A DNA stretch of 64,000 bases, taken from NCBI RefSeq assembly GCF_902506325.1, contig NZ_LR732328.1, forward strand, positions 310,001 through 374,000, read 5' to 3'. The position numbers and the translations under genes were made by a program. This document shows positions 1 to 64,000 of this stretch, one piece after another. Numbering within the stretch: position 1 is the stretch's first letter; the number at the start of each line of letters is the position of its first letter. Below the pieces are notes generated by a model that made no database searches, was not told the origin of the DNA, and was given only the letters and a program-made list of their open reading frames with translations. Source of the DNA: Limnobacter sp. 130. GTDB taxonomy: Bacteria > Pseudomonadota > Gammaproteobacteria > Burkholderiales > Burkholderiaceae_B.

Positions 1-990
1 CAAACCCAGGTGACCACGGTATTGGCTTACTACGCGCGTTTTTTGCAGGCTTACCCCACGGTTGCAGATTTGGCGGCAGCACCCGAGCAAGAGGTGATGC
101 AGTTGTGGGCGGGGTTGGGTTATTACACGCGTGCCCGTAATTTGCATGCGTGCGCAAAGCAGGTGGTGGCCCGGTTTGGCGGGCAGTTTCCGCGCACTGT
201 GGCCGAGCTTGAAAGTTTGCCCGGCATTGGCCAGTCTACGGCAGGTGCAATTGCCTCCCTGGCCTATGAAGTACCCGCCCCTATTCTTGATGGCAATGTG
301 AAGCGTGTGTTTTGCAGGTACTACGGTGTCGAGGGTTACCCGGAACAAAGTTCGATTAAAAAAAACTTGTGGGCAATTGCCAGCGACAATGTGCCGACCC
401 AGCAAGCTGGCATTTACAACCAGGCCTTGATGGACCTTGGGGCCACTTGCTGTGTGCCACGTAACCCGGCTTGTTCAGCATGCCCATTGATGCAAAGCTG
501 CATGGCCTTGCGCAAAGGCATGGTGGGTTTGCTGCCCACACCAAAGCCCAAAAAGCCCCGGCCTGAATTGTATTTTCTGGGTTTGATTGTGGAAGACGAA
601 CGCGGCGCTGTGTGGCTGGAGCTGCAAACCGCAAAGGGTGTGTGGCAAGGCTTGTGGACAACGCCGGTTGCAGCGTGCAGCAGTCAGCCGGAGTGGGCTG
701 AATTGAATGCGTGTGTTCAGCCATGGCTTGACGATTACGGTCTGAAAGCGTTCAAGGCCGACATTCACACACAGTTAACCCAGCTTGCGAATCAGCCTTG
801 GCTGGTGCACGAATTAACGCATCGCAAAATGCATTTCAAGGTGGTGCATGTGAAGGTGCCTGGTGTTTGGGCGCAATGCCATGCTGTCACTGACAAGCCT
901 GTGCCCAAAATTGTGCACAAACTGTTGGATCAAGTGAAGGTGTTAGCCCAGGCTCCGGTGTCGCAACAAAACACTCTCGATCTCGGATAA
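1..990 (+). CDS. mutY: Adenine DNA glycosylase MutY, 5'-truncated by window edge
   Basis: MutY removes adenine mispaired with 8-oxoguanine in base-excision repair. The frame is already open at base 1 (QTQVTTVL...), so the true start and roughly 30-40 residues lie upstream. The helix-hairpin-helix reads [11 protein letters not shown] (about 217-249). The catalytic aspartate lies in ILDGNVKR (about 283-306). The C-x6-C-x2-C-x5-C iron-sulfur loop lies near 448-501 ([17 protein letters not shown]). The C-terminal half is the NUDIX-like 8-oxoG recognition domain, with [10 protein letters not shown] near 817-846. The end overlaps the convergent rapZ gene by 48 bp. Confidence 0.95.
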
Positions 991-1803
991 AGGGGTATTG
1001 GTAAACCGCTTGGCCAGCGTTTCGGCCACATACACCGAGCGGTGTTGCCCGCCGGTGCAGCCAATGGCCACAGTCACATAGCTACGCTGCTCATTCAGGT
1101 ACGAGGGCAACCACTTTCGCAAATAGGTTTCGATGTCGTTGATGAGGGCCTCACTGCGCGTGTCGGTCTGAATGTAGCGTTGCACTTCCACGTCTTTGCC
1201 TGTCAGCGGGCGAAGGTTTTTGTCGTAGTAGGGGTTGCTCAGGCAACGGACATCAAACACCAGGTCGGCATCGCTGGGCAGGCCTTTTTTAAAGCCAAAA
1301 GTTTCAAACACCAAAGTGAGTCTGGCCGATTCTTCCTCCACTGTTTCCAGTACCCAGCGGCGCAGCACATTGGGTTGCAAGGCGGAGGTGTCAATGCAGC
1401 TGGCAATGTTTCGCAGCGGCTCAAGTGCTTCTCTTTCCGCGTCCACGCATTCTTGCACGGTGGCTTGTTCGCCCAGGCGTGTGCTCATGGGGTGGCGCCT
1501 GCGGCTTTCCGAATAACGGGTAATCAGTGTTTCGTCGTCGGCATCCAGAAACAGAATACGCACATCGGTGCCGGCAGTTTTCAGGGTGTGAACAATCTGG
1601 GGCACATCGATAATGTCGCGCCCGGTGCGGGCATCGGCCGCAATGGCAATTTGACTAATGCCTTCGGAGGACAAACGTTGAATGACCTGCGGTATGAAAG
1701 AAGGGGGCAGGTTGTCGACGCAGTAAAAGTGCGAATCTTCCAGCGCGCGAATTGCGACTGATTTGCCAGAGCCGGACAAGCCGGTGACCAATACAACTTT
1801 CAT
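943..1803 (-). CDS. rapZ: RNase adapter / nucleotide-binding protein RapZ
   Basis: Member of the RapZ (YvcJ) family, P-loop proteins that bind RNA. In enterobacteria RapZ controls GlmZ decay and amino-sugar synthesis; in betaproteobacteria the target is not established. The 286-residue product has a Walker A motif at residues 8-15 (GLSGSGKS) and the conserved C-terminal [14 protein letters not shown] from residue 248. The chosen ATG (1803) starts at MKVVLVTG; an alternative ATG three codons upstream (1812) would overlap hprK by 8 bp. The hprK stop is 1 bp away, so it is probably the last gene of the ptsN-hprK-rapZ transcript. The 3' end overlaps mutY tail to tail. Confidence 0.93.
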
Positions 1804-1804
1804 G

Positions 1805-2788
1805 TCAGTCATGGCCCATGTCCGTTTCAGTGTCGGGGTCGACTTGAAGGTGGTCAATGCCACCGAGTTCACTGAGCATGGCTTTTTGTTGTCGCACCAT
1901 GAACTCGTCGAGCGTATTAATGCCACGCATTTGCAAAATGGTGTTGCGCACCGCAGCTTCCAGCAAAACTGCAAGGTTTCGGCCCGCGGCCACGGGCAAG
2001 ATGGCTTTGCGAATGGGGAGTCCAAGCACTTCCTGGAATTGCGGTTCGGTGACCAGTCGTTCCTGATGCAATTCCAAAGACGCTTTGCGCACCAAATGCA
2101 CAATCAGCTTGAGCCGCATTTTACGGCGCACTGCCGTTTCACCAAAAATTGCCTTGATGTCGAGCAGCCCAACCCCACGCACTTCCATCAAGTTGCGGAT
2201 CAATTCGGGACAACGGCCTTCAATAAGGTTGGGGGCCACGCGCGAGAATTCCACCACGTCGTCGGCCACCAAGCCATGGCCGCGAGAAATCAATTCAAGA
2301 CCGAGTTCGCTTTTGCCCAATCCCGATTCACCACAAATGAGCACGCCCATGCCGAGCACGTCCATGAACACGCCGTGCATCATGGTGGTGGGGGCCAGCC
2401 ATTTGTTGATGTACACGCGCAGAAAGTCGATAATTTCTGCGGCAGACAGCGGTGTGGCCAGCAATGGGATGTTGGATTCGTCGCAAGCCGCTTTGAGCAA
2501 TGCGTGTGGCTGAAAAGATTCGGCGACGATGATGGCGGGAGGGTCGCCTTCGATCAGTTTGTCAATTTGATGTTTTTTGCGAGCATCGCTGATGCGGGCG
2601 AAGTATTCGATTTCCTGGCGACCAAAAACCTGGATACGGCCAGGGTGAATGGTGTTGAGGTGACCTACGAGATCGGAGGATGCGAAGCACTGAAGATCAA
2701 GGTGACGATCACCACCGTTTAAACCGGCAAGCCAGTCGAGTTTGAGTTTGTTGCGGTTGGCTTCGATCAGTTCTTTCAGTTGCTTCAC
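1805..2788 (-). CDS. hprK: HPr kinase/phosphorylase
   Basis: Bifunctional kinase/phosphorylase acting on a serine of the PTS phosphocarrier HPr. The length (327 aa) is near the family norm. The P-loop is GESGLGKS at residues 153-160, a conserved histidine lies in MMHGVFMDV (138), and the HPrK/P signature follows in the GVGLLDIKAIFG region. In proteobacteria lacking sugar PTS permeases HprK usually sits beside ptsN and serves a regulatory PTS, which fits the neighbours here. It starts 4 bp after the ptsN stop. No HPr or EI gene lies in the window. Confidence 0.94.
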   Translation of the reverse strand: MKQLKELIEANRNKLKLDWLAGLNGGDRHLDLQCFASSDLVGHLNTIHPGRIQVFGRQEIEYFARISDARKKHQIDKLIEGDPPAIIVAESFQPHALLKAACDESNIPLLATPLSAAEIIDFLRVYINKWLAPTTMMHGVFMDVLGMGVLICGESGLGKSELGLELISRGHGLVADDVVEFSRVAPNLIEGRCPELIRNLMEVRGVGLLDIKAIFGETAVRRKMRLKLIVHLVRKASLELHQERLVTEPQFQEVLGLPIRKAILPVAAGRNLAVLLEAAVRNTILQMRGINTLDEFMVRQQKAMLSELGGIDHLQVDPDTETDMGHD

Positions 2789-2792
2789 AGGC

Positions 2793-3263
2793 TTAGCTCG
2801 CGGGTTGGTAAGGCTCCCAGTTGGCGATCAATTGGTGAGTGGCACCAGGATCGGATTCTGTCATGAGTTTCTCACGGAAATCCTTGTCAGACAGCATTTG
2901 AGCCAGTTCTGACAGTATATCCAGATGATGCTGGTTTGCGCTTTCAGGCACCAGCAAAAACATGAGTAGCTTGACGGGTTGACCGTCAGGGGCATCAAAC
3001 GGGATGGGATCTTGCACACGCACAAGGCTGGCGATGGGTTCGCGCAGGCCTTTGATGCGGCCATGCGGCACCGCCACCTGCTGGCCAAGGCCAGTGGAGC
3101 CCAAACGCTCACGCGCAAAAAGACTGTCGAACACCTTGGACCGTGCAATGCCCTGGTTGTTTTCAAAGACCAGTCCGGCCTGTTCAAACACGCGCTTTTT
3201 GCTGGTGACCTGTGTGTCCAACAATATGTTGGATGGTGGAAGTAGATTTGCGATCAAGTTCAT
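2793..3263 (-). CDS. ptsN: PTS IIA-like nitrogen-regulatory protein PtsN (EIIA-Ntr)
   Basis: Phosphoacceptor of the nitrogen PTS, linking nitrogen and carbon status to regulation of potassium transport and sigma-54-related functions. The 156-residue product has the phosphorylated histidine in VAVPHGRIKG (His67). The ATG at 3263 (MNLIANLLPP) was chosen because the 20 in-frame codons before it do not resemble the family. It is separated from hpf by a strong hairpin terminator (3324-3349), so it probably has its own promoter or receives only read-through from rpoN-hpf. It is followed closely by hprK and rapZ. Confidence 0.93.
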   Translation of the reverse strand: MNLIANLLPPSNILLDTQVTSKKRVFEQAGLVFENNQGIARSKVFDSLFARERLGSTGLGQQVAVPHGRIKGLREPIASLVRVQDPIPFDAPDGQPVKLLMFLLVPESANQHHLDILSELAQMLSDKDFREKLMTESDPGATHQLIANWEPYQPAS

Positions 3264-3323
3264 CGCTGTTGATTCCTGAGACCCGCTTCTAATCGTGGGG
3301 CCGATTATACGCCATAAAAACAC

Positions 3324-3349
3324 AAAAGGCGGATTGAAGTCCGCCTTTT
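3324..3349 (-). terminator. Rho-independent terminator after hpf
   Basis: A perfect 10-bp stem (AAAAGGCGGA / TCCGCCTTTT) with a 6-base loop. On the minus strand the descending arm runs into TTTTGTGTTTTT. It lies 25 bp past the hpf stop and should end the rpoN-hpf transcript ahead of ptsN. Confidence 0.8.
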
Positions 3350-3373
3350 GAATTTCCCTGAAATTACAGTGGT

Positions 3374-3703
3374 TTATTCAGCTTCTTCTACCACTTGGTG
3401 TTTTATGGGCGTGTGATTGTGGTTGGTAAGTTTGTCTTTGTGCCGCAATACCTGGCGATCGAGTTTATCGGCCAGCGCATCAATGGCTGCGTAGAGGTTT
3501 TCATGACTTGATTCAGCGTGTATGTCTTTGCCGCGAACGTGCAGCGTAACATCTGCCCTTTGAACCAGCTTGACCACCGAGATGGTCACCGATGCATCAA
3601 TGACGTGATCAAAATGCCTTTTCACCCGGTCCAGTTTTTCAATTACATAATTTCGAATAGCTGGGGTAACTTCCAGATGATGACCATTGATGTTCAAGTT
3701 CAT
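3374..3703 (-). CDS. hpf: Ribosome hibernation promoting factor, short form
   Basis: Ribosome-associated dimerisation/hibernation factor, formerly called sigma-54 modulation protein. At 109 residues it is the short (HPF/YfiA) form without the long-HPF C-terminal domain. The N-terminus MNLNINGHHLEVTPAIRNYV and the RADVTLHVRGKDIHAESSHENLYAAIDALADKLDRQ-type core are typical; the C-terminus is a short acidic and His-rich tail. It lies 40 bp downstream of rpoN, the usual arrangement, and is followed by the 3324-3349 terminator. Confidence 0.92.
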   Translation of the reverse strand: MNLNINGHHLEVTPAIRNYVIEKLDRVKRHFDHVIDASVTISVVKLVQRADVTLHVRGKDIHAESSHENLYAAIDALADKLDRQVLRHKDKLTNHNHTPIKHQVVEEAE

Positions 3704-3743
3704 AAGGTATCTCCTTTCGTTGCTGCGGGGGGAAGCTTTAACT

Positions 3744-5264
3744 TTAAAGCGACTTACGCATGTTCACCGGGGGTATTTTCAGTGATTCCCGGTATTTAGC
3801 GACCGTGCGTCTTGCGACCACGATGCCCTGTTGACCGAGTAGGTCGGCGATTTGGCTGTCAGATATCGGCTGCTTGGCGTCCTCCGCAGAAATCAGTTGC
3901 TTGATGAGTGCACGGATGGCCGTGCTGGAAGCTTGCCCACCTGAATCGGTGGAAACATGACTTCCGAAGAAATACTTTAGCTCAACCAACCCATAGGGCG
4001 TCAACATATATTTTTGCGTGGTAACCCTTGACACGGTCGATTCATGCAGTCCCAGTAAATCAGCAATTTCCCGCAGAACCAAGGGTTGCATTGCGATTTC
4101 GCCATGATTGAAGTAGCCGATTTGTCGTTCTACGATCGCTTGGCTCACCCGTAAAATAGTGTCAAATCGCTGTTGAACGTTTTTTAAGAGCCACCGGGCC
4201 TCTTGAAGTTGCGCGCTGAGTTGTGCGCTTTGACCACGGTGAGACCTCAGGATCGAGGCGTACATTTCATTGATGCGAATTTTGGGCATCACATCGGGGT
4301 TGAGCTGCACATGCCATTGTCCACTGAGTTTTTTAACAATGACATCGGGCACCACATGATCGTCGTCAATGCGCCGAAAGCGCGCGCCGGGAAAAGGTTC
4401 TAGCGAGCGGATTATTTGATGGCAGATTTTTAAAGTGTCTTCGTCGACATTCAGGGCTTTCTTCAGTTTGGTGAAGTCACGCTGGGCGAGCAAACTCAAA
4501 TGGTCGCGGATAATGTGTTGGCAGTTGCCGTACAGGTTTGTTTGGCAAGTAATGTCCCGGCGCTGGGCCAGTTGCAGCAACAGGCACTCTGCCGCATTGC
4601 GTGCGCCCACGCCGGGTGGGTCGAAGCTTTGCAGCAGGCGCAGTGCCGCGCTCAGTTCTTCAAACTCCAGGTCGGGTTCGTCCTGCAAGGTTTCCCACAG
4701 GTCTTCAAGTTCAACGGTCAGGTAGCCATCGTCGCTAAGGTAGTCGATCAGCCACAGCACCAGGTTTTTGTCGCGTTCGCTGGCCTGCGTCATGCGCAGC
4801 TGGTCGATGAGGTGCTGGTGCAGGCTGCTGTCGGGCGCAGCCAGTTGAAGGCCGGGTTTTTCTTCGTCGCCATCGGCACCTGCGCCGCTGTTGTCGCGCC
4901 AGTCACCCTCCCAGTTGTCCTGAATGGAGTCGATGGTCTCGCGTTGAACAATTTCTTCGCTTTGGTTGTCTTGCTCAGCTTGTTGGTCGCTGACGGGCTC
5001 ACTGGCTTTGCGTGGATCCGGTTCGGCTTCGAAGCTGTCGCCCTGTGGCTCGTGCAATTCGCCATTGCTGCTGTCCAGGCTGAGTGTACGTTCGCCTTCA
5101 ACAGCCTCTTCATCGGCCAGCTCGAGTAGCGGGTTTTCGGCCAGTGCCTGTTGAATTTCCTGCTGCAGTTCGAGTGTGGACAGTTGCAGCAATCGAATGG
5201 ATTGCTGAAGCTGCGGCGTGAGCGTGAGATTTTGGGAAACTTTAAGCTGAAGGGATTGTTTCAT
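3744..5264 (-). CDS. rpoN: RNA polymerase sigma-54 factor
   Basis: Alternative sigma factor recognising -24/-12 promoters. The 506 residues show the three expected regions: the Q/L-rich activator-interacting region I at 1-48 ([20 protein letters not shown]), an acidic linker at about 50-130, and the core-binding and DNA-binding C-terminus, with a helix-turn-helix ([12 protein letters not shown]) and the RpoN box [10 protein letters not shown] at 484-493. It starts 12 bp after lptB and leads into hpf. Confidence 0.97.
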
Positions 5265-5276
5265 GGGGGCTCAGCT

Positions 5277-6032
5277 TTACATCCGGAAGTGTTCGCCGAG
5301 ATACACGCGGCGTACATCGTCGTTCTTCACAATTTGTTCCGGACTACCCGAGGCCAATACTCGACCTGCACTGATAATGTAAGCACGATCGCAAATGCCC
5401 AGCGTTTCGCGCACGTTGTGGTCGGTGATCAACACGCCGATTCCTTTCGATTTCAGAAAGGCCACAATGCGTTGAATTTCCAGCACTGCGATTGGGTCTA
5501 CGCCTGCGAAGGGTTCGTCCAGCAAAATAAAGCGGGGTTGGCTGCCCAATGCGCGCGCAATTTCCAGGCGGCGGCGTTCGCCACCTGAAAGTGAGGCGGC
5601 CAGCGAGGTGCGAATGTGCGAAATTTGCAGGTCGTTGAGCAGGTCTTCAACCGCTTGGTCCACCGTTTTGTCTTTGGGCGGATTAATTTCCAGTACAGCG
5701 CGAATGTTTTCTTCCACCGTCAACTTGCGAAATACGGAAGCCTCTTGGGGAAGATAGGACAGTCCCGCCCGAGCACGTTCATGAATGGGTTGAAGCGTGA
5801 TGTCACTGCCTTCGAGGCAGATATTGCCTTCGTCGGCGCTGACCAGGCCCACGATCATGTAAAAGCAGGTGGTTTTGCCAGCACCATTGGGGCCCAGCAA
5901 GCCAACCACTTCACCGGTGTCCACATGCAGTGAGACATCTTCAATTACACGCTTGCTGCGGTAGGCTTTGCGCAGGCTGAGTGCCTGAAGTCGGCCCTGA
6001 CCAGTCAAGGTTTGAGCGGGGGTGTTACTCAC
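5277..6032 (-). CDS. lptB: LPS export ABC transporter ATP-binding protein LptB
   Basis: Cytoplasmic ATPase powering LptFG-mediated extraction of lipopolysaccharide from the inner membrane. Walker A is GPNGAGKTT at residues 47-55, the ABC signature is LSGGERRR, Walker B is [13 protein letters not shown], followed by the H-loop ITDHNVRET. The 251-residue length is a few residues longer than E. coli LptB because of an N-terminal extension. It overlaps lptA by 4 bp (6029-6032), indicating translational coupling. lptFG are not in this window. Confidence 0.97.
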
Positions 6033-6610
6033 TTGCTGCCCCCTTTTGGCGCTGGTTCGGGCGCTGGTGCAGGTGCTTGGGTTTTCGGCTTGATGACTGC
6101 CTGCACGCGAGAGGATCCGCTGCTGTTGGGCGAGCCCACCACATTCAAAAATTCGGTGTTCTGTTCATAAGTAATTTTGGTGCCGGAAATTGATTCAGTC
6201 AGCTGACCATTGGTGCTTTTCTGAATACTGGCTGCGCCGGTCAGCGTAACAATTGATTTGTCGCCGTCAAATTCAATCGTGTTGCCAGTGCCGTTGATCA
6301 GCAAGACTTCATTGGGGCGTTCAGAGTCGCGTTGTTGTTTGAAGCGGGCGGGTTTTCCTTCCACTGTGGCGAATTGGGTGCCGTCGCTGCGTTCAGTCAA
6401 CGTGAGTTTGTCGCCGCGAATCACAAGGCTTCCGCGCGTTAGTAACACATTGCCTGTAAACACGTTCACGTTCGACTTTTCGTTGTACGTCATCTGGTTG
6501 GCGTCGATGGTGGTAGGTTGCCGTTTGTCAGCTTCCAGTGCGTGCACGCTGACCCCGAAAGCCAGTGCCTGTGCTGCCAGTGCCATGGAAATCCAGTTGG
6601 AGCATTTCAT
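6029..6610 (-). CDS. lptA: LPS transport periplasmic protein LptA
   Basis: Periplasmic beta-jellyroll bridge protein that carries LPS from LptC to LptD. The 193 residues start with a signal peptide (about 1-24, cleavage after VHA) followed by the OstA-like fold ([37 protein letters not shown]). A Pro/Ala-rich tail ([15 protein letters not shown]) ends the protein, an oddity relative to E. coli but common in betaproteobacteria. It overlaps both lptC (6607-6610) and lptB by 4 bp. Confidence 0.95.
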
Positions 6611-7206
6611 CGTTTTGCCTCTATACGAAATTTGACCGAGCCTTGCGCTATCAATTCGCCTGTGTCGTTGTTCAATGTTGCACCCTGTGCCTCAAACCTT
6701 TGGCCAGGCCGGGTTACCAATACATTCTTGTCGGTGGAAATTTCGTTGGTGATGTTGTCGATTCGTATTTCTTCAGACTTCATGGTGGTCACAAGCCCTT
6801 CGTCTTGGCTGGTCACTACCACATCCTCCCGGAGGTAAATTTCATCCGTATCGAGCAGGTACACGCCTTTCCGGGCATTGCCCTTGACCATGCCGTTACC
6901 CGCTTCAAATTGTTCAAGCTCCGGCTCAGTGATGTTCCACACATTGCCTTGTGGAATGTGCTCTGCAGATTTGCTGCGAATAATTGAATACTTGTTCTCG
7001 GCCAAGTCATGGCTTTGCACTGAGAAGTTGCGCAGGTAATAGTCGCTGCTGGTGGGGTCGTTTTTGCCACTGACACTGAACAGGCTGAGCTCGGACTGAA
7101 TTGCAAACCAATACGACGTAGCTGCCAACGCGAAAGTTAACAGCAGCGGTATGAACTGCGAAATCAGATTGAAAAAAGCACTGACGGGTTTCACGTTGCT
7201 TCCCAA
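6607..7206 (-). CDS. lptC: LPS export protein LptC
   Basis: Inner-membrane-anchored component of the Lpt bridge that receives LPS from LptBFG. One transmembrane helix lies near residues 10-32 (ISQFIPLLLTFALAATSYWF), followed by a periplasmic OstA-like domain (DPTSSDYYLRNFSVQS, the usual LptC opening motif). The length of 199 aa is normal. It overlaps kdsC by 16 bp and lptA by 4 bp, so kdsD-kdsC-lptC-lptA-lptB look like one transcript. Confidence 0.94.
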   Translation of the reverse strand: MGSNVKPVSAFFNLISQFIPLLLTFALAATSYWFAIQSELSLFSVSGKNDPTSSDYYLRNFSVQSHDLAENKYSIIRSKSAEHIPQGNVWNITEPELEQFEAGNGMVKGNARKGVYLLDTDEIYLREDVVVTSQDEGLVTTMKSEEIRIDNITNEISTDKNVLVTRPGQRFEAQGATLNNDTGELIAQGSVKFRIEAKR

Positions 7207-7733
7207 GGGTTCTGGTAGCCAGGCTGGTGACTCAGAATAAAATCACACAGCTCGCGTGCTGCGCCGTCACCGGGTGGGCGTGTGTTGATCCAGTTGGCTG
7301 TAGTTTTCATGGCGGCCGGGGAGTGTTGGGTACTTGCTGCCAAGGCAACCTGTTGAAGCACTGGGTAATCGGGCCAGTCGTCGCCGAAAAAACCGCATTC
7401 ATTCCATTCCAGCCCCAGCAATTGGCGAATGTCATCATAGGCTTGCAGTTTGGTTTTGCAGCCTTGGACCAACTGGTAGATGCCGAGATCTTTTGCACGT
7501 TTCTCGACAATGGCGCTGGAGCGCGCAGTGATCCAGATCACTTTGATGCCGTGGTCCATCAGCAGCCGAAGTCCTTGACCGTCGAATACGCTGAAGCGCT
7601 TCATGACTTCGCCTTCGTTGCCAAAATACAGGCCACCGTCAGTCAACGTGCCATCAACATCAAAGCCCATCAATTTGATTTGCGATGCGGCCTCTGCGGC
7701 GGTGGGTTTGCGGTCGGTAAATTGATTCATCAA
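7191..7733 (-). CDS. kdsC: 3-deoxy-D-manno-octulosonate 8-phosphate phosphatase KdsC
   Basis: HAD-superfamily phosphatase producing free KDO for lipid A-core synthesis. HAD motif I is GFDVDGTLTDGGLYF (residues about 23-37), motif II lies around VIWITARSS, and motif IV is FFGDDWPDYPVL. The 180-residue C0-type length matches tetrameric KdsC. It overlaps kdsD by 4 bp. Confidence 0.95.
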   Translation of the reverse strand: MMNQFTDRKPTAAEAASQIKLMGFDVDGTLTDGGLYFGNEGEVMKRFSVFDGQGLRLLMDHGIKVIWITARSSAIVEKRAKDLGIYQLVQGCKTKLQAYDDIRQLLGLEWNECGFFGDDWPDYPVLQQVALAASTQHSPAAMKTTANWINTRPPGDGAARELCDFILSHQPGYQNPWEAT

Positions 7734-8722
7734 ACCACCTTGGCTTCAAACAGGTCATGAAAGTTCAAGGCGCCCACAATGTGCCCTTGCTCGTCGGTCA
7801 CTACGACTTGGCTAATGTGGCTGACTTCCATCATGCGCACCGCCTCTACTGCCAGCTTGTCGGGCGCAATACATTTCGGCGCACTGTTCATGACTTCGCT
7901 GACCAGCAAACCGCGCAGGTCGAGGCCTTGTTCAATCAGGCGGCGCAGGTCACCGTCTGTGAAAACACCGAGCAATTTGTTGCCGGGATCGACTACGGCG
8001 GTCATGCCCAAGCCTTTTTTGGTGATTTCCAGAATTGCATTGGAGATGCTGGCCGAAGGCGACACTGAAGGTATGCGATCACCTTTGCGCATGACATCGC
8101 TGACATGGGTCAGCAGTTTGCGGCCCAGGCTGCCACCGGGATGCGACAGGGCGAAATCTTCTTCGCTGAAGCCCCTTGCTTTAAGTACAACCACGGCAAG
8201 TGCGTCCCCCAGTGCCAAAGCAGCAGTGGTGCTGGCTGTTGGGGCCAAATTCAGGGGGCAGGCTTCTTTTTCAACACCGCAGTCCAAGACCAAATCAGCC
8301 TGACGCGCCAGGGCGGAGTCGGGTTTGCCGGTCATGGCGACTATTTTTGCGCCACGGCGTGCAATGGCTGGCAGCACGGCCACCAGTTCCTCGGTATTGC
8401 CAGAGTTGGACAGGGCAATGACCACGTCTTCTTGGGTGATCATGCCCAAATCGCCATGCGAGGCTTCAGTGGCATGCACGAAAAAGGAGGGAGTGCCCGT
8501 ACTGGCAAAGGTGGCTGCAATCTTCTTGGCAATCAGCCCCGACTTGCCCACGCCAATCAAAATCACCCGACCCTTGCAGTTCAGGATGGCGGTGGTGGCT
8601 TGGCTGAACTGGTCATTCAAGCGCTCGGACAATGCCGAAACTGCTTGGGCCTCAATGGCCAACGCTTCTCTGGCCATGGCCAGAAAATCGTGCTTGTCAT
8701 TATTCGACGGTGTTGTTGACAT
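7730..8722 (-). CDS. kdsD: D-arabinose 5-phosphate isomerase KdsD/KpsF
   Basis: Interconverts ribulose 5-phosphate and arabinose 5-phosphate, the first committed step to KDO. The N-terminal SIS sugar-isomerase domain (about 40-175) includes GVGKSGLIAKKIAATFASTG and a HASHGDLGMI-like segment (EASHGDLGMI); two CBS domains follow at about 210-330. The length of 330 aa is typical. It is the first gene of the kdsD-kdsC-lptCAB run and is divergent from the KefB-type antiporter across 106 bp. Confidence 0.95.
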   Translation of the reverse strand: MSTTPSNNDKHDFLAMAREALAIEAQAVSALSERLNDQFSQATTAILNCKGRVILIGVGKSGLIAKKIAATFASTGTPSFFVHATEASHGDLGMITQEDVVIALSNSGNTEELVAVLPAIARRGAKIVAMTGKPDSALARQADLVLDCGVEKEACPLNLAPTASTTAALALGDALAVVVLKARGFSEEDFALSHPGGSLGRKLLTHVSDVMRKGDRIPSVSPSASISNAILEITKKGLGMTAVVDPGNKLLGVFTDGDLRRLIEQGLDLRGLLVSEVMNSAPKCIAPDKLAVEAVRMMEVSHISQVVVTDEQGHIVGALNFHDLFEAKVV

Positions 8723-8828
8723 GGTGGACCCTGATAGACTTAAGCAACAAAGGTGCTTGAGGCTGTGCTCTTTTCAGGGCAGTATAGCAAAGCGCGTGCC
8801 AATTCTCTTCACTTCCTAAGCATTAAAC

Positions 8829-10829
8829 GTGCCTAACGCTCTAGAGCTTTCTTTGATTCTTATGCTGGTCGCAGTGCTGGCGGTCTCGCTTTTCCGTCAC
8901 TGGAAGCTGCCCGCCATGCTGGGCTATCTGTTTGCGGGCACGCTGATTGGCCCGTATTCGCTGGGTATCGTTCCAGACACACCGGAAACCCGCCACTTGG
9001 CCGAGTTTGGTGTCGTATTCCTGATGTTTTCGATAGGCCTTGAATTCAGTCTGCCCAAATTACACGCCATGCGCCGAGTCGTTTTTGGTTTGGGTTTTGC
9101 CCAGGTCAGCCTGACGATGCTGGGCGTTATGGGATTGGGTTTGCTGGCGGGCTATTTTCTGGAAGTGCCATTGAGCACCGCGTTTGTATTGGCGGGGGCG
9201 GCCGCCATGTCATCGACCGCGATTGTCAGCAAGTTGTTGTCAGAACGGCTTGAACTGGATTCACCCCATGGTCGACAAATCATGGGTATTTTGTTGTTTC
9301 AGGATTTGGCAGTGGTTCCACTGTTGATCATTATTCCCGCGCTGGGGCAGGAGGCTGAAAACCTGTCAGCCACTTTAAGCCTTGCCGTGGTGAAAGCTGC
9401 GCTGGTGTTGGGGCTGATGTTGGTATTCGGTCAACGCATGATGAACTGGTGGATGACTTTTGTGGCCCGAAGCAAGTCGCAAGAGCTGTTTGTCCTGAAT
9501 GTGCTGCTGATTACCCTGGGCTTGGCGTGGCTAACAGAACTTGCCGAACTTTCCCTGGCGCTTGGCGCATTTTTGGCCGGTATTTTGATTGCTGAAACCC
9601 AGTACAAGCATCAGGTTGAAGAGGACATCAAACCCTTCCGGGATGTACTGCTGGGTCTGTTCTTCGTTACCACGGGCATGCTGCTGAACCCACAAGTGGT
9701 CATGGAGAACTGGCACTTGGTCATTGTTCTGGCTGTGTTCCCGGTGCTCGCCAAGTTGGTCTTGATTGCGGTACTTGCCAGAGTATTCGGGGCAAATACG
9801 GGTACAGCCATGCGAACCGGTATTTATCTGGCCCAGGCGGGCGAATTTGGTTTTGTGTTGTTGGCCAACACCGGCTCGGCAGGTTTTGGTTTGATACCTG
9901 ATCCCTGGTTGCAAACCATCACGGCCAGTATGGTGCTTTCCATGTTGGCTGCGCCATTCATGATTCAGCATGCTGATCGCATAGTGCTTCGGTTTTCAAG
10001 TCAGGAATGGTTGCAAAAGTCGCTTGAGCTTCACCAGATCGCCCAGAAAAGTCTTGCCACGACCAAGCATGTTTTAATTTGTGGATTCGGGCGAAGCGGC
10101 CAACACCTTGCCCGGTTGCTGGACCGTGAGGACCTCGACTATGTGGCGCTGGACTTGGACCCAGACCGTATTCGCGAGGCCACTGCGGCAGGTGATTCGG
10201 TGGTGTTTGGCGATGCCGCCAAACGGGAAACGCTGCTTGCAGCAGGTTTGCTCCGCGCTTCTTGTGTGGTGGTTACTTTTGCAGAATACAAATCGGCCGA
10301 GAAAGTGCTGACTACTGTGCGTGCCTTGGCCCCCAATGTACCCGTGGTGGTGCGCACTTACGATGAAAGTGATTTGGAAAAACTGACCGCAGCTGGGGCC
10401 ACCGAAGTGGTGCCTGAAATTCTGGAAGGAAGCTTGATGTTGGGTTCGCAGGCTTTGCTGCTGTTGGGGGTGCCTGTTTCCCGGGTTGTGAAACAGATTC
10501 GCGCCATTCGTGAGTCGCGCTACCAAATGTTTCGCGGTGTGTTCCGTGGTGTCGACGATGAAGCCGATACCCCCGAGAACCAATGGGTCCGACTGCATTC
10601 GGTGTTCGTGGAACCGGGTGCCAGTGGCGTGGGCAAAAGCCTGACGGAGTTGGGCATTCTGGAACTGGATATTGAAGTCTGCGCCATTCGCAGGCGGGGC
10701 ATTCGGGGGGGGGATCCTTCTCCCGATACGCAACTGGAGTCGGGAGATATTTTGGTGTTGAAAGGTCAGCCTGATTCATTGAGCCTTGCCGAATCCATCA
10801 TTCTGGGCCGCAAGTCCATGGTGCGCTAA
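8829..10829 (+). CDS. KefB/KefC-type monovalent cation:proton antiporter (CPA2)
   Basis: Predicted inner-membrane K+/H+ or Na+/H+ antiporter. Residues about 1-385 form a 12-13-helix CPA2 transporter domain (HWKLPAMLGYLFAGTLIGP; an AEFGVVFLMFSIGLEFS segment). Residues about 415-530 form a TrkA-N/RCK Rossmann domain (VLICGFGRSGQHLARLL), and about 575-660 a TrkA-C domain (GASGVGKSLTELGILE). The start is GTG at 8829 (MPNALELS); an ATG 11 codons in (8862) is an alternative, and neither has a strong ribosome site. It is convergent with the pilus-like operon, with only 8 bp between stops. Confidence 0.9.
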   Translation: MPNALELSLILMLVAVLAVSLFRHWKLPAMLGYLFAGTLIGPYSLGIVPDTPETRHLAEFGVVFLMFSIGLEFSLPKLHAMRRVVFGLGFAQVSLTMLGVMGLGLLAGYFLEVPLSTAFVLAGAAAMSSTAIVSKLLSERLELDSPHGRQIMGILLFQDLAVVPLLIIIPALGQEAENLSATLSLAVVKAALVLGLMLVFGQRMMNWWMTFVARSKSQELFVLNVLLITLGLAWLTELAELSLALGAFLAGILIAETQYKHQVEEDIKPFRDVLLGLFFVTTGMLLNPQVVMENWHLVIVLAVFPVLAKLVLIAVLARVFGANTGTAMRTGIYLAQAGEFGFVLLANTGSAGFGLIPDPWLQTITASMVLSMLAAPFMIQHADRIVLRFSSQEWLQKSLELHQIAQKSLATTKHVLICGFGRSGQHLARLLDREDLDYVALDLDPDRIREATAAGDSVVFGDAAKRETLLAAGLLRASCVVVTFAEYKSAEKVLTTVRALAPNVPVVVRTYDESDLEKLTAAGATEVVPEILEGSLMLGSQALLLLGVPVSRVVKQIRAIRESRYQMFRGVFRGVDDEADTPENQWVRLHSVFVEPGASGVGKSLTELGILELDIEVCAIRRRGIRGGDPSPDTQLESGDILVLKGQPDSLSLAESIILGRKSMVR

Positions 10830-10837
10830 GCGCTTAC

Positions 10838-11482
10838 TCAACGAATAATGTAAAGCGCAGCGCAGTTTGCGCCCTGTTCTTCATCCCACTGGCTTGCCAG
10901 TGTGGTGCACAATTCCTCCTCGCCACTGAGCACTTGCACGGCGCCACGCAAGGGGTTGCCATCGTCTAGTTTGCGATCAATTTCTGCGAGCTGGGCAACA
11001 GGTATGTTTTCTCCAATCAGCAGGGCCATTGCATTTTCTCTGGAGTTGGGGCCTTGCATGGTGTGGTTGAGCAGGTAGCGGCCGCTAAACTGATTGCCCA
11101 TGGTGCTGCCTGTGGTGCAGTTACCGGATTCGTCGCTGCCACCGGTGAAATCTCCCTGAATGAAACCAGACAATTGAAGGTGTGTAAAAACATTGCAGGA
11201 TTCGCCGCCTTCGATCAGTCCATTGCCGTCACCTCCACTGTTGGAGAGTCCTGCAGCCGCTGCTGCAATGAAGTCACCCGGCAGCGCAGAATAGCGCGCC
11301 TGAAACGCCGACAAGGCAGTTTCCAGATTGGCAATGTCGGTGATCGTGGCTTGCACCCGTGCGCTGTTGAGTAACTCGCGTCCCTTTAGTACGCCGCCCG
11401 CCAGTATGGCAAGTACGGCCAGTGCGATTGCCAGTTCCAGCAGGGAAAATCCGTGTTGGATCTGTTTTCGTGAATGTTTCAA
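10838..11482 (-). CDS. Type IV prepilin-like protein, probable major pilin/pseudopilin of the cluster
   Basis: The 214-residue protein has a class III prepilin signal: a basic leader MKHSRKQIQHG, cleavage before FSLLE with Glu at +5, then a hydrophobic helix to about residue 32. The C-terminal part is a Gly/Ser-rich globular domain with DGNGLIEGGESC and five cysteines. The start is TTG, but an AGGAG ribosome site lies 8 bases upstream inside the last codons of the preceding gene, the best such site in the operon. That suggests high expression, and hence the major subunit (inference). Being last in the operon also fits. No specific family beyond the N-methylation domain was recognised. Confidence 0.85.
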   Translation of the reverse strand: MKHSRKQIQHGFSLLELAIALAVLAILAGGVLKGRELLNSARVQATITDIANLETALSAFQARYSALPGDFIAAAAAGLSNSGGDGNGLIEGGESCNVFTHLQLSGFIQGDFTGGSDESGNCTTGSTMGNQFSGRYLLNHTMQGPNSRENAMALLIGENIPVAQLAEIDRKLDDGNPLRGAVQVLSGEEELCTTLASQWDEEQGANCAALYIIR

Positions 11483-11483
11483 T

Positions 11484-12206
11484 TTAGTTCTCCTGAATGT
11501 GTGGTGTGTCGAGTGCGCCGCGTTTCATCCAGAGCCAGTTCATGCGTTCAAATGAAAGCCAGACCGGATTGGATGCTGCTTGATCGGGGTTGATAAAAAA
11601 CTGTTGATATCGGTTTTGATTAATCAGGTCGCCCTCGAGGTAGGCAAGCCAAACCGTGGTGGCATTGAGCAATGTGTGTGCGCCGCAGCCCGCGTTGAGG
11701 TTTTGTGGCAAAGCATGCCCTTGCACAACCTGACACAGGTGAATGGCGGGCAATGGCCCCATGCCCACCGCGTAGTTGGCTGTGTAGGGTGCCATCACAA
11801 TTTCAGTGAGTTGTTGTGGGTTGAGTTGCGCAAACGGTTGTGCCGATACCAAGGCGTTCTGGGCGGGCTCCCCGGCTTGCTCAAGCGTGGCCACGGCCAT
11901 TTTCCACTGACCGTGAATTCCCCAGGTCGCCAAAGTTGCAAGCGGCAGCCAGCCCTCGCGATGAAGGCAAGCATCACCGTTGCGTGATTCGGTCCCGCTG
12001 GGCAGGGTAGACGGGCAGGGCAGCCTGCCCGTGGCCAACACAAAACCTTCAACTGATTCCAGAATGCGTTGTCGAGATTCAAGGTGAGCGAGAACTTTGT
12101 CCTTCTCTCGCTGATTGGCCAGAAGGTGCATCACGGGTCCCAAAATAATGGCCATTAGCACTACTACCAGTGCCACTTCGATCAGCATGAAGCCACGAGT
12201 ATTCAT
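11484..12206 (-). CDS. Minor prepilin-like protein with LPCP motif
   Basis: The 240-residue protein has a very short leader (MNTRG) cleaved before FMLIE (Glu at +5), followed by a hydrophobic helix to about residue 30. Residues 60-88 carry GRLPCPSTLP...C...GWLPLATL, a pattern seen in uncharacterised prepilin-like proteins of proteobacterial secretion/pilus clusters. The next gene upstream has the same pattern, so the two are probably paralogues. It overlaps that gene by ATGA (12203-12206) and ends 1 bp before the pilin start. Function as a minor or initiating pilin is inferred. Confidence 0.82.
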   Translation of the reverse strand: MNTRGFMLIEVALVVVLMAIILGPVMHLLANQREKDKVLAHLESRQRILESVEGFVLATGRLPCPSTLPSGTESRNGDACLHREGWLPLATLATWGIHGQWKMAVATLEQAGEPAQNALVSAQPFAQLNPQQLTEIVMAPYTANYAVGMGPLPAIHLCQVVQGHALPQNLNAGCGAHTLLNATTVWLAYLEGDLINQNRYQQFFINPDQAASNPVWLSFERMNWLWMKRGALDTPHIQEN

Positions 12207-13321
12207 GGTGTACCTGTCAGCTTGAAACTGAATTGTTCAAGATTGGATTTGATGTTGTCGGGCCACGAAAAATGGCAGGTGCAAGCCGTGTTGTTTTGGC
12301 TCAGGGGGCACTGATTGCTGTGCACGGGACGGCACGATTTGTTGGTCGCCGCCACAGGTTCGAAATGGCTGACTGGCCACAGGTTCTGCAAGCTGGCTGG
12401 GCCCGCAAACACACAGGGCTCGTCAACTGTACTGGTGCAATGTGTTTGCATGTTGTGGCTTGCACAGTTGACATTGCCATTCAGGCACACAGCAGTCGAA
12501 ATCCAGCTGCCCGGGTTGAGGCAGCTGCAGGTGCAGCGCGTTTTGGTACATCGGCATTGGCAACCCGAGTCGATGGGTTGATAGACCTTTGCAAGAGGGT
12601 CTTTGAGTGTCATGTTTTCATGTGGGCTCGCGTTTGAATTGAATTGGGGATTCAGTTGCTGCCAGGTTTTTAGTGTGCTTTTAAGTTGAGTCACTTGAAC
12701 CCTTTTCATGTGGCTTTGCAGTTCACGAAGGTGAACGAGCACATAGGGCGGCGTGATGTCGTAATGGTGTTCCGCGGTTGGCGTGATTGTTTTGGCGACC
12801 ACCGCAACAAGGTTTTTTTCTGTGCGATCGCTTTCAGCGGGAATGCGAATTTGAATTGCGGGCTTTGAATAATTCACCCACCGCCCCCAGCCCAGGGCAT
12901 TGGGCTGAATCAATTGGCTTGAAACTGCGTACCCCCAGTGTGTGTCTGTTGATAAGGTCAGTTCGTTGAAGCGGGCGTCAATGCCGGCATTGAGATAGTT
13001 GACCGCAATCTTGCTGTGAACTGGCAGGTAGCCCCATGCTTTATTCAAACAGCTGGTTTGTGCATATTCTCCGGGTAACAGGGCGGGGCAAGGCAAATGA
13101 CCCAAATGGCTTTGGCTATGCAAGCCCTGGCTGGCTGCAAATCCAAGCAAACTGGAACGAATGTGTTCAAGGGTCTGAGTTTCACGAGCCTGTTGTTGAA
13201 GCAGCAGGTTTTGCTTGAAGCTTGTGTTGTTGCGAAACTCAAGCGCAGCAAAGCCCAGCATCATCATCAATAGCACGATTGCAAGCAGTGAATAACCTTG
13301 GTGCATTGGCTGTGTTTTCAT
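12203..13321 (-). CDS. GspK-like minor pilin with cysteine-rich C-terminal segment
   Basis: The 372-residue protein has a leader MKTQPMHQG cleaved before YSLLA; position +5 is Ala instead of Glu, as in GspK-type tip pseudopilins. A hydrophobic helix follows to about residue 27. LPCP (76-79), C91 and GYLP (97-100) repeat the pattern of the downstream paralogue. Residues 254-349 hold 14 cysteines, beginning CQCRCTKTRCTCSC, which is unusual for a pilin and suggests a disulfide-rich or metal-binding tip domain (inference). The ATG at 13321 was preferred over one at 13330 because it gives the ATGA overlap seen throughout the operon. Confidence 0.8.
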   Translation of the reverse strand: MKTQPMHQGYSLLAIVLLMMMLGFAALEFRNNTSFKQNLLLQQQARETQTLEHIRSSLLGFAASQGLHSQSHLGHLPCPALLPGEYAQTSCLNKAWGYLPVHSKIAVNYLNAGIDARFNELTLSTDTHWGYAVSSQLIQPNALGWGRWVNYSKPAIQIRIPAESDRTEKNLVAVVAKTITPTAEHHYDITPPYVLVHLRELQSHMKRVQVTQLKSTLKTWQQLNPQFNSNASPHENMTLKDPLAKVYQPIDSGCQCRCTKTRCTCSCLNPGSWISTAVCLNGNVNCASHNMQTHCTSTVDEPCVFAGPASLQNLWPVSHFEPVAATNKSCRPVHSNQCPLSQNNTACTCHFSWPDNIKSNLEQFSFKLTGTP

Positions 13322-13863
13322 GGCACCCATTTGCCTTGAACTGGATCAAAGTTTTTCCGACCTGTTTTCGTATTGATCCAGCCTTGCACCGTGTAAGGAA
13401 TATCTGTGCCACTGGATCTGCTTTTCTCGGTAGGCGGGGGCGCAGGTATTTCCGGTTTGACAAACAAATTGTTGTCAGGCCATGCCTTGCTGTCAGGCAG
13501 TTCCAAATTGCTGCCTGAACTTATTTTTCCAAAGCACAATAGGTAAAAGGGGTTGTTGATCGACTCAGGTCTTGTTTCGATCAGGCAATGCCCGGCCCCT
13601 GGTTGATTGCTATGGATCCAAGTGTTCCAGCTTTGCCACAGATCGGTCTCTTCCTTGAAGTTTTCTTCAATGACCAGCGTTTGGTTTGGCCGAACTGTTT
13701 TTTGAATGTTCAGCTTTGGTTTCTGACTCAGCTTGTGCTGAAACTCCAGGTTCAGTAAATGAATAAGTACAGCCATTGCGGCCACCAGAATGACAAAGTC
13801 GAGAACAGGACGAATTGTGCGGAAGTGAACAATTTGTTGGGGGGTGCGGTGGGGTTTCGTCAT
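13318..13863 (-). CDS. Bitopic membrane protein, PilP/GspC-like by topology
   Basis: A 181-residue protein with an N-terminal cytoplasmic stub, one transmembrane helix at about 21-40 (VLDFVILVAAMAVLIHLL) and a periplasmic remainder with a Pro-rich linker (PEIPAPPPTEKS). It ends in YTVQGWINTKTGRKNFDPVQ, reminiscent of the short beta-domain ends of PilP/MshK-type proteins. No family assignment is firm. The ATG at 13863 overlaps the stop of the upstream gene as ATGA. Position between inner-membrane and pilin genes suggests a link between platform and secretin. Confidence 0.72.
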   Translation of the reverse strand: MTKPHRTPQQIVHFRTIRPVLDFVILVAAMAVLIHLLNLEFQHKLSQKPKLNIQKTVRPNQTLVIEENFKEETDLWQSWNTWIHSNQPGAGHCLIETRPESINNPFYLLCFGKISSGSNLELPDSKAWPDNNLFVKPEIPAPPPTEKSRSSGTDIPYTVQGWINTKTGRKNFDPVQGKWVP

Positions 13864-14720
13864 TGGAGTGTTACCCCCACTGAGCACTTTGCCTGTTTTG
13901 GGTTATTGAGGGTGCATGCCTTTGGAACCCTTTTTCGATCTCGTTCCAGGTCTGCAATTGTCAGAATTTCACCTTGTTCGTTCCAGGACACTTTCAGCGA
14001 GGTCAGGTTGGCACGCTCGCTGCGGCCAAACTTGCTCAGTTGCTCTAGCCAATCGCCAAATGCCACAGTTTTAGCGTTGTTTGAATTGCGTTGATGTGCA
14101 TGTTGGAATTGCTGCAATCTGACTGTGTCGAGCACTGGCTGTTGCTGATTGTTGTGCCAACTCATCAATAAAAAGGTTGCGAGTGTGCAAGCCAAAGTCA
14201 CCCCTCGAATGGTCTGGTAATTTCCAGATGGCTGTGTCCACAATCCAAGATACAAGCGCAAGCTGCTTTGCAATTCGCGGGTAGAGGACTTGTTTGCAGC
14301 AATGAATTTTTTGAGGTGTTTAAATTCGTGCTGGTTGAGCCGTGCCATTTGAACAGCGTGATTGAACTGCGCCGATTTTGTCGCAGAAATGATTCGGCAT
14401 TTTTTGCCCATTCCGCGTAGTTCAGTGAGTGCTTGCTGATGAAAAGCGGTTACTGGTGCGTCAATGATCCGAAGCGGGTGTTCTGCCACGCCGGCCCAGC
14501 GTTGCTCGGCCCAGAATGCAGCTGTGTTTGTGTTTTGAAATACGTTGAGGTAAACCGCGGTGTCCGCAAGGCTGAAACTGGAAAGCGCAATGGCGCTTCC
14601 AATAAATTCGCTGTAGGGAAGTCGCATTTCCTCGATCCAGTGCTGGTCTTGTTGCCGAAACAGAAGGACTAGTTCCTGCTCAAGCACCCAAACATCTGCA
14701 TGCGTCGCGGCTGAATTCAT
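13860..14720 (-). CDS. Bitopic assembly protein, GspL/PilMNO-like by topology
   Basis: The 286-residue protein has a cytoplasmic N-terminal domain (about 1-165), a single transmembrane helix near 168-188 (IRGVTLACTLATFLLMSW) and a periplasmic C-terminal domain with two cysteines. The layout matches GspL/BfpC or a compressed PilM-PilN-PilO alignment complex protein, but no sequence family was recognised. It overlaps the GspF-like gene by 4 bp upstream (14717-14720) and the next gene by ATGA downstream. Confidence 0.7.
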   Translation of the reverse strand: MNSAATHADVWVLEQELVLLFRQQDQHWIEEMRLPYSEFIGSAIALSSFSLADTAVYLNVFQNTNTAAFWAEQRWAGVAEHPLRIIDAPVTAFHQQALTELRGMGKKCRIISATKSAQFNHAVQMARLNQHEFKHLKKFIAANKSSTRELQSSLRLYLGLWTQPSGNYQTIRGVTLACTLATFLLMSWHNNQQQPVLDTVRLQQFQHAHQRNSNNAKTVAFGDWLEQLSKFGRSERANLTSLKVSWNEQGEILTIADLERDRKRVPKACTLNNPKQAKCSVGVTLQ

Positions 14721-15754
14721 GACAAACCCGTCAGGTTGTTGTAAAGCGGTGCCAGCGTGAATTGATAAGCCAGAGCAAGGGTAAGTGCAGCAACAGCCAA
14801 GGCGACAGAAGGCAATGTGCTCTGCAAACGTTGTTGGGCTTCCCGCGCCTGCATTTCATAGACCTTTGCCGCCAGAAAAAAGCAGTAAGCCAGGTTGCCA
14901 GTTTGCTCGGCGAGTTGACTTTGACGTACCAGAAAACCTGGTGCCCCAGCCAAACTCATTGACTGGCTAAGCGACATACCCTGTTTTAGCTGTTGTTGAA
15001 TGCGTTGCATTAAACCGTTGAGTGCAAGCAAGGTACGTGTAGACAGTTGACGTGCGCCCAGCCATTTTGATGCGGGCAGTGTGCGGTGTCGCAAACAGTG
15101 CATCAGGTCCAGGCCTGCATGCAGTTCACAAGCGATTACATGATAGAAATTGGAAGAAAGCCAGATATTGTGTGGCAGCAATGGCCGTTTTTCTTGCTGA
15201 TTTCGAGACTGTTTTAATCGGAAGTATCCGGCAATTGCGAAGAGCAGTGCACCCATCGAAATTAAACTGTCCGACCACTTGGCTGCACTTTCCGATGTGG
15301 CTGTTGTGTGCGCCAAATGAGGCGCGCTCACCTGGTGCAGCAGCACCCAACATGCGCAGGCCAATGTTAAAACCAGCAGTGGGTAAATCATGCTTTTGCC
15401 CAGGGCGTGTTGTGCATCGCTGGTGGTTTTCCAGCGGTCCAGTTGCGTTTGCAATGCCATGCCAAGATCGCCGCTGGCCTGTGCACACACCAACGCGATT
15501 TCCAGATGCATGGGTACTTTGATAAACGAGGCACGAAATGCGGTTTGAAGGTTTTGTCCTTCTTGCAGGAATTGCGCAGTTCGAGACAAACCAAGGCGCA
15601 ACAGTTTTCCTTGTGAGTGGTCGGTTTGCAGCTCGCTGCTCAGTGCAAGTGCATCGAGTGCGGGCATGCCGGATTGCAAGAGTTCTGCCCATTGCCCAAG
15701 CCATGTGCGCCATGTGGACGGCGTAATTTTGTCGCCAAGTGATTTATTGTTCAT
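14717..15754 (-). CDS. GspF/PilC-family inner-membrane platform protein
   Basis: Polytopic assembly-platform protein of type II secretion/type IV pilus machines. The 345 residues contain two GspF repeats: LGQWAELLQSGMPALDALALS (about 18-38) and the second half ACELHAGLDLMHCLRH with LKQGMSLSQSMS. Transmembrane segments lie near 135-153, 180-197 and at the C-terminus. It is shorter than the 400-residue norm. The ATG at 15754 (MNNKSLG) overlaps the ATPase gene by 11 bp; a TTG two codons upstream is possible. Confidence 0.88.
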   Translation of the reverse strand: MNNKSLGDKITPSTWRTWLGQWAELLQSGMPALDALALSSELQTDHSQGKLLRLGLSRTAQFLQEGQNLQTAFRASFIKVPMHLEIALVCAQASGDLGMALQTQLDRWKTTSDAQHALGKSMIYPLLVLTLACACWVLLHQVSAPHLAHTTATSESAAKWSDSLISMGALLFAIAGYFRLKQSRNQQEKRPLLPHNIWLSSNFYHVIACELHAGLDLMHCLRHRTLPASKWLGARQLSTRTLLALNGLMQRIQQQLKQGMSLSQSMSLAGAPGFLVRQSQLAEQTGNLAYCFFLAAKVYEMQAREAQQRLQSTLPSVALAVAALTLALAYQFTLAPLYNNLTGLS

Positions 15755-16739
15755 TGGCAAGCAGCGCGGTGGAAGATGGAAATTGAAGGTAATTCAAAGG
15801 CGACAGCAGAGTCATGAGCTCGCCAATTGCTTTGCAGCTGAGCACCTCCTTGCGAGGTACGCTTTTCAGGTCAATAACTTCAGCCCACAGCTGACGTTGT
15901 CCGTTTGGGGCTGCTGGTTTTAGCCTCAGGGTTGCAACGCCGTTCAAGCAATTCATCAAACTTTCCAGGCGCACATTCAGTTCAGTGAGTCGACTGATTG
16001 CCCCAAGGCAATCGGGTGCGTGCACGGAAGCAAAAACCCGATGACCTGTGAGCGCAGCATTCAGGGTGAGCCCGGCGGTCTCTTCGTCCCTCACTTCTCC
16101 GACAAGAATGGTGTCGGGATCTTGACGCATGAGCGAGCGCAAACCCGATGCAAAATTCATGTGTGGTAATCGTGAGAGATCTGTTTGAACTGCATCCGGG
16201 TTGATGATTTCTACCGGATCTTCAAGTGTGGCAATACGACCGGCATGCGACCCCAGGCTGTTTAGCATGGCATGCAGCATGGTTGTTTTTCCACTGCCGG
16301 TGGCGCCCGCAACCAGAGTTAATCCGTTCTCGTGGGTAAGCAAGTGTTGAATGTGAGCTAAGGCGGGGTTGCTTAAACCCAGTGCATTGAGGGTCATGCG
16401 GCTTTGCGTATTCAATAGCCGGACCACCATGTTTTCGCCGTGAAGGCTGGGGTGTGTTGCCAGCCGAAGGTCAATGTTGTTGCGGGTTAATCGTGCGTCT
16501 TGTGGGCGCCGCGTTTCCGCGATGTTCATTTTACTTTCGGCTTTAAAAGCTTGTATGAGCGATCGGCCGGTGTCGTTGGGAATCTCCTGAATTGGCCCCA
16601 ATGCACCATTGACGCGCAAACGCACCGTGAAATTCTCTGGGGCAGGCGTGATGTGAATGTCGGATGCATTCTGGGCGGCAGCGTAGGCGATCGCGCTGTC
16701 GATATTCTTGAAAGCAGGGAGCTGCACCGTGTGTTTCAT
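15744..16739 (-). CDS. GspE/PilB/PilT-family secretion ATPase, compact form
   Basis: Hexameric ATPase expected to power pilin assembly. The 331-residue protein keeps the N2 domain (NASDIHITPAPENFTVRLRVNG-type opening), Walker A GATGSGKTT, the Asp box TLEDPVEI and Walker B ILVGEVRDEETAG. It lacks the N1 domain and the tetra-cysteine zinc motif found in GspE/PilB, so its size resembles PilT. As the only ATPase in the cluster it probably drives extension (inference). The ATG at 16739 (MKHTVQLP) overlaps the secretin stop as ATGA. Confidence 0.9.
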   Translation of the reverse strand: MKHTVQLPAFKNIDSAIAYAAAQNASDIHITPAPENFTVRLRVNGALGPIQEIPNDTGRSLIQAFKAESKMNIAETRRPQDARLTRNNIDLRLATHPSLHGENMVVRLLNTQSRMTLNALGLSNPALAHIQHLLTHENGLTLVAGATGSGKTTMLHAMLNSLGSHAGRIATLEDPVEIINPDAVQTDLSRLPHMNFASGLRSLMRQDPDTILVGEVRDEETAGLTLNAALTGHRVFASVHAPDCLGAISRLTELNVRLESLMNCLNGVATLRLKPAAPNGQRQLWAEVIDLKSVPRKEVLSCKAIGELMTLLSPLNYLQFPSSTALLANEQ

Positions 16740-18676
16740 TGAATTTTTGCCTGAATCAAAGAGCGCACGGTGAGCAAGGGCAGAGAACATTGCTTGTATT
16801 CACACTGCGCTTCAGCCTGCGCCAAATGCGCAAGTGCATCTGTAAAAAGCCCTTGCTTGCTCTGATGAAGAGCCATGTTGTAAAAGGGCTCTGGGGTGTC
16901 GGGGTAGCGCTTCATTAGCAGGGCAAGCAAGGCATTCAGTGCTTTGGTCTGATTGGCTTGGTACAGGGTAAGGCCATCGGCCAGCGCTTTGTTAAGCTCT
17001 CCGAGCTCCTGGCCTGGCTCAAGTTGGCTTGCCGTGGCGCTTTCCAGTACGGTGGCCTTCAGCAATATCACCAGTTCAATGTGGCTTTCTCCCCGGGTTT
17101 GACTTTGGGTGATCAGGTCAATTGATTCCGGTGTGCCGGGAATGCCACGATCCAGGCGCTTGTTTTCTTTTTGCCGCAGGCCGCCAAGCAAAGCCATTTC
17201 GCCACTTTTCAAACGCAATATGGACTCGAGTTCACGGGTTTGCACCTCGGGTACCTTGCTGACAATATTGAGTTGTTGCAGGGCCGGGTTCGGGTCTTGA
17301 ACGAAACCCACAATGCGGCTGAGTGTGGGCCGAACCCGCAGTTGAATTGCATTGTTGTCCGCTATTTGCGGTGTGACTGTCATTAAAAAACCAACCGGAA
17401 CTGTTTGAACCTGGGTCGTGAACGTTGAAAAGGCAGGGCTGTTTTGTGTGGGTGCGCTGGTTTGAACATCGGTGGTGAAATACACCCTGTTGTCGATCAC
17501 TTTCAGCACTGCGGCCTGTTGGTTCATGGTGACCACACGTGGAGAAGAAAGCACCTCTGTGCGACCAAACTCCTCGAGCAGTCGCAAGGCGATATTGGTG
17601 TCAGCGCCGCTGGTGTTTCGCAATGCTGTGAATGTGAAAGCCGGGTTGGTCAGATTCAACCCTTGTACTGCCAAACCTGCAGTGACGCCATTTTGACGAA
17701 GCACGTTCCAGTCGATTCCGCGTTCATAGCGATCATTCAGCGATATTTCTGTAATCACGGCTTCGATCACGATTTGCCGATCCACTCTGCGCTGAATTTG
17801 TTCCAGCCACTGCACAACCCGGCGATGCTGGCTGGGTTTTGCAATCACAGAGACCGTTCCGGACTCGGGGTTTGCAATGACACGTCCCGACCGGGTTTCC
17901 TTGCGTGTGGTGGTGATGTCTCGTTTTTCCGTGGACACGGCAGTGGCGCTTTTCAGGTTGGGCGATAGTCTGCGGGGTGAGCTGTTTCTCGTGCTCGCAT
18001 AAGTCCTGTCTTCTTCTTCATCGATTACCCGCTCACGCCTGGATAGCTCAATTGGTTTTGGTTGAACCTGAATGATCTGTTCGATTTGAGAGGAGATGTC
18101 TTGCCACAAGTCGTGTTGCTGCGAATTGTTCAGAACCAGCTCCGAGCGATTTCCGGTTTCCCGACGATCAGTTAACTCGCGCGGGCCACCTGCAATCGCC
18201 GAGCTCAGACTTGAGGAGTCATTCATTTGCCTGGCAATGGACAGGTAATCGAGGGTGTAAACCCGAAGCTGGTCAACTTCGCACCGCATTGAGAGCAGCT
18301 TTCCTTCAAACAACACATTGGCTCCGGCCTGAAACTCCAGGCTTTCAATGACCTGTTGAAGGGGCATGTCCCTTCCCACCAGGCTGACTGGAGTGTCGCC
18401 GCATCCATCCATTTCATAGCCAAGTTGCAGTTCGCGCGAGATCAATTCGAGCACTTGGCTGGCGGCAATGTTTTCAAGCCGGAATGTGAATGTTTCTTGA
18501 TGTCTTTGCCAGGCGTTGCTGCGGTGGTGGATTTTATCGGCCCAAAAAACAGCATTCAGCTCTAGCGCGTGCCCGGCTTCGACTGTTGCGGTTGGTGAGT
18601 TGCTTGGGGGTGGGGTGGTCGCGCAAGCGTACAGGGCGGCGGTCAGGCCGGTTAAAAACACACGTGATAAGCGCAC
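16736..18676 (-). CDS. MshL/PilN-type secretin lipoprotein
   Basis: Outer-membrane channel protein of 646 residues. A short signal sequence with a lipobox-like LYAC places the lipidated Cys near residue 18. An STN-type domain follows (FRLENIAASQVLELISREL, about 67-125), then a Ser/Arg-rich linker, an N-domain segment (SVIAKPSQHRRVVQWLEQIQ) and the secretin core from about 300 (QIVIEAVITEISL; VLSSPRVVTMNQQAAVLKV; VPVGFLMTVTPQI; LKSGEMALLGGL). The C-terminus adds a TPR-like tail (PEPFYNMALHQSKQGLFTDAL). The start is GTG with no clear ribosome site; an in-frame stop lies 7 codons upstream, so few alternatives exist. It is the first gene of the operon. Confidence 0.9.
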   Translation of the reverse strand: MRLSRVFLTGLTAALYACATTPPPSNSPTATVEAGHALELNAVFWADKIHHRSNAWQRHQETFTFRLENIAASQVLELISRELQLGYEMDGCGDTPVSLVGRDMPLQQVIESLEFQAGANVLFEGKLLSMRCEVDQLRVYTLDYLSIARQMNDSSSLSSAIAGGPRELTDRRETGNRSELVLNNSQQHDLWQDISSQIEQIIQVQPKPIELSRRERVIDEEEDRTYASTRNSSPRRLSPNLKSATAVSTEKRDITTTRKETRSGRVIANPESGTVSVIAKPSQHRRVVQWLEQIQRRVDRQIVIEAVITEISLNDRYERGIDWNVLRQNGVTAGLAVQGLNLTNPAFTFTALRNTSGADTNIALRLLEEFGRTEVLSSPRVVTMNQQAAVLKVIDNRVYFTTDVQTSAPTQNSPAFSTFTTQVQTVPVGFLMTVTPQIADNNAIQLRVRPTLSRIVGFVQDPNPALQQLNIVSKVPEVQTRELESILRLKSGEMALLGGLRQKENKRLDRGIPGTPESIDLITQSQTRGESHIELVILLKATVLESATASQLEPGQELGELNKALADGLTLYQANQTKALNALLALLMKRYPDTPEPFYNMALHQSKQGLFTDALAHLAQAEAQCEYKQCSLPLLTVRSLIQAKIQ

Positions 18677-18843
18677 AGGTCGGCTTTTGGGGGTTTAGGT
18701 GCCGGGAATCATAATCGGCTGAAACCATTTCCACGCTTCGTGGTCATGCCTAGTGGGTGAGCCTGTCACCATTTGGATGGTGAGGGCATGTCCTTCGGGT
18801 TACAATAGCTTTCAAACTCGTATTCGTTTATTAAGGAGCCCCA
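18677..18843. promoter_or_regulatory. Divergent intergenic region between secretin operon and mlaF
   Basis: This 167-bp region must carry both start sites. On the plus strand TACAAT (18801-18806) could be a -10 for mlaF, but no good -35 is placed; AAGGAG (18834-18839) is the mlaF ribosome site. A small perfect palindrome, CCACG-CTT-CGTGG (18731-18743), sits towards the secretin side and might be an operator. No convincing sigma-54 -24/-12 element was found for the pilus operon. Confidence 0.35.
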
Positions 18844-19632
18844 ATGGGCTTTGTTGCTCAATTAAAACACGTGGATTTCGGTTATAACGACCGCCTCATT
18901 CTTGAGGACATTTCTCTCGACATTCCGAAGGGCAAAGTGGTGTCGGTCATGGGCGGGTCAGGTTCTGGCAAAACCACGTTGTTGCGTTTAATGTGTGGCC
19001 AATACGCAGTCAACCGTGGAGACGTCCAGGTTTTGGGCCAGAACGTGGTGACCGCGAGTACCCAGCAGCTTTACGCTTTTCGAAAAAAAATTGGTGTGCT
19101 GTTCCAGTTCGGAGCCCTGTTCACCGATTTGAACGTATTCGAGAATGTGGCCTTTCCGCTGCGCGAACACACCAATTTGTCCGAAGCAGCCATTCGGGAC
19201 TTGGTGCTTTTGAAGCTGCACGCTGTGGGCCTGCGCGGCGCAAGTAACTTGTTTCCGTCTGAAATTTCAGGCGGCATGAGCCGACGTGTTGCCTTGGCGC
19301 GCGCCATTGCGCTAGATCCCGAGCTTATTTTTTACGATGAGCCTTTCGCTGGCCTCGACCCTATTTCTCTTGGTATCACGGCCAACTTGATCCGCACGCT
19401 CAATGACGCACTTGGTGCAACTTCGGTCGTGGTTACGCATGACATCCACGAATCGTTTGCCATCAGTGACCATGTCATCGTGATTGCCAATGGCAAGGTG
19501 CTGGCTCAAGGTTCTCCAGCCGAAGTAGAGGCCAACCAAGATCCTTATGTTCAGCAGTTCATCAAAGGTTTGCCCGAAGGCCCAGTGAAGTTTCATTATC
19601 CTGCACGCAACTTGCAAGAGGATTTCGCATGA
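18844..19632 (+). CDS. mlaF: Mla phospholipid transport ATP-binding protein MlaF
   Basis: ATPase of the MlaFEDB complex, which moves phospholipids between inner membrane and periplasmic MlaC to maintain outer-membrane lipid asymmetry. Walker A is GGSGSGKTT (about residues 38-46), signature [15 protein letters not shown], Walker [14 protein letters not shown]. The length is 262 aa. It overlaps mlaE by 4 bp (19629-19632). Gene order F-E-D-A-C-B is the betaproteobacterial arrangement. Confidence 0.96.
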
Positions 19633-20414
19633 ACCCGGTCGTTTTAGTCTCTCGTCTGGGCGCTGGCGTAATTGCCACAATTGCGGGTTTGGGCGTATTT
19701 GCCCGATTCGTGGGTACCTTGTTCATGTTGTTGCCCAAAGCGTTGCTTCGCCCACGCTTAATCATTGATCAGATTCATTTCATCGGCAATTATTCCCTGG
19801 TCATCATTGTGGTATCAGGCCTTTTCGTGGGGTTCGTATTGGGTCTGCAGGGTTACTACACCTTGAACCGGTATGGCGCCGAACAGGCGCTGGGCCTGCT
19901 GGTGGCTTTGTCGCTGGTGCGGGAGTTGGGTCCGGTGGTGTCGGCCCTGTTGTTTGCCGGGCGCGCCGGAACCTCGCTGACTGCTGAAATTGGCCTGATG
20001 AAGGCTGGGGAGCAGTTGACTGCCATGGAAATGATGGCGGTTGATCCCAAGGCGCGCATTGTTACCCCTCGCTGGGTGGCCGGCTTGATTTCCTTGCCGT
20101 TGTTGGCAGGATTGTTCAGCGCTGTGGGTATTTTTGGCGGTTATGTGGTGGGTGTTTTATTGATTGGCGTAGATGCTGGCGCCTTCTGGTCTCAGATGCA
20201 GGCTGGTGTGGACGTACGCGACGACATCCTGAATGGCGTGCTTAAAAGCGTGGTTTTTGGTGTGGCCGTCAGTTCAATTGCCTTGTTCCAGGGCTATGCG
20301 TGTCAGCCCACCCCCGAAGGCGTTTCCAGGGCCACCACCCGAACCGTGGTGATTTCCTCCCTGACTATTTTGGGTCTCGATTTCGTGCTTACAGCACTCA
20401 TGTTCAGTATTTAA
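19629..20414 (+). CDS. mlaE: Mla phospholipid transport permease MlaE
   Basis: Inner-membrane permease of the MlaFEDB complex. The 261-residue protein has five to six hydrophobic segments and the MlaE family core [20 protein letters not shown] and [24 protein letters not shown] follows the mlaF stop by ATGA overlap; 12 bp separate it from mlaD. Confidence 0.96.
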
Positions 20415-20426
20415 CGGATTGAAGGT

Positions 20427-20900
20427 ATGAAAAAGAACACGGCAGTGAATTTTTGGGTGGGTCTGTTTGTACTGATTGGTGCAATCGCCTTGGTTTTTCT
20501 GGCCTTGAAGGCGGGCAATTTGAGCTCGTTCACCACGGGCGACCAATACCGGGTTACTGCAGAATTTGACAACATTGGCGGGTTGAAGTCACGTGCTCCA
20601 GTTAAAAGTGCTGGCGTTACCGTGGGTCGCGTGGCCAATATCAATCTCGATCCAGTCACCTTTCGCGCAGTGGTGGCTCTGGATTTGGAGGAAGGGTTCG
20701 AGTTTCCCAAGGACTCTTCAGCTAGAATCCTTACCTCGGGTCTGTTGGGCGAGCAATACGTGGGTATTGAAGCCGGGGGCGACCTCGAGAATTTAGCCAG
20801 CGGCGAGAAGTTTGCCCGTACGCAATCCGCTGTGGTGCTTGAAAACCTGATTAGCCAGTTTTTGTTCAGCAAAGCCACGGAAGGTGACTCTGAAAAGTGA
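20427..20900 (+). CDS. mlaD: Mla phospholipid-binding protein MlaD (MCE domain)
   Basis: Membrane-anchored MCE protein that forms the hexameric lipid-binding ring on MlaE. One N-terminal transmembrane helix (about 8-28, FWVGLFVLIGAIALVFLAL) precedes the MCE domain at about 38-118 (VTAEFDNIGGLKSRAPVKSAG; LTSGLLGEQYVGIE). The length of 157 aa is slightly below E. coli MlaD (183). Confidence 0.95.
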   Translation: MKKNTAVNFWVGLFVLIGAIALVFLALKAGNLSSFTTGDQYRVTAEFDNIGGLKSRAPVKSAGVTVGRVANINLDPVTFRAVVALDLEEGFEFPKDSSARILTSGLLGEQYVGIEAGGDLENLASGEKFARTQSAVVLENLISQFLFSKATEGDSEK

Positions 20901-20915
20901 TGAAGGGGATTTGAA

Positions 20916-21800
20916 GTGTTAACGTCCATTCGAAAAGTAATTTTGCTGCTTGGTGTGCTTGGCTTGTCCACAGCATGTACCAGCATGCGCGCTCCTTCTG
21001 AAGCCGACCCGCTGGAGGGGTTCAACCGCTCCGTTGATGGGTTCAACCAGGTTGTTGACAAAGCCGTGGTTAAACCCGTTGCCCAAGGCTATGACCGGGT
21101 AACGCCACCAGAAATCAAGATCGTGGTCAGGAATTTTTTCTCCAATCTCGACGATGTTCGGGTTGCGGTAAACAATTTGCTGCAGGGTAAGCCCAAAGAT
21201 GCGGGCAGCGACATCACGCGTTTTGCATTGAACACCACGATTGGTATTGTGGGTTTGGCTGATGTGGCCACCGAGCTTGGTTTCCAGAAGAACGATGAAG
21301 ACTTTGGCCAAACTCTGGGGGTTTGGGGCGTGGGCCAGGGGCCCTATCTGATCTTGCCCTTTCTGGGCCCCAGCACTCTACGCGATGGCTCGGCAAGGTT
21401 CGTTAGTGCGTCACTCGACCCGCTTTACCACTACGACAATGTAAAGGCTCGCAATAGCTTGGTGCTGCTGAGCGCAGTAAGCGCACGCGCGCGTTTGTTG
21501 CCTGCCACTGATCTGGTTGAGCGCATTGCGCTGGATCAATATGCATTTGTGCGTGATGCCTATTTGAAACGCCGGGCCAGCCAGGTGCGAGACGGAGCAC
21601 CTGATCCTGCCGATCCCGGTTATGAGGATTTTGAGGAAGAGTCACGTAGTGAAGTTCCCCAGTACTTTCCGCCCTTCAAGGCTGCCCTGGTGCAGCTTGA
21701 TCAGGCCCGCACACCTTTGGATGTACAACCCGATGCAAACCTGCCAACCGATTTGCAGCAAAGCGAACGGGCCAAGTCAGGTTTGGGTTTGTTGAACTGA
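20916..21800 (+). CDS. mlaA: Outer-membrane phospholipid-removal lipoprotein MlaA (VacJ)
   Basis: Outer-membrane lipoprotein that withdraws mislocalised phospholipids from the outer leaflet and hands them to MlaC. The GTG start is followed by a lipoprotein signal with lipobox LSTAC (Cys about residue 21). The VacJ core includes DPLEGFNRSVDGFNQVVDK, DVRVAVNNLLQGKPKDAG and GPYLILPFLGPSTLRDG. The length of 294 aa includes an acidic C-terminal extension beyond E. coli MlaA (251). It lies between mlaD and mlaC. Confidence 0.95.
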   Translation: MLTSIRKVILLLGVLGLSTACTSMRAPSEADPLEGFNRSVDGFNQVVDKAVVKPVAQGYDRVTPPEIKIVVRNFFSNLDDVRVAVNNLLQGKPKDAGSDITRFALNTTIGIVGLADVATELGFQKNDEDFGQTLGVWGVGQGPYLILPFLGPSTLRDGSARFVSASLDPLYHYDNVKARNSLVLLSAVSARARLLPATDLVERIALDQYAFVRDAYLKRRASQVRDGAPDPADPGYEDFEEESRSEVPQYFPPFKAALVQLDQARTPLDVQPDANLPTDLQQSERAKSGLGLLN

Positions 21801-21872
21801 TTGGCGTTGGGTCGGTCAACCACCCCATAGGTATTGCGTTTTTAGATTAATGATTAACGTTTTGGAAGAATC

Positions 21873-22496
21873 ATGAATATTGCAGTAAACAAGATGTTTC
21901 AATGGGTTGCGGCTGCTGCTTTGGGTTTTGGGCTGATTGCACAGCCTGCCTTGGCACAAGACATACCTGCCAACGAGTTTGTTGAAAAATTCAGCAATGA
22001 AGTGTTGGCTGAGATTCGTGCACGCAAGCAGGAACTTGTTTCTGATCCCAAGAAGCTGGACGCGTTGATTGATCAGAAAGTCATGCCCAATGTGAATTTC
22101 CGAAAAATGACGCAGTTGGTGGTGGGCCGCCCCTGGCGCGAGGCCACGCCCGAGCAGCGTGAACAAATTACCAAAGAGTTCCGGACGCTTTTGGTGAAAA
22201 CCTACTCGGGCGCTTTGTCTCAGGTTGGCGACCAAACTTTGCAGGTTGATCGCTTGCGTGCCCGTCCTGAAGACACGGATGTGATTGTGAACAGCCGCGT
22301 GATTCAGAAAGGCGCGCCACCAGTGGACCTGGCTTACCGTGTTGAAAAGAAAGACGGTAAATGGCAGATCTACGACTTGAGCGTGTTGGGTCTGTGGCTG
22401 GTGGATTCTTACAAAGCCCAGTTTGGTCCCGTACTGGCCAATTCTGGCGTGGACGGTTTGATTCAAACCCTGAAAACCCTGAACGCGAAAGGTTGA
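21873..22496 (+). CDS. mlaC: Periplasmic phospholipid-binding protein MlaC
   Basis: Soluble shuttle between MlaA and MlaFEDB. The 207-residue precursor has a signal peptide ending ALAQ (about 1-27), then the Tol-Tol-Ttg2 fold: KFSNEVLAEIRARKQEL, VMPNVNFRKMTQLVVGRPWREATPEQ (split across the family core), and KKDGKWQIYDLSVLG. It starts 72 bp after mlaA and is 1 bp from mlaB. Confidence 0.95.
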   Translation: MNIAVNKMFQWVAAAALGFGLIAQPALAQDIPANEFVEKFSNEVLAEIRARKQELVSDPKKLDALIDQKVMPNVNFRKMTQLVVGRPWREATPEQREQITKEFRTLLVKTYSGALSQVGDQTLQVDRLRARPEDTDVIVNSRVIQKGAPPVDLAYRVEKKDGKWQIYDLSVLGLWLVDSYKAQFGPVLANSGVDGLIQTLKTLNAKG

Positions 22497-22497
22497 T

Positions 22498-22749
22498 ATG
22501 AAGGTGTCGGCTGATCAAATTACCGTTCGCAACGGAGATGAAGTGATCGCCGAGATCACCAAGGCCTTTGCCAAGGGTGATCACGTTATCGACTTTTCAG
22601 CGGTCAAGCACGTTGACTCAACCGCCTTGGTCGTCATTTTGGCGGCCAAGCGAGTGCTTAAATCAGACAAAACCCTTGAACTCCAACATCCTCCTGCGCA
22701 GCTGGACAGTTTGATCGCTGCCTACGGAGTACAATCTCTCTTCTCATAA
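22498..22749 (+). CDS. mlaB: STAS-domain protein MlaB
   Basis: Small cytoplasmic STAS protein that stabilises the MlaF ATPase. The 83 residues show the STAS fold with HVIDFSAVKHVDSTALVVIL, containing the DSTAL strand-loop. ATG lies 1 bp after the mlaC stop, indicating coupling. Followed by a small hairpin (22759-22775) before the next ABC gene. Confidence 0.9.
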   Translation: MKVSADQITVRNGDEVIAEITKAFAKGDHVIDFSAVKHVDSTALVVILAAKRVLKSDKTLELQHPPAQLDSLIAAYGVQSLFS

Positions 22750-22758
22750 AAACCTGTA

Positions 22759-22775
22759 GCACCGTTCATCGGTGC
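22759..22775 (+). other. Hairpin just upstream of the YadG-like ABC gene
   Basis: A perfect 6-bp stem GCACCG/CGGTGC with loop TTCAT, ending immediately before the GAGAAG ribosome site of the gene starting at 22784. There is no U-run, so it is not an intrinsic terminator. It may affect translation or mRNA processing between mlaB and the ABC genes. Confidence 0.4.
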
Positions 22776-22783
22776 GAGAAGTC

Positions 22784-23692
22784 ATGTCGTTTGCACTAGA
22801 GCTAAGCTCGGTTTCCAAGTATTTTGGCGAATTCCGTTCCTTGAACAATGTGTCACTCACGGTTCAGGAAGGGGAGTTCTTCGCCTTGCTCGGCCCCAAC
22901 GGCGCCGGTAAAACCACCCTGATCAATATTATTGCTGGCCTAAGCCGGGCCAGTAACGGCTCTGCCAGGGTGATGGGTTTTGACGTGGTGGACCAGTTTC
23001 GCGATGCCCGCCGAAGCATCGGTATTGTGCCGCAGGAACTCGTTTTTGATCCCTTCTTCTCTGTGCGGGAAACCTTGCGTTTTCAATCGGGTTACTTCGG
23101 ATTAAAAAAGAACGACGACTGGATCGACGAACTGTTGCATTCGCTCAGCTTGATGGACAAAGCGGACAGCAATATGCGCACCTTGTCAGGCGGTATGAAG
23201 CGCCGGGTCATGGTGGCCCAGGCATTGGTTCACAAGCCGCCTGTGATCGTACTGGATGAGCCAACTGCGGGTGTAGACGTTGAATTGCGTCAAACCTTGT
23301 GGAAGTTTATCGCTGGCTTGAACCAGAAAGGCCACACCATTTTGTTGACCACTCATTACCTTGAAGAGGCGGAAACCCTGTGTAACCGCATCGCCATGCT
23401 GAAAAAGGGCGAGGTGCTCACCGTAGACACCACCCCCAATTTACTGAAAAAGCACGCCAATCAAACGCTAAATATGCAGCTCAATGGCGTGTTGCCGGCC
23501 GCTCTTCAAGCCAGGGTACTGAAGGCGAATGTCAGCGAAGGACGTTACACCCTGGCCTTGAACGGCCCTGCTGAAATTGAGCAAATCCTGGCCCAATGCC
23601 GCCAAGATCACCTGGATGTTTTGGAGTGCAGCATTGAAAAGCCTGATCTGGAAGAGGTGTTTGTGCAGCTGATGAGTGGGGGTTCCAAATGA
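22784..23692 (+). CDS. ABC transporter ATP-binding protein, YadG-like
   Basis: ATPase partner of an ABC-2 exporter. Walker [10 protein letters not shown], signature LSGGMKRRVMVAQAL and Walker B VIVLDEPTAGVD are all present; a C-terminal extension of about 80 residues follows the ABC fold. The ATG at 22784 (MSFALELS) is preferred because GAGAAG lies just upstream; a GTG at 22772 falls inside a hairpin. The gene follows mlaB by 34 bp and overlaps the permease by 4 bp. A substrate cannot be read from sequence; proximity to mla suggests an envelope role. Confidence 0.9.
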   Translation: MSFALELSSVSKYFGEFRSLNNVSLTVQEGEFFALLGPNGAGKTTLINIIAGLSRASNGSARVMGFDVVDQFRDARRSIGIVPQELVFDPFFSVRETLRFQSGYFGLKKNDDWIDELLHSLSLMDKADSNMRTLSGGMKRRVMVAQALVHKPPVIVLDEPTAGVDVELRQTLWKFIAGLNQKGHTILLTTHYLEEAETLCNRIAMLKKGEVLTVDTTPNLLKKHANQTLNMQLNGVLPAALQARVLKANVSEGRYTLALNGPAEIEQILAQCRQDHLDVLECSIEKPDLEEVFVQLMSGGSK

Positions 23693-24444
23693 CCGGTTGG
23701 CAAACCCTGTTCAAAAAAGAGATTTTGCGATTCTGGAAGGTCAGCTTTCAGACCGTGCTGGCGCCTGTTGTTACTGCCTTGTTGTATCTCATGATTTTCT
23801 CGCATGTGCTCGATGGCAAGGTAGAGCCTTATCCCGGCGTTAGCTATGCGGCCTTTCTGGTGCCCGGCTTGGTGATGATGTCGGTGTTGCAAAATGCATT
23901 CGCTAATTCGTCGTCCAGCCTGATCCAATCCAAAATTACCGGCAACCTGGTGTTTGTGCTGTTGCCACCTTTGTCCCATTTCGAGTTTTTCTCAGCGTAT
24001 GTGCTGGCCTCGATGGCGCGTGGCATTGCGGTTGGTCTTGGTGTTTTGCTGGTCACGGTGGCGTTTGTTGGCTTGCATGTGTACAACCCAGTCTGGATTT
24101 TGGTGCATGCCCTGGTGGGTTCAGCCTTGCTGGGCACCATGGGTGTTATTGCCGGAATATGGGCTGAGAAGTTCGATCAGCTGGCCGCTTTCCAGAATTT
24201 CATTATTATGCCGGCCACCTTTTTGTCGGGCGTGTTCTATTCGATCCACTCCCTGCCGGCCGTGTGGCAAACCGTGTCGCACTTCAATCCATTTTTCTAC
24301 CTCATTGACGGTTTTCGCTACGGCTTCTTCGGGGTGAGCGATGTGAGTCCCTGGTTCAGCCTGGCAATTGGCCTGACTGCTTGGGCTGTTTTGACCGCAA
24401 TTGCGATGCGGATGGTGACCTCCGGTTACAAATTGAGGGGATAA
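23689..24444 (+). CDS. ABC-2 type permease, YadH-like
   Basis: Six-helix ABC-2 permease of 251 residues with the family features PGVSYAAFLVPGLVMMSVLQ, a FVLLPPLSHFEFF segment and LSGVFYSIHSLP followed by FYLIDGFRYGFFG. It overlaps the ATPase gene as ATGA (23689-23692). Together they form a two-gene exporter of the YadGH type. Confidence 0.9.
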   Translation: MTGWQTLFKKEILRFWKVSFQTVLAPVVTALLYLMIFSHVLDGKVEPYPGVSYAAFLVPGLVMMSVLQNAFANSSSSLIQSKITGNLVFVLLPPLSHFEFFSAYVLASMARGIAVGLGVLLVTVAFVGLHVYNPVWILVHALVGSALLGTMGVIAGIWAEKFDQLAAFQNFIIMPATFLSGVFYSIHSLPAVWQTVSHFNPFFYLIDGFRYGFFGVSDVSPWFSLAIGLTAWAVLTAIAMRMVTSGYKLRG

Positions 24445-24477
24445 TAGTGCTGTTGAATCAAAAGGATAGGAAAAATC

Positions 24478-24720
24478 ATGTTGTTGCCTGAAACCGTTCG
24501 CGGCTATATTGCGCAGGGCTTGGAATGTGAACACCTCACCGTGTCTGGTGACGGCCAGCATTTTGAGGCGGTCATCGTGGCCAGTGCGTTTGAAGGGTTG
24601 CGCTCAATTCAGCGTCATCAAAAAGTGTATGCAGTACTGGGTGACAGAATGCGTGCCGAGATTCACGCGCTGTCGATGAAAACATTGACGCCCGGTGAAT
24701 GGGCTCAACAACAAGCGTAA
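24478..24720 (+). CDS. ibaG: BolA-family protein IbaG
   Basis: 80-residue BolA-like protein with the helix-turn-helix-like class II KH fold (CEHLTVSGDGQHFEAVIVASAFEG; RHQKVYAVLG). IbaG homologues bind monothiol glutaredoxin and [2Fe-2S] clusters; a CGFS glutaredoxin gene is also in this window (42502-42834). Location between an ABC exporter or mla genes and murA is the standard one for ibaG. Confidence 0.9.
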   Translation: MLLPETVRGYIAQGLECEHLTVSGDGQHFEAVIVASAFEGLRSIQRHQKVYAVLGDRMRAEIHALSMKTLTPGEWAQQQA

Positions 24721-24735
24721 AAGGACTGCCCTTCA

Positions 24736-25992
24736 ATGGATTCATTTTTGGTTCGTGGCGGTAAGCCGCTTCACGGAGAAGTGTCAATTTCTGGTGCGAA
24801 AAATGCGGCCCTGCCCATTCTGTGTGCCAGTTTGTTGACCGCCGAGCCGGTCACCATCACCAACGTGCCACGTCTGCGCGACATCAACACGTGTTTGCGC
24901 TTGCTGGGTTCAATGGGGGTGCAGTGCTTCTGGCATGGCGAAAACCAATTGGCTTTGCGTGCCGAAGAAATTTCTGAGCCCGTCGCCAGTTACGACCTGG
25001 TGAAAACCATGCGTGCCAGCATTCTGGTCCTTGGTCCCCTTGTGGCGCGTTTTGGCGAGGCCAGCGTGAGTTTGCCCGGTGGTTGCGCAATCGGGCAGCG
25101 CCCGGTTGACCAGCACATCAAGGGGCTGCAGGCCATGGGTGCTGAGATCACCATCGAGAAGGGCTACATTCATGCCAAGGCCAAGCGTTTGAAGGGCGCC
25201 CGCATTGTGACCGATATGGTCACAGTAACCGGTACTGAAAACCTGATGATGGCGGCTGCGCTGGCGGAAGGGACCACGATTATTGAAAACGCGGCCCGTG
25301 AGCCCGAAGTGGTGGACCTGGCCAACATGCTCGTGAAAATGGGCGCGAAAATTGAAGGCATAGGCACCGACACGATTACTGTACATGGCGTAGAAACGCT
25401 GCATGGTTGCGAGTATCAGGTGATGCCCGATCGCATCGAAGCCGGCACATTCTTGTGCGCGGTGGCCGCGTGTGGTGGCAACATTACCCTGAATAACACC
25501 GATGCAGACAGCATGGACGCGACCATTGAAAAGCTGCGCACAGCGGGTGTAAGCATTGAAGTCGATGGCACAAAAATTCACGCCAGCATGAGCACACGCC
25601 CCAAGGCTGTGGGTGCGCGCACAGCGCCATTCCCCGGCTTTGCCACTGACATGCAGGCACAGCTCATGGCGGTGAATTGTCTGGCCGATGGCACAGCAGT
25701 GGTGAATGAAACCATTTTCGAAAACCGTTTCATGCATGTTCAGGAAATGGTGCGTTTGGGCGCGAACATTGAAATTGAAGGCCACACAGCGATTATCAAA
25801 GGCGTTGAGCGCTTGGAGGGTGCTACGGTGATGGCCACCGACCTGCGCGCTTCTGCCGGCTTGGTGATTGCCGGTTTGGCTGCCAGTGATGAAACGCGGA
25901 TTGACCGCATTTATCACCTGGACCGCGGGTATGACAAAATGGAAGAGAAATTGCGCAAATTGGGCGCGGACGTCACGAGAGTAGCGGAATGA
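24736..25992 (+). CDS. murA: UDP-N-acetylglucosamine 1-carboxyvinyltransferase MurA
   Basis: Catalyses the first committed step of peptidoglycan synthesis, transferring enolpyruvate from PEP to UDP-GlcNAc. Substrate-binding GAKNAALP lies near residue 20; the active-site Cys is in [16 protein letters not shown] (about residue 117). The length is 418 aa. It overlaps hisG by ATGA (25989-25992), so the his genes are transcribed in continuity with murA. Confidence 0.97.
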
Positions 25993-26624
25993 TCACACTG
26001 GCCCTGTCCAAGGGACGTATTTTTGAAGAAACACTGCCCCTGCTCGAGAAAGCAGGTGTTGTGCCGTCTGAAGACCCTGAAAAATCGCGCAAGCTGATTA
26101 TCGGCACCAACCGTGCCGACGTTCAAATCATCATTGTGCGCGCAACCGATGTGCCCACTTATGTGCAGCATGGCGCTGCTGACCTGGGGGTAGCCGGAAA
26201 AGATGTTCTTATTGAGCATTCTGGCGCAGGCTTGTACCAGCCGCTGGATTTGAATATTGCCAAATGCCGCCTGTGTGTGGCTGCGCCCGAGGGCTTCGAC
26301 TACGCCAGCGCCGTGAAGCAGGGCGCACGTTTGCGCATTGCCACCAAATATGTGAACAGCGCCCGTGAACATTTTGCCAATCGTGGTGTGCATGTTGACT
26401 TGATCAAGCTGTACGGTTCCATGGAACTGGCACCGCTGGTGGGCCTGGCCGACGCCATTGTGGATTTGGTCAGCACGGGCTCAACCCTGCGCGCCAACAA
26501 GCTGGTTGAGGTTGAAGAAATTTGCGAAATTTCCTCCCGATTGGTAGTGAACCAAGCGGCATTGAAAATGAAGTACGAGGCTTTGCAGCCAATTCTGGAT
26601 GTGTTTACCCAAGCAGCAGCGTGA
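25989..26624 (+). CDS. hisG: ATP phosphoribosyltransferase, short catalytic form HisG
   Basis: First enzyme of histidine synthesis, joining ATP and PRPP. At 211 residues it is the HisG-S form, lacking the C-terminal ACT regulatory domain, so activity should need the HisZ regulatory subunit, which is not in this window. Motifs include [30 protein letters not shown] and the PRPP-binding [14 protein letters not shown]. Confidence 0.96.
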
Positions 26625-26644
26625 ATTTTTAAAGGTAGTAAAAA

Positions 26645-27967
26645 ATGTCTTCCCAAATTCGTCGATTGTCTACAGAAGAAGCCAACTTTGCCGAGCAGTT
26701 CCGTGCATTGCTCGCCTATGAAGAACAACGCGATCCCCATGTGGAAGGCGCAGTGGCCGATATTATTCATGCCGTGCGCAAGCGCGGCGATGAAGCCTTG
26801 CTGGAACTCACCGAGAAATTTGACCGTGTGAAGGTCGGCAGCGCTGCTGAACTGGAAATTGGGCAAGACGAGTTGAAGCAGGCTTTTGACACACTCGATT
26901 CTGCCCAGCGCGAGGCCCTGAAAGTGGCCGCACAGCGCGTGCGTGCATTTCACGAGCGTCAGGTTGCAGAAAGCTGGGAATTCACCGAGGCTGATGGCAC
27001 TCGCTTGGGCCAGCGTGTAACGCCCCTGGATCGCGCGGGCCTGTATGTGCCCGGTGGCAAGGCGGCTTACCCGTCTTCCGTGCTCATGAACGCCGTGCCC
27101 GCGAAAGTGGCGGGCGTAAAAGAAGTGATCATGGTGGTGCCCACGCCCAGTGGTGTGAGAAATCAAATGGTGTTGGCTGCTGCTCACCTGGCGGGTGTAG
27201 ACCGTGTGTTCACCATTGGTGGCGCACAGGCTGTGGCTGCGCTTGCCTATGGCACACAGACCGTGCCGCGCGTGGATAAAATTGTGGGCCCTGGCAACGC
27301 GTATGTGGCCGAGGCCAAGCGCCGTGTGTTTGGCGCGGTCGGCATCGACATGATTGCAGGGCCTTCTGAAATATTGGTGATTTGCGATGGCAGCACGAAT
27401 GCCGACTGGATCGCCATGGACTTGTTCAGCCAGGCTGAGCACGATGAAATGGCGCAGTCCATTTTGTTGAGTCCCAGCAAGGAATTCCTCGACAACGTGC
27501 AGGCCAGTATCAAGCGCCTGATGGACACCATGCCACGCGCCACCGTTATTGCTACATCGCTTAAAAACCGCGGTGCACTCATTCAAGTGCGCGACATGGA
27601 TGAAGCCTGTGAGTTGAGCAATCAAATTGCCCCAGAACACCTGGAGTTGAGCGTGCAAGACCCCGACGCGTGGGTGGGTAAGTTGCGGCACGCCGGTGCC
27701 ATTTTCATGGGTCCCTACAGCAGTGAATCGCTAGGCGATTACTGTGCAGGCCCCAACCACGTGTTGCCCACAGCAGGCACCGCCCGTTTCAGCTCGCCCT
27801 TGGGTGTTTACGATTTCCAGAAGCGCAGCAGTATTATTTTTGCCAGCCGTGAAGGTGCAAGCACCTTGGGTGAAGTGGCCGCTGAATTGGCCTATGGCGA
27901 AGGCTTGCCTGCACACGCGCGTTCTGCGGAGTACCGTGTTGGCCCCAAGTTCCGAAAGGCGGATTGA
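26645..27967 (+). CDS. hisD: Histidinol dehydrogenase
   Basis: NAD-dependent zinc enzyme for the last two steps of histidine synthesis. The 440 residues include [15 protein letters not shown], the HisD signature [15 protein letters not shown], Zn ligands in QAEHDE and the catalytic region [14 protein letters not shown]-rich leader with no strong ribosome site (AAAGGTAGTAAAA) precedes the ATG. The stop is 7 bp before hisC. Confidence 0.97.
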
Positions 27968-27974
27968 GCGCACC

Positions 27975-29075
27975 ATGAGTCTTCTTCAAAAAACGATTCG
28001 TGCCGACGTGCAGGCCACCCAAGCCTACGTGGTGGCGCCCTCGGCTGGCATGTTGAAACTTGATGCCATGGAAAATCCGCAGGGCATGCCTGCTGCTTTG
28101 CTGGATGAACTTGCACAGCAGTTGAAAACTGCTGAACTGAACCGTTACCCAGCACCCAAAGCTTTGGATCTTGAGGCCGCTTTGCGCGCTTGTACGGCCA
28201 TTCCCAAGGCGGCCCACGTGTTGTTTGGCAATGGTTCGGATGAATTGATTGATCTCATCATTCGGGCCTGTTGCATGCCCGGCGACGCAGTTTTGTCGCC
28301 CGTGCCCACTTTCGTGATGTATGCCGTGTACAGCCAGTGGAGCCATGCCCGCTTTGTGGGCGTAGACCTGAATGCTGATTTCAGCCTCAACATGCCCGCC
28401 ATGTTGAAAGCCATTGCCACCAACCAGCCCAAAGTGGTGTTTTTGGCTTACCCCAATAACCCCACGGGGGTGGCGCTGCGCGAAGCCGAAATTGTGCAAA
28501 TTATCGAAGCAACGCCTGGCTTGGTGGTGGTCGATGAGGCGTACGAAGCGTTTGCAGATGCCTCGTTCATGGCGAGAGTCCTCGAGTTTCCAAATGTATT
28601 GGTGCTGCGCACTTTCTCCAAGCTGGGCCTGGCCGGTGCCCGTTTGGGCTACGCCGTGGCCAGCCCTGCCTGGGTTGAGCAAATCGACAAAGTGCGCCCG
28701 CCCTACAATGTCAACGTGCTCACGCGCATTGCGGTGCAGTTTGCACTAGAGCACTTTGATGCCTTCGCGGCACAGGCCGCCATGCTTTGCGAACAGCGCA
28801 ATGTGTTGGCCGAGGCACTGAGAAATCTGAAAACAAGCAGCGGCGACGTTGAAGTGTTTGATTCTTACGCCAATTTTGTACTTTTCCGCGTCCCGAATGC
28901 GCTTGAAGTCTTTGATGCCCTGAAAAACAAGGGTATCTTGGTGAAATATGTGGGCAAGGCCCACCCCTTGCTCCAAAACTGCTTGCGCGTGACCGTGAGC
29001 ACAGAACAAGAGAATCAGCAGTTTTTGGTGGCTGTGCAAGAATCCATCGACGAAGTGGCCGCGAAGGCCGCATAA
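27975..29075 (+). CDS. hisC: Histidinol-phosphate aminotransferase
   Basis: PLP enzyme converting imidazole-acetol phosphate to histidinol phosphate. The 366-residue product starts at ATG 27975 (MSLLQKTIRADV); the frame is open further upstream inside hisD, but only this start gives a normal length. Key segments: LDAMENP, FGNGSDELIDLI, YPNNPTGV, VVDEAYEAF and the PLP-lysine in TFSKLGLAGARLGY. Confidence 0.96.
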   Translation: MSLLQKTIRADVQATQAYVVAPSAGMLKLDAMENPQGMPAALLDELAQQLKTAELNRYPAPKALDLEAALRACTAIPKAAHVLFGNGSDELIDLIIRACCMPGDAVLSPVPTFVMYAVYSQWSHARFVGVDLNADFSLNMPAMLKAIATNQPKVVFLAYPNNPTGVALREAEIVQIIEATPGLVVVDEAYEAFADASFMARVLEFPNVLVLRTFSKLGLAGARLGYAVASPAWVEQIDKVRPPYNVNVLTRIAVQFALEHFDAFAAQAAMLCEQRNVLAEALRNLKTSSGDVEVFDSYANFVLFRVPNALEVFDALKNKGILVKYVGKAHPLLQNCLRVTVSTEQENQQFLVAVQESIDEVAAKAA

Positions 29076-29088
29076 CTTTTAGACAATC

Positions 29089-29676
29089 ATGAGAACCGCA
29101 GAAGTTACCCGCAATACCCTGGAAACCCAGATCACCGTCAAAATCAATCTGGATGGGACAGGTGAACGCCACCTCGACACCGGTGTGCCGTTTTTGGACC
29201 ACATGCTGGAACAAATTTCGCGCCACGGCCTGTTCGACTTGCATATTGTGGCCAAGGGTGACTTGCACATTGATGCACACCACACCGTGGAAGACACTGG
29301 CATTACCTTGGGCATGGCATTCACCAAAGCTTTGGGTGACAAAAAAGGAATCGTTCGTTACGGCCATAGCTATGTGCCGTTGGACGAAGCCCTGTCACGT
29401 GTGGTGATCGATCTTTCTGGTCGCCCTGGTTTGCATCAGGACATTCCGTTCACGCGTGCCAGCATTGGTGCATTTGATGTGGATCTTGTGTTTGAATTTT
29501 TCCAGGGCTTTGTGAACCATGCCCTGTGTACCTTGCACATCGACAACCTGAAGGGTGTGAATTCACACCACCAGTGCGAAACCGTGTTCAAGGCCTTTGG
29601 TCGTGCCTTGCGCATGGCGGTGGCCATTGATGAACGTCAGCAGGGTGCCATTCCGAGTACCAAAGGTGCTTTGTGA
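29089..29676 (+). CDS. hisB: Imidazoleglycerol-phosphate dehydratase
   Basis: Monofunctional dehydratase (195 aa), without the phosphatase domain of the enterobacterial fusion. Two metal-binding His clusters are present: [11 protein letters not shown] with [11 protein letters not shown], and the C-terminal [17 protein letters not shown]. The last codons overlap the hisH start (GTGA at 29673-29676). Confidence 0.97.
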
Positions 29677-30305
29677 GTCTAGTTGCCGTTGTTGATTACG
29701 GCATGGGTAACTTGCGTTCGGTGGCCCAAGCCTTGCAGCATGTAAAGCTCGACAATCAGGAAATTCAGATCACCGACGATCCCGCCGTAATCGACCGGGC
29801 CAGTCGTGTTGTATTGCCAGGTCAGGGTGCCATGCCCGATTGCATGAAAGCCCTGCGCGAATCAGGCTTGATGGACGCGGTGTACCGCACTGCCGAATCA
29901 AAACCTTTGTTTGGCGTGTGTGTTGGCGAGCAAATGATGATGGAGCGCAGTGCCGAAGGGCCTGCAGACTGTCTTTCCCTGTTTCCTGGTGATGTGGTGA
30001 AGTTTGATCCCAGGCTAACGGTGGAGTGCGGATTGAAAGTGCCACACATGGGCTGGAACCAAGTGAATCAGCGCGTGAAGCATCCCATGTGGGAAGGCAT
30101 TGAGAATGGTGCCTGGTTCTATTTTGTACACAGCTATCACGTCAACCCCTTGAATCCGGAACACGTTGCAGGTGAAACTGACTACGGTGTTCGCTTTACC
30201 TGCGCCATTGCACGGGATAACATCTTTGCAACACAGTTTCATCCTGAAAAAAGTGCGGAGGACGGCCTAAGGTTGTATTCCAACTTTTTGAGATGGAACC
30301 CCTGA
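29673..30305 (+). CDS. hisH: Imidazole glycerol phosphate synthase, glutaminase subunit HisH
   Basis: Class I glutamine amidotransferase that feeds ammonia to HisF. It starts with GTG overlapping the hisB stop. The nucleophile Cys is in [10 protein letters not shown], the oxyanion segment is PHMGWN, and the His-Glu pair is in TQFHPEKS. The length is 210 aa. Confidence 0.96.
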
Positions 30306-30357
30306 TTTTTTATCGATCATTTTTTTCACCCACTTGAATAGTTAACAACACAGTCTC

Positions 30358-31107
30358 ATGTTACTCATTCCAGCAATCGACCTGAAAGACGGTCAGTGTG
30401 TTCGCCTGAAGCAAGGCAATATGGACGATGCCACCATTTTCTCGGCAGACCCGGTCGAAATGGCCATGAAATGGGTACAAAGCGGCGCACGCCGCCTGCA
30501 CCTGGTCGACCTGAATGGCGCGATCGCGGGCAAGCCCGTGAATGAGGGCGTCATCATCGACATTCTTGACGCGGTGGGTGGGGCAATCCCCGTTCAGCTT
30601 GGCGGTGGTATTCGAGACCTCGACACCATTGAGCGTTACCTCGATGACGGTTTGAGCTATGTGATTATTGGCACAGCCGCGGTGAAGAACCCTGGCTTCC
30701 TGCACGATGCTTGCGGTGCTTTCCCCGGACAAATTATTGTGGGTCTGGACGCCAAAGACGGCAAAGTGGCCACCGATGGCTGGAGCAAAATTTCCGGACA
30801 CGACGTGGTTGATCTGGCCAAGAAATACGAAGGCTACGGCGTAGAGGCCATTATTTACACTGACATTGGCCGTGACGGCATGCTCGGTGGCGTGAATATC
30901 GAAGCAACCGTGCGCTTGGCCAATGCATTGACCATTCCGGTAATTGCCAGCGGCGGCATTACCAATCTGGACGATGTGAAACTGCTGTGCGGCGTTGAGC
31001 ACGAAGGTGTAATGGGTGCCATCTGTGGGCGCTCGATTTACGAAGGCACGCTGGATTTCGCAAAAGGCCAGGCTTTGGCCGATGAATTGAACGGAAAGTC
31101 CTACTAA
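30358..31107 (+). CDS. hisA: ProFAR isomerase HisA
   Basis: (Beta/alpha)8-barrel isomerase acting on phosphoribosylformimino-AICAR phosphate. The 249 residues show the half-barrel repeats [18 protein letters not shown] and [14 protein letters not shown], phosphate site [12 protein letters not shown], and catalytic Asp in PAIDLKDG. The 52-bp gap before it is T-rich without a stem; the stop overlaps hisF as TAATG. Confidence 0.97.
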
Positions 31108-31871
31108 TGCTTGCAAGCCGTATCATTCCCTGCCTCGATGTAACTGCGGGCCGGGTGGTCAAGGGTGTCAATTTTGTTGAGTTGCGAGACGCGGGGGACC
31201 CCGTTGAAATCGCACGCCGATACGATGATCAGGGTGCCGACGAGCTGACTTTTCTGGACATCACGGCATCATCGGATGACCGTGACCTGATTTTGCACGT
31301 CATCGAATCTGTGGCTAGTCAAGTGTTCATTCCTTTGACGGTGGGCGGCGGTGTGCGCAAGGTCGAGGACGTGCGCAGGCTATTGAACGCAGGTGCCGAC
31401 AAAATCAGCATCAATACCTCTGCGGTCACCAACCCCGAGTTGGTGGCTGAGGCTGCGACCAAGTACGGTTCGCAATGCATTGTGGTGGCCATTGATGCCA
31501 AAGCAAAAAGCAATGGCGAGCCCGGCTGGGAGGTGTATACCCATGGTGGTCGCAAACCCACCGGCCTGGATGCCGTTGAGTGGGCGCGCAAAATGCAGGC
31601 GCTGGGCGCCGGGGAACTGCTGTTGACCAGCATGGACCGCGACGGCACCAAAATCGGATTTAACCTTGAGTTGACTCGTGCGGTGTCGGATGCGGTCACC
31701 ATTCCGGTGATTGCCAGTGGCGGTGTGGGTAACCTGGATCACCTTGTCGACGGTGTGATCAAAGGCAAGGCCAGTGCAGTGTTGGCCGCCAGCATTTTTC
31801 ACTATGGTGAATACACGGTACAACAGGCCAAAGCCCACATGGCCAAGGCTGGTATTACTGTTCGGCTGTAA
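31107..31871 (+). CDS. hisF: Imidazole glycerol phosphate synthase, cyclase subunit HisF
   Basis: Cyclase barrel that uses HisH-derived ammonia to form IGP and AICAR. Signature segments are [46 protein letters not shown] and [12 protein letters not shown]. The length is 254 aa. The ATG shares one base with the hisA stop. Confidence 0.97.
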
Positions 31872-31883
31872 AGGGGCCATGCC

Positions 31884-32309
31884 ATGAGCAAAGATGTAGT
31901 GATCACCGAGAACTGGCTGGACAGTGTCGGTTTTGATGACAAGGGTTTGGTCAATGTGGTGGCGCAAGACCATGCGTCCAAGCGCGTACTGATGGTGGCC
32001 TGGATGAACCGCGAGGCCTTGGAAATTACTGTCAACACGGGTTTTGCAACGTATTTTTCACGTTCGCGCGGTAAGCTCTGGCACAAAGGTGAAGAATCGG
32101 GCAACCAGCAAAGGGTCAAGGAAATTCGCCTGGATTGTGATGGCGACGTACTGGTGCTGATGGTTGAGCAAGTGGGTGGCATCGCCTGTCACACAGGTCG
32201 TGAAAGCTGCTTTTATTACGCGCTGGAAGGTGCTCAAGGTGAAAGGCCCAAGTGGGTTGCCAAAGACCCTGTGTTGAAAAACCCTTCCGACATGTACGGA
32301 AAAAAATAA
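31884..32309 (+). CDS. hisI: Phosphoribosyl-AMP cyclohydrolase
   Basis: Zinc-dependent hydrolase opening the purine ring of PR-AMP. The 141 residues contain [28 protein letters not shown] and metal ligands in [13 protein letters not shown] (family DCDxD) with [10 protein letters not shown]. It is separate from hisE, as in most betaproteobacteria. 13 bp separate the two. Confidence 0.96.
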
Positions 32310-32322
32310 GGAATGAACAGGC

Positions 32323-32661
32323 ATGGCTGACCTTGAAAAAGCGTCTGGAGATTTGCTCGAACGTCTAACGCGGGTGTTGGAAGAGCGTAAGCAAGGCAAC
32401 CCCGAGCAGTCGTATGTGGCGAAGTTGCACCACAAAGGGCAAGATGCAATTCTGAAAAAGATTGGCGAGGAGTCCTGTGAGCTGGTCATGGCTTCTAAAG
32501 ACCAGAACCCCGACAAAGTGATCGCCGAAACGGCTGACTTGTGGTTTCACAGCATGGTATTGCTGGGCTGGCACGGGCTTCAGGCCTCGGATGTGCTGGC
32601 TGAACTTGATCGTCGCATGGGTTTGTCGGGCTTGGTCGAAAAGGCCAATCGACCCAAGTAA
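32323..32661 (+). CDS. hisE: Phosphoribosyl-ATP diphosphatase
   Basis: Removes pyrophosphate from PR-ATP. The 112-residue alpha-helical MazG-like fold shows [15 protein letters not shown] and the downstream [13 protein letters not shown], containing the acidic metal-binding residues. It is the last recognisable his gene in the operon. Confidence 0.95.
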
Positions 32662-32683
32662 AAATACGCAAAAGGGACAAGAC

Positions 32684-33040
32684 ATGTCAGATTGTATTTT
32701 CTGCAAAATCATCGCTGGGGAAATCCCTAGCAGAAAAGTATATGAAGACGAGGATATCCTCGCGTTTCACGACATCAAACCTGCTGCGCCTGTGCACTTT
32801 TTAATTATTCCTAAAAAGCACATTCCCACGCTGACTGATGCCTCTGAGGAGGATATTCCTGTCATGGGAAAAATCATGACAATTGCTGGAAAACTGGCAA
32901 AGCAAGAAGGGTGTAACGATGGTTTCCGAACCATTGTCAACACGGGAAGGGTAGGTTGCCAAGAGGTGTATCATGTTCATGTACACATTCTTGGTTCAGA
33001 TAAGCCATTGGGCGTCATGCTTGGCATGCCAGCCTTGTAA
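32684..33040 (+). CDS. HIT-family nucleotide hydrolase (HinT-like)
   Basis: Purine nucleoside phosphoramidase-type protein, 118 aa, starting at ATG 32684 (MSDCIFCKIIAGEIPS). The histidine triad is YHVHVHILG preceded by GCQEV. N-terminal CxxC (CIFC) is common in bacterial HIT proteins. It is 22 bp after hisE and 35 bp before tatA; this his-HIT-tat order is typical of betaproteobacteria. Confidence 0.94.
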   Translation: MSDCIFCKIIAGEIPSRKVYEDEDILAFHDIKPAAPVHFLIIPKKHIPTLTDASEEDIPVMGKIMTIAGKLAKQEGCNDGFRTIVNTGRVGCQEVYHVHVHILGSDKPLGVMLGMPAL

Positions 33041-33075
33041 CTGATCAAGATTCAGACACAAATCAGGAGTAGATT

Positions 33076-33312
33076 ATGGGTTCATTTAGCATTTGGCACT
33101 GGGTAATCGTGCTGGTTATCGTGATGTTGGTGTTCGGCACCAAGAAGCTGCGCAATATCGGCTCGGACTTGGGCGGAGCGGTCAAGGGTTTCAAAGACGG
33201 CATGAAAGAAGCCGGTACGGAAGGCGAGCAAAATGCAGCCAAGCTGGCCGATGGCAATGCCAAGAAGTCCGATACGATCGACGTAGAAGCGAAAGAGAAA
33301 TCTTCCAGCTAA
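33076..33312 (+). CDS. tatA: Sec-independent translocase subunit TatA
   Basis: Pore-forming subunit for export of folded proteins. The 78 residues have the N-terminal helix [18 protein letters not shown], the hinge [14 protein letters not shown] and an amphipathic helix [14 protein letters not shown], then a charged tail. The Rieske protein encoded at 36625 is a probable Tat substrate. Confidence 0.95.
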
Positions 33313-33336
33313 TTTCCCTTTTTTGCGGCGTGCAGC

Positions 33337-33762
33337 ATGTTCGACATTGCGTTCTCGGAAATGCTTATCATCGCAGTGATCGCGCTGCTGGTGATAGGTC
33401 CTGAAAAATTACCCAAAGTGGCCAAAACCGTTGGCCACTTGTTGGGCAAAGCCCAGCGTTACGTCAGTGACGTCAAGTCTGAAATCAATCGGGAAATGGA
33501 AATTGATGAGTTGCGCAAGTTGCAGGCAGAAATGCAAACTGCTGCGCGCAAAGTAGAAGGCGACGTTCAAACCACGCTTCGGGATACTGAATCTGATTTG
33601 AACAAATCGGTGAAGTCCATTGAAGATGACATCGCCGAACTGGAAAGCAGCAAACTGGCTGCTGAGACCACCAAGTCATCCACAACACAGTCACCTGTCA
33701 AGGCGGCAGATCCAGCGCCAGAGCATGCCGTGGGACCCGCTCCCAAGGTCGAGGCCAAATAA
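33337..33762 (+). CDS. tatB: Sec-independent translocase subunit TatB
   Basis: Receptor-complex subunit, 141 aa. It opens [26 protein letters not shown], the typical TatB helix and hinge with Glu8, followed by a long amphipathic/coiled region (about 25-105) and an Ala/Pro-rich tail. Lies between tatA and tatC with gaps of 24 and 15 bp. Confidence 0.95.
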
Positions 33763-33777
33763 CAAGGTGCACGGGTA

Positions 33778-34515
33778 ATGAGTCAGCAAGAAAATTTTGT
33801 CAGTCACCTTGTAGAGCTGCGCGACCGTTTGTTGCGCGCTGTAATCGGGTTTTTGATTGTGTTTGTGGCCTTGATGGCCTACCCAGGCGCGGCCTACATT
33901 TTTGATTTATTGGCCTTGCCGATTCAAAGTGCATTGCCCGAAGGTACCAAGATGATCGCCACTGGCGTGATCACCCCCTTCATGGTGCCGGTTAAGTTGA
34001 CCGCCATGGTGGCATTTGTCATTTCGCTGCCTATATTGCTTTACCAGGCTTGGTCTTTTATTGCGCCGGGTTTGTACCTGCACGAGAAAAAAATGGCCTT
34101 GCCCATTATTTTCTCCAGTACCGTGCTTTTTTTGCTGGGCATCGCGTTTTGTCACTTCATCGTGTTTGGCAAGGTATTCGCCTTCATTAACGACTTTGCG
34201 CCTCAAAGCATCACGCCCGCGCCAGATATCGAGGCCTACATGAGCTTTGTACTGACCATGTTCATGGCCTTCGGCATGACGTTTGAAGTGCCGATTGTGG
34301 TGGTTGTACTGGTGTATCTGGGCGTGGTTACCGTTGAGAAACTGGCGGAAGTGCGCGGATATGTCATTGTGGCTGCATTTGTAATTGCGGCCATTGTGAC
34401 CCCGCCCGACGTGATGTCCCAGTTGTTTCTGGCAATTCCCATTTGCATACTGTACGAAGTGGGCATTTTGTTTGCCAAGGTGATTGGCAAACAGCGTCAG
34501 CAAATTATGGAATAA
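33778..34515 (+). CDS. tatC: Sec-independent translocase subunit TatC
   Basis: Six-helix membrane protein that recognises twin-arginine signal peptides. The N-terminal SHLVELRDRLLRA and the loop segment FIAPGLYLHEKK are the family signatures; the YMSFVLTMFMAFGMTFEVPIV region completes the fold. The length is 245 aa. A compact terminator follows the stop. Confidence 0.96.
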   Translation: MSQQENFVSHLVELRDRLLRAVIGFLIVFVALMAYPGAAYIFDLLALPIQSALPEGTKMIATGVITPFMVPVKLTAMVAFVISLPILLYQAWSFIAPGLYLHEKKMALPIIFSSTVLFLLGIAFCHFIVFGKVFAFINDFAPQSITPAPDIEAYMSFVLTMFMAFGMTFEVPIVVVVLVYLGVVTVEKLAEVRGYVIVAAFVIAAIVTPPDVMSQLFLAIPICILYEVGILFAKVIGKQRQQIME

Positions 34516-34516
34516 A

Positions 34517-34541
34517 CCGGGTACGAACAGCCCGGTTTTTT
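34517..34541 (+). terminator. Terminator after tatC
   Basis: CCGGG (34517-34521) pairs with CCCGG (34531-34535) around a 9-base loop and is followed by TTTTTT. It ends the murA-his-tat strand and reaches into the last codon of the opposing htrA-like gene, so it may serve both strands. Confidence 0.65.
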
Positions 34542-35694
34542 ACCGTCGTTTCAGGAAGTCACCGGGCTTGGGTCGAACACCAATCTCAATTGTGATGCTT
34601 TCTTTCTTGCCATCCCGCAATAGCTCTACCGATTTTTTCTCACCGGGCGCATAGGCCGCAATCTGGTTCAACATCTGCGTGGTGTCAGTAATCTTTTTGT
34701 CGTCCAGTTTCAACAGAATATCGCCCACCTTCAGGCCCGCTTTGTCTGCGGGGCCATCTTTCACAATGCCGGCAATAATGACACCGTCTTTTTGAGGCAG
34801 GTCGAACGCTGAGGCCAGTTCTTCAGTGATGTTTTGCTGTTCTACGCCAATGTAGCCGCGAGTTACCGTGCCTGTGCGTACGATCTGATTCAGCACACCC
34901 TGCACGGTTTTTGCAGGAATGGCAAAGCCGATACCCAAAGAGCCGCCAGAGCGACTGTAAATGGCCGTGTTGATGCCCAGGAGGTTGCCCGCAGTGTCCA
35001 CCAGCGCGCCGCCCGAGTTACCCGGGTTGATTGCCGCATCGGTTTGGATGAAGTTCTCAAAGGTGTTGATGCCCACGTGGTTGCGACCCAAGGCACTCAC
35101 AATTCCCATGGTCACGGTTTGGCCCACACCGAAAGGGTTGCCCATGGCCAGCACAACATCGCCCACCCTGACTGCCTCTTCGGCCGCAAATTTCAGGCTG
35201 GGCAGGTTGTCGAGTTTGATTCGAAGTACTGCCAGATCGGTTTCCGGGTCGGTTCCTACCAGCTCGGCTTTGGTGGTTCGGCCGTCGTTCAGGCTGACTT
35301 CGATTTCATCGGCCGCCTCAACCACGTGCTGGTTGGTCACAATCAGCCCTTCGCTGTTGACGATCACACCCGAACCCAGGCTGGAAGCCTGCTGTTCTTC
35401 TTCAAACTGTTCTTCAAGTTCATCCCCGAAAAACTTCCGGATTTCCGGGTCTTCGAAAAAAGGGTGTTTGGGCATGTTGTTGGCCCGTTTGCTGGTGAAA
35501 ATGTTCACCACCGCGGGCATGGCCTTGTCCACGGCTTCCCGGTAGCCGACAACGCCTTGTGGTTGGGCGGTTTGGTAAGCCGGCTTTTGAAGCCAGTTGG
35601 GCGTCCATTCAGGGCGCAGTACTTCGGTGATGAAATACAATGCAAGAAGTACGGTTAAGGCCTGAGCGAAGGTCAGCCAGAGTTTTTTCAACAT
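34540..35694 (-). CDS. Membrane-anchored HtrA/DegS-like serine protease
   Basis: Periplasmic stress protease of 384 residues with one N-terminal transmembrane anchor (about 5-24, LWLTFAQALTVLLALYFITE), a trypsin-like domain and a single PDZ domain. Catalytic triad segments are TNQHVVEA (His), DPETDLAVLRI (Asp) and NPGNSGGALVD (Ser). PDZ spans about 280-375 (GYIGVEQQNITEELA; GLKVGDILLKLDDKKI). Anchor plus one PDZ resembles DegS, though specificity is unknown. The ATG at 35694 matches the family N-terminus. Divergent from nif3 with 32 bp between starts. Confidence 0.92.
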   Translation of the reverse strand: MLKKLWLTFAQALTVLLALYFITEVLRPEWTPNWLQKPAYQTAQPQGVVGYREAVDKAMPAVVNIFTSKRANNMPKHPFFEDPEIRKFFGDELEEQFEEEQQASSLGSGVIVNSEGLIVTNQHVVEAADEIEVSLNDGRTTKAELVGTDPETDLAVLRIKLDNLPSLKFAAEEAVRVGDVVLAMGNPFGVGQTVTMGIVSALGRNHVGINTFENFIQTDAAINPGNSGGALVDTAGNLLGINTAIYSRSGGSLGIGFAIPAKTVQGVLNQIVRTGTVTRGYIGVEQQNITEELASAFDLPQKDGVIIAGIVKDGPADKAGLKVGDILLKLDDKKITDTTQMLNQIAAYAPGEKKSVELLRDGKKESITIEIGVRPKPGDFLKRR

Positions 35695-35726
35695 ATCAAG
35701 AATGCAGGGGTGCGCCGTTGGCTTCA

Positions 35727-36479
35727 GTGGATCGGAATGTGCTGGAACATGACTTGCGGGAATTGCTGGATCAGGCTCGCATGTCAGATTATTGCCCAAA
35801 TGGTCTCCAGTTGGAAGGCAGGCCCCAGATTCAACGGGTTCTGACGGGGGTTACAGCCTCGAAAGCGCTTATTGAGCTGGCCGTTGAGTTAAATGCTGAC
35901 GCCGTTTTGGTACACCATGGCCTGATGTGGAAAGGCGATCCGCAAGTGATCACGGGCTTTCGCAAAGAGCGCCTGCAGTTGGCTCTGGCCCATGGCCTGA
36001 ATGTATTTGCTTACCATTTGCCGCTGGATAAGCACCCGGAGTTGGGTAACAACGCCCAGCTCGGGAAAATGCTCGGTTGGCCCAGTACGCGTGTGGTGGG
36101 TGACAAAGGACTGATTCACATGGGTGATCTACCTTCGCCCCAGCCTTTGAAAGAATTGGTGGGTCGGGTGTGCAGCGTGCTGGGGCATCATGTTCAAGTT
36201 GAGGGAAACGACGATCCGGAACGGTTGGTCAGTACGGTGGCTTGGTGTACGGGCGGCGCGCCGGGATATGTCGAGGAGGCTGCATTACAGGGGGCAGACC
36301 TGTACCTGACCGGGGAGCTGTCGGAACCGGCTGTTCATGTGGCACGCGAATGCAATGTCAGCTTGTTGGGGGCAGGCCACCATGCAACGGAACGATGTGG
36401 CGTGAAGGCCTTGGGCGAATGGATTGCACAGCGCTACGGTATTGAAGTGATTTTCCGGGATTTGTTTGTTGCTGTTTAG
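35727..36479 (+). CDS. Nif3-like dinuclear metal centre protein
   Basis: NIF3/YbgI-family protein, a hexameric toroid binding two metals; proposed as a GTP cyclohydrolase-like enzyme or metal chaperone, function unsettled. The 250 residues contain MSDYCPNGLQLEGR, VLVHHGLMWKG, VFAYHLPLDKHPELGNN and GHHATERCGVKALGEW, which hold the metal ligands. The start is GTG at 35727 (VDRNVLEHDL), chosen by family alignment; no ribosome site is clear. Confidence 0.88.
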   Translation: MDRNVLEHDLRELLDQARMSDYCPNGLQLEGRPQIQRVLTGVTASKALIELAVELNADAVLVHHGLMWKGDPQVITGFRKERLQLALAHGLNVFAYHLPLDKHPELGNNAQLGKMLGWPSTRVVGDKGLIHMGDLPSPQPLKELVGRVCSVLGHHVQVEGNDDPERLVSTVAWCTGGAPGYVEEAALQGADLYLTGELSEPAVHVARECNVSLLGAGHHATERCGVKALGEWIAQRYGIEVIFRDLFVAV

Positions 36480-36624
36480 ATGTTTTCTAATGTATGGCAG
36501 CAAATGTATCTGTACATTCAGCATTTGATGGAAATTCTCCCCAAAACTGTTCCTTGTTTTCAGCTTGCTAGGGTACAATCTCCGGTTGCATGGATCACTG
36601 GATTTTACTTTCGGGGTTATTTTG

Positions 36625-37230
36625 ATGAGCAATAATCAACCTGTAGACAAAGAACGTCGCGTATGGATGATCGCTTGCGGCGCAGCGGGTGGTGTAGCGG
36701 CTGCGGCAACTGGCGGCGCGTTTCTGACTTCAATGGCACCCTCCGAGCGCGCGAAAGCAGCCGGTGCGCCCGTTGAGCTTGATATTTCTGGCATGCAGCC
36801 AGGCGACATGAAAACTGTCGAATGGCGCGGAAAGCCAGTTTGGGTGGTTCGCCGTGATCCTGAAATGCTCGAGGCTTTGCCCGAGCTGAATGATCAATTG
36901 GCCGATCCCAACTCCGAGCGCAGCCCTGATCAATTGACTCCAGAGTATGCACGCAACATTCATCGCTCAATCAAGCCCGAATATTTGGTGGCGGTGGGTA
37001 TTTGCTCACACTTGGGCTGCTCGCCCTCTGCCCGTTTTGAGCCAGGTCCTCAGCCGAGCTTGCCTGATGACTGGCAAGGCGGCTTCTTCTGTCCTTGTCA
37101 CGGTTCAACCTTCGACCTGGCCGGCCGCGTATATGCTGGCAAGCCAGCACCGGACAATCTGGAAGTGCCACCCCACAAATATTTGTCAGACACCAGGTTG
37201 TTGATCGGTGTAGACGAGAACAACGCCTGA
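36625..37230 (+). CDS. petA: Ubiquinol-cytochrome c reductase, Rieske iron-sulfur subunit
   Basis: High-potential [2Fe-2S] subunit of the bc1 complex. The 201-residue product has a Tat-like N-terminus (ERRVWM then a hydrophobic helix of about 25 residues). The Rieske motifs are CSHLGC and CPCHGSTF. The ATG at 36625 (MSNNQPVDK) is used; upstream codons do not fit the family. A TACAAT at 36574-36579 could be its -10 box, without a recognisable -35. Confidence 0.96.
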   Translation: MSNNQPVDKERRVWMIACGAAGGVAAAATGGAFLTSMAPSERAKAAGAPVELDISGMQPGDMKTVEWRGKPVWVVRRDPEMLEALPELNDQLADPNSERSPDQLTPEYARNIHRSIKPEYLVAVGICSHLGCSPSARFEPGPQPSLPDDWQGGFFCPCHGSTFDLAGRVYAGKPAPDNLEVPPHKYLSDTRLLIGVDENNA

Positions 37231-37255
37231 CATCTGAGAGCGAGGAGTAGTAATT

Positions 37256-38521
37256 ATGGCGGCAGACAAAAAAGTCGAAACGACAGGCGTGTTGGGCTGG
37301 ATTGACCAGCGCTTTCCCCTGACATCGACCTACAAAGCGCATTTGTCCGAGTACTATGCGCCCAAAAACTTCAACTTCTGGTACTTCTTTGGCTCACTGG
37401 CCTTGTTGGTACTGGTCATTCAAATTGTGACTGGTATTTTCCTGGTCATGCACTACAAACCCGATGCGGCCAAGGCTTTCCAGTCTGTGGAATACATCAT
37501 GCGTGATGTGCCTTGGGGCTGGCTGGTGCGTTACATGCACTCCACAGGCGCTTCCATGTTCTTCGTGGTGGTTTATCTGCACATGATGCGTGGCCTGTTG
37601 TATGGCTCTTATCGCAAGCCCCGTGAGCTGATCTGGATCTTCGGTGTTGCAATTTTCCTGTGCCTGATGGCTGAAGCATTCTTTGGCTACCTGTTGCCAT
37701 GGGGTCAAATGAGCTACTGGGGTGCGCAGGTAATCGTAAACCTGTTCTCGGCAATTCCTGTTATTGGCCCCGATTTGGCCATCTGGATTCGCGGTGACTA
37801 TGTGGTTTCCGATGCAACCTTGAACCGCTTCTTCTCTTTCCACGTCATCGCCATTCCGTTGGTATTGCTCGGCTTGGTGGCAGCTCACCTGGTGGCTTTG
37901 CACGAAGTGGGTTCAAACAACCCCGATGGTGTTGAAATCAAGGAAAAGAAGGGCGCTGACGGCAAGCCTTTGGACGGTATTCCATTCCACCCCTATTACA
38001 CAGTGCACGACATTCTTGGTGTGGGCGTATTCCTGATGGTGTTCTCCGCCATTGTGTTCTTCGCTCCCGAGATGGGTGGTTACTTCCTGGAATACAACAA
38101 CTTCATTCCGGCTGACCCACTGAAGACGCCTGCTCACATTGCACCGGTGTGGTATTTCACACCGTTCTACTCCATTCTTCGCGCCATCACATTCCCGTTC
38201 CTGGGGCTGGATGCGAAATTCTGGGGTGTAGTGGCCATGGGTGGTGCGGTTGTGATCCTGTTCTTCCTGCCTTGGCTGGACAAGAGCAAGGTGAAGTCAA
38301 TCCGTTATCGCCCAGCGCTGCACAAGTGGATTTATGCGGTGTTTGTGATCAACTTCATTGTGTTGGGTTACCTGGGTGTGAAGCCGCCATCAGACATTGG
38401 TCAAATCGTTTCCCAGATCGGTACCCTGTATTACTTCCTGTTCTTCCTGGCCATGCCATGGTGGTCCAAGCTTGGAACATTCAAGCCTGTGCCCGACCGT
38501 GTTGTGTTTCAACCGCACTAA
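37256..38521 (+). CDS. petB: Cytochrome b subunit of the bc1 complex
   Basis: Eight-helix membrane subunit, 421 aa, with both haem b ligand pairs (RYMHSTGASMFF, FFSFHVIAIPLVLLGLVAAH) and the Qo-site PDWW-equivalent seen here as a variant around PVWYFTPFYSILRA. Full-length form (b6 and subunit IV fused). It follows petA by 25 bp and precedes petC. Confidence 0.97.
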   Translation: MAADKKVETTGVLGWIDQRFPLTSTYKAHLSEYYAPKNFNFWYFFGSLALLVLVIQIVTGIFLVMHYKPDAAKAFQSVEYIMRDVPWGWLVRYMHSTGASMFFVVVYLHMMRGLLYGSYRKPRELIWIFGVAIFLCLMAEAFFGYLLPWGQMSYWGAQVIVNLFSAIPVIGPDLAIWIRGDYVVSDATLNRFFSFHVIAIPLVLLGLVAAHLVALHEVGSNNPDGVEIKEKKGADGKPLDGIPFHPYYTVHDILGVGVFLMVFSAIVFFAPEMGGYFLEYNNFIPADPLKTPAHIAPVWYFTPFYSILRAITFPFLGLDAKFWGVVAMGGAVVILFFLPWLDKSKVKSIRYRPALHKWIYAVFVINFIVLGYLGVKPPSDIGQIVSQIGTLYYFLFFLAMPWWSKLGTFKPVPDRVVFQPH

Positions 38522-38575
38522 GTCATGCGCACTGAGCTGACTGGACGACGAACTGGACAAGATAGGGATTAAATA

Positions 38576-39331
38576 ATGAAAAAACTACTGGCTTTGTTGG
38601 CGCTTGTTCCTTCACTGGTTTTCAGTGCGGGCAGTAACTATCCACTGGATAAAGCGCCTGATCTGACGAATGACATGGCAGCGCTTCAGCGCGGTGCCAA
38701 GTTGTTCTCTAATTATTGTTTGAATTGTCACTCTGCTGAAAGCATGCGTTATAACCGCTTGCGCGACATCGGTTTGACAAACGAGCAGATCAAGGAAAAC
38801 CTGATGTTTGCCACGGAAAATGTGGGCGACACCATGACCATTGCAATGGATGCCAAAGATGCCAAGCAATGGTTTGGTGCGGCACCTCCCGATCTGTCGT
38901 TGATCGCGCGTTCACGCGCATCTTCGAACGGCCCGGGTGCTGATTACATCTACACCTATTTGCGCACGTATTACCGCGACCCATCCAAGCCAACAGGCTG
39001 GAACAATATGGCCTTCCCGAATGTGGGTATGCCTCATGTGCTGTGGGAATTGCAGGGCGAGCGAATCGCCAAGTACGAAGAGGTGGCTGATCCGCATGAT
39101 GCAGAAAAGAAAATCCAGCAGTTCGTTGGATTCGAGCAGACAAAACCTGGCACCATGAATCAGGTTGAATATGATCAGGCCATGGCCGACCTCACCAGTT
39201 TTCTGGTGTTTATGGCTGAGCCTGTGCGCGAAGATCGCTTCAAGTTGGGCGTAATTGTGCTGTTGTTCTTTGGCGTGTTTACCATTTTTGCATGGCGCTT
39301 GAACGCCGCATACTGGAAAGACATCAAGTAA
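38576..39331 (+). CDS. petC: Cytochrome c1
   Basis: Haem c subunit, 251 aa. A signal peptide (about 1-18) is followed by the haem motif CLNCH (SNYCLNCHSAESMRYNR) and the methionine-ligand region near NVGMPHVLW. A C-terminal transmembrane anchor (about 222-243, LGVIVLLFFGVFTIFAWRL) tethers it. Last gene of petABC, followed by a strong terminator. Confidence 0.96.
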   Translation: MKKLLALLALVPSLVFSAGSNYPLDKAPDLTNDMAALQRGAKLFSNYCLNCHSAESMRYNRLRDIGLTNEQIKENLMFATENVGDTMTIAMDAKDAKQWFGAAPPDLSLIARSRASSNGPGADYIYTYLRTYYRDPSKPTGWNNMAFPNVGMPHVLWELQGERIAKYEEVADPHDAEKKIQQFVGFEQTKPGTMNQVEYDQAMADLTSFLVFMAEPVREDRFKLGVIVLLFFGVFTIFAWRLNAAYWKDIK

Positions 39332-39354
39332 GCTATTTGGCTTAATCGTGTACA

Positions 39355-39387
39355 GGCTGGGGCGTTTGCTCGCCCCGGCCATTTTTT
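39355..39387 (+). terminator. Terminator after petABC
   Basis: A 10-bp stem, GGCTGGGGCG (39355-39364) with CGCCCCGGCC (39371-39380), containing one U-G pair and a TTTGCT loop, is followed by ATTTTTT. It separates petC from sspA, whose start lies 20 bp on. Confidence 0.82.
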
Positions 39388-39406
39388 GTTTTGGGATGAC
39401 AACATT

Positions 39407-40009
39407 ATGATGGTTCTTTACTCTGGAACGACTTGCCCGTTTTCTCAACGTTGCCGGTTCGTTTTGCATGAAAAAGGCATGGATTTCGAGATCAAGGACA
39501 TTGACTTGTTCAATCGGCCTGATGACATCAGTGTGATGAATCCTTACAGCCAGGTGCCAATTTTGGTAGAACGTGATTTGATTCTGTATGAATCAAACAT
39601 CATCAATGAATACATTGACGAACGTTTTCCGCATCCTCAGTTGATGCCTGCCGATCCAGTCATGCGTGCCCGTACCCGTCTGTTTCTGTTCAACTTTGAG
39701 CGCGAACTTTTTCAACACGTGAGTGTGTTGGAGAAAGCTGGCAATCCAAAGGCAATGGACAAAGCCAAATCGGCCATTCGCGAACAACTCACGCAATTGG
39801 CGCCCGTGTTCTTGAAAAGCAAGTACATGTTGGGTGAAGACTTTTCAATGCTGGACGTTGCTTTGGCCCCCTTGCTGTGGCGCCTGGAGCACTACGGTAT
39901 TGAACTACCCAAGTCTGCCGCACCACTGATGAAGTACGCTGAGCGTATTTTTGCCAAGCCCGCATTTATTGATGCATTGACACCCTCTGAGAAGGTGATG
40001 CGTCGTTAA
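39407..40009 (+). CDS. sspA: Stringent starvation protein A (glutathione S-transferase fold)
   Basis: RNA-polymerase-associated regulator with a GST fold. The 200 residues start MMVLYSGTTCPFSQRCRFVL, the thioredoxin-like N-domain, then the alpha-helical C-domain (LGEDFSMLDVALAPLLWRLE). The TTCPFSQ motif retains a Cys. It precedes sspB by 46 bp, and petABC-sspA-sspB is a conserved proteobacterial order. Confidence 0.94.
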   Translation: MMVLYSGTTCPFSQRCRFVLHEKGMDFEIKDIDLFNRPDDISVMNPYSQVPILVERDLILYESNIINEYIDERFPHPQLMPADPVMRARTRLFLFNFERELFQHVSVLEKAGNPKAMDKAKSAIREQLTQLAPVFLKSKYMLGEDFSMLDVALAPLLWRLEHYGIELPKSAAPLMKYAERIFAKPAFIDALTPSEKVMRR

Positions 40010-40055
40010 TTGGATGCGGATTGAGTAGCAAGCCAGAAACGTCGAGGACAAAGCA

Positions 40056-40598
40056 GTGACTGAAGTATCTACAAAGCCTTATTTGATTCGAGCCATTCAC
40101 GAATGGTGCGTCGACAATGGCTACACGCCTTACCTTGCCGTTGCTGTGAACGAGAAAACCCAAGTGCCCAAAGAATTTGTGAAGGCCGGGGAGATTGTGT
40201 TGAATACTTCTCCCTTGGCGACGAACAAATTGAATTTGGGCAACGAAGCGGTTGAGTTCGAAGCACGGTTTGGCGGCGTGGTGCGTGAGATTTTTGTGCC
40301 GATTGAACAGATCAGTGCTATTTATGCCCGCGAAAACGGTCATGGTATGGCGTTTGAAGTGCTCAAGCCATTGGCCGAGATTGAGGGCGATGGTAGCGAA
40401 GCAGTTCAGTTTGTTCTTGATGAAGACGACGAGCCGGTCTCTGATGATTCGGGTGCCAAGCCAGCAGGTTTGCGCTCTGTTTCAGGTGTTTCAGAGGACT
40501 CTAAGCCATTGTCTGTAACTAAATCAGATAAATCTGATGAAAAAACACCAAAAAAACCCGGTCAGAAGAAAAAGAATCATCTGACTCGAGTAAAATAG
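40056..40598 (+). CDS. sspB: ClpXP protease specificity-enhancing factor SspB
   Basis: Adaptor that delivers ssrA-tagged proteins to ClpXP. GTG start; residues about 1-112 form the substrate-binding domain (KPYLIRAIHEWCVDNGYTPYL; FEARFGGVVREIFVPI). An acidic, Ser/Lys-rich flexible linker follows and ends with the ClpX-binding tail (KKNHLTRVK, the LRVVK-like motif). The length is 180 aa. The stop is 14 bp before tRNA-Thr. Confidence 0.93.
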   Translation: MTEVSTKPYLIRAIHEWCVDNGYTPYLAVAVNEKTQVPKEFVKAGEIVLNTSPLATNKLNLGNEAVEFEARFGGVVREIFVPIEQISAIYARENGHGMAFEVLKPLAEIEGDGSEAVQFVLDEDDEPVSDDSGAKPAGLRSVSGVSEDSKPLSVTKSDKSDEKTPKKPGQKKKNHLTRVK

Positions 40599-40612
40599 CG
40601 CTTCTCTTAAGT

Positions 40613-40688
40613 GCCGCTTTAGCTCAGTTGGTAGAGCAACCGCCTTGTAAGCGGTAGGTCGTCAGTTCGAATCCGACAAGCGGCACCA
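40613..40688 (+). tRNA. tRNA-Thr (anticodon TGT)
   Basis: A complete 76-nt cloverleaf with encoded CCA. The 7-bp acceptor stem pairs GCCGCTT (40613-40619) with AAGCGGC (40678-40684). The D-arm contains AGCTCAGTTGGTAGAGC, the anticodon loop is CTTGTAA within ACCGC/GCGGT, and the T-arm contains GTTCGAATC. The anticodon TGT reads ACA. Confidence 0.97.
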
Positions 40689-40951
40689 TTCTTCTCCCGG
40701 TCTCTCGGGAAATCATCCTGGTTTGTTTTTGTTTTGAATGCGCCACATTCGGATTTCTTGTCAACTCGGCGCGCCAATCCAGCAAGTTTTCTGACCGGTC
40801 ATCGTGCGACCACTTGCAAGTTCAGCTCCGAGTCACCGGCCTTAGCGTCTCTCTACCACCGTCGCTGATTGGGCTATTAAACCAGCTGACAAGCAAGCAG
40901 CACCCAATGCCGACTGCGCTTAAACCCTTTACACTGTGCGCATTGAATTCA

Positions 40952-41833
40952 ATGCAGCCAAACACCATGCCCAAACCCAAGAAGAATCCCTTAGACGCAT
41001 TGGAGCTTAAGCCAGGCCAGTCGATTGAACTGTTGAAGGCGCTGCACATTGTGACGCGTGATGGCGGGATTAACCAAGACAGCCGAAGGAAGCTGAAGCA
41101 GGTGTACCACCTGACTCATTTTATTGAGCCGCTGATTGAAGACGTGCGCAAAGCCAATGACGGTGGCATGTACCTGGTCGATCATGGCGCAGGAAAATCC
41201 TATCTCGGTTTCATTTTGTACGACTTGTACATTAAGCAAAATCCGGAAGGGGCGGTGGTGGCGGGCGTTGAAACCCGACAGGAGTTGGTGGACAAGTCGA
41301 ATACGCTTGCGGAACATCTTGGCTTTGATACGGGTATGCAGTTTATTAATTTGCCAGTGGCGCAGACCACAGATCACCCTGATTTGCCTGAAACAGTCGA
41401 CATTGTCACTGCGCTTCACGCCTGCAACACGGCCACCGATGATGCAATTTCATTTGGTTTGAAAAAACAGGCGAAGTTCATGGCGCTGGTGCCGTGTTGC
41501 CAGGCGGAGGTGGCTACTCATTTGCGCAAGAACAAAGCCAGTCAACTCGGCAAAACCAGTTTGGTCGAAATGTGGCGTCACCCGCTGCACACTCGCGAGT
41601 TTGGTAGTCAGTTAACCAATGTGTTGCGTTGTTTGCAACTGGAGGCACATGGTTACCAAGTGACGGTGACAGAGCTGGTGGGGTGGGAGCACTCGATGAA
41701 GAACGAGCTGATTATTGCAAAAAAACACCAGCGGTCGAATCCAAAGGCGGCCCAACGATTGCACGATATGTTGGCGGAGCTTGGATTGGACGGAGAAGAG
41801 GGCTTGCAGCAACGTTTTCACGTACCTGCCTGA
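40952..41833 (+). CDS. Class I SAM-dependent methyltransferase (Methyltransf_32/GSTCD-like)
   Basis: A 293-residue protein with SAM motif I YLVDHGAGKSYLGFILYDLY (about residues 69-88), an acidic motif II near VAGVETRQELVD, and the distinctive ALHACNTATD...LVPCCQAEV block of the GSTCD/METTL25-type family. The substrate is unknown. The ATG at 40952 (MQPNTMPKPKKN) was chosen over an upstream open frame of about 46 codons with no family resemblance. Stands alone between tRNA-Thr and the convergent ubiX; 263 bp separate it from the tRNA, with only a weak 5-bp stem near 40695. Confidence 0.83.
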   Translation: MQPNTMPKPKKNPLDALELKPGQSIELLKALHIVTRDGGINQDSRRKLKQVYHLTHFIEPLIEDVRKANDGGMYLVDHGAGKSYLGFILYDLYIKQNPEGAVVAGVETRQELVDKSNTLAEHLGFDTGMQFINLPVAQTTDHPDLPETVDIVTALHACNTATDDAISFGLKKQAKFMALVPCCQAEVATHLRKNKASQLGKTSLVEMWRHPLHTREFGSQLTNVLRCLQLEAHGYQVTVTELVGWEHSMKNELIIAKKHQRSNPKAAQRLHDMLAELGLDGEEGLQQRFHVPA

Positions 41834-41845
41834 GCTATTCATTCG

Positions 41846-42448
41846 TTAGTTGGTGTTTCTCAAGCCTTGCCACTCGTTGCGCTGCGTATTGGGCAGCCCC
41901 AGGAGTTGCAGGGCGTGTTGAGCTGTGTCGGTGACCATGGCATCGATACTGGCAGGCCGCTGGTACAGCGCAGGCACGGGTGGCATGACAATGCCGCCCA
42001 TTTCAGTCACGCTGACCATGTTGCGCAAGTGAGCCAGGTTCAGTGGCGTTTCGCGGGGTAGTAACACCAGGCGACGTCGTTCTTTCAGCACCACATCGGC
42101 TGCGCGGGTAATTAAGTTATTTGACAAGCCATGTGCCACGGCTGCTAGCGTGTGCATGGAGCAAGGTGCAATCACCATGCCCATGGACGGGTAAGACCCA
42201 CTGGCGATGCAGTTGCCTACTTGTTTCGGCGAGTGCACGACGTGTGCTTTGGCTTCAATTTCTTCTTTGGTCAAATCGCTTTCGCTGGCCAGCGTGAGCC
42301 AGCCGGAAGAAGACACCACCAAATGAATTTCCGTGTCGCCACGTGCCCGCAGTAAATCAAGGATTTTCAGGCCATACAAGGCGCCACTGGCACCTGTGAT
42401 GGCAACCGTGATCGATTGTGTGAACTGTGGGGGAAGGGTGCTGCTCAA
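41846..42448 (-). CDS. ubiX: Flavin prenyltransferase UbiX
   Basis: Makes prenylated FMN, the cofactor of UbiD-type decarboxylases in ubiquinone synthesis. The 200 residues show the Rossmann-like opening ITGASGALYGLKILDLL, SMGMVIAPCSMHTLAAVAHG and LLPRETPLNLAHLRNM. No ubiD is adjacent. It is convergent with the methyltransferase gene. Confidence 0.95.
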   Translation of the reverse strand: MSSTLPPQFTQSITVAITGASGALYGLKILDLLRARGDTEIHLVVSSSGWLTLASESDLTKEEIEAKAHVVHSPKQVGNCIASGSYPSMGMVIAPCSMHTLAAVAHGLSNNLITRAADVVLKERRRLVLLPRETPLNLAHLRNMVSVTEMGGIVMPPVPALYQRPASIDAMVTDTAQHALQLLGLPNTQRNEWQGLRNTN

Positions 42449-42501
42449 GATGGGGTGCCCGGAAGTGGCCGCACGGAGAATGGTGCGACCTGTTTCACGA
42501 T

Positions 42502-42834
42502 TTATTCAGACTTGGTGGATGCATTGGCGGTTGCAATCAATGCTCGCAATTCGCCGTTTTGATACATCTCGGTCATGATGTCGCAACCGCCCAAAAACTC
42601 ACCGTTCACATACAGCTGTGGGATGGTTGGCCAGTTGGCGTATTCTTTGATGCCTTGACGAATTTCGGGGTCGTCCAGTACGTTCACTGTGACTACTTTT
42701 TCCGCTTCGCAGGCTTTCAGGATTTGAATGGCGCGACCAGAAAACCCGCACATGGGGAACTGGGCTGTTCCTTTCATGAACAAAACCACGGGGTGGCTGG
42801 TGACGGTTTCGTGAATGGAATCGCGAACGCTCAT
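42502..42834 (-). CDS. grxD: Monothiol glutaredoxin, Grx4/GrxD type
   Basis: CGFS-type glutaredoxin that carries [2Fe-2S] clusters with BolA-family partners. The active site is MCGFSGR; GSH-binding segments are PVVLFMKGT and WPTIPQLYVNGEFLGGCDI. The length is 110 aa from ATG 42834 (MSVRDSIHE). Just downstream of prmC, as in many betaproteobacteria. Confidence 0.95.
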   Translation of the reverse strand: MSVRDSIHETVTSHPVVLFMKGTAQFPMCGFSGRAIQILKACEAEKVVTVNVLDDPEIRQGIKEYANWPTIPQLYVNGEFLGGCDIMTEMYQNGELRALIATANASTKSE

Positions 42835-42936
42835 AAAACTTCCTTTCAAAGAGATAAATTGCTACAACCCTGTAGTGTAATGGATGTGGGTATAAAACGC
42901 TCGTTTTCAATGCCTTGCGTGCATTTGCTGTGCAAA

Positions 42937-43800
42937 TTAGATGTGGGCAAATACAAAACGGGGGGTACCGGCCAAATCGGGCAAGCCCTGAACATGCACA
43001 TATGGCGGCTGGGAGAACAAGGCTTTCACTGCTTGTTGCTGGTTATAACCGTGTTCTACGAGTACACCGCCGCCTGCGCGCAACAGGCTTGGGCTGTGCC
43101 GGGCTATTTCACGGTAAAAGTGAAGGCCGTCTCCGCCGTCGGTCAAGGCTTGTTTGGGCTCGAACCGCAAGTCACCTTGCGAAAGGTGTTCGTCGCCCTG
43201 TTCAATGTAGGGCGGGTTGCTGCAAACCAGGTCAAAGGCCAGTGGTGGCGTTTGATTCAACAGATTCGCAAACAGGTCAGATTGTACAAAACGCACATTT
43301 TTTGCACCCAGTTCATTGGCATTGTATTGCGCAACCCAGAGCGCGTCGGCCGAGATGTCGGTGGCTGTTATTTCGAGTATGGGGTTTTCAAGCGCGAGTG
43401 ATAATGCGATGGCGCCACTGCCGCAGCCAATGTCGAGTACGCGCGTCAGCAGGTTCTCGGTGGATTTGCTTTGTAGAAAGCCCAGTGCGTGTTCAACCAG
43501 TTCTTCGGTTTCCGGGCGGGGAATCAGCACGCGGGAATCAACAAAAAAGTTGCGGGAGTAAAATTCTTTTTGTTGCACAAGGTAGGCGATGGGTTCGCCA
43601 TGTTGGCGTTTGGCTGCCAGCGATTTAAATGCGCTGAGCTGATCCATGGGTAATGCCCGATTGCCTTTGGTGACCAGGTTCACACGGTCAAAGCCGGTGA
43701 TAAAGGTCATTAATACTCGAAGTTCGCTGGCTGGCAACCCGGTCTCTTCGCGGGTTTGTTGCAATACCGATTCAATGGTGGGTTGGGGCAATGTACTCAT
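42937..43800 (-). CDS. prmC: Release factor glutamine methyltransferase PrmC
   Basis: Methylates the glutamine of the GGQ motif in peptide release factors. The 287-residue enzyme has an N-terminal helical domain, SAM motif [17 protein letters not shown] and the catalytic NPPY ([14 protein letters not shown]). Its ATG overlaps the prfA stop (43797-43800), coupling enzyme and substrate genes. Confidence 0.96.
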
Positions 43801-44879
43801 TCTTTGGCGGTTATTTCAGCCAGCAGTTCTGCTTCGTGGAAGGCTGTCAGGCCGTTCATCAGGTCAGTTAAATCCCCGTCCATGATGTAGTCGAGTTTAT
43901 ACAGGGTCAAGTTGATCCGGTGGTCGGTCATGCGCCCCTGTGGGAAGTTGTAGGTGCGTATGCGCTCGGAGCGGTCGCCAGAGCCTACCAGGCTGCGCCG
44001 CTCGGAAGCTTCTGCGGCCTGTCGCTCACGGTCGATTTTGTCCTGAAGGCGAACATTCAGCACTTTCATGGCCTTGGCCTTGTTTTTGTGCTGGCTGCGT
44101 TCGTCCTGGCATTCCACCACAAGGCCAGTGGGCAGGTGGGTGATTCGCACCGCCGAGTCGGTTTTGTTGATGTGTTGACCGCCTGCGCCGCTGGCGCGGT
44201 AAGTGTCGATTCGCAAATCGGCCGGGTTAATTTCAACGACTTCTGCTTCGTCGGGTTCGGCCATCACTGCGACAGTACAGGCTGAGGTGTGAATACGTCC
44301 CTGGCTTTCGGTGGCAGGCACGCGTTGAACGCGGTGACCGCCCGATTCAAATTTCAGGTGTTTGTACACATTCTCGCCAGCCAGGCGGACAATCACTTCT
44401 TTGTAGCCACCCAATTCCGATTCACTGGCGCCCATGATTTCTATTTGCCAACCTTGACGCTCAGCGTAGCGGGTGTACATGCGAAACAGGTCGCCAGCAA
44501 ACAGGGCTGATTCATCGCCCCCCGTGCCGGCCCGAATTTCAAGCATGGCATTGCGGTGGTCGTTGGGGTCTTTGGGTAGCAACAGGCGTTGAAGATCGGC
44601 TTCGAGTTGCGCAAGTTTGGTTTCGTTCTGGGCAATTTCTTCGCGGGCCATGTCGCGCATGTCGGGGTCGGAAAGCCATTCGCGAGCGGTGTTCAGGTCG
44701 GCTTCCAGGCTTTGATATTCAGCAAAGCGCTCGGTGGCAGGCAGCAACTCAGAGCGTTCACGCGTGATGGCTTTGAACTGCACCATGTCGTTGGCAGCAT
44801 TCTGTGACGACAAAAAATCTTCAAGGTCGGCAAGGCGCTCGGCAAGGCGCGTTAGCCGGTTCCGCATGCTGTCTTTCAT
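43797..44879 (-). CDS. prfA: Peptide chain release factor 1
   Basis: Recognises UAA/UAG stop codons and triggers peptide release. The 360 residues include the GGQ loop ([20 protein letters not shown]), the PxT-type anticodon region ([12 protein letters not shown]) and [20 protein letters not shown]. It lies 1 bp after hemA and before prmC, the standard hemA-prfA-prmC order. Confidence 0.97.
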
Positions 44880-46148
44880 CTATTTGTCGGTATTTTTAAT
44901 GTTGAATAGCTGGGGTAGCCACTTTAACAGGGCTTCGCGTTCAGCCGGGCTGGCTTGGTGCAAGGCTTGCATGGGGCCGTGCATGAATTTGGCGCTCATG
45001 CGGTGGGCCATCAGTTGAAGCACTTCATCTGCTGGAGTGCCTTTGGCAAGCTGTTTACGGGCATGGTCCAGTTCTAGTTGGGCGATGTCGTCGGCTTTCT
45101 GGTGAATGTCTTGTATGGTGGGGACCAGCGAGCGTTCGCTCATCCAGCGCATGAACCCCTGAACTTGCGACTCAATAATGGCTTCGGCCTGTTCGACAGC
45201 GGCTGCGCGTTGTTCTCGGCCTTCCTGAACAATTTGGCTGAGGTCGTCAACACTGTAGAGAAAGACGTCGTCGAGCTTGCTGACCTGGGCTTCGATGTCG
45301 CGTGGCACCGCAAGGTCGAGCATGAAGATGGGTTCGTGTTTGCGCTTTTTGCAGGCTGCTTCAACCATGCCCAGACCAATGATGGGCAAAGTGCTGGCAG
45401 TGCAGGAAATCACGATGTCGCTTTTCGCAAGTTGCTCGGGCACTTGTGCAAGGCCAATGACACTGGCTCCATGGGTTTGGGCCAGTTGGTTGGCACGGTC
45501 TGCACTGCGGTTGGCAATGGTGATGCTTTTTGGGTTTTGTGCAGCAAAGTGGGTGGCACACAGCTGGATCATTTCGCCTGCGCCGATGAACAGCACATTG
45601 CGTTTGCTGAGGTCACCGAAAATACGGCTGGCCAGTTTCACGGCAGCGGAGGCCATGGACACCGAGTGTGCGCCAATCTCGGTGTGCGAGCGCACTTCTT
45701 TGGCCACAGAGAACGTGCGCTGGAAAAGCTGATGCAGCATTTGGCCCAGCGTGCCCGCTTCTTCGGCGGTGCGGGCGGCTTGCTTCATTTGGCCCAGAAT
45801 TTGAGCTTCGCCCAGCACCATTGAGTCGAGCCCGCTGGCCACCCGAAAGGCGTGTCGCACCACTTCCTGTTGCGGCAGTATGTACAGGTGCGGGCCAAGT
45901 TCGGTGGTGGGAATGTTGCGGTTGGTTGCGAGCCATTCCAGCAAGTCGGTTTTGAGCTGTTCAATGTTGCTGGCTGCGCAATACACTTCTGTGCGGTTGC
46001 AGGTAGAAAGAATGGCCGCTTCAGGGGCTTGAACACGGTGCGCCAGTGCGCGCAAGGCCTCTTGCAATTGTTCGGCCGGAAACGCCAAGCGCTCGCGAAG
46101 TGCGAGCGGTGCGGATTGATAATTCAGGCCGACTGCGAAAAGCTCCAT
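44880..46148 (-). CDS. hemA: Glutamyl-tRNA reductase
   Basis: NADPH-dependent first enzyme of tetrapyrrole synthesis by the C5 pathway. The catalytic Cys is in LSTCNRTEVYC (about residue 50); the NADPH domain starts near VLFIGAGEMIQLCATHF. A C-terminal dimerisation helix domain spans about 310-420. The length is 422 aa. First gene of the hemA-prfA-prmC-grxD run. Confidence 0.97.
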   Translation of the reverse strand: MELFAVGLNYQSAPLALRERLAFPAEQLQEALRALAHRVQAPEAAILSTCNRTEVYCAASNIEQLKTDLLEWLATNRNIPTTELGPHLYILPQQEVVRHAFRVASGLDSMVLGEAQILGQMKQAARTAEEAGTLGQMLHQLFQRTFSVAKEVRSHTEIGAHSVSMASAAVKLASRIFGDLSKRNVLFIGAGEMIQLCATHFAAQNPKSITIANRSADRANQLAQTHGASVIGLAQVPEQLAKSDIVISCTASTLPIIGLGMVEAACKKRKHEPIFMLDLAVPRDIEAQVSKLDDVFLYSVDDLSQIVQEGREQRAAAVEQAEAIIESQVQGFMRWMSERSLVPTIQDIHQKADDIAQLELDHARKQLAKGTPADEVLQLMAHRMSAKFMHGPMQALHQASPAEREALLKWLPQLFNIKNTDK

Positions 46149-46202
46149 AATACCTACTGGGCGGAAAACCCTTCATTATAACCCGCTATGGCGAATACGC
46201 CC

Positions 46203-46946
46203 TCAATCGTTCTCGGCGAGTTGGCGTTTGATTTTTGCGAGGTCAGCCGATTTGCCTTCGTGATCAACTTGCTCCAACTTGTAACCAAAGCCGTACACGG
46301 GTGTTAATCTGAAACCTTGTTCTGGCCGCAAAGCCAGCTTGGAGCGCACGCGGGATATGTGAGTGTCCATGGTTCGGGAGGGCAAGTCGGTGTCGCGCCC
46401 CCACACGGTTTCCTGAATGTGTGAACGTGACAGTGGTTTGCCCAGATTGCGAAATAGCAACAAGGCCAAGTCGAATTCTTTCTGGGTCATGACCACGCGT
46501 TTGGTGTGGCGCACGATGGTTGAAAACTTGGGATGAAATTCCAGGTCGGTAATTTCAAATACCTCGGGCGCGGTCAGTTCAGGGTAGGCGCGACGCAACA
46601 GGGCATTGACACGGGCAACCAGTTCGCCGCGACGAATGGGTTTGATCATGTAGTCATCAGCCCCTGCGTTAAGGGCTTCAACAATATTCTCTTCGTCTGT
46701 TTTTGAGGTAATAAAGAGTACGGGTACTTTGATGTGCAGTGTGTCGCGGATCCAGTGCATCACCTTGGGGCCTGAGCTGTCGGGCAACACCCAATCGAGC
46801 AGCACCAGGTCGAAACTGTCGCGGTACAGCGCAGTCTGGAAGCTTTTGAATGTGGCAAAGCAATGGCATTTGTGGTTTACGGATTCGAGCACCCAGCGCA
46901 ACATTTCGCTTTGTGTCAGGTCGTCTTCAAGAATGGCGATGCGCAT
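46203..46946 (-). CDS. OmpR-family response regulator (orphan)
   Basis: Two-domain response regulator of 247 residues. The receiver (about 1-120) has the acidic pair EDD (7-9), phosphoacceptor Asp51 (LVLLDWVLPDSSG) and Lys in ITSKTDEE. The C-terminal winged helix (about 130-225) shows LALLLFRNLGKPLSRSHIQE and RTMDTHISRVRSKLAL. A charged tail of about 20 residues follows. No sensor kinase is adjacent, so the signal is unknown. Confidence 0.92.
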   Translation of the reverse strand: MRIAILEDDLTQSEMLRWVLESVNHKCHCFATFKSFQTALYRDSFDLVLLDWVLPDSSGPKVMHWIRDTLHIKVPVLFITSKTDEENIVEALNAGADDYMIKPIRRGELVARVNALLRRAYPELTAPEVFEITDLEFHPKFSTIVRHTKRVVMTQKEFDLALLLFRNLGKPLSRSHIQETVWGRDTDLPSRTMDTHISRVRSKLALRPEQGFRLTPVYGFGYKLEQVDHEGKSADLAKIKRQLAEND

Positions 46947-47073
46947 GGGTGTGGCTCCTGCTTTTGGGATATTGTTACCACAATGTTAATTTGTGTGTTG
47001 ACAGTTTAATCCTTTAAACAGACTGTGAAACACAATGTTGCTTTTTTGTTAAATTGCAAGTTGGGCTGATTTA
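46947..47073 (-). promoter_or_regulatory. Upstream region of the response regulator with 9-bp direct repeats
   Basis: This AT-rich 127-bp region separates the response-regulator start from the stop of the tetR-type gene. CACAATGTT occurs at 46979-46987 and again at 47031-47039, exactly 52 bp apart, about five helical turns. They could be binding sites for the regulator or chance repeats in AT-rich DNA. No firm -35/-10 pair was placed. Confidence 0.3.
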
Positions 47074-47718
47074 TCAATCAGGAATCCGAACGCTTTCCTG
47101 TTCCAGCTTCATGGCGTGGGTGGCGTGGGCGCCAGCAAAAATGACCGCCACGATGCGAAGCGCCTTGTCATAAATGGCCTGCCGTTGATCGGGCTTCTCG
47201 ACATATTCAACGGCCATGAACAGCACATTTTGAGCCAAGACCTCGAGCACTTCGATCATTTCTTCTTTGGGTAGGCCAGGCAGCAGGGCGGCAATTCGAT
47301 TGTCGCTGCAAATGTCTTCACTAATCGCTCGAATTGTTTTCTTCAGTCCATCCCGCATGCGCTCAAGTGCACCGAATGCCTCGGAAGCGCCAACCACCAC
47401 GGGTTTTGGATTGTCGGCTGCCCAGTCAAAAAACCGTTTGACCAGCATGGGGCGAATATCGAGGTCCGCTTCTTTGGCGGTACTCATGCGTACTTCAGTG
47501 AAGGCGTCCAGTACAGCTTTTTCTACTTCCAGAATGACCGCCGTGCCGAGGTCGGCCAGGTCTTCGAAGTGGCGGTAAAAAGCGGGTGCAGACAGTTTCG
47601 CCTCGCGGGTAATTTCGCGAATGCCAAGGCTGGAGAAACTTCGCCTTTGATAGCTCAGGTTTAGCGCAGCCTCAATAAGCCGGGTGCGTCCATGGACGGT
47701 TGATGCAGAGGATGTCAT
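47074..47718 (-). CDS. TetR-family transcriptional regulator of the alkB-like operon
   Basis: The 214-residue protein has a TetR HTH at about 20-65 (LGIREITREAKLSAPAFYRHFEDL), followed by a ligand-binding helical domain. The N-terminal pattern resembles FabR/DesT-type lipid regulators. The ATG at 47718 (MTSSASTVHG) is set by family fit. A consensus TATAAT ends only 9 bp upstream, so the mRNA would have almost no leader. It is divergent from the AlkB-like hydroxylase, and palindromes over both promoters suggest it represses both genes. Confidence 0.9.
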   Translation of the reverse strand: MTSSASTVHGRTRLIEAALNLSYQRRSFSSLGIREITREAKLSAPAFYRHFEDLADLGTAVILEVEKAVLDAFTEVRMSTAKEADLDIRPMLVKRFFDWAADNPKPVVVGASEAFGALERMRDGLKKTIRAISEDICSDNRIAALLPGLPKEEMIEVLEVLAQNVLFMAVEYVEKPDQRQAIYDKALRIVAVIFAGAHATHAMKLEQESVRIPD

Positions 47719-47727
47719 AAGCGACTG

Positions 47728-47756
47728 ATTATAACCAAAACCCGAACAGCTGTTAT
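47728..47756 (-). promoter_or_regulatory. tetR-type gene promoter with overlapping operator copy
   Basis: On the minus strand ATAACA (47756-47751; 4 of 6 to TTGACA), a 17-bp spacer and a perfect TATAAT (47733-47728) form a promoter. AACAGCTGTTA (47745-47755) covers the -35 side and matches 10 of 11 bases of the core of the larger palindrome at 47815-47825. This suggests autoregulation. Confidence 0.6.
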
Positions 47757-47800
47757 GAATCCGTGATTTAGAAGTTTTATCCAATTGATGACAAAGGGTA

Positions 47801-47831
47801 TTGACGAGCATGTTAACAGTTGTTAACATGC
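47801..47831 (+). promoter_or_regulatory. alkB-like promoter overlapped by a palindromic operator
   Basis: TTGACG (47801-47806), a 17-bp spacer and TAACAT (47824-47829) form a sigma-70-type promoter 70 bp before the hydroxylase ATG. The spacer and -10 are covered by an inverted repeat with 11-bp arms, GCATGTTAACA-GT-TGTTAACATGC (47808-47831). Binding of the divergent TetR protein here would block RNA polymerase (inference). Confidence 0.7.
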
Positions 47832-47899
47832 GAAGCATCAGGGATAGACCAAGCCCCACACTCAATAATCAGAGGGCACTTTTGAACGGGAGACCTCAC

Positions 47900-49102
47900 A
47901 TGTTGCATTACCTTAAATTCACAACATTTCCTGTGATCGCCATTGGCGTCATGCACGCCATGATGCAAGGCGGTGCCTGGATGTACACCGGTATTGCCGC
48001 TTTGGTATTGGTGGTTGCACTGGGTGATATTTTGTTGCCAGACGACCGCAGTGAACCACGCATGGAGGGGGAGTTTTTTCTGAACCTGATGCTGTGGCTG
48101 ACCCTGCCGATTTTGATGTGGGTGACGTTGTGCTTCACTTGGGCGGTGGGGCCTGTGGACGTGTTGGGCATTGACGGGTTCATGAAAAGTACCTTTGGGT
48201 ATGATCGTTTGCAGTTGCAGGTTGACACCACGTGGTACCAGTGGTTTGTTGGTGCAGTGGCCGGAGCGTTCTTGTTTGGTGCTGGCGGCACAAACGTGGG
48301 CCACGAGTTGACCCACAGAACCTACAGCCTGCGCGATATGATTTTGGGACGCTGGATGTTGGCGTTTACTTGCGATGCTTCCTTTGCGATTGAGCATGTG
48401 TACGGCCACCACAAAAACCTGGGTACACCCGCTGACCCAGCCACGGCGCAGCGCGGTGAAAATGTGTATGGCTTTGTACTGAAAAGTACCATTGGCGGTT
48501 ACAAGTCGGCATGGAGACTGGAAAAGCAGCGTTTGGCGAAGTTCAACCGGTCGGTTTGGAACCCTGTTCACAGCCGCATGATGCGTGGCAATTTGATGAG
48601 CCTGAGTTTGTTTGCTGCTTCGTTTTACATCGGCGGCTGGGTTGGCATGGTGATGTTCTGGATCATGAGTGCGGGCGGCAAAACCCTGCTTGAAATCGTG
48701 AACTACATGGAGCATTACGGCATTGTTCGTCGCCCGGAAGACAAGGTAGAGCCACGCCACAGCTGGAATACCAATGCATCGGTATCGACAGCACTGTTGT
48801 ATGCGCTGACACGCCATTCACACCACCATGCTGAGGCAGACCAGGAATACTGGAACTTGCGCAGTTATCGCCATGCGCCCATGTTGCCAACGGGATATTT
48901 AGGAACAATTTTGCTGGCCTTGGTGCCACCGCTGTACAAAAAGGCAATGACACCTTTGCTGAATCACTGGGATGAAACTTTCGCTACGCCTGAAGAGAAA
49001 AAACTGGCCATTGAGGCCAGTGTAAAAAGTGGAATGAAAGGTTTGAAGTCGGCTCAGTTGGGGCAGCAAGCCAACCAACAATTCAACCGCGCTGCAGCGT
49101 AA
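47900..49102 (+). CDS. alkB: AlkB-type alkane 1-monooxygenase / membrane hydroxylase
   Basis: Integral-membrane di-iron hydroxylase expected to oxidise the terminal carbon of alkanes or related fatty chains. The 400-residue protein has the His boxes HELTHR, EHVYGHHKNLG and RHSHHHAEADQEYWNLRSY, plus the AlkB-specific NYMEHYGIVR. Four to six transmembrane helices occupy the first half and centre. The ATG at 47900 has GGGAGA upstream. The redox partner lies 12 bp downstream. The substrate range cannot be read from sequence; a fatty-acid desaturase or hydroxylase role remains possible. Confidence 0.87.
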   Translation: MLHYLKFTTFPVIAIGVMHAMMQGGAWMYTGIAALVLVVALGDILLPDDRSEPRMEGEFFLNLMLWLTLPILMWVTLCFTWAVGPVDVLGIDGFMKSTFGYDRLQLQVDTTWYQWFVGAVAGAFLFGAGGTNVGHELTHRTYSLRDMILGRWMLAFTCDASFAIEHVYGHHKNLGTPADPATAQRGENVYGFVLKSTIGGYKSAWRLEKQRLAKFNRSVWNPVHSRMMRGNLMSLSLFAASFYIGGWVGMVMFWIMSAGGKTLLEIVNYMEHYGIVRRPEDKVEPRHSWNTNASVSTALLYALTRHSHHHAEADQEYWNLRSYRHAPMLPTGYLGTILLALVPPLYKKAMTPLLNHWDETFATPEEKKLAIEASVKSGMKGLKSAQLGQQANQQFNRAAA

Positions 49103-49114
49103 AAGGAGAGAACC

Positions 49115-50188
49115 ATGAAATTGCTTGAATGGTTTGGATTGCAGGGTGGCGCAGCGGCTGGCAAGAGAGGGAAGGTGACTCACAAGGTGAGTGTGGCCCC
49201 GGGTGGTCAAAGTTTTGAAGTAGAGAAAGGTCGCAAGGTGATTTTGAATTCGGCGTTGTCGGCTGGTTTGGGGTTTCCGCACAACTGCAGGGTGGGTAGC
49301 TGTACCCAGTGCAAGTGCAAACTGAAAAGCGGCAAAGTGCGTGAACTGACCGACTCCAGTTATGTGTTGAGTGCTGAGGACTTGAAAGCAGGCATGATTT
49401 TGGCCTGCCAGTCGATTCCGGAAACCGATCTGGAAATTGAGGTGGAATTGACTTCGGGCGGTGATCGACTGGTGGAAACGCGCGGCACGATTGTGGGTCA
49501 AAAAGATTTGACGCACGACATCGTTGAGTTGCGTGTTGCGCTGGATGACCCCATGCCTTTCAAGGCGGGTCAGTATGCCGAAATTCGTTTGGAAGAGTTT
49601 AGCTTGTCGCGCAACTACAGCTTTGCCATGGCACCCAAAGGGCAAGAAGCCAATGAACTGGTTTTCCATGTTCGAAAAGTGCCAGGTGGTAAATTCACTG
49701 AGTGGTTGTTTGCTGCCAACCGACAGGAAACCCGACTTAGCATGAGTGGTCCGTTTGGCGATTTTTATCTGCGTTCGGCCGAAGGTGAAAAACCAGCGCC
49801 GATTGTGTGTGTTGCAGGTGGCAGTGGCATGGCGCCAATTTTAAGTTTGCTGGATCAGGCCAAATGGGCGGGTGAAACACGCGATGCAGTTTATTTGTTC
49901 GGTGCACGCACCCAGCAGGATTTGTATGCGGAGGAAGAAATTGCTCGCATTCAACAGGGTTGGCGCGGTTCGCTGAATTTTAAGCAGGTGTTGTCTGAAG
50001 AACCCGTGAACACAAGCTGGGCAGGTGCGCGTGGTTATGTCACAGACGAATTGGACAAGCTTCAGTTGAACTGGTCAGAAGTTCAAGCTTACTTGTGTGG
50101 TCCGCCCGCGATGATTGATGCGGCAATCGCAAAATTTTCCAAGCTGGGCGTAAAAGCTGTAAACATCCGTTATGACAAGTTTGAGTGA
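49115..50188 (+). CDS. Ferredoxin-NAD(P)H reductase, electron donor for the hydroxylase
   Basis: Single-component electron-transfer protein of 357 residues. Residues about 20-115 form a plant-type [2Fe-2S] ferredoxin (CRVGSCTQCKCKL then ILACQS). The FAD domain is about 120-220 (RNYSFAM) and the NAD(P) domain about 225-350 (PIVCVAGGSGMAPILSLL; YLCGPPAMIDAA). Short spacing to the alkB-like gene indicates one operon, ended by the 50205-50233 terminator. Confidence 0.92.
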   Translation: MKLLEWFGLQGGAAAGKRGKVTHKVSVAPGGQSFEVEKGRKVILNSALSAGLGFPHNCRVGSCTQCKCKLKSGKVRELTDSSYVLSAEDLKAGMILACQSIPETDLEIEVELTSGGDRLVETRGTIVGQKDLTHDIVELRVALDDPMPFKAGQYAEIRLEEFSLSRNYSFAMAPKGQEANELVFHVRKVPGGKFTEWLFAANRQETRLSMSGPFGDFYLRSAEGEKPAPIVCVAGGSGMAPILSLLDQAKWAGETRDAVYLFGARTQQDLYAEEEIARIQQGWRGSLNFKQVLSEEPVNTSWAGARGYVTDELDKLQLNWSEVQAYLCGPPAMIDAAIAKFSKLGVKAVNIRYDKFE

Positions 50189-50204
50189 CAATCAGTGAAG
50201 TAAT

Positions 50205-50233
50205 AAAAAAGCCACCGATGAGGTGGCTTTTTT
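50205..50233. terminator. Bidirectional terminator between the alkB operon and the small repeat-protein gene
   Basis: GCCACC (50211-50216) pairs with GGTGGC (50222-50227) around loop GATGA. The stem is flanked by a run of six A on the left and six T on the right, so it can end transcripts on both strands: the ferredoxin reductase and the convergent gene ending at 50252. Confidence 0.85.
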
Positions 50234-50251
50234 ATTGCACCAATTTTTGAG

Positions 50252-51091
50252 TCAAACAGGTAAATTGCCGGTGATTGCATCAAGCGGCAACGTGTCGGCG
50301 GGGTTGGGCGCTGAGCCAATTGGCAGCGATCCCAAGGCGTCGAACAAAGGGTCTGAAATCACTGATAGCGGGGTGTCACCCAAGGCATCGGCCAGTGGAT
50401 CCAGTACGGCATCCAGCGGCGTGCCGGTCGTGCCTTCGTCAACTGGGGCTTCTGGCTCGTCTGGGTTGTCTACAGGTTCTTCTGGTTCTTCTGGCTCTTC
50501 CGGGTTCTCAGGATTCTCCGGATTTTCATTTTCGTCTGGGTTGTCGGGGTTATCTACCGGTTCTGTGGTTTCATCACCGTTGTCCACGCGCACATCGGTG
50601 AATGCAGAACCTTCTGCATTGGTGTCGTCTCCGGAGGATGCTGCTAGCGCTGCCACACCTACGCCACCACCAATGGCGGTGGCAATGCCGCTGACACTGC
50701 CTGCTGTGCCTGCTGATAGAAGACCTGCCCCAACCAGGCCACTGAAGCCAGTGCCGGCGTCGGCTAGCAAGACTGCACCGTCTGTGCCTTCGCTGATTGC
50801 GAAGAGCTCGACGCCTTCGGTCAAAGAGGTTACTTCAATTACTCCGCCTTGCGCAGCGGAGTTGGTGGCAATTTGAGCGGCTGATTCTGGGGCCAGGGTA
50901 ACCAGTGAGTCGGCTTGTCCTGTGCCTTGTCCCGGTAATTCAATATCAACAGCTACCAAGTCTTTGTTTTGAAGAACGTCGCCAGCAAGAATTGCATCGC
51001 CTTGGCGCAAGGTGAGTTGCTCGCCTTGGCGTTGAACCAAAAGCTTGTCTGTCTTGGAGGCAATGGTGCCAATTTTTGGGGCCGTGCTCAT
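50252..51091 (-). CDS. Acidic BapA-prefix-like repeat protein (small paralogue)
   Basis: The 279-residue protein has no signal peptide. Residues about 1-110 resemble the N-terminal prefix/retention-type domain of BapA/LapA-like adhesins (RQGEQLTLRQGDAILAGDVL; SLTEGVELFAISEGTDGAVL). A Gly/Ala-rich hydrophobic stretch follows at about 117-150 ([16 protein letters not shown]), then a Pro/Glu/Asp-rich low-complexity linker with PENPE-type repeats (about 175-215). A C-terminal unit, [18 protein letters not shown], matches the repeat of the larger upstream paralogue. No RTX repeats or type I secretion genes are visible. Function is unknown; a surface or secreted role is only suggested. Confidence 0.75.
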   Translation of the reverse strand: MSTAPKIGTIASKTDKLLVQRQGEQLTLRQGDAILAGDVLQNKDLVAVDIELPGQGTGQADSLVTLAPESAAQIATNSAAQGGVIEVTSLTEGVELFAISEGTDGAVLLADAGTGFSGLVGAGLLSAGTAGSVSGIATAIGGGVGVAALAASSGDDTNAEGSAFTDVRVDNGDETTEPVDNPDNPDENENPENPENPEEPEEPEEPVDNPDEPEAPVDEGTTGTPLDAVLDPLADALGDTPLSVISDPLFDALGSLPIGSAPNPADTLPLDAITGNLPV

Positions 51092-51162
51092 GAGGTGATG
51101 TCCGTTGAGTTGTCGGTAAAGTTATTATTTTTACTGCGTTGTGCATTGATTTGGATTCAAAT

Positions 51163-51190
51163 AAAAAACCCCTCCGAAGAGGGGTTTTTT
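51163..51190 (-). terminator. Terminator between the two repeat-protein genes
   Basis: A perfect 12-bp stem, AAAAAACCCCTC/GAGGGGTTTTTT, closes on a CGAA tetraloop. It lies 19 bp past the stop of the large Ser-Asp repeat gene, so the smaller paralogue downstream probably uses its own promoter in the 72 bp before its ATG. Confidence 0.88.
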
Positions 51191-51208
51191 GGTTTGCTCA
51201 GTGTGTGA

Positions 51209-53506
51209 TTAACCGAGTCCGCCTGTCAGTGGGCTGATTGCGTCCTGAAGCGGGGCTGTCACAGTGCTGATGGGTGTGCCATCTGCCGCGCCAAGCAAGT
51301 CGTCTACTGGAGAAGTGTCGCCACCACCCATCACTGCTTCAGCCAATGGGTCGACAACAGCGTCCAGCGGGGTTCCGGTGGTGCCACCTGTGTCGTCACC
51401 GCCACCTGCCACTGCTTCGGCCAATGGATCGAGAACAACATCCAGCGGAGTTCCGGTGGTGCCACCTGTGTCGTCACCGCCACCTGCCACTGCATCGGCC
51501 AATGGGTCGAGAACAACATCCAGCGGAGTTCCGGTGGTGCCGCCTGTGTCATCACCGCCACCTGCCACTGCATCGGCCAATGGATCGAGAACAACATCCA
51601 GCGGAGTTCCGGTGGTGCCGCCTGTGTCATCACCGCCACCTGCCACTGCATCGGCCAATGGATCGAGAACAACATCCAGCGGAGTTCCGGTGGTGCCGCC
51701 TGTGTCACCGCCGCCTGTGTCGTCACCACCGCCGGACAATGCATCACTGATTGGGTCGGTCACTGCTTCAAGAGGGGTATTCGCACCGACATCATCAATC
51801 ACGCCAGCCACGTTTTCAGCAAACACGGCGGGGTCCGAGTTGTCCATCAAGGCATCGGTTAGTGGTGACAATGGTGTTTCTGGTGTTTCACCGCCGCCGT
51901 CCAATGCACCTGTAAGTGGATCGAGTACAACATCCAGAGGTGTACCAGTTGTACCGCCTTCCTCGGGAGGAGGTTCTTCTGTATCGGGGGTGCTCTCGCC
52001 GCCCAGCAATGTGCCGACTGTCGTGATCAGTTCCTCGCCAGGGCCGGCCATTTCCGCATTGTCGATAAACGCATCACCTACATCAGAGATGCCAGATGAC
52101 AAGGCCGACACGACCATGTCAGACACGGCTGATGTTGCTGGATCAAGAGGTGCAAGCGCACTGTCTTCATTGGTCAAGTCCGTGAGGCCTTCACCAGCTT
52201 CGTCCAGGGTGCCGCTCAAGCCTGTCGAGCCACCTGATTCTTCATCGGTGCCAACGATTGGTGCGAGGATTCCCGAGGTCAGTGGGCTCAGTTGGCTTTC
52301 GTCAGCCGCCAGCGTGTCGCCGACACTGCTTAAGCCTGAGGCAACGCCGTCGGTGCCGTCCTCTTCGCTGTAGCCGAGTGTCTGAGCCAATGGGTCAACC
52401 ACTGGGTCAAGCGGAGTTTCTTCCGCACCTTCAGCCAAGCCTTGTGAAAGATTGCTGACTACGCCGACCAAGCCTTCCTGGTCATTGGTGTAGCCCTCTT
52501 GTGGCTGACCTATTGTTTCAGCCAGGACTGTTGACAAGCCGGAGGGGTCTTGCTCGGAGAAGCTTGCGATCCCGTCAGAAACCGTAGTCAGCCCATCGGC
52601 CAGTGCGCCTGTCGCAGCGGTCAATGGAGCCAAGGGGGTTTCTTCCAAACTTTGGTTCAAGGAATCAATACCGCCGATCAGGCCTGATGTGTCGCCGTCT
52701 GCATCGCTGTCGGAATCGGAATCGGAATCTGAATCGGAGTCGCTGTCGGAGTCAGAATCGCTGTCGGAGTCAGAGTCGCTGTCGGAGTCAGAATCGCTGT
52801 CAGAATCAGAATCGCTGTCGGAGTCAGAATCGCTGTCGGAGTCAGAATCGCTGTCGGAGTCAGAGTCGCTGTCGGAGTCAGAATCGCTGTCGGAGTCAGA
52901 ATCGCTGTCGGAGTCAGAATCGCTGTCGGAGTCAGAATCGCTGTCGGAGTCGGAATCGCTGTCGGAGTCAGAGTCGCTGTCAGAGTCGCTGTCAGAGTCG
53001 GAATCGCTGTCGTCGCTGGGGTCGACGGTGGTGGTTGTGTCATCGCCATCATCACTTAAGGCCAGCGCGCCAAGGGCTGCGCCACCAATTGCTGCGCCCA
53101 CGCCTGCGCCTGCACTGCCGCCTGCCAACAAACCAGCACCAACCAGGCCGGACATGGTTCCTTCGTACGGAGTCAGAATGGCGGAACTCACATCGTTGTC
53201 GATGTCATACAGTTCAACGCCTTCGCTAAGAGCAACTACTTCAGTACGTGTAGCGCCATCTGCAACTGTAGAGGCAATTTGCTCAAGCTTCGCAGATGCA
53301 TTCGGTGCCAATTGCAACAGGGTGTCGCCGTGTCCGGCTGACACTGCTGGCATCAAGACTTCAGCAGTTTGTGTTCCAGTGTTGGTGACCACATCGTTCC
53401 ACTTCAGTGCGTCGCCTTGGCTGAGGTTTACAATTTGGCCACCACGTTCAACTTGCAGGCCACCTGCTGTTTTAATAATGCCCACATTGGGATTTGCGTT
53501 TTCCAT
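51209..53506 (-). CDS. Large acidic Ser-Asp repeat protein with BapA-prefix-like N-terminus
   Basis: 765-residue, strongly acidic protein. Residues about 1-110 form the prefix/retention-like domain shared with the 279-residue neighbour ([39 protein letters not shown]). A Gly/Ala-rich hydrophobic stretch spans about 118-150. Residues about 165-268 are a pure Ser-Asp tract of about 50 dipeptides. A long middle region has degenerate repeats, and residues about 592-722 contain five 26-residue repeats ([16 protein letters not shown]). The ATG at 53506 ([10 protein letters not shown]) has AAGGAA 9 bases upstream and is preferred over a GTG at 53572. No signal peptide, RTX motif or LPXTG anchor is seen. 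Probable surface or matrix protein (inference). Confidence 0.78.
51341..51730 (-). repeat. Five tandem 78-bp coding repeats
   Basis: Five head-to-tail copies of a 78-bp unit, with starts at 51341, 51419, 51497, 51575 and 51653. They encode a 26-residue repeat rich in Gly, Asp, Thr and Pro ([19 protein letters not shown] then AGGGDDT). Copies are nearly identical, implying recent duplication. Diverged copies lie farther into the gene near 51890-51960, and one lies in the paralogue near 50370-50440. Confidence 0.9.
52702..53013 (-). repeat. Ser-Asp dipeptide tract with 18-bp periodicity
   Basis: About 310 bp encoding roughly 50 Ser-Asp dipeptides. On the plus strand the unit TCGCTGTCGGAGTCAGAA recurs every 18 bp with small variants, so DNA periodicity is three dipeptides. 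Such tracts vary in length by slippage or recombination. They act as flexible stalks in gram-positive surface proteins; in this context the role is inferred. Confidence 0.92.
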
Positions 53507-54012
53507 GATTTTAAGTTCCTTGGCGCTAGAGAGTTTGTTCGGCAAGTTCACTGCTATAAGCGTTTTACTCACAGCAGTTTCAATTGGATTCAGGAAAGCG
53601 AAAATATCCGCTGGAATATATTTGCTTCTCGGGCAAGGGTTGGTTTAATTGTTAAATTTGGTTGTAGTTGTTTTGAATGAATTGTTTTTGGGTGTTGATA
53701 ATTGAGGATTTTTGTGCCACCTGGGCTTTGTGAAATTCACGCCGTTTTTTATTTTAAAATCTCAGGAAACGGCATCTTGTTGCGTGTAATTCTGTAAGTG
53801 AAGAGGAAGGCTGGGGACTCATTTGGGTGGGGGGTTCTTAGAATTATTCCGATAACAAATTTCTGATTTAAATTGTTGGCTGAGCAATTTATTCAGGACC
53901 AGCGTAAATTTCTGCATTTTTATTTGATATTTCAGTCTGACCATTTCTTGATGCCTTTTTGGGGTGTCAAAGTATCAATTCGGGAAGCGTTGACCAATCT
54001 GTCCAGGGAAGC
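53507..54012. other. AT-rich divergent intergenic region before tamA
   Basis: A 506-bp gap between the divergent starts of the Ser-Asp repeat protein and tamA, clearly richer in A+T than its surroundings (for example TTTTTTATTTTAAAATC at 53744-53760). No convincing gene, RNA or repeat was seen. A weak candidate for a tamA promoter is TTGATG (53948-53953) with TATCAA (53973-53978), spacer 19. Signals for the minus-strand gene could not be placed. Confidence 0.45.
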
Positions 54013-55809
54013 ATGAGGAAGTTTTTGAGTAAGCACAAATCTCCGGTTGTGCGGTGGCTTTGTATCGCATTCAGTTCAATGGTTCTGCAGCTTGGCACCG
54101 TGCAGGCGCAGGATATAGTCACGGAGTTTGCGCCCCCGGTGGTTAATTATCAGGTTCCGGATGAATTCAAGGATTTGATTGAGCGGTCTACCCGACAAAT
54201 TCGATCGACTGCGCAGGTCAATGACAACGGGGACGCTTGGCAATTATTCCGGAGATTGAGGCCTGCTATTCGCGACGCGTTGGGTACCCAGGGGTATTTC
54301 TCCCCATCGATTCAACGAATGGTTGACGACACGATTCCAGAGGACGAAGCGCCTCCGTTAAACATCACAATTGCACCTGGGGTGCAGAGCAAAGTGATCT
54401 CTGTTGACATCGAGTTTGATGGAGAGATCAACAAAGATGAATTTACTGCAAGGCGTGAGCGCCTTAAGACCTTGTGGCTGCTGGGGGTTAATCAGCCCTT
54501 TAATCAATCAGATTGGAGCGCTAGCAAAGACAACCTTCTACGTGATCTGCTGGCCAAAGATTTCGCGGCCGCTACTCTTTCTGAAAGTTTGGCCAATGTG
54601 GATCCGGAAAACAACACGGTTGCCTTGAGCGTTGTGTATGACAGTGGGCCAGTGTTCACTTTCGGAGAGCTGCAAATTGAAGGATTGACCAAGTATCCCA
54701 AGGATCTGGTTTCGCGTTACAACACGATTCGTCCAGGTGACCGGTATGAACAGGAGCGTTTGCTGCGGCTATTGTCGGATCTTCAAGGCACCACTTACTT
54801 TTCGGCTGTGGATGTGAAAATTGATGCGGATGATCGTCAGCCGCGCAACGTTCCCATTGACATCACTGTGATGGAGAGCGACAGCAAGCGTCTCGGGTTT
54901 GGTGCAGGTTACAGCTCCAATACTGGATTTAGAACTGAAGCGACTTATCAATATAACAATCTGTTTGATCGGGCTTATTCACTGGTGACTGGCGTTCGAT
55001 TGGAGCAAAAACGTCAATCTGCCTATGCAGACCTGTTTCTTCCGCCGTCAAAGCGCGGGATAACCGATTCTGTGGGTGTGGCGTTTGACCACCAGGAAAT
55101 ATCGAATCTGGAGGTTGACCGTTCCTCGGTTGGCGCTATCCGGGAATTCAACAAAGGCAACAATGAGTATCGGCTTGGCTTGAATTTTCAGCTTGAGGAG
55201 CGAAGGGCGTTGGGTGTGAATTTTGGACAAACGCAAGCCCTCGTTGCAAGTTCTTCGTGGCTGCGAAACGCGGTAGATAGCCGTTTGAATCCCACCGAGG
55301 GCTATATTGTTTTTAGTCAATTGGCGGTAGCCTCTGAACAGTTTGCTTCTGATCAGGATTTTATTCGCTTGTACTCGCGGGCACAAAAATTCTGGTCGCC
55401 ATCCCGGGAGAATCTGTTCTCTGCAAGGTTCGAGGCCGGTACGGTGGTGGCCAGCGCCCGGCGCGATATTCCCCAAGACTATTTGTTTCGCGCGGGCGGC
55501 ACCAATAGCCTGCGTGGATTCGATTTTCTTGATCTGGGTGTAATTGATCAAGGAATTTTGGTGGGTGGTCGACGTTTGATGATTGGCAGCCTGGAGTACA
55601 CACGCTGGTTTGATGGTGGACCACTTGGTGCGGCGGTTTTCACCGATGTGGGCGATGTATCAGACAACTGGAGCGACTTTGATCCCAAACCGGCCATTGG
55701 CGTTGGCGTTCGCTACAAAACACCGGCAGGTCCGATTGCTTTTGATGTGGCCAAAGCAGCCGATCAGGATAATCTGAGAATACATTTTGCGCTGGGGGTG
55801 GCATTTTGA
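54013..55809 (+). CDS. tamA: Translocation and assembly module outer-membrane protein TamA
   Basis: BamA/Omp85-family protein that, with TamB, supports insertion of some outer-membrane proteins and envelope lipid transport. The 598-residue precursor has a signal peptide ending VQAQ (about 1-33), POTRA domains (about 60-280; FTFGELQIEGLTKYPKDLVSRY) and a C-terminal 16-strand barrel from about 290 (GFGAGYSSNTGFRTEATYQYNN; FRAGGTNSLRGFDFLDLG, the RGF/Y motif). It ends in Phe. The ATG at 54013 has AGGGAA upstream. tamB begins inside its last codon. Confidence 0.93.
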   Translation: MRKFLSKHKSPVVRWLCIAFSSMVLQLGTVQAQDIVTEFAPPVVNYQVPDEFKDLIERSTRQIRSTAQVNDNGDAWQLFRRLRPAIRDALGTQGYFSPSIQRMVDDTIPEDEAPPLNITIAPGVQSKVISVDIEFDGEINKDEFTARRERLKTLWLLGVNQPFNQSDWSASKDNLLRDLLAKDFAAATLSESLANVDPENNTVALSVVYDSGPVFTFGELQIEGLTKYPKDLVSRYNTIRPGDRYEQERLLRLLSDLQGTTYFSAVDVKIDADDRQPRNVPIDITVMESDSKRLGFGAGYSSNTGFRTEATYQYNNLFDRAYSLVTGVRLEQKRQSAYADLFLPPSKRGITDSVGVAFDHQEISNLEVDRSSVGAIREFNKGNNEYRLGLNFQLEERRALGVNFGQTQALVASSSWLRNAVDSRLNPTEGYIVFSQLAVASEQFASDQDFIRLYSRAQKFWSPSRENLFSARFEAGTVVASARRDIPQDYLFRAGGTNSLRGFDFLDLGVIDQGILVGGRRLMIGSLEYTRWFDGGPLGAAVFTDVGDVSDNWSDFDPKPAIGVGVRYKTPAGPIAFDVAKAADQDNLRIHFALGVAF

Positions 55810-58800
55810 AGCGCGGGGTTCTTGCATTATTTCTATTGTTGGTTCTGGTCACTGCTGCGGTTTCTGCAGGAATTGTCTGGCTGATTCATTCCGAAAAAGG
55901 TTTGCAATTTGCAGCTGGAACAGCGCAAAACTGGATCAATGCCAGCGATGATCCCAAGCTGGAGTTTGGTGAAATCCGCGGTACTTTGTGGACAGGGTTC
56001 AATATTGAGTCTGTTCAATGGCAGCAGAATGAAACAAGGCTGGAGGCTGAGCAAGTTCAGCTGCGTGTTGACTGGTCTGAGTTGTGGTATCGGGTTATTC
56101 GAATCAACCACCTGTCGGCAAAGGTGGTGCGTGTAGACGCGCCGCCTTCCGACGATGACGAACCGTTCATGCTTCCTGACAAAATTGCTGTGCCAGTCGA
56201 TATTGAACTGAATCAATTTGCCGTGGAGCAGTTGCTGATCAATGGGGAGGTGCTCAGGCAACTGAATGCCACTGCAGCGGTCAAGTCGGGTCAGTTGCAG
56301 GTTGGCAATTTCTCAATCAATGTACAGGACACGCAGATTGCCTCCGCATTCAATCTGATCCTGGAGAAGCCCTATCAAATTGACGGTTCAGTGAATGCGC
56401 AGCGCGGTTTTGACGATTTGCTGCTAGATGCGCATGTTGCTGCCAAGGGTTCTCTTGAGCGCCTTGAGTTGGCGATTGATGCCAAGGGAGAAAACCCTGA
56501 GAGGGCCGATCAAAGCCAAAGTGTGCAGGCTCAGGCAGTACTCACGCCGTTTCGTTCAACGCCGGTTGAGACCGTTCAATTAGACGCCCGAAATTTCAAT
56601 CCCGCACATTGGCTCAATGGTGCCCCCCGTGCCGCACTTACCATTGTTGCGAATGTTCAGCCGAACGAGGATTTTTCCGAGACTGTCGGCGATATTTCTG
56701 TTCGCAATGCGCAGCCTGCCACTTTACAAGCAGGTGGTGTACCCATCTCTGTCATGCAAACCCGGTTCAAATTGACTTTGAGTGAGCAACTTCCCCAGCA
56801 GTTGAATGTTTGGGTTGATGAGCTTCTTTTTGCAGATGGAAAACGCCAGGCCGGGCAAGCCAAAGCGGTTCTTCAGTGGCGCGCCCCCGAGCGTGTCGGT
56901 GACGATGTTGCCAGTATGGATCCTTTGGCCGGAGACATGAACTTTGAACTCAACGCGAACAATGTCGATGCGTCGGTGTTTGAACAATTGCCTCAACGGC
57001 TGGCGCTGAATGCAAGCATTCAAGGCGCAAAAACGGGTCAACGCTTGCAGGTGACCAAGCTTGTACTGCGTGATCGTGGGGCGGAACTTCGGGGTCAGGT
57101 TTCAGTGGACTTGTCCGGGAAGATGCCTGCCGATATTCAACTCGATCTTTCAAAAATCAACCCAGCCAATTACATCCCGAACGCCAGTCCTTTCATGCAG
57201 GGCGATTTGAATGGCAAGGCAGCTTTTCGTGGCGTTTTGGCCCAGGGCGGCAGCACCATTGATCCGTTTGGTGAACTCAATCTGGATTTGACCAATTCCC
57301 GATTGGCCAACGCACCGCTAACCTTGATTGCCAAGGCCAAAGGTGGCGCTTCGCGTTTGACTGAGTTGTTTCTTGATCTTGATGTTGTTGGCAATACAGT
57401 ACGGGCGACTGGAAGTTATGGAACTCAGGCGGACTTTGTTGACCTGGATGTGAATCTGGATGAACTGCCGCGTTTGGGTAAGCTGATTCGCATGGATATT
57501 TCAGGTGTTGCGCGTTTGCAGGGCAGGGTGCGCGGGCTCGACGGTGATTTCTCGGGTGAAGGCAATATCGATGTACGGCAATTGAAGTTGGGCAGCACGC
57601 TGCAAATCGAAACAGTGTCTGGGCAGTTCAACCTTGGATCAGCTCCGAATGCTGCCTGGGTCGGCGATATTGTGGCGAGCAAGATCAAGGTGCCGGGTGA
57701 AACTGCCAATACCTTGAATGAGTTGACACTGACTCTTCGCGGTGTTCGTAGTCGCCACGAATTGAAAGGCGTGTTTTCCAGTGGTTTGCAGCCTTTTAGT
57801 CGCCAGCGTCAACTGAAAGGTGAGTTTGCGTTCAACGGCGGAGTTGGCGAGTTGAAAGTTCCAAAGTCAACTTCGGGCTGGAAGGGCCAATTGACAAAAA
57901 TGAAAGTGGAGGGCATGTGGTTGCCTGCCCGCAGCCTGGCTTTGCAAGCCCCGGCGCCGCTCACGCTCGCCCCGGGATATGTCGAGTTGCTTGATTTGGT
58001 GATTAAGGGTGAGGATACCTCTGTCATCAACAACAGAATTCTTCGCATTGCAAACCGGGAAGTGCGGGCCGAAGGCGAAATGCCGCAGTTCTCATTTCCT
58101 CGGATGTCCCCGATCTTCCGCAAACAATTGACTGTGGAACCGCGGAATCTGGTTGCAAGTGTGCGCTGGAATTATCTGGCCAATCCAAACAAGGTGGATG
58201 GTCATGTGGACATCCAACATGTGTCTGGCGGTTTGCAAATACTGGAAGACTCGCAAGTGGATGTAGACATTCGCACCATGATCGCAAGTCTGGATTTTAA
58301 TCGTGAGGCTGCAAGTATCGATGTCAATATTCTGGCGGATGATTTTGGTGCGGTGTCTGCCAACCTCCGGCTGCCGGTTCAACAAAATCCGCAGACCAAG
58401 GCATGGGCCATTGCTGGAGATGAACCCATGCAGGGCTCAGTAGCCGCGGGTTTTACTGAACTGAATTGGCTTGGCCCCATGATCAGTGGCGGTGTGCGAA
58501 CCAGTGGCACAGGCCAGATTGCCATGGCCATTGCTGGTACTGCGAACAACCCGGATGTTCAAGGGCGTTTGTTCGCAATGGATCTTGATGTTTTTCAGCT
58601 TGATCAAGGCGTTCGCCTTGAGGACGGCAATGTGGTTGTTGATTTCACCACGGACAAGGCCAGTATCGATACCTTTGAGTTCACTGTATACAATCGCGTA
58701 CCACCTCGCCGTTACATTGAACAATTGGGGCCACTGATTCAGGGCAATGGAAAAGTGAAGGCGGAGGGGGTCTGGAATTTGACCGGATTGAACGGTGAAA

Positions 58801-59852
58801 TAAGGCTGTCGATGGACAGGGTGCCTTTGCTGCAACGCCCGGACCGATGGATGATGGTGAACTCGAATGTGACTGTTCAGCAGCCTGTCGTCGACGGACA
58901 ACCCTTGAAAATTCGGGGTGAAATCGACACCTTGGGTGCTTATTTTGAAATGCCTGAAAGTGGTCCTCAAACTCTGGGCGATGACGTGTTTATCCAGGGT
59001 CGCAGTGAGTTGGCCGGACAAGGACTTCCAATTGATTTGCAACTTCGGGCAAACCTGGGTGATCGGTTCTACATTAATGCAGAAGGATTGAGAAGCAGGC
59101 TTGAGGGAGGATTGCGTTTGGTCATGCTGGAAGGTGTTGGTGGAAGTGGCCAGCGTCGATCGGGCAGACGTTTGAGCGCGACCGGGACCATTCAAACGGT
59201 CGGTGGAACCTACCGTGCCTATGGACAAGACCTTGCCATTGATCGAGGCGTTGTTAATTTCCAGGGGCCACTTGATAACCCGGGCTTGAATGTGCGAGCA
59301 GTGCGCAAAGGTGTGGCGGTTGAAGCGGGTGTTGAAGTCACCGGCACTGCGCAGCGACCCACTGTCAGGCTGGTGAGTGAACCAGCAGTGCCTGATTCGG
59401 AAAAACTGTCATGGATGATCCTTGGTCGCGGTAGCGGCTCTGCGGACCGTGACTCAACTTTGCTACTGACAGCGGCTGCTGCGATTTTCGGAGATGATGA
59501 CGAAAGCACGACCCGTAAAATTGCAAAATCCATTGGCATTGATGATCTTAGCTTAAGCACGGGTTCGCTGACCGCAGCAGATTCCCGCGCGGTGGGCAGC
59601 AAGGTGGCAATTGCACCGGGTGCAGATGCATCTGCCAATGTGATTGGATCTGATGACCCTTTGTTGTCGCAGCGGATTGTGTCGTTGGGCAAACGGTTCA
59701 GCGATCGCGTGTACTTGAGTTTTGATCAGTCGGTCACCACCGCAGCCAGTATCATCAAATTGAACTATCAGTATTCCCGACGGTTGAGTTTTATTGCCCG
59801 GGCAGGTGCAGACAATGCAGTGGATGCTCTTTATCAATTCTCTTTTGACTGA
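55806..59852 (+). CDS. tamB: Translocation and assembly module protein TamB
   Basis: AsmA-like giant of 1348 residues that spans the periplasm from an N-terminal inner-membrane helix (about 5-22, LALFLLLVLVTAAVSAGIVWL) to TamA. The long beta-rich middle is followed by the conserved C-terminal DUF490/TamB domain from about 1050 (VGGTYRAYGQDLAIDRGVVNF; LSWMILGRGSG; YLSFDQSV). It starts with TTG overlapping the tamA stop (TTGA), giving tight coupling. Confidence 0.93.
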   Translation: MKRGVLALFLLLVLVTAAVSAGIVWLIHSEKGLQFAAGTAQNWINASDDPKLEFGEIRGTLWTGFNIESVQWQQNETRLEAEQVQLRVDWSELWYRVIRINHLSAKVVRVDAPPSDDDEPFMLPDKIAVPVDIELNQFAVEQLLINGEVLRQLNATAAVKSGQLQVGNFSINVQDTQIASAFNLILEKPYQIDGSVNAQRGFDDLLLDAHVAAKGSLERLELAIDAKGENPERADQSQSVQAQAVLTPFRSTPVETVQLDARNFNPAHWLNGAPRAALTIVANVQPNEDFSETVGDISVRNAQPATLQAGGVPISVMQTRFKLTLSEQLPQQLNVWVDELLFADGKRQAGQAKAVLQWRAPERVGDDVASMDPLAGDMNFELNANNVDASVFEQLPQRLALNASIQGAKTGQRLQVTKLVLRDRGAELRGQVSVDLSGKMPADIQLDLSKINPANYIPNASPFMQGDLNGKAAFRGVLAQGGSTIDPFGELNLDLTNSRLANAPLTLIAKAKGGASRLTELFLDLDVVGNTVRATGSYGTQADFVDLDVNLDELPRLGKLIRMDISGVARLQGRVRGLDGDFSGEGNIDVRQLKLGSTLQIETVSGQFNLGSAPNAAWVGDIVASKIKVPGETANTLNELTLTLRGVRSRHELKGVFSSGLQPFSRQRQLKGEFAFNGGVGELKVPKSTSGWKGQLTKMKVEGMWLPARSLALQAPAPLTLAPGYVELLDLVIKGEDTSVINNRILRIANREVRAEGEMPQFSFPRMSPIFRKQLTVEPRNLVASVRWNYLANPNKVDGHVDIQHVSGGLQILEDSQVDVDIRTMIASLDFNREAASIDVNILADDFGAVSANLRLPVQQNPQTKAWAIAGDEPMQGSVAAGFTELNWLGPMISGGVRTSGTGQIAMAIAGTANNPDVQGRLFAMDLDVFQLDQGVRLEDGNVVVDFTTDKASIDTFEFTVYNRVPPRRYIEQLGPLIQGNGKVKAEGVWNLTGLNGEIRLSMDRVPLLQRPDRWMMVNSNVTVQQPVVDGQPLKIRGEIDTLGAYFEMPESGPQTLGDDVFIQGRSELAGQGLPIDLQLRANLGDRFYINAEGLRSRLEGGLRLVMLEGVGGSGQRRSGRRLSATGTIQTVGGTYRAYGQDLAIDRGVVNFQGPLDNPGLNVRAVRKGVAVEAGVEVTGTAQRPTVRLVSEPAVPDSEKLSWMILGRGSGSADRDSTLLLTAAAAIFGDDDESTTRKIAKSIGIDDLSLSTGSLTAADSRAVGSKVAIAPGADASANVIGSDDPLLSQRIVSLGKRFSDRVYLSFDQSVTTAASIIKLNYQYSRRLSFIARAGADNAVDALYQFSFD

Positions 59853-59864
59853 CAGCAAAACAAT

Positions 59865-62800
59865 ATGATCAATTCTGGCAGGCTTGAAAAACTCGGCAAA
59901 CATTTCTCAGGGTTGAATCCTGTCGAACACAACGATACCTGTGTACTGATGCTGTCGCATTCCAATGGGCAGGCGCGTGCGACTGTCGAAGTTTTTTCCA
60001 GTCAATCGTTTGAAGCCAGCTGGAGTGCATTGCATGCCCATGTCACCGCGTCGTTTCGCAAAACATCGGTCGACGTTGAACATGTGCGTGTGGATTGGGT
60101 GTGCGAAATTCAGAAAGTGACATGGGCCGAGTTGAAGACACTGCTTTCAACAACAAAACGCAATTACTTCAGTCTTGGCATTGCACTGGATCCGCAATTC
60201 AAGCATTCCTTTTTGTGGGGCGAGCTCAACGGCAATGCGATGTTGTACGGTGGCTCCGAGGAAGAGTTTGCCAAACTCCATGTCGGAAATTTTGAGAAGT
60301 ATGCGCGCAAAAAGTATGGCAAGTCGTTTGTATTGAATCACGCGGGCGAGCAACCGGTGTACTTGTTTTCCACCCAAGGTGCTTACGTGGGCACTGATGG
60401 GGTGGTGCACACCCTGGAGCCCGCTGGCGTGGCGGTTGGACGGCGTAAGTTGCCCGACCTGGAGGCGGAGTCGTGCGGGCAGCTGGTATTCAATGCCAGT
60501 GAATTTTTGGCGCGACAGGTCAAAGACAGCGGTTCATTTGTGTATGGCATTTTTCCTTGTTTCAACAAGGAAATTCCAACGTACAACACCCTGCGCCATG
60601 CCAGTTCCACCTATGCAATGATTGAAGCCTGGGAACTGACACAAAGTTCATTTCTGAAGTCTGCAATTGATCGGTCACTGCATTGTTTGACGACTGAACT
60701 GATTAAGCGCGTGACGCTGAGCGGCGGAATTCAAGCCGCGTTTCTGGTTGATACCGGCAATGAGATCAAGTTGGGTGGCAATGCCGTATGCATACTGGCC
60801 CTGGCCAAATACACGGAACTGACAGGCGAAACCCGTTACATTGAGTTGATGGAACAACTGGCCCAAGGAATTGTGGCCATGCTCAACCCTACCACCCGTC
60901 AATTTGTGCATGTGCTGAATTATCCCGATCTTTCCGTGAAGGAACAGTTCCGGATAATTTACTACGATGGCGAGGCCGCATTCGCCTTGATGCGTTTGTA
61001 CAAAATTACGCGTCGCCCCGTGTGGCTTCAGGCGGTGGAACTGGCCTTTGAATATTTCATTGAAGCGCGCCATTGGAAAGCGAACGACCACTGGATGAGT
61101 TATTGCGTCAATGAGCTCACCTTGTATCGCCCCAAACGCGTGTATTTCGAGTTTGGCATTCGCAATTTTTCGAGTCATCTGGATTTTGTATTAAACCGCA
61201 TCACCACTTTCCCTACATTGCTGGAGTTGATGATGGCGGCCCAACAAATGCTCTCGCGTTTGCAGGGCATGCCAGAGTTTGCTGATTTGTATGCGCAAGT
61301 GGATGTCGAGAAGTTTTACCGTGCCATGCACTGGCGTGCGAACTACTTGTTAACCGGGTATTTCTGGCCAGAATGGGCCATGTACTTTGCAAAACCGGAC
61401 ACCCTGAATGGTGCCTTTTTCATTCGCCACCATGCTTACCGCGTTCGCATTGATGATGTTGAACATTACGTGTCGGGTTTGGTGGCTTACCGGAAGTTTT
61501 TGCTCAACAGCCCCGACAAAACACCGATAGGTGTTTTGGATCAAGCCGCTGCATCGGCCACTGGCAGTACGCAGGCTGACGGCCCGATTCTGGCCTGGGC
61601 GGGTGATGTGAACCTGGGACGAAGAATGCACTACAGGGCCCATACGTTGGGCTTTGATAAAGTGTTGTCACAAGTGCCGGTTTTAAAGGCCGCAGATTTA
61701 ACCGTTGTGAATCTCGAGTGCGTAGTCTCGAATCAGGGCGAGCAAGGTTTCGACAAGGGCGAAAGTGGTCCTTATTATTATCGGGCACGACCTGAAATGT
61801 TGAATATTCTGGTGCAAGGCGGTGTAGATGTATTGTGCACTGCGAACAACCATTCCGGTGACTACGGGCACGATGCACTGCTGGATCAATTGCATTGGGC
61901 GCAGGTGGCGAGTTTGGGTTTTGTGGGCACAGGCCACAATAGTCAATCTGCATTCAAACCCCTGATTCGTCAGCTTGGCGATGTGCGCATAGCACTGTTC
62001 AATTTCGACCTCACTCAGAAACGTTTTGCCGCAACAGGCACCCAGCCGGGAACGGCTTACCTGGATCCAATCGCCCCTGAAAGCTGGAAAGCGCAGGTAG
62101 AGCATTGCTTTCAGCGTGCGCATGAGCAGGCCCATCTGGTTGTTGTGGCTTTGCATTGGGGCAACAACTGGAGCACACAGCCTGACCCGCGCACACGCAC
62201 CTGTGCACATGCCTTAATTGAATGCGGCGCAGACTTGTTGCTGGGTGCATCGGCCCACGTGCTGCATGGCGTTGAAGTGCATCGTGGCGTGCCCATTGTT
62301 TACGATGCGGGAGATTTCCTGTTTGACTCCATTCGAAAGTGCGTCACCAGCGGCGTTTTTCTCTGTGAACTGGGCATGCATGGCGTTAGGTCTGTTGTTT
62401 ATGTACCGGTGGGCTCTGAGTTTGGCTACACCCGCCAGTATCACGGGCATGAGGCTGTGTCCGCTTGCGAAGACTTTGAGCGCAAATGCCAGGCCCTTGG
62501 AACTCTGGTTCAGAACCAGGGAGAGCGGGTGCTGATCGTTTTGCCGCAAAAAGAACAAGTGCCTGGCGGCGTGCGAACGTTGCACGATAAATTACCCGCT
62601 CCAGCCGATCCCAAAATGATCGGGTCTGTGCCATCTCTCCTGGACACCTGTTGTGTGCCCAGCGTACCAACGGATGCCCTGATCAACCTCAATACTGAAC
62701 AATGTCAGTGGGGACCGGTGCGCTTAATGGGCATTCGGATTCATCCACATGAATTAAACCAGCGTGGGATGTTGTGGGTTGAAACCTTTTGGTCTGCGGA

Positions 62801-64000
62801 CAGCGTCTTGACCAAAGACGCCCGGTTGAATATTCGCGCCCAGAACAGTTGGGACCAACAATTGCCCAACTGGGGGCAGGGGATGGAGCACGACCCTTGT
62901 GACTGGATGGCTCCCACTTCCCGCTGGGAGCAAGGCAAAATTTACCGGGACTTGGCAGGCCTTCGCCCACCGGTCAGCAAAGCGGTGAAGAACGGTTTGC
63001 TCGAAGTAAAAATCCAATGGTTGGCCAGCGATGAATTGGGCAATCGCGAACTGGTGTTGAGTCAACAAGCTGTGCGCGTGCTGTTGAAGTATCCCGACAA
63101 GCCTTGCCAGCTCAATGAACCCCTGAAGCAGGTTTCGGTGTGGCTTCTGAACCAGGACATGGGTTTTCAGCGCACAGGTGTCGAAAATGCAGCATTGCTT
63201 CGCAATGAGGTTTTCCATGGACAGTTGGGTGTTTCGACCACGCTGTTAACCTGTCGCTACAATCCACGCCTTCATGAATCTGCCCAACAGTTGATGTCTG
63301 CGGGTGCCTTGCCAAAGCGTCAAATTGTCGAATCTGTTTATGATTTTCTTCAGCAGGCAGACACAGTGAATGCGGTGTTGAACACTGGCGAACAGGTGCT
63401 GAAGAATTCACAGTTTCGCGTGGAGTTTGTTGCAAATACACATGATGTTCGCATCAACGATACGCGCGGCGATCGAGTGATGTATTTGGCGCGCAACCCC
63501 GCCAACAAAGCGCTGAATTACATCAACCACTTTTGTGGTGGTGTGAAGTTTCGCAAAGACAGGTATGACTCCCGAGGTTTCCTCAGTTGTATTCAGTACC
63601 TGTGCAAAAGCACCGGGCTTGCGACGCATGAGCATTACCTGCGGCCCAATGGCAGTTTGGCCATTGCGAAATACCATCAATTGGTTGACGGTAAAATGGT
63701 GTTGCAGAACATCCGCTTGCATGGCCCGGGTGGTGATTTGCTGGCATCGTTGCCCAATGAACAGGCTTTGATTGCCCATGCCCTTTGCGCCATGCTTGAA
63801 AGGCGTGGTGGAAAGCATGTGTTGATCGTGGACAAGAACCGGCTTTTGTACAAACCTGCCCTGATGGCGCAGCAACGCATTCATCAGCAGATGCCAGGGC
63901 AAGTGGCCGTGGTGCCGGTAGTGCATGCCGTCCACACCTCGGGCTACAAAAATATTGCTCATGGTCCGACTAACTCCAATTTTCGGGATATCTTGCATGA
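59865..64000 (+). CDS. Very large CapA-domain / glycosyltransferase fusion protein, 3'-truncated by window edge
   Basis: The frame from ATG 59865 stays open for 1378 codons to the window end, starting 12 bp after tamB. Residues about 1-270 were not recognised. About 275-500 look like an alpha/alpha-toroid (KLGGNAVCILALAKYTELTG; YYDGEAAFALMRLYKIT). About 575-840 are a CapA (PGA_cap) metallophosphatase-fold domain: WAGDVNLGRRM, VVNLECVVS, CTANNHSGDYG, ALHWGNNWS, AHVLHGVEVHRGVP, YDAGDFLFD. About 840-1150 are a beta-rich linker. From about 1160 the sequence matches the N-terminal part of TagE/GtfA-like glycosyltransferases (YDSRGFLSCIQYL; YLRPNGSLAIAKYH; VHAVHTSGYKN). No signal peptide or transmembrane helix is seen. 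A role in an acidic or teichoic-like surface polymer is inference. Confidence 0.82.
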   Translation, partial: MINSGRLEKLGKHFSGLNPVEHNDTCVLMLSHSNGQARATVEVFSSQSFEASWSALHAHVTASFRKTSVDVEHVRVDWVCEIQKVTWAELKTLLSTTKRNYFSLGIALDPQFKHSFLWGELNGNAMLYGGSEEEFAKLHVGNFEKYARKKYGKSFVLNHAGEQPVYLFSTQGAYVGTDGVVHTLEPAGVAVGRRKLPDLEAESCGQLVFNASEFLARQVKDSGSFVYGIFPCFNKEIPTYNTLRHASSTYAMIEAWELTQSSFLKSAIDRSLHCLTTELIKRVTLSGGIQAAFLVDTGNEIKLGGNAVCILALAKYTELTGETRYIELMEQLAQGIVAMLNPTTRQFVHVLNYPDLSVKEQFRIIYYDGEAAFALMRLYKITRRPVWLQAVELAFEYFIEARHWKANDHWMSYCVNELTLYRPKRVYFEFGIRNFSSHLDFVLNRITTFPTLLELMMAAQQMLSRLQGMPEFADLYAQVDVEKFYRAMHWRANYLLTGYFWPEWAMYFAKPDTLNGAFFIRHHAYRVRIDDVEHYVSGLVAYRKFLLNSPDKTPIGVLDQAAASATGSTQADGPILAWAGDVNLGRRMHYRAHTLGFDKVLSQVPVLKAADLTVVNLECVVSNQGEQGFDKGESGPYYYRARPEMLNILVQGGVDVLCTANNHSGDYGHDALLDQLHWAQVASLGFVGTGHNSQSAFKPLIRQLGDVRIALFNFDLTQKRFAATGTQPGTAYLDPIAPESWKAQVEHCFQRAHEQAHLVVVALHWGNNWSTQPDPRTRTCAHALIECGADLLLGASAHVLHGVEVHRGVPIVYDAGDFLFDSIRKCVTSGVFLCELGMHGVRSVVYVPVGSEFGYTRQYHGHEAVSACEDFERKCQALGTLVQNQGERVLIVLPQKEQVPGGVRTLHDKLPAPADPKMIGSVPSLLDTCCVPSVPTDALINLNTEQCQWGPVRLMGIRIHPHELNQRGMLWVETFWSADSVLTKDARLNIRAQNSWDQQLPNWGQGMEHDPCDWMAPTSRWEQGKIYRDLAGLRPPVSKAVKNGLLEVKIQWLASDELGNRELVLSQQAVRVLLKYPDKPCQLNEPLKQVSVWLLNQDMGFQRTGVENAALLRNEVFHGQLGVSTTLLTCRYNPRLHESAQQLMSAGALPKRQIVESVYDFLQQADTVNAVLNTGEQVLKNSQFRVEFVANTHDVRINDTRGDRVMYLARNPANKALNYINHFCGGVKFRKDRYDSRGFLSCIQYLCKSTGLATHEHYLRPNGSLAIAKYHQLVDGKMVLQNIRLHGPGGDLLASLPNEQALIAHALCAMLERRGGKHVLIVDKNRLLYKPALMAQQRIHQQMPGQVAVVPVVHAVHTSGYKNIAHGPTNSNFRDILH

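Follow-up and report, generated by a model that had tools for sequence, protein, structure and literature searches.

The window, the 64,000-nucleotide stretch of Limnobacter sp. 130 DNA analysed here, ends inside a gene whose complete 1615-amino-acid product is likely to be a cytosolic enzyme that modifies, by O-glycosylation, a Ser-Asp repeat adhesin (Table 1) before its export. The protein would belong to a modular family that is apparently undescribed. This family is built around a widespread NH2-terminal domain (TOR), and the enzyme joined to TOR tends to correspond to the repeat.

The frame begins with the ATG at 59865 and, in the open reading frame list, is open through 1378 codons to the window edge. 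Sequence past position 64000 (complete gene, L002:866-5713) extends it by 712 bases and contains no internal stop, and the giant unbroken frame of the initial annotation was thereby confirmed. The toroid, CapA and glycosyltransferase regions and their order also proved correct, the first on the basis of an AlphaFold2 model and Foldseek and the others by Pfam, NCBIfam and PDB searches. A glycosyltransferase fold was found beyond residue 1150, as part of an SdgB-like NCBIfam match; the protein, judged by eye, has no signal peptide, as stated earlier, and the fusion is indeed unusual. Given that a TOR-glycosyltransferase fusion without internal stops also stands behind tamB at seven other loci of the genus (L004-L008, L010 and L032), nothing points to a frameshift; CapA is absent from those seven fusions. 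The domain matches given below speak against a chance frame. Promoter and terminator scans performed no better than on shuffled sequences, and tRNA was the only Rfam match at the gathering threshold. A function in anti-phage defence was rejected, with a weak GT4-conflict match in the Pfam search but no PADLOC match.

Table 1 Features of the locus, in window coordinates; residues are those of the encoded protein.
Feature	Position	Strand	Remarks
Paralogue of adhesin NH2-terminal domain	50252..51091	-	Without tract
Repeat protein (adhesin), proposed substrate	51209..53572	-	787 amino acids; NH2-terminal domain conserved in genus
Ser-Asp tract	52691..53011	-	Adhesin residues 188-294; 54 alternating Asp, 51 with Ser partner; mixed synonymous codons
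tamA	53959..55809	+	Omp85 and POTRA (Pfam); neighbour outside proposed mechanism
tamB	55806..59852	+	TamB (Pfam); stop 12 bp upstream of fusion ATG
TOR-CapA-MID-GT gene	59865..64000	+	Window covers 1378 of 1615 codons; stop codon at window-equivalent 64712
TOR	59865..61508	+	Residues 1-548: NH2-terminal alpha/beta part (~1-200) and (alpha/alpha)6 toroid (~201-548)
CapA/PGA_cap domain, calcineurin-like	61590..62327	+	Residues 576-821; best fold match MslH peptide epimerase
MID, predicted beta-sandwich	62355..63119	+	Residues 831-1085; accompanies CapA in other TOR fusions
SdgB-like glycosyltransferase (GT), start	63135..64000	+	Residues 1091-1605; ends at window-equivalent 64679

The closest curated relatives of the glycosyltransferase module (Pfam Glycos_transf_1, E = 1.9e-27 at 1424-1585) are SdgB and SdgA, which add GlcNAc to the Ser-Asp repeats of staphylococcal adhesins. 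The NCBIfam SdgB model matched residues 1096-1602 (E = 7.3e-65) with 219.5 bits, compared with 195.3 bits for SdgA and 72.5 bits for GtfA; this score misses the SdgB cut-off of 800 bits, and the module would work like SdgB without being filed as SdgB. SdgB structures 7ec1 and 7ec3 aligned (E = 1.5e-55) between residues 1095-1603 and SdgB 6-493, covering the whole GT-B length including the insert domain. With numbering transferred by hand, the SdgB donor residues R329 and K334 correspond to R1435 and K1440, its 406-411 loop to 1516-1521, and its SD-binding residues S97, D99 and Y111 to T1192 (a conservative replacement), D1194 and Y1207. According to the SdgB study (PMC8561734), the insert binds SD peptide, enzymes of this type glycosylate Ser, and SdgB is able to glycosylate SD peptide on its own; because SdgB alone suffices, TOR is not required for SD-peptide glycosylation in general. 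SdgB-like glycosyltransferases are rare across a spread of 369 genomes of the class, since a search at E up to 1e-25 matched two genomes, the Limnobacter genome itself and, partially, G794.

The initial annotation had described this module as TagE/GtfA-like and the fusion as an undescribed surface-polymer enzyme. It is a glycosyltransferase, but TagE, TarM and GtfA failed as closest relatives, SdgB scoring higher in both NCBIfam and the PDB (191 bits, against 78.5 for TarM); the likely acceptor is therefore a protein rather than a wall polymer, whereas a cell-surface role is still likely. An enzyme for a surface polysaccharide or teichoic-like polymer, in which a CapA capsule factor is joined to a TagE/TarM-type glycosyltransferase, is accordingly improbable in our judgement: the family names PGA_cap and GT4 suit it, as does the match of TarM structures to the COOH-terminal half (E ~1e-21), but SdgB matches better and over the full length, and tracts of alternating Asp are the commonest shared neighbour found at TOR loci. 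Nor were any capsule-type genes, CapB and CapC included, noticed by eye among the open reading frames of L002 and the window end, and a capsule operon was provisionally set aside on this ground.

A Ser-Asp repeat protein, with 51 Ser-Asp units, is encoded near the SdgB-like module, just beyond tamAB. The initial annotation had drawn no link between this protein and the fusion gene. The genome's own type I secretion operon (ABC-HlyD-OEP, L232) is unlinked to the adhesin/fusion locus. TIGR03375, which served only to find this operon, proved too general, since it matched all 16 genus genomes and all 14 controls (above cut-off in 1 and 0, respectively).

At least 591 relatives of TOR were found, and 131 loci were counted after omission of eight duplicates (L020, L023, L024, L027, L028, L030, L137 and L139); short search loci (L001-L014, L112-L134, L156-L185 and L224-L251) were not used in the counts. 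TOR is identical in L015 and L253 and in L058 and L059, and nearly identical in L021 and L032. A frame with a tract of at least 10 alternating Asp residues was present at 85 of the 131 loci, at 70 of the 97 loci of at least 19 kb, and in none of the 20 controls. Each control was a 20-kb region from one of 10 TOR-bearing genomes, chosen by hand at a round coordinate rather than drawn. The DNA of 46 of the 131 loci yielded no tract, including Acinetobacter baumannii L018, which has TOR, CapA and a metalloprotease. Modules linked to TOR comprise Mur ligase, Mur ligase with a D,D-carboxypeptidase-like domain, ATP-grasp, CapA, GT4, GT2 and methyltransferase. For the counts, CapA was scored inside the TOR frame only, a Mur-ligase locus was one with the ligase fused to TOR or encoded at most 1.5 kb away, and the GT and Mur models (HMMs) were derived from the locus set itself.

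The tract tended to match the module. Seventeen of the 20 GT loci had Ser-dominated tracts, one an Ala-dominated tract and two none, whereas the 82 Mur-ligase loci comprised 51 with Ala, three with Ser and 28 without a tract; L040 was tallied here through a neighbouring gene, its fused module being a methyltransferase, and its removal leaves 50 Ala and three Ser. Among tract-bearing loci, TOR-GT was therefore Ser-dominated in 17/18 and TOR-Mur ligase Ala-dominated in 51/54 (Fisher's p = 1.4e-12, a value that ignores kinship, with most GT loci coming from two lineages). Against the pairing, the tract that accompanies TOR-GT is mostly Asp-Ala at L254 (6 Ser, 75 Ala) and mixed at L255 (37 Ser, 23 Ala), and Mur ligases accompany Ser-rich tracts at L050, L142 and, weakly, L104 (15 Ser, 13 Ala, partly masked). 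The 21 loci of Enterobacteriaceae comprised nine GT-Ser, one GT-Ala, two GT without a tract, six Mur-Ala and three other-Ala. On an Escherichia coli plasmid, 529 Ser-Asp units lie beside TOR-GT together with genes for TolC, ABC and HlyD, and a Klebsiella record holds the same set, its ABC gene annotated in pieces, with 496 units. Many TOR loci sit on plasmid records.

A TOR tree of 72 loci contained only four changes of module, which gave four independent pairs, three as predicted, none opposite and one without difference (sign test, p = 0.25); this phylogeny-aware comparison points in the same direction as the pairing but is underpowered. Such a result, together with the plasmid records, would suit an association of mere neighbours, in which TOR and adhesin genes are both accessory to the same biofilm islands and have no enzyme-substrate relation. 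We regard this as unlikely, given that the tract type follows the module both at a single syntenic position and inside a single genome: in L. parvus (G007), the same tamAB locus has a TOR-Mur ligase behind tamB and an adhesin with (DA)130, and in G006 the two combinations coexist, SD x57 accompanying the GT and DA x40 the Mur ligase. Loci of the genus amounted to eight GT-Ser, two Mur-Ala and two Mur without a tract. The adhesin domain occurs in 14 of the 16 genus genomes, and each of the 10 with TOR encodes one or more of these proteins with a tract. It also speaks against mere neighbourhood that TOR-less genomes keep the adhesin, but no tract was present at the eight loci read in G003, G004, G014 and G015 (each with 3-5 matches, two of which were read); in G003, tamB is followed directly by a DUF599-like gene and the adhesin is without a tract.

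Because the gap to tamB is 12 bp, the fusion gene probably shares a transcript with it in the genus, an arrangement from which a possible dependence of the enzyme's product on TamAB had been suggested. The corresponding reading, that the fusion makes or modifies something handled by TamAB, is nevertheless very unlikely. TamB adjoins TOR at nine of the 131 loci, all in the genus of the window (a TamB below 300 bits would escape this count), and tamAB holds its place near the adhesin in the TOR-less genomes G003, G004 and G014. TamAB dependence was thus dismissed as a general link.

TOR itself (residues 1-548) had no Pfam family above cut-off, no family among the best 25 of the 28 NCBIfam matches listed, and no PADLOC match. 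The toroid is a predicted fold, backed by the AlphaFold2 model (pLDDT 93.1, pTM 0.91) and by Foldseek, in which AGE-type sugar epimerases and GH76 and GH88 toroids gave TM scores by target of 0.35-0.68 among the matches listed. Long DNA homology between the window and L. alexandrii (G012) stops at 61507. Invariant R, H, D and E residues are numerous in the TOR alignment, and TOR with no recognised module in its own frame occurs beside DA x131 (Listeria) and beside DG x87 (L148). These observations, and the Asp at every second residue common to DA, SD and DG tracts, are consistent with TOR as the core enzyme, acting on Asp side chains or the tract backbone, with the GT working on its product and the Ser link secondary. 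We hold such an Asp-centred modification to be possible but doubtful, as Ser is the target of SdgB-type enzymes (PMC8561734) and the tracts at GT loci are overwhelmingly Ser-dominated.

The CapA module passed the Pfam PGA_cap gathering score of 27 with 197.7 bits (E = 3e-58 at 576-821). Of the eight MslH reference residues (D11, E44, N87, H88, D91, H259, H261 and H295), six metal or catalytic positions have aligned equivalents (E618, N662, H663, D666, H764 and H798). The equivalent of D11, D581, was assigned from motif position only, the alignment stopping short of it, and H261 is replaced by Gly, so that the peptide epimerase set is not fully kept.

For the modification of the Ser-Asp adhesin, we infer a sequence in which TOR would recognise the Asp-alternating tract or be the first to modify it. 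The SdgB-like GT would then add a sugar to the serines of the tract; to judge from SdgB, this sugar is most likely GlcNAc, with UDP-GlcNAc as donor. The CapA module may be a metal-dependent peptide-modifying accessory, possibly an MslH-like epimerase, kept from a fusion of the CapA-Mur-ligase type. Export of the modified adhesin would follow, possibly through a type I system.

A broader proposal, to which we give about even chances, is that TOR is the defining part of a widespread, as yet unnamed system of protein modification, its toroid handling Asp-alternating adhesin tracts and carrying interchangeable enzymes. In the branch with Asp-Ala tracts, amino acids or short D-peptides would be attached to Asp side chains of ribosomal adhesins by the chemistry of peptidoglycan stem peptides, to yield branched, cyanophycin-like protein fibres. 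The window gene would be a chimera that arose when a CapA-ligase fusion exchanged its ligase for a GT matching the Ser-Asp substrate. The modification proposed here, if correct, would extend Ser-Asp repeat glycosylation, described for staphylococci, to Gram-negative bacteria, where it would form one branch of a wider family, and a testable function would be available for hundreds of genes, some annotated as glucosyltransferase or Mur ligase. The pairing also predicts that long Asp-Ala tracts such as that of BapA are covalently modified, and by which enzyme class.

The TOR-Mur-ligase relatives are likened here to the Mur-like module of cyanophycin synthetase, in which a Mur-ligase fold loads amino acids on Asp side chains; that enzyme acts on a non-ribosomal polymer, unlike the ribosomal adhesins proposed here. 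AGE-type sugar epimerases, GH76 and GH88 share the (alpha/alpha)6 toroid with TOR, but at ~10% identity and without its additional NH2-terminal part, and AGE superfamily membership is not indicated, the likeness lying in fold only. The CapA module finds its best fold match in the lasso-peptide epimerase MslH (E = 6.5e-24), with which it shares most catalytic positions, although identity is 18% and the module reaches 60.8 bits against an NCBIfam cut-off of 700. Among the open-access papers listed, none linked a Mur ligase or such a toroid to Asp-alternating adhesins. BapA of Paracoccus denitrificans, encoded beside type I secretion genes and required for biofilm formation, is a predicted type I-secreted adhesin that resembles the window adhesin in its tract of alternating Asp, but its 891 repeats are Asp-Ala rather than Ser-Asp, and the terms "Mur ligase" and "glycosyl" are absent from the main text of that report (PMC5588039). 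The SdgA/SdgB system (and GtfC/GtfD) differs in that the Limnobacter host is Gram-negative, its GT is fused behind TOR and CapA and scores far below the model cut-off, and its adhesin has no LPXTG anchor visible by eye; the glycosyltransferases are nevertheless homologous over their whole length, with donor and SD-binding positions kept and a Ser-Asp protein encoded nearby.

The open frame at 59865, described as unbroken in the initial annotation, was confirmed as a real gene that lies 12 bp past tamB and comprises 1378 codons in the window and 1615 in the genome. Its product contains an NH2-terminal toroid domain (TOR), CapA, a beta-sandwich module (MID), and an SdgB-like glycosyltransferase (GT).

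Coordinates of the fusion protein modules and of the adhesin proposed as their substrate
Feature	Position	Strand	Remark
TOR	residues 1-548		fusion protein module
CapA	residues 576-821		PGA_cap 3e-58
MID	residues 831-1085		fusion protein module
SdgB-like GT	residues 1091-1605		fusion protein module
787-aa adhesin	51209-53572	minus	beyond tamAB

Structure prediction with 70 sequences gave a TOR model (pLDDT 93.1) whose predicted fold is an (alpha/alpha)6 toroid plus a separate NH2-terminal part. The first-ranked Foldseek matches were GH76 enzymes and AGE-type epimerases (approximately 10% identity). For the CapA-MID model (17 sequences, pLDDT 81.7), the top fold match was the peptide epimerase MslH (E 6.5e-24). 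Weak matches to NPC2 and to the carbohydrate-binding domain of Wzt (E about 3e-4 to 1e-3) cover a shorter part of this model, probably MID.

The adhesin contains 54 alternating Asp residues, with Ser as the partner for 51 of them, and its NCBIfam matches (SdrC, SdrD, ClfA) are confined to this repeat (residues 178-294). Given that the tract mixes synonymous codons for Ser (TCC 18, AGC 17, TCT 15, TCA 1) and for Asp (both GAC and GAT), the sequence argues for maintenance by selection on the protein rather than for a plain DNA repeat. The NH2-terminal domain of the adhesin is conserved across the genus: 14 genomes have such domains, with 3-7 copies apiece. A paralogue of this domain without a tract is located at 50252-51091.

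A toroid alignment search of genome contigs yielded at least 591 relatives, the best 80 of which were read as loci; further TOR loci were obtained from 60 relatives of the source genome, from plasmid records, and from E. coli records. TOR was detected in 17 of 398 genomes of the phylum at E up to 0.001, with 14 of these (the source genome included) below 1e-100, and, around an enterobacterium, in 4 of 247 genomes of the order and 21 of 246 of the family at E up to 1e-60. After removal of 8 duplicates, 131 TOR loci were scored for open frames with at least 10 alternating Asp residues, and modules were assigned with GT and Mur ligase HMMs built from the comparison set itself. Tract-bearing frames were present in 85 of the 131 loci (70 of the 97 of at least 19 kb), and no tract was seen in the locus DNA covered for the other 46. 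None of 20 control regions of 20 kb, hand-picked from 10 TOR-bearing genomes, contained a tract. The partner residue was Ser in 17, Ala in 1, and absent with the tract in 2 GT loci; the corresponding Mur-ligase loci (ligase fused, or its gene within 1.5 kb) comprised 51 Ala, 3 Ser, and 28 without a tract, and other TOR loci 11 Ala, 1 Ser, 1 Gly, and 16 without. The single Asp-Gly tract (L148:5784-8954, 87 Gly partners), which adjoins a stand-alone TOR, represents a third partner residue. Module and partner were associated with Fisher's p of 1.4e-12, kinship being ignored; on a TOR tree of 72 loci, where the module changes 4 times and the partner 7 times, 3 of 4 independent pairs agreed, none disagreed, and 1 showed no difference (p 0.25). 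Of the 97 loci that reach 19 kb, 51 contain a T1SS component (over 150 bits); the tract-bearing subset of 70 accounts for 41 of these.

TOR occurs alone or fused to GT4, Mur ligase, CapA-MID-Mur ligase, VanY-Mur ligase, methyltransferase, GT2, or ATP-grasp ligase modules. The VanY form was found in two Limnobacter-group genomes (L029, L038; VanY just below cut-off in one), whose tracts are located elsewhere. The ATP-grasp ligase fused to TOR at L140, L141, and L144 is of the YheC/D type, and no tract was seen in the locus DNA read. A Fic-like stretch, below cut-off, lies between TOR and Mur ligase in one protein (L147:5997-11003). On four staphylococcal plasmids TOR is a stand-alone protein, its gene immediately followed in three of them by one for a Mur ligase. 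A stand-alone TOR of Listeria adjoins an LPXTG protein whose tract comprises 131 Asp-Ala units. Stand-alone TORs of Listeria and staphylococci (L152:9929-11587, L150:9932-11548, L153:11932-13548) are annotated as poly(glycerol-phosphate) alpha-glucosyltransferase, a possible misannotation given that they did not match our GT model. Of 5426 complete E. coli genomes, 3 (each from a frog host) have plasmids with a TOR-GT gene; in the one read (ET210, L154), this gene adjoins T1SS genes and 529 Ser-Asp units.

Within Limnobacter, the tamAB locus of GT genomes has Ser-Asp tracts; at this locus in L. parvus (G007), a Mur ligase occurs together with 130 Asp-Ala units. G006 possesses both pairs together, and G009 and G010 encode TOR-VanY-Mur ligase away from the tamAB locus and carry Asp-Ala tracts in adhesins located at other sites. 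In G003, which lacks TOR, a DUF599-like gene directly follows tamB and the adhesin has no tract; no tract was seen in the two adhesin loci read for each of G004, G014, and G015, also without TOR. The incomplete genomes G002 and G011 gave neither adhesin nor TOR matches.

The window gene itself looks like a chimera. From the adhesin through tamAB, the DNA is 84% identical to that of L. alexandrii (G012); this identity ends at 61507, the end of TOR, and resumes at 65424, ahead of the DUF599 gene, with a single 163-base GT piece (77%) between. Identity to G012 is 91% for TOR and only 54% for GT; the values for the related genome G001 are 76% and 65%. Of the loci with CapA inside the TOR frame, 17 also have a Mur ligase and 3 have no further recognised module; the window is the sole CapA-GT case among 20 GT loci. 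A small metalloprotease-like gene (L002:5659-6417, window-equivalent 64658-65416) overlaps the downstream end of the fusion gene, and its sole relative in the comparison set (A. baumannii L018, E 2.3e-36) adjoins TOR and a separate CapA gene. On the basis of these observations, CapA, MID, GT, and the metalloprotease may constitute an exchanged cassette.

The common feature of all tract-bearing TOR loci is an Asp in each alternate position, the intervening residue being Ala, Ser, or, in one case, Gly. Ser suits GT, and the carboxylate suits a Mur or ATP-grasp ligase; GT would therefore be predicted to occur only where the tract contains Ser, and a ligase alongside any tract. A clear exception is L254, with GT and a tract of 6 Ser and 75 Ala. 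Two enterobacterial Asp-Ala loci (L256:4655-8014, L259:5195-8449) carry a divergent gene in which Mur ligase and CapA are combined with a Peptidase_S11-like domain, the latter below cut-off in L259. Near the L256 gene, LapD and a BTLCP protease are encoded. Such gene content is a hint of D-amino-acid peptide chemistry at these loci. The T1SS operon of the source genome is unlinked to the locus.

SdgB and SdgA are described as glycosylating Ser of SD repeats, with the SD peptide bound in the DUF1975 insert of SdgB and the donor handled by R329 and K334 (PMC8561734). The window GT resembles SdgB in that the corresponding donor and SD-peptide residues, mapped by hand, are present. GlcNAc on SD adhesins is reported to protect against cathepsin G, and GtfC/GtfD sugars on Pls to enhance biofilm (PMC7029136). 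Asp-Ala adhesins can also matter biologically, as exemplified by BapA of P. denitrificans, which has 891 Asp-Ala repeats, adjoins T1SS genes, and is described as required for biofilm (PMC5588039).
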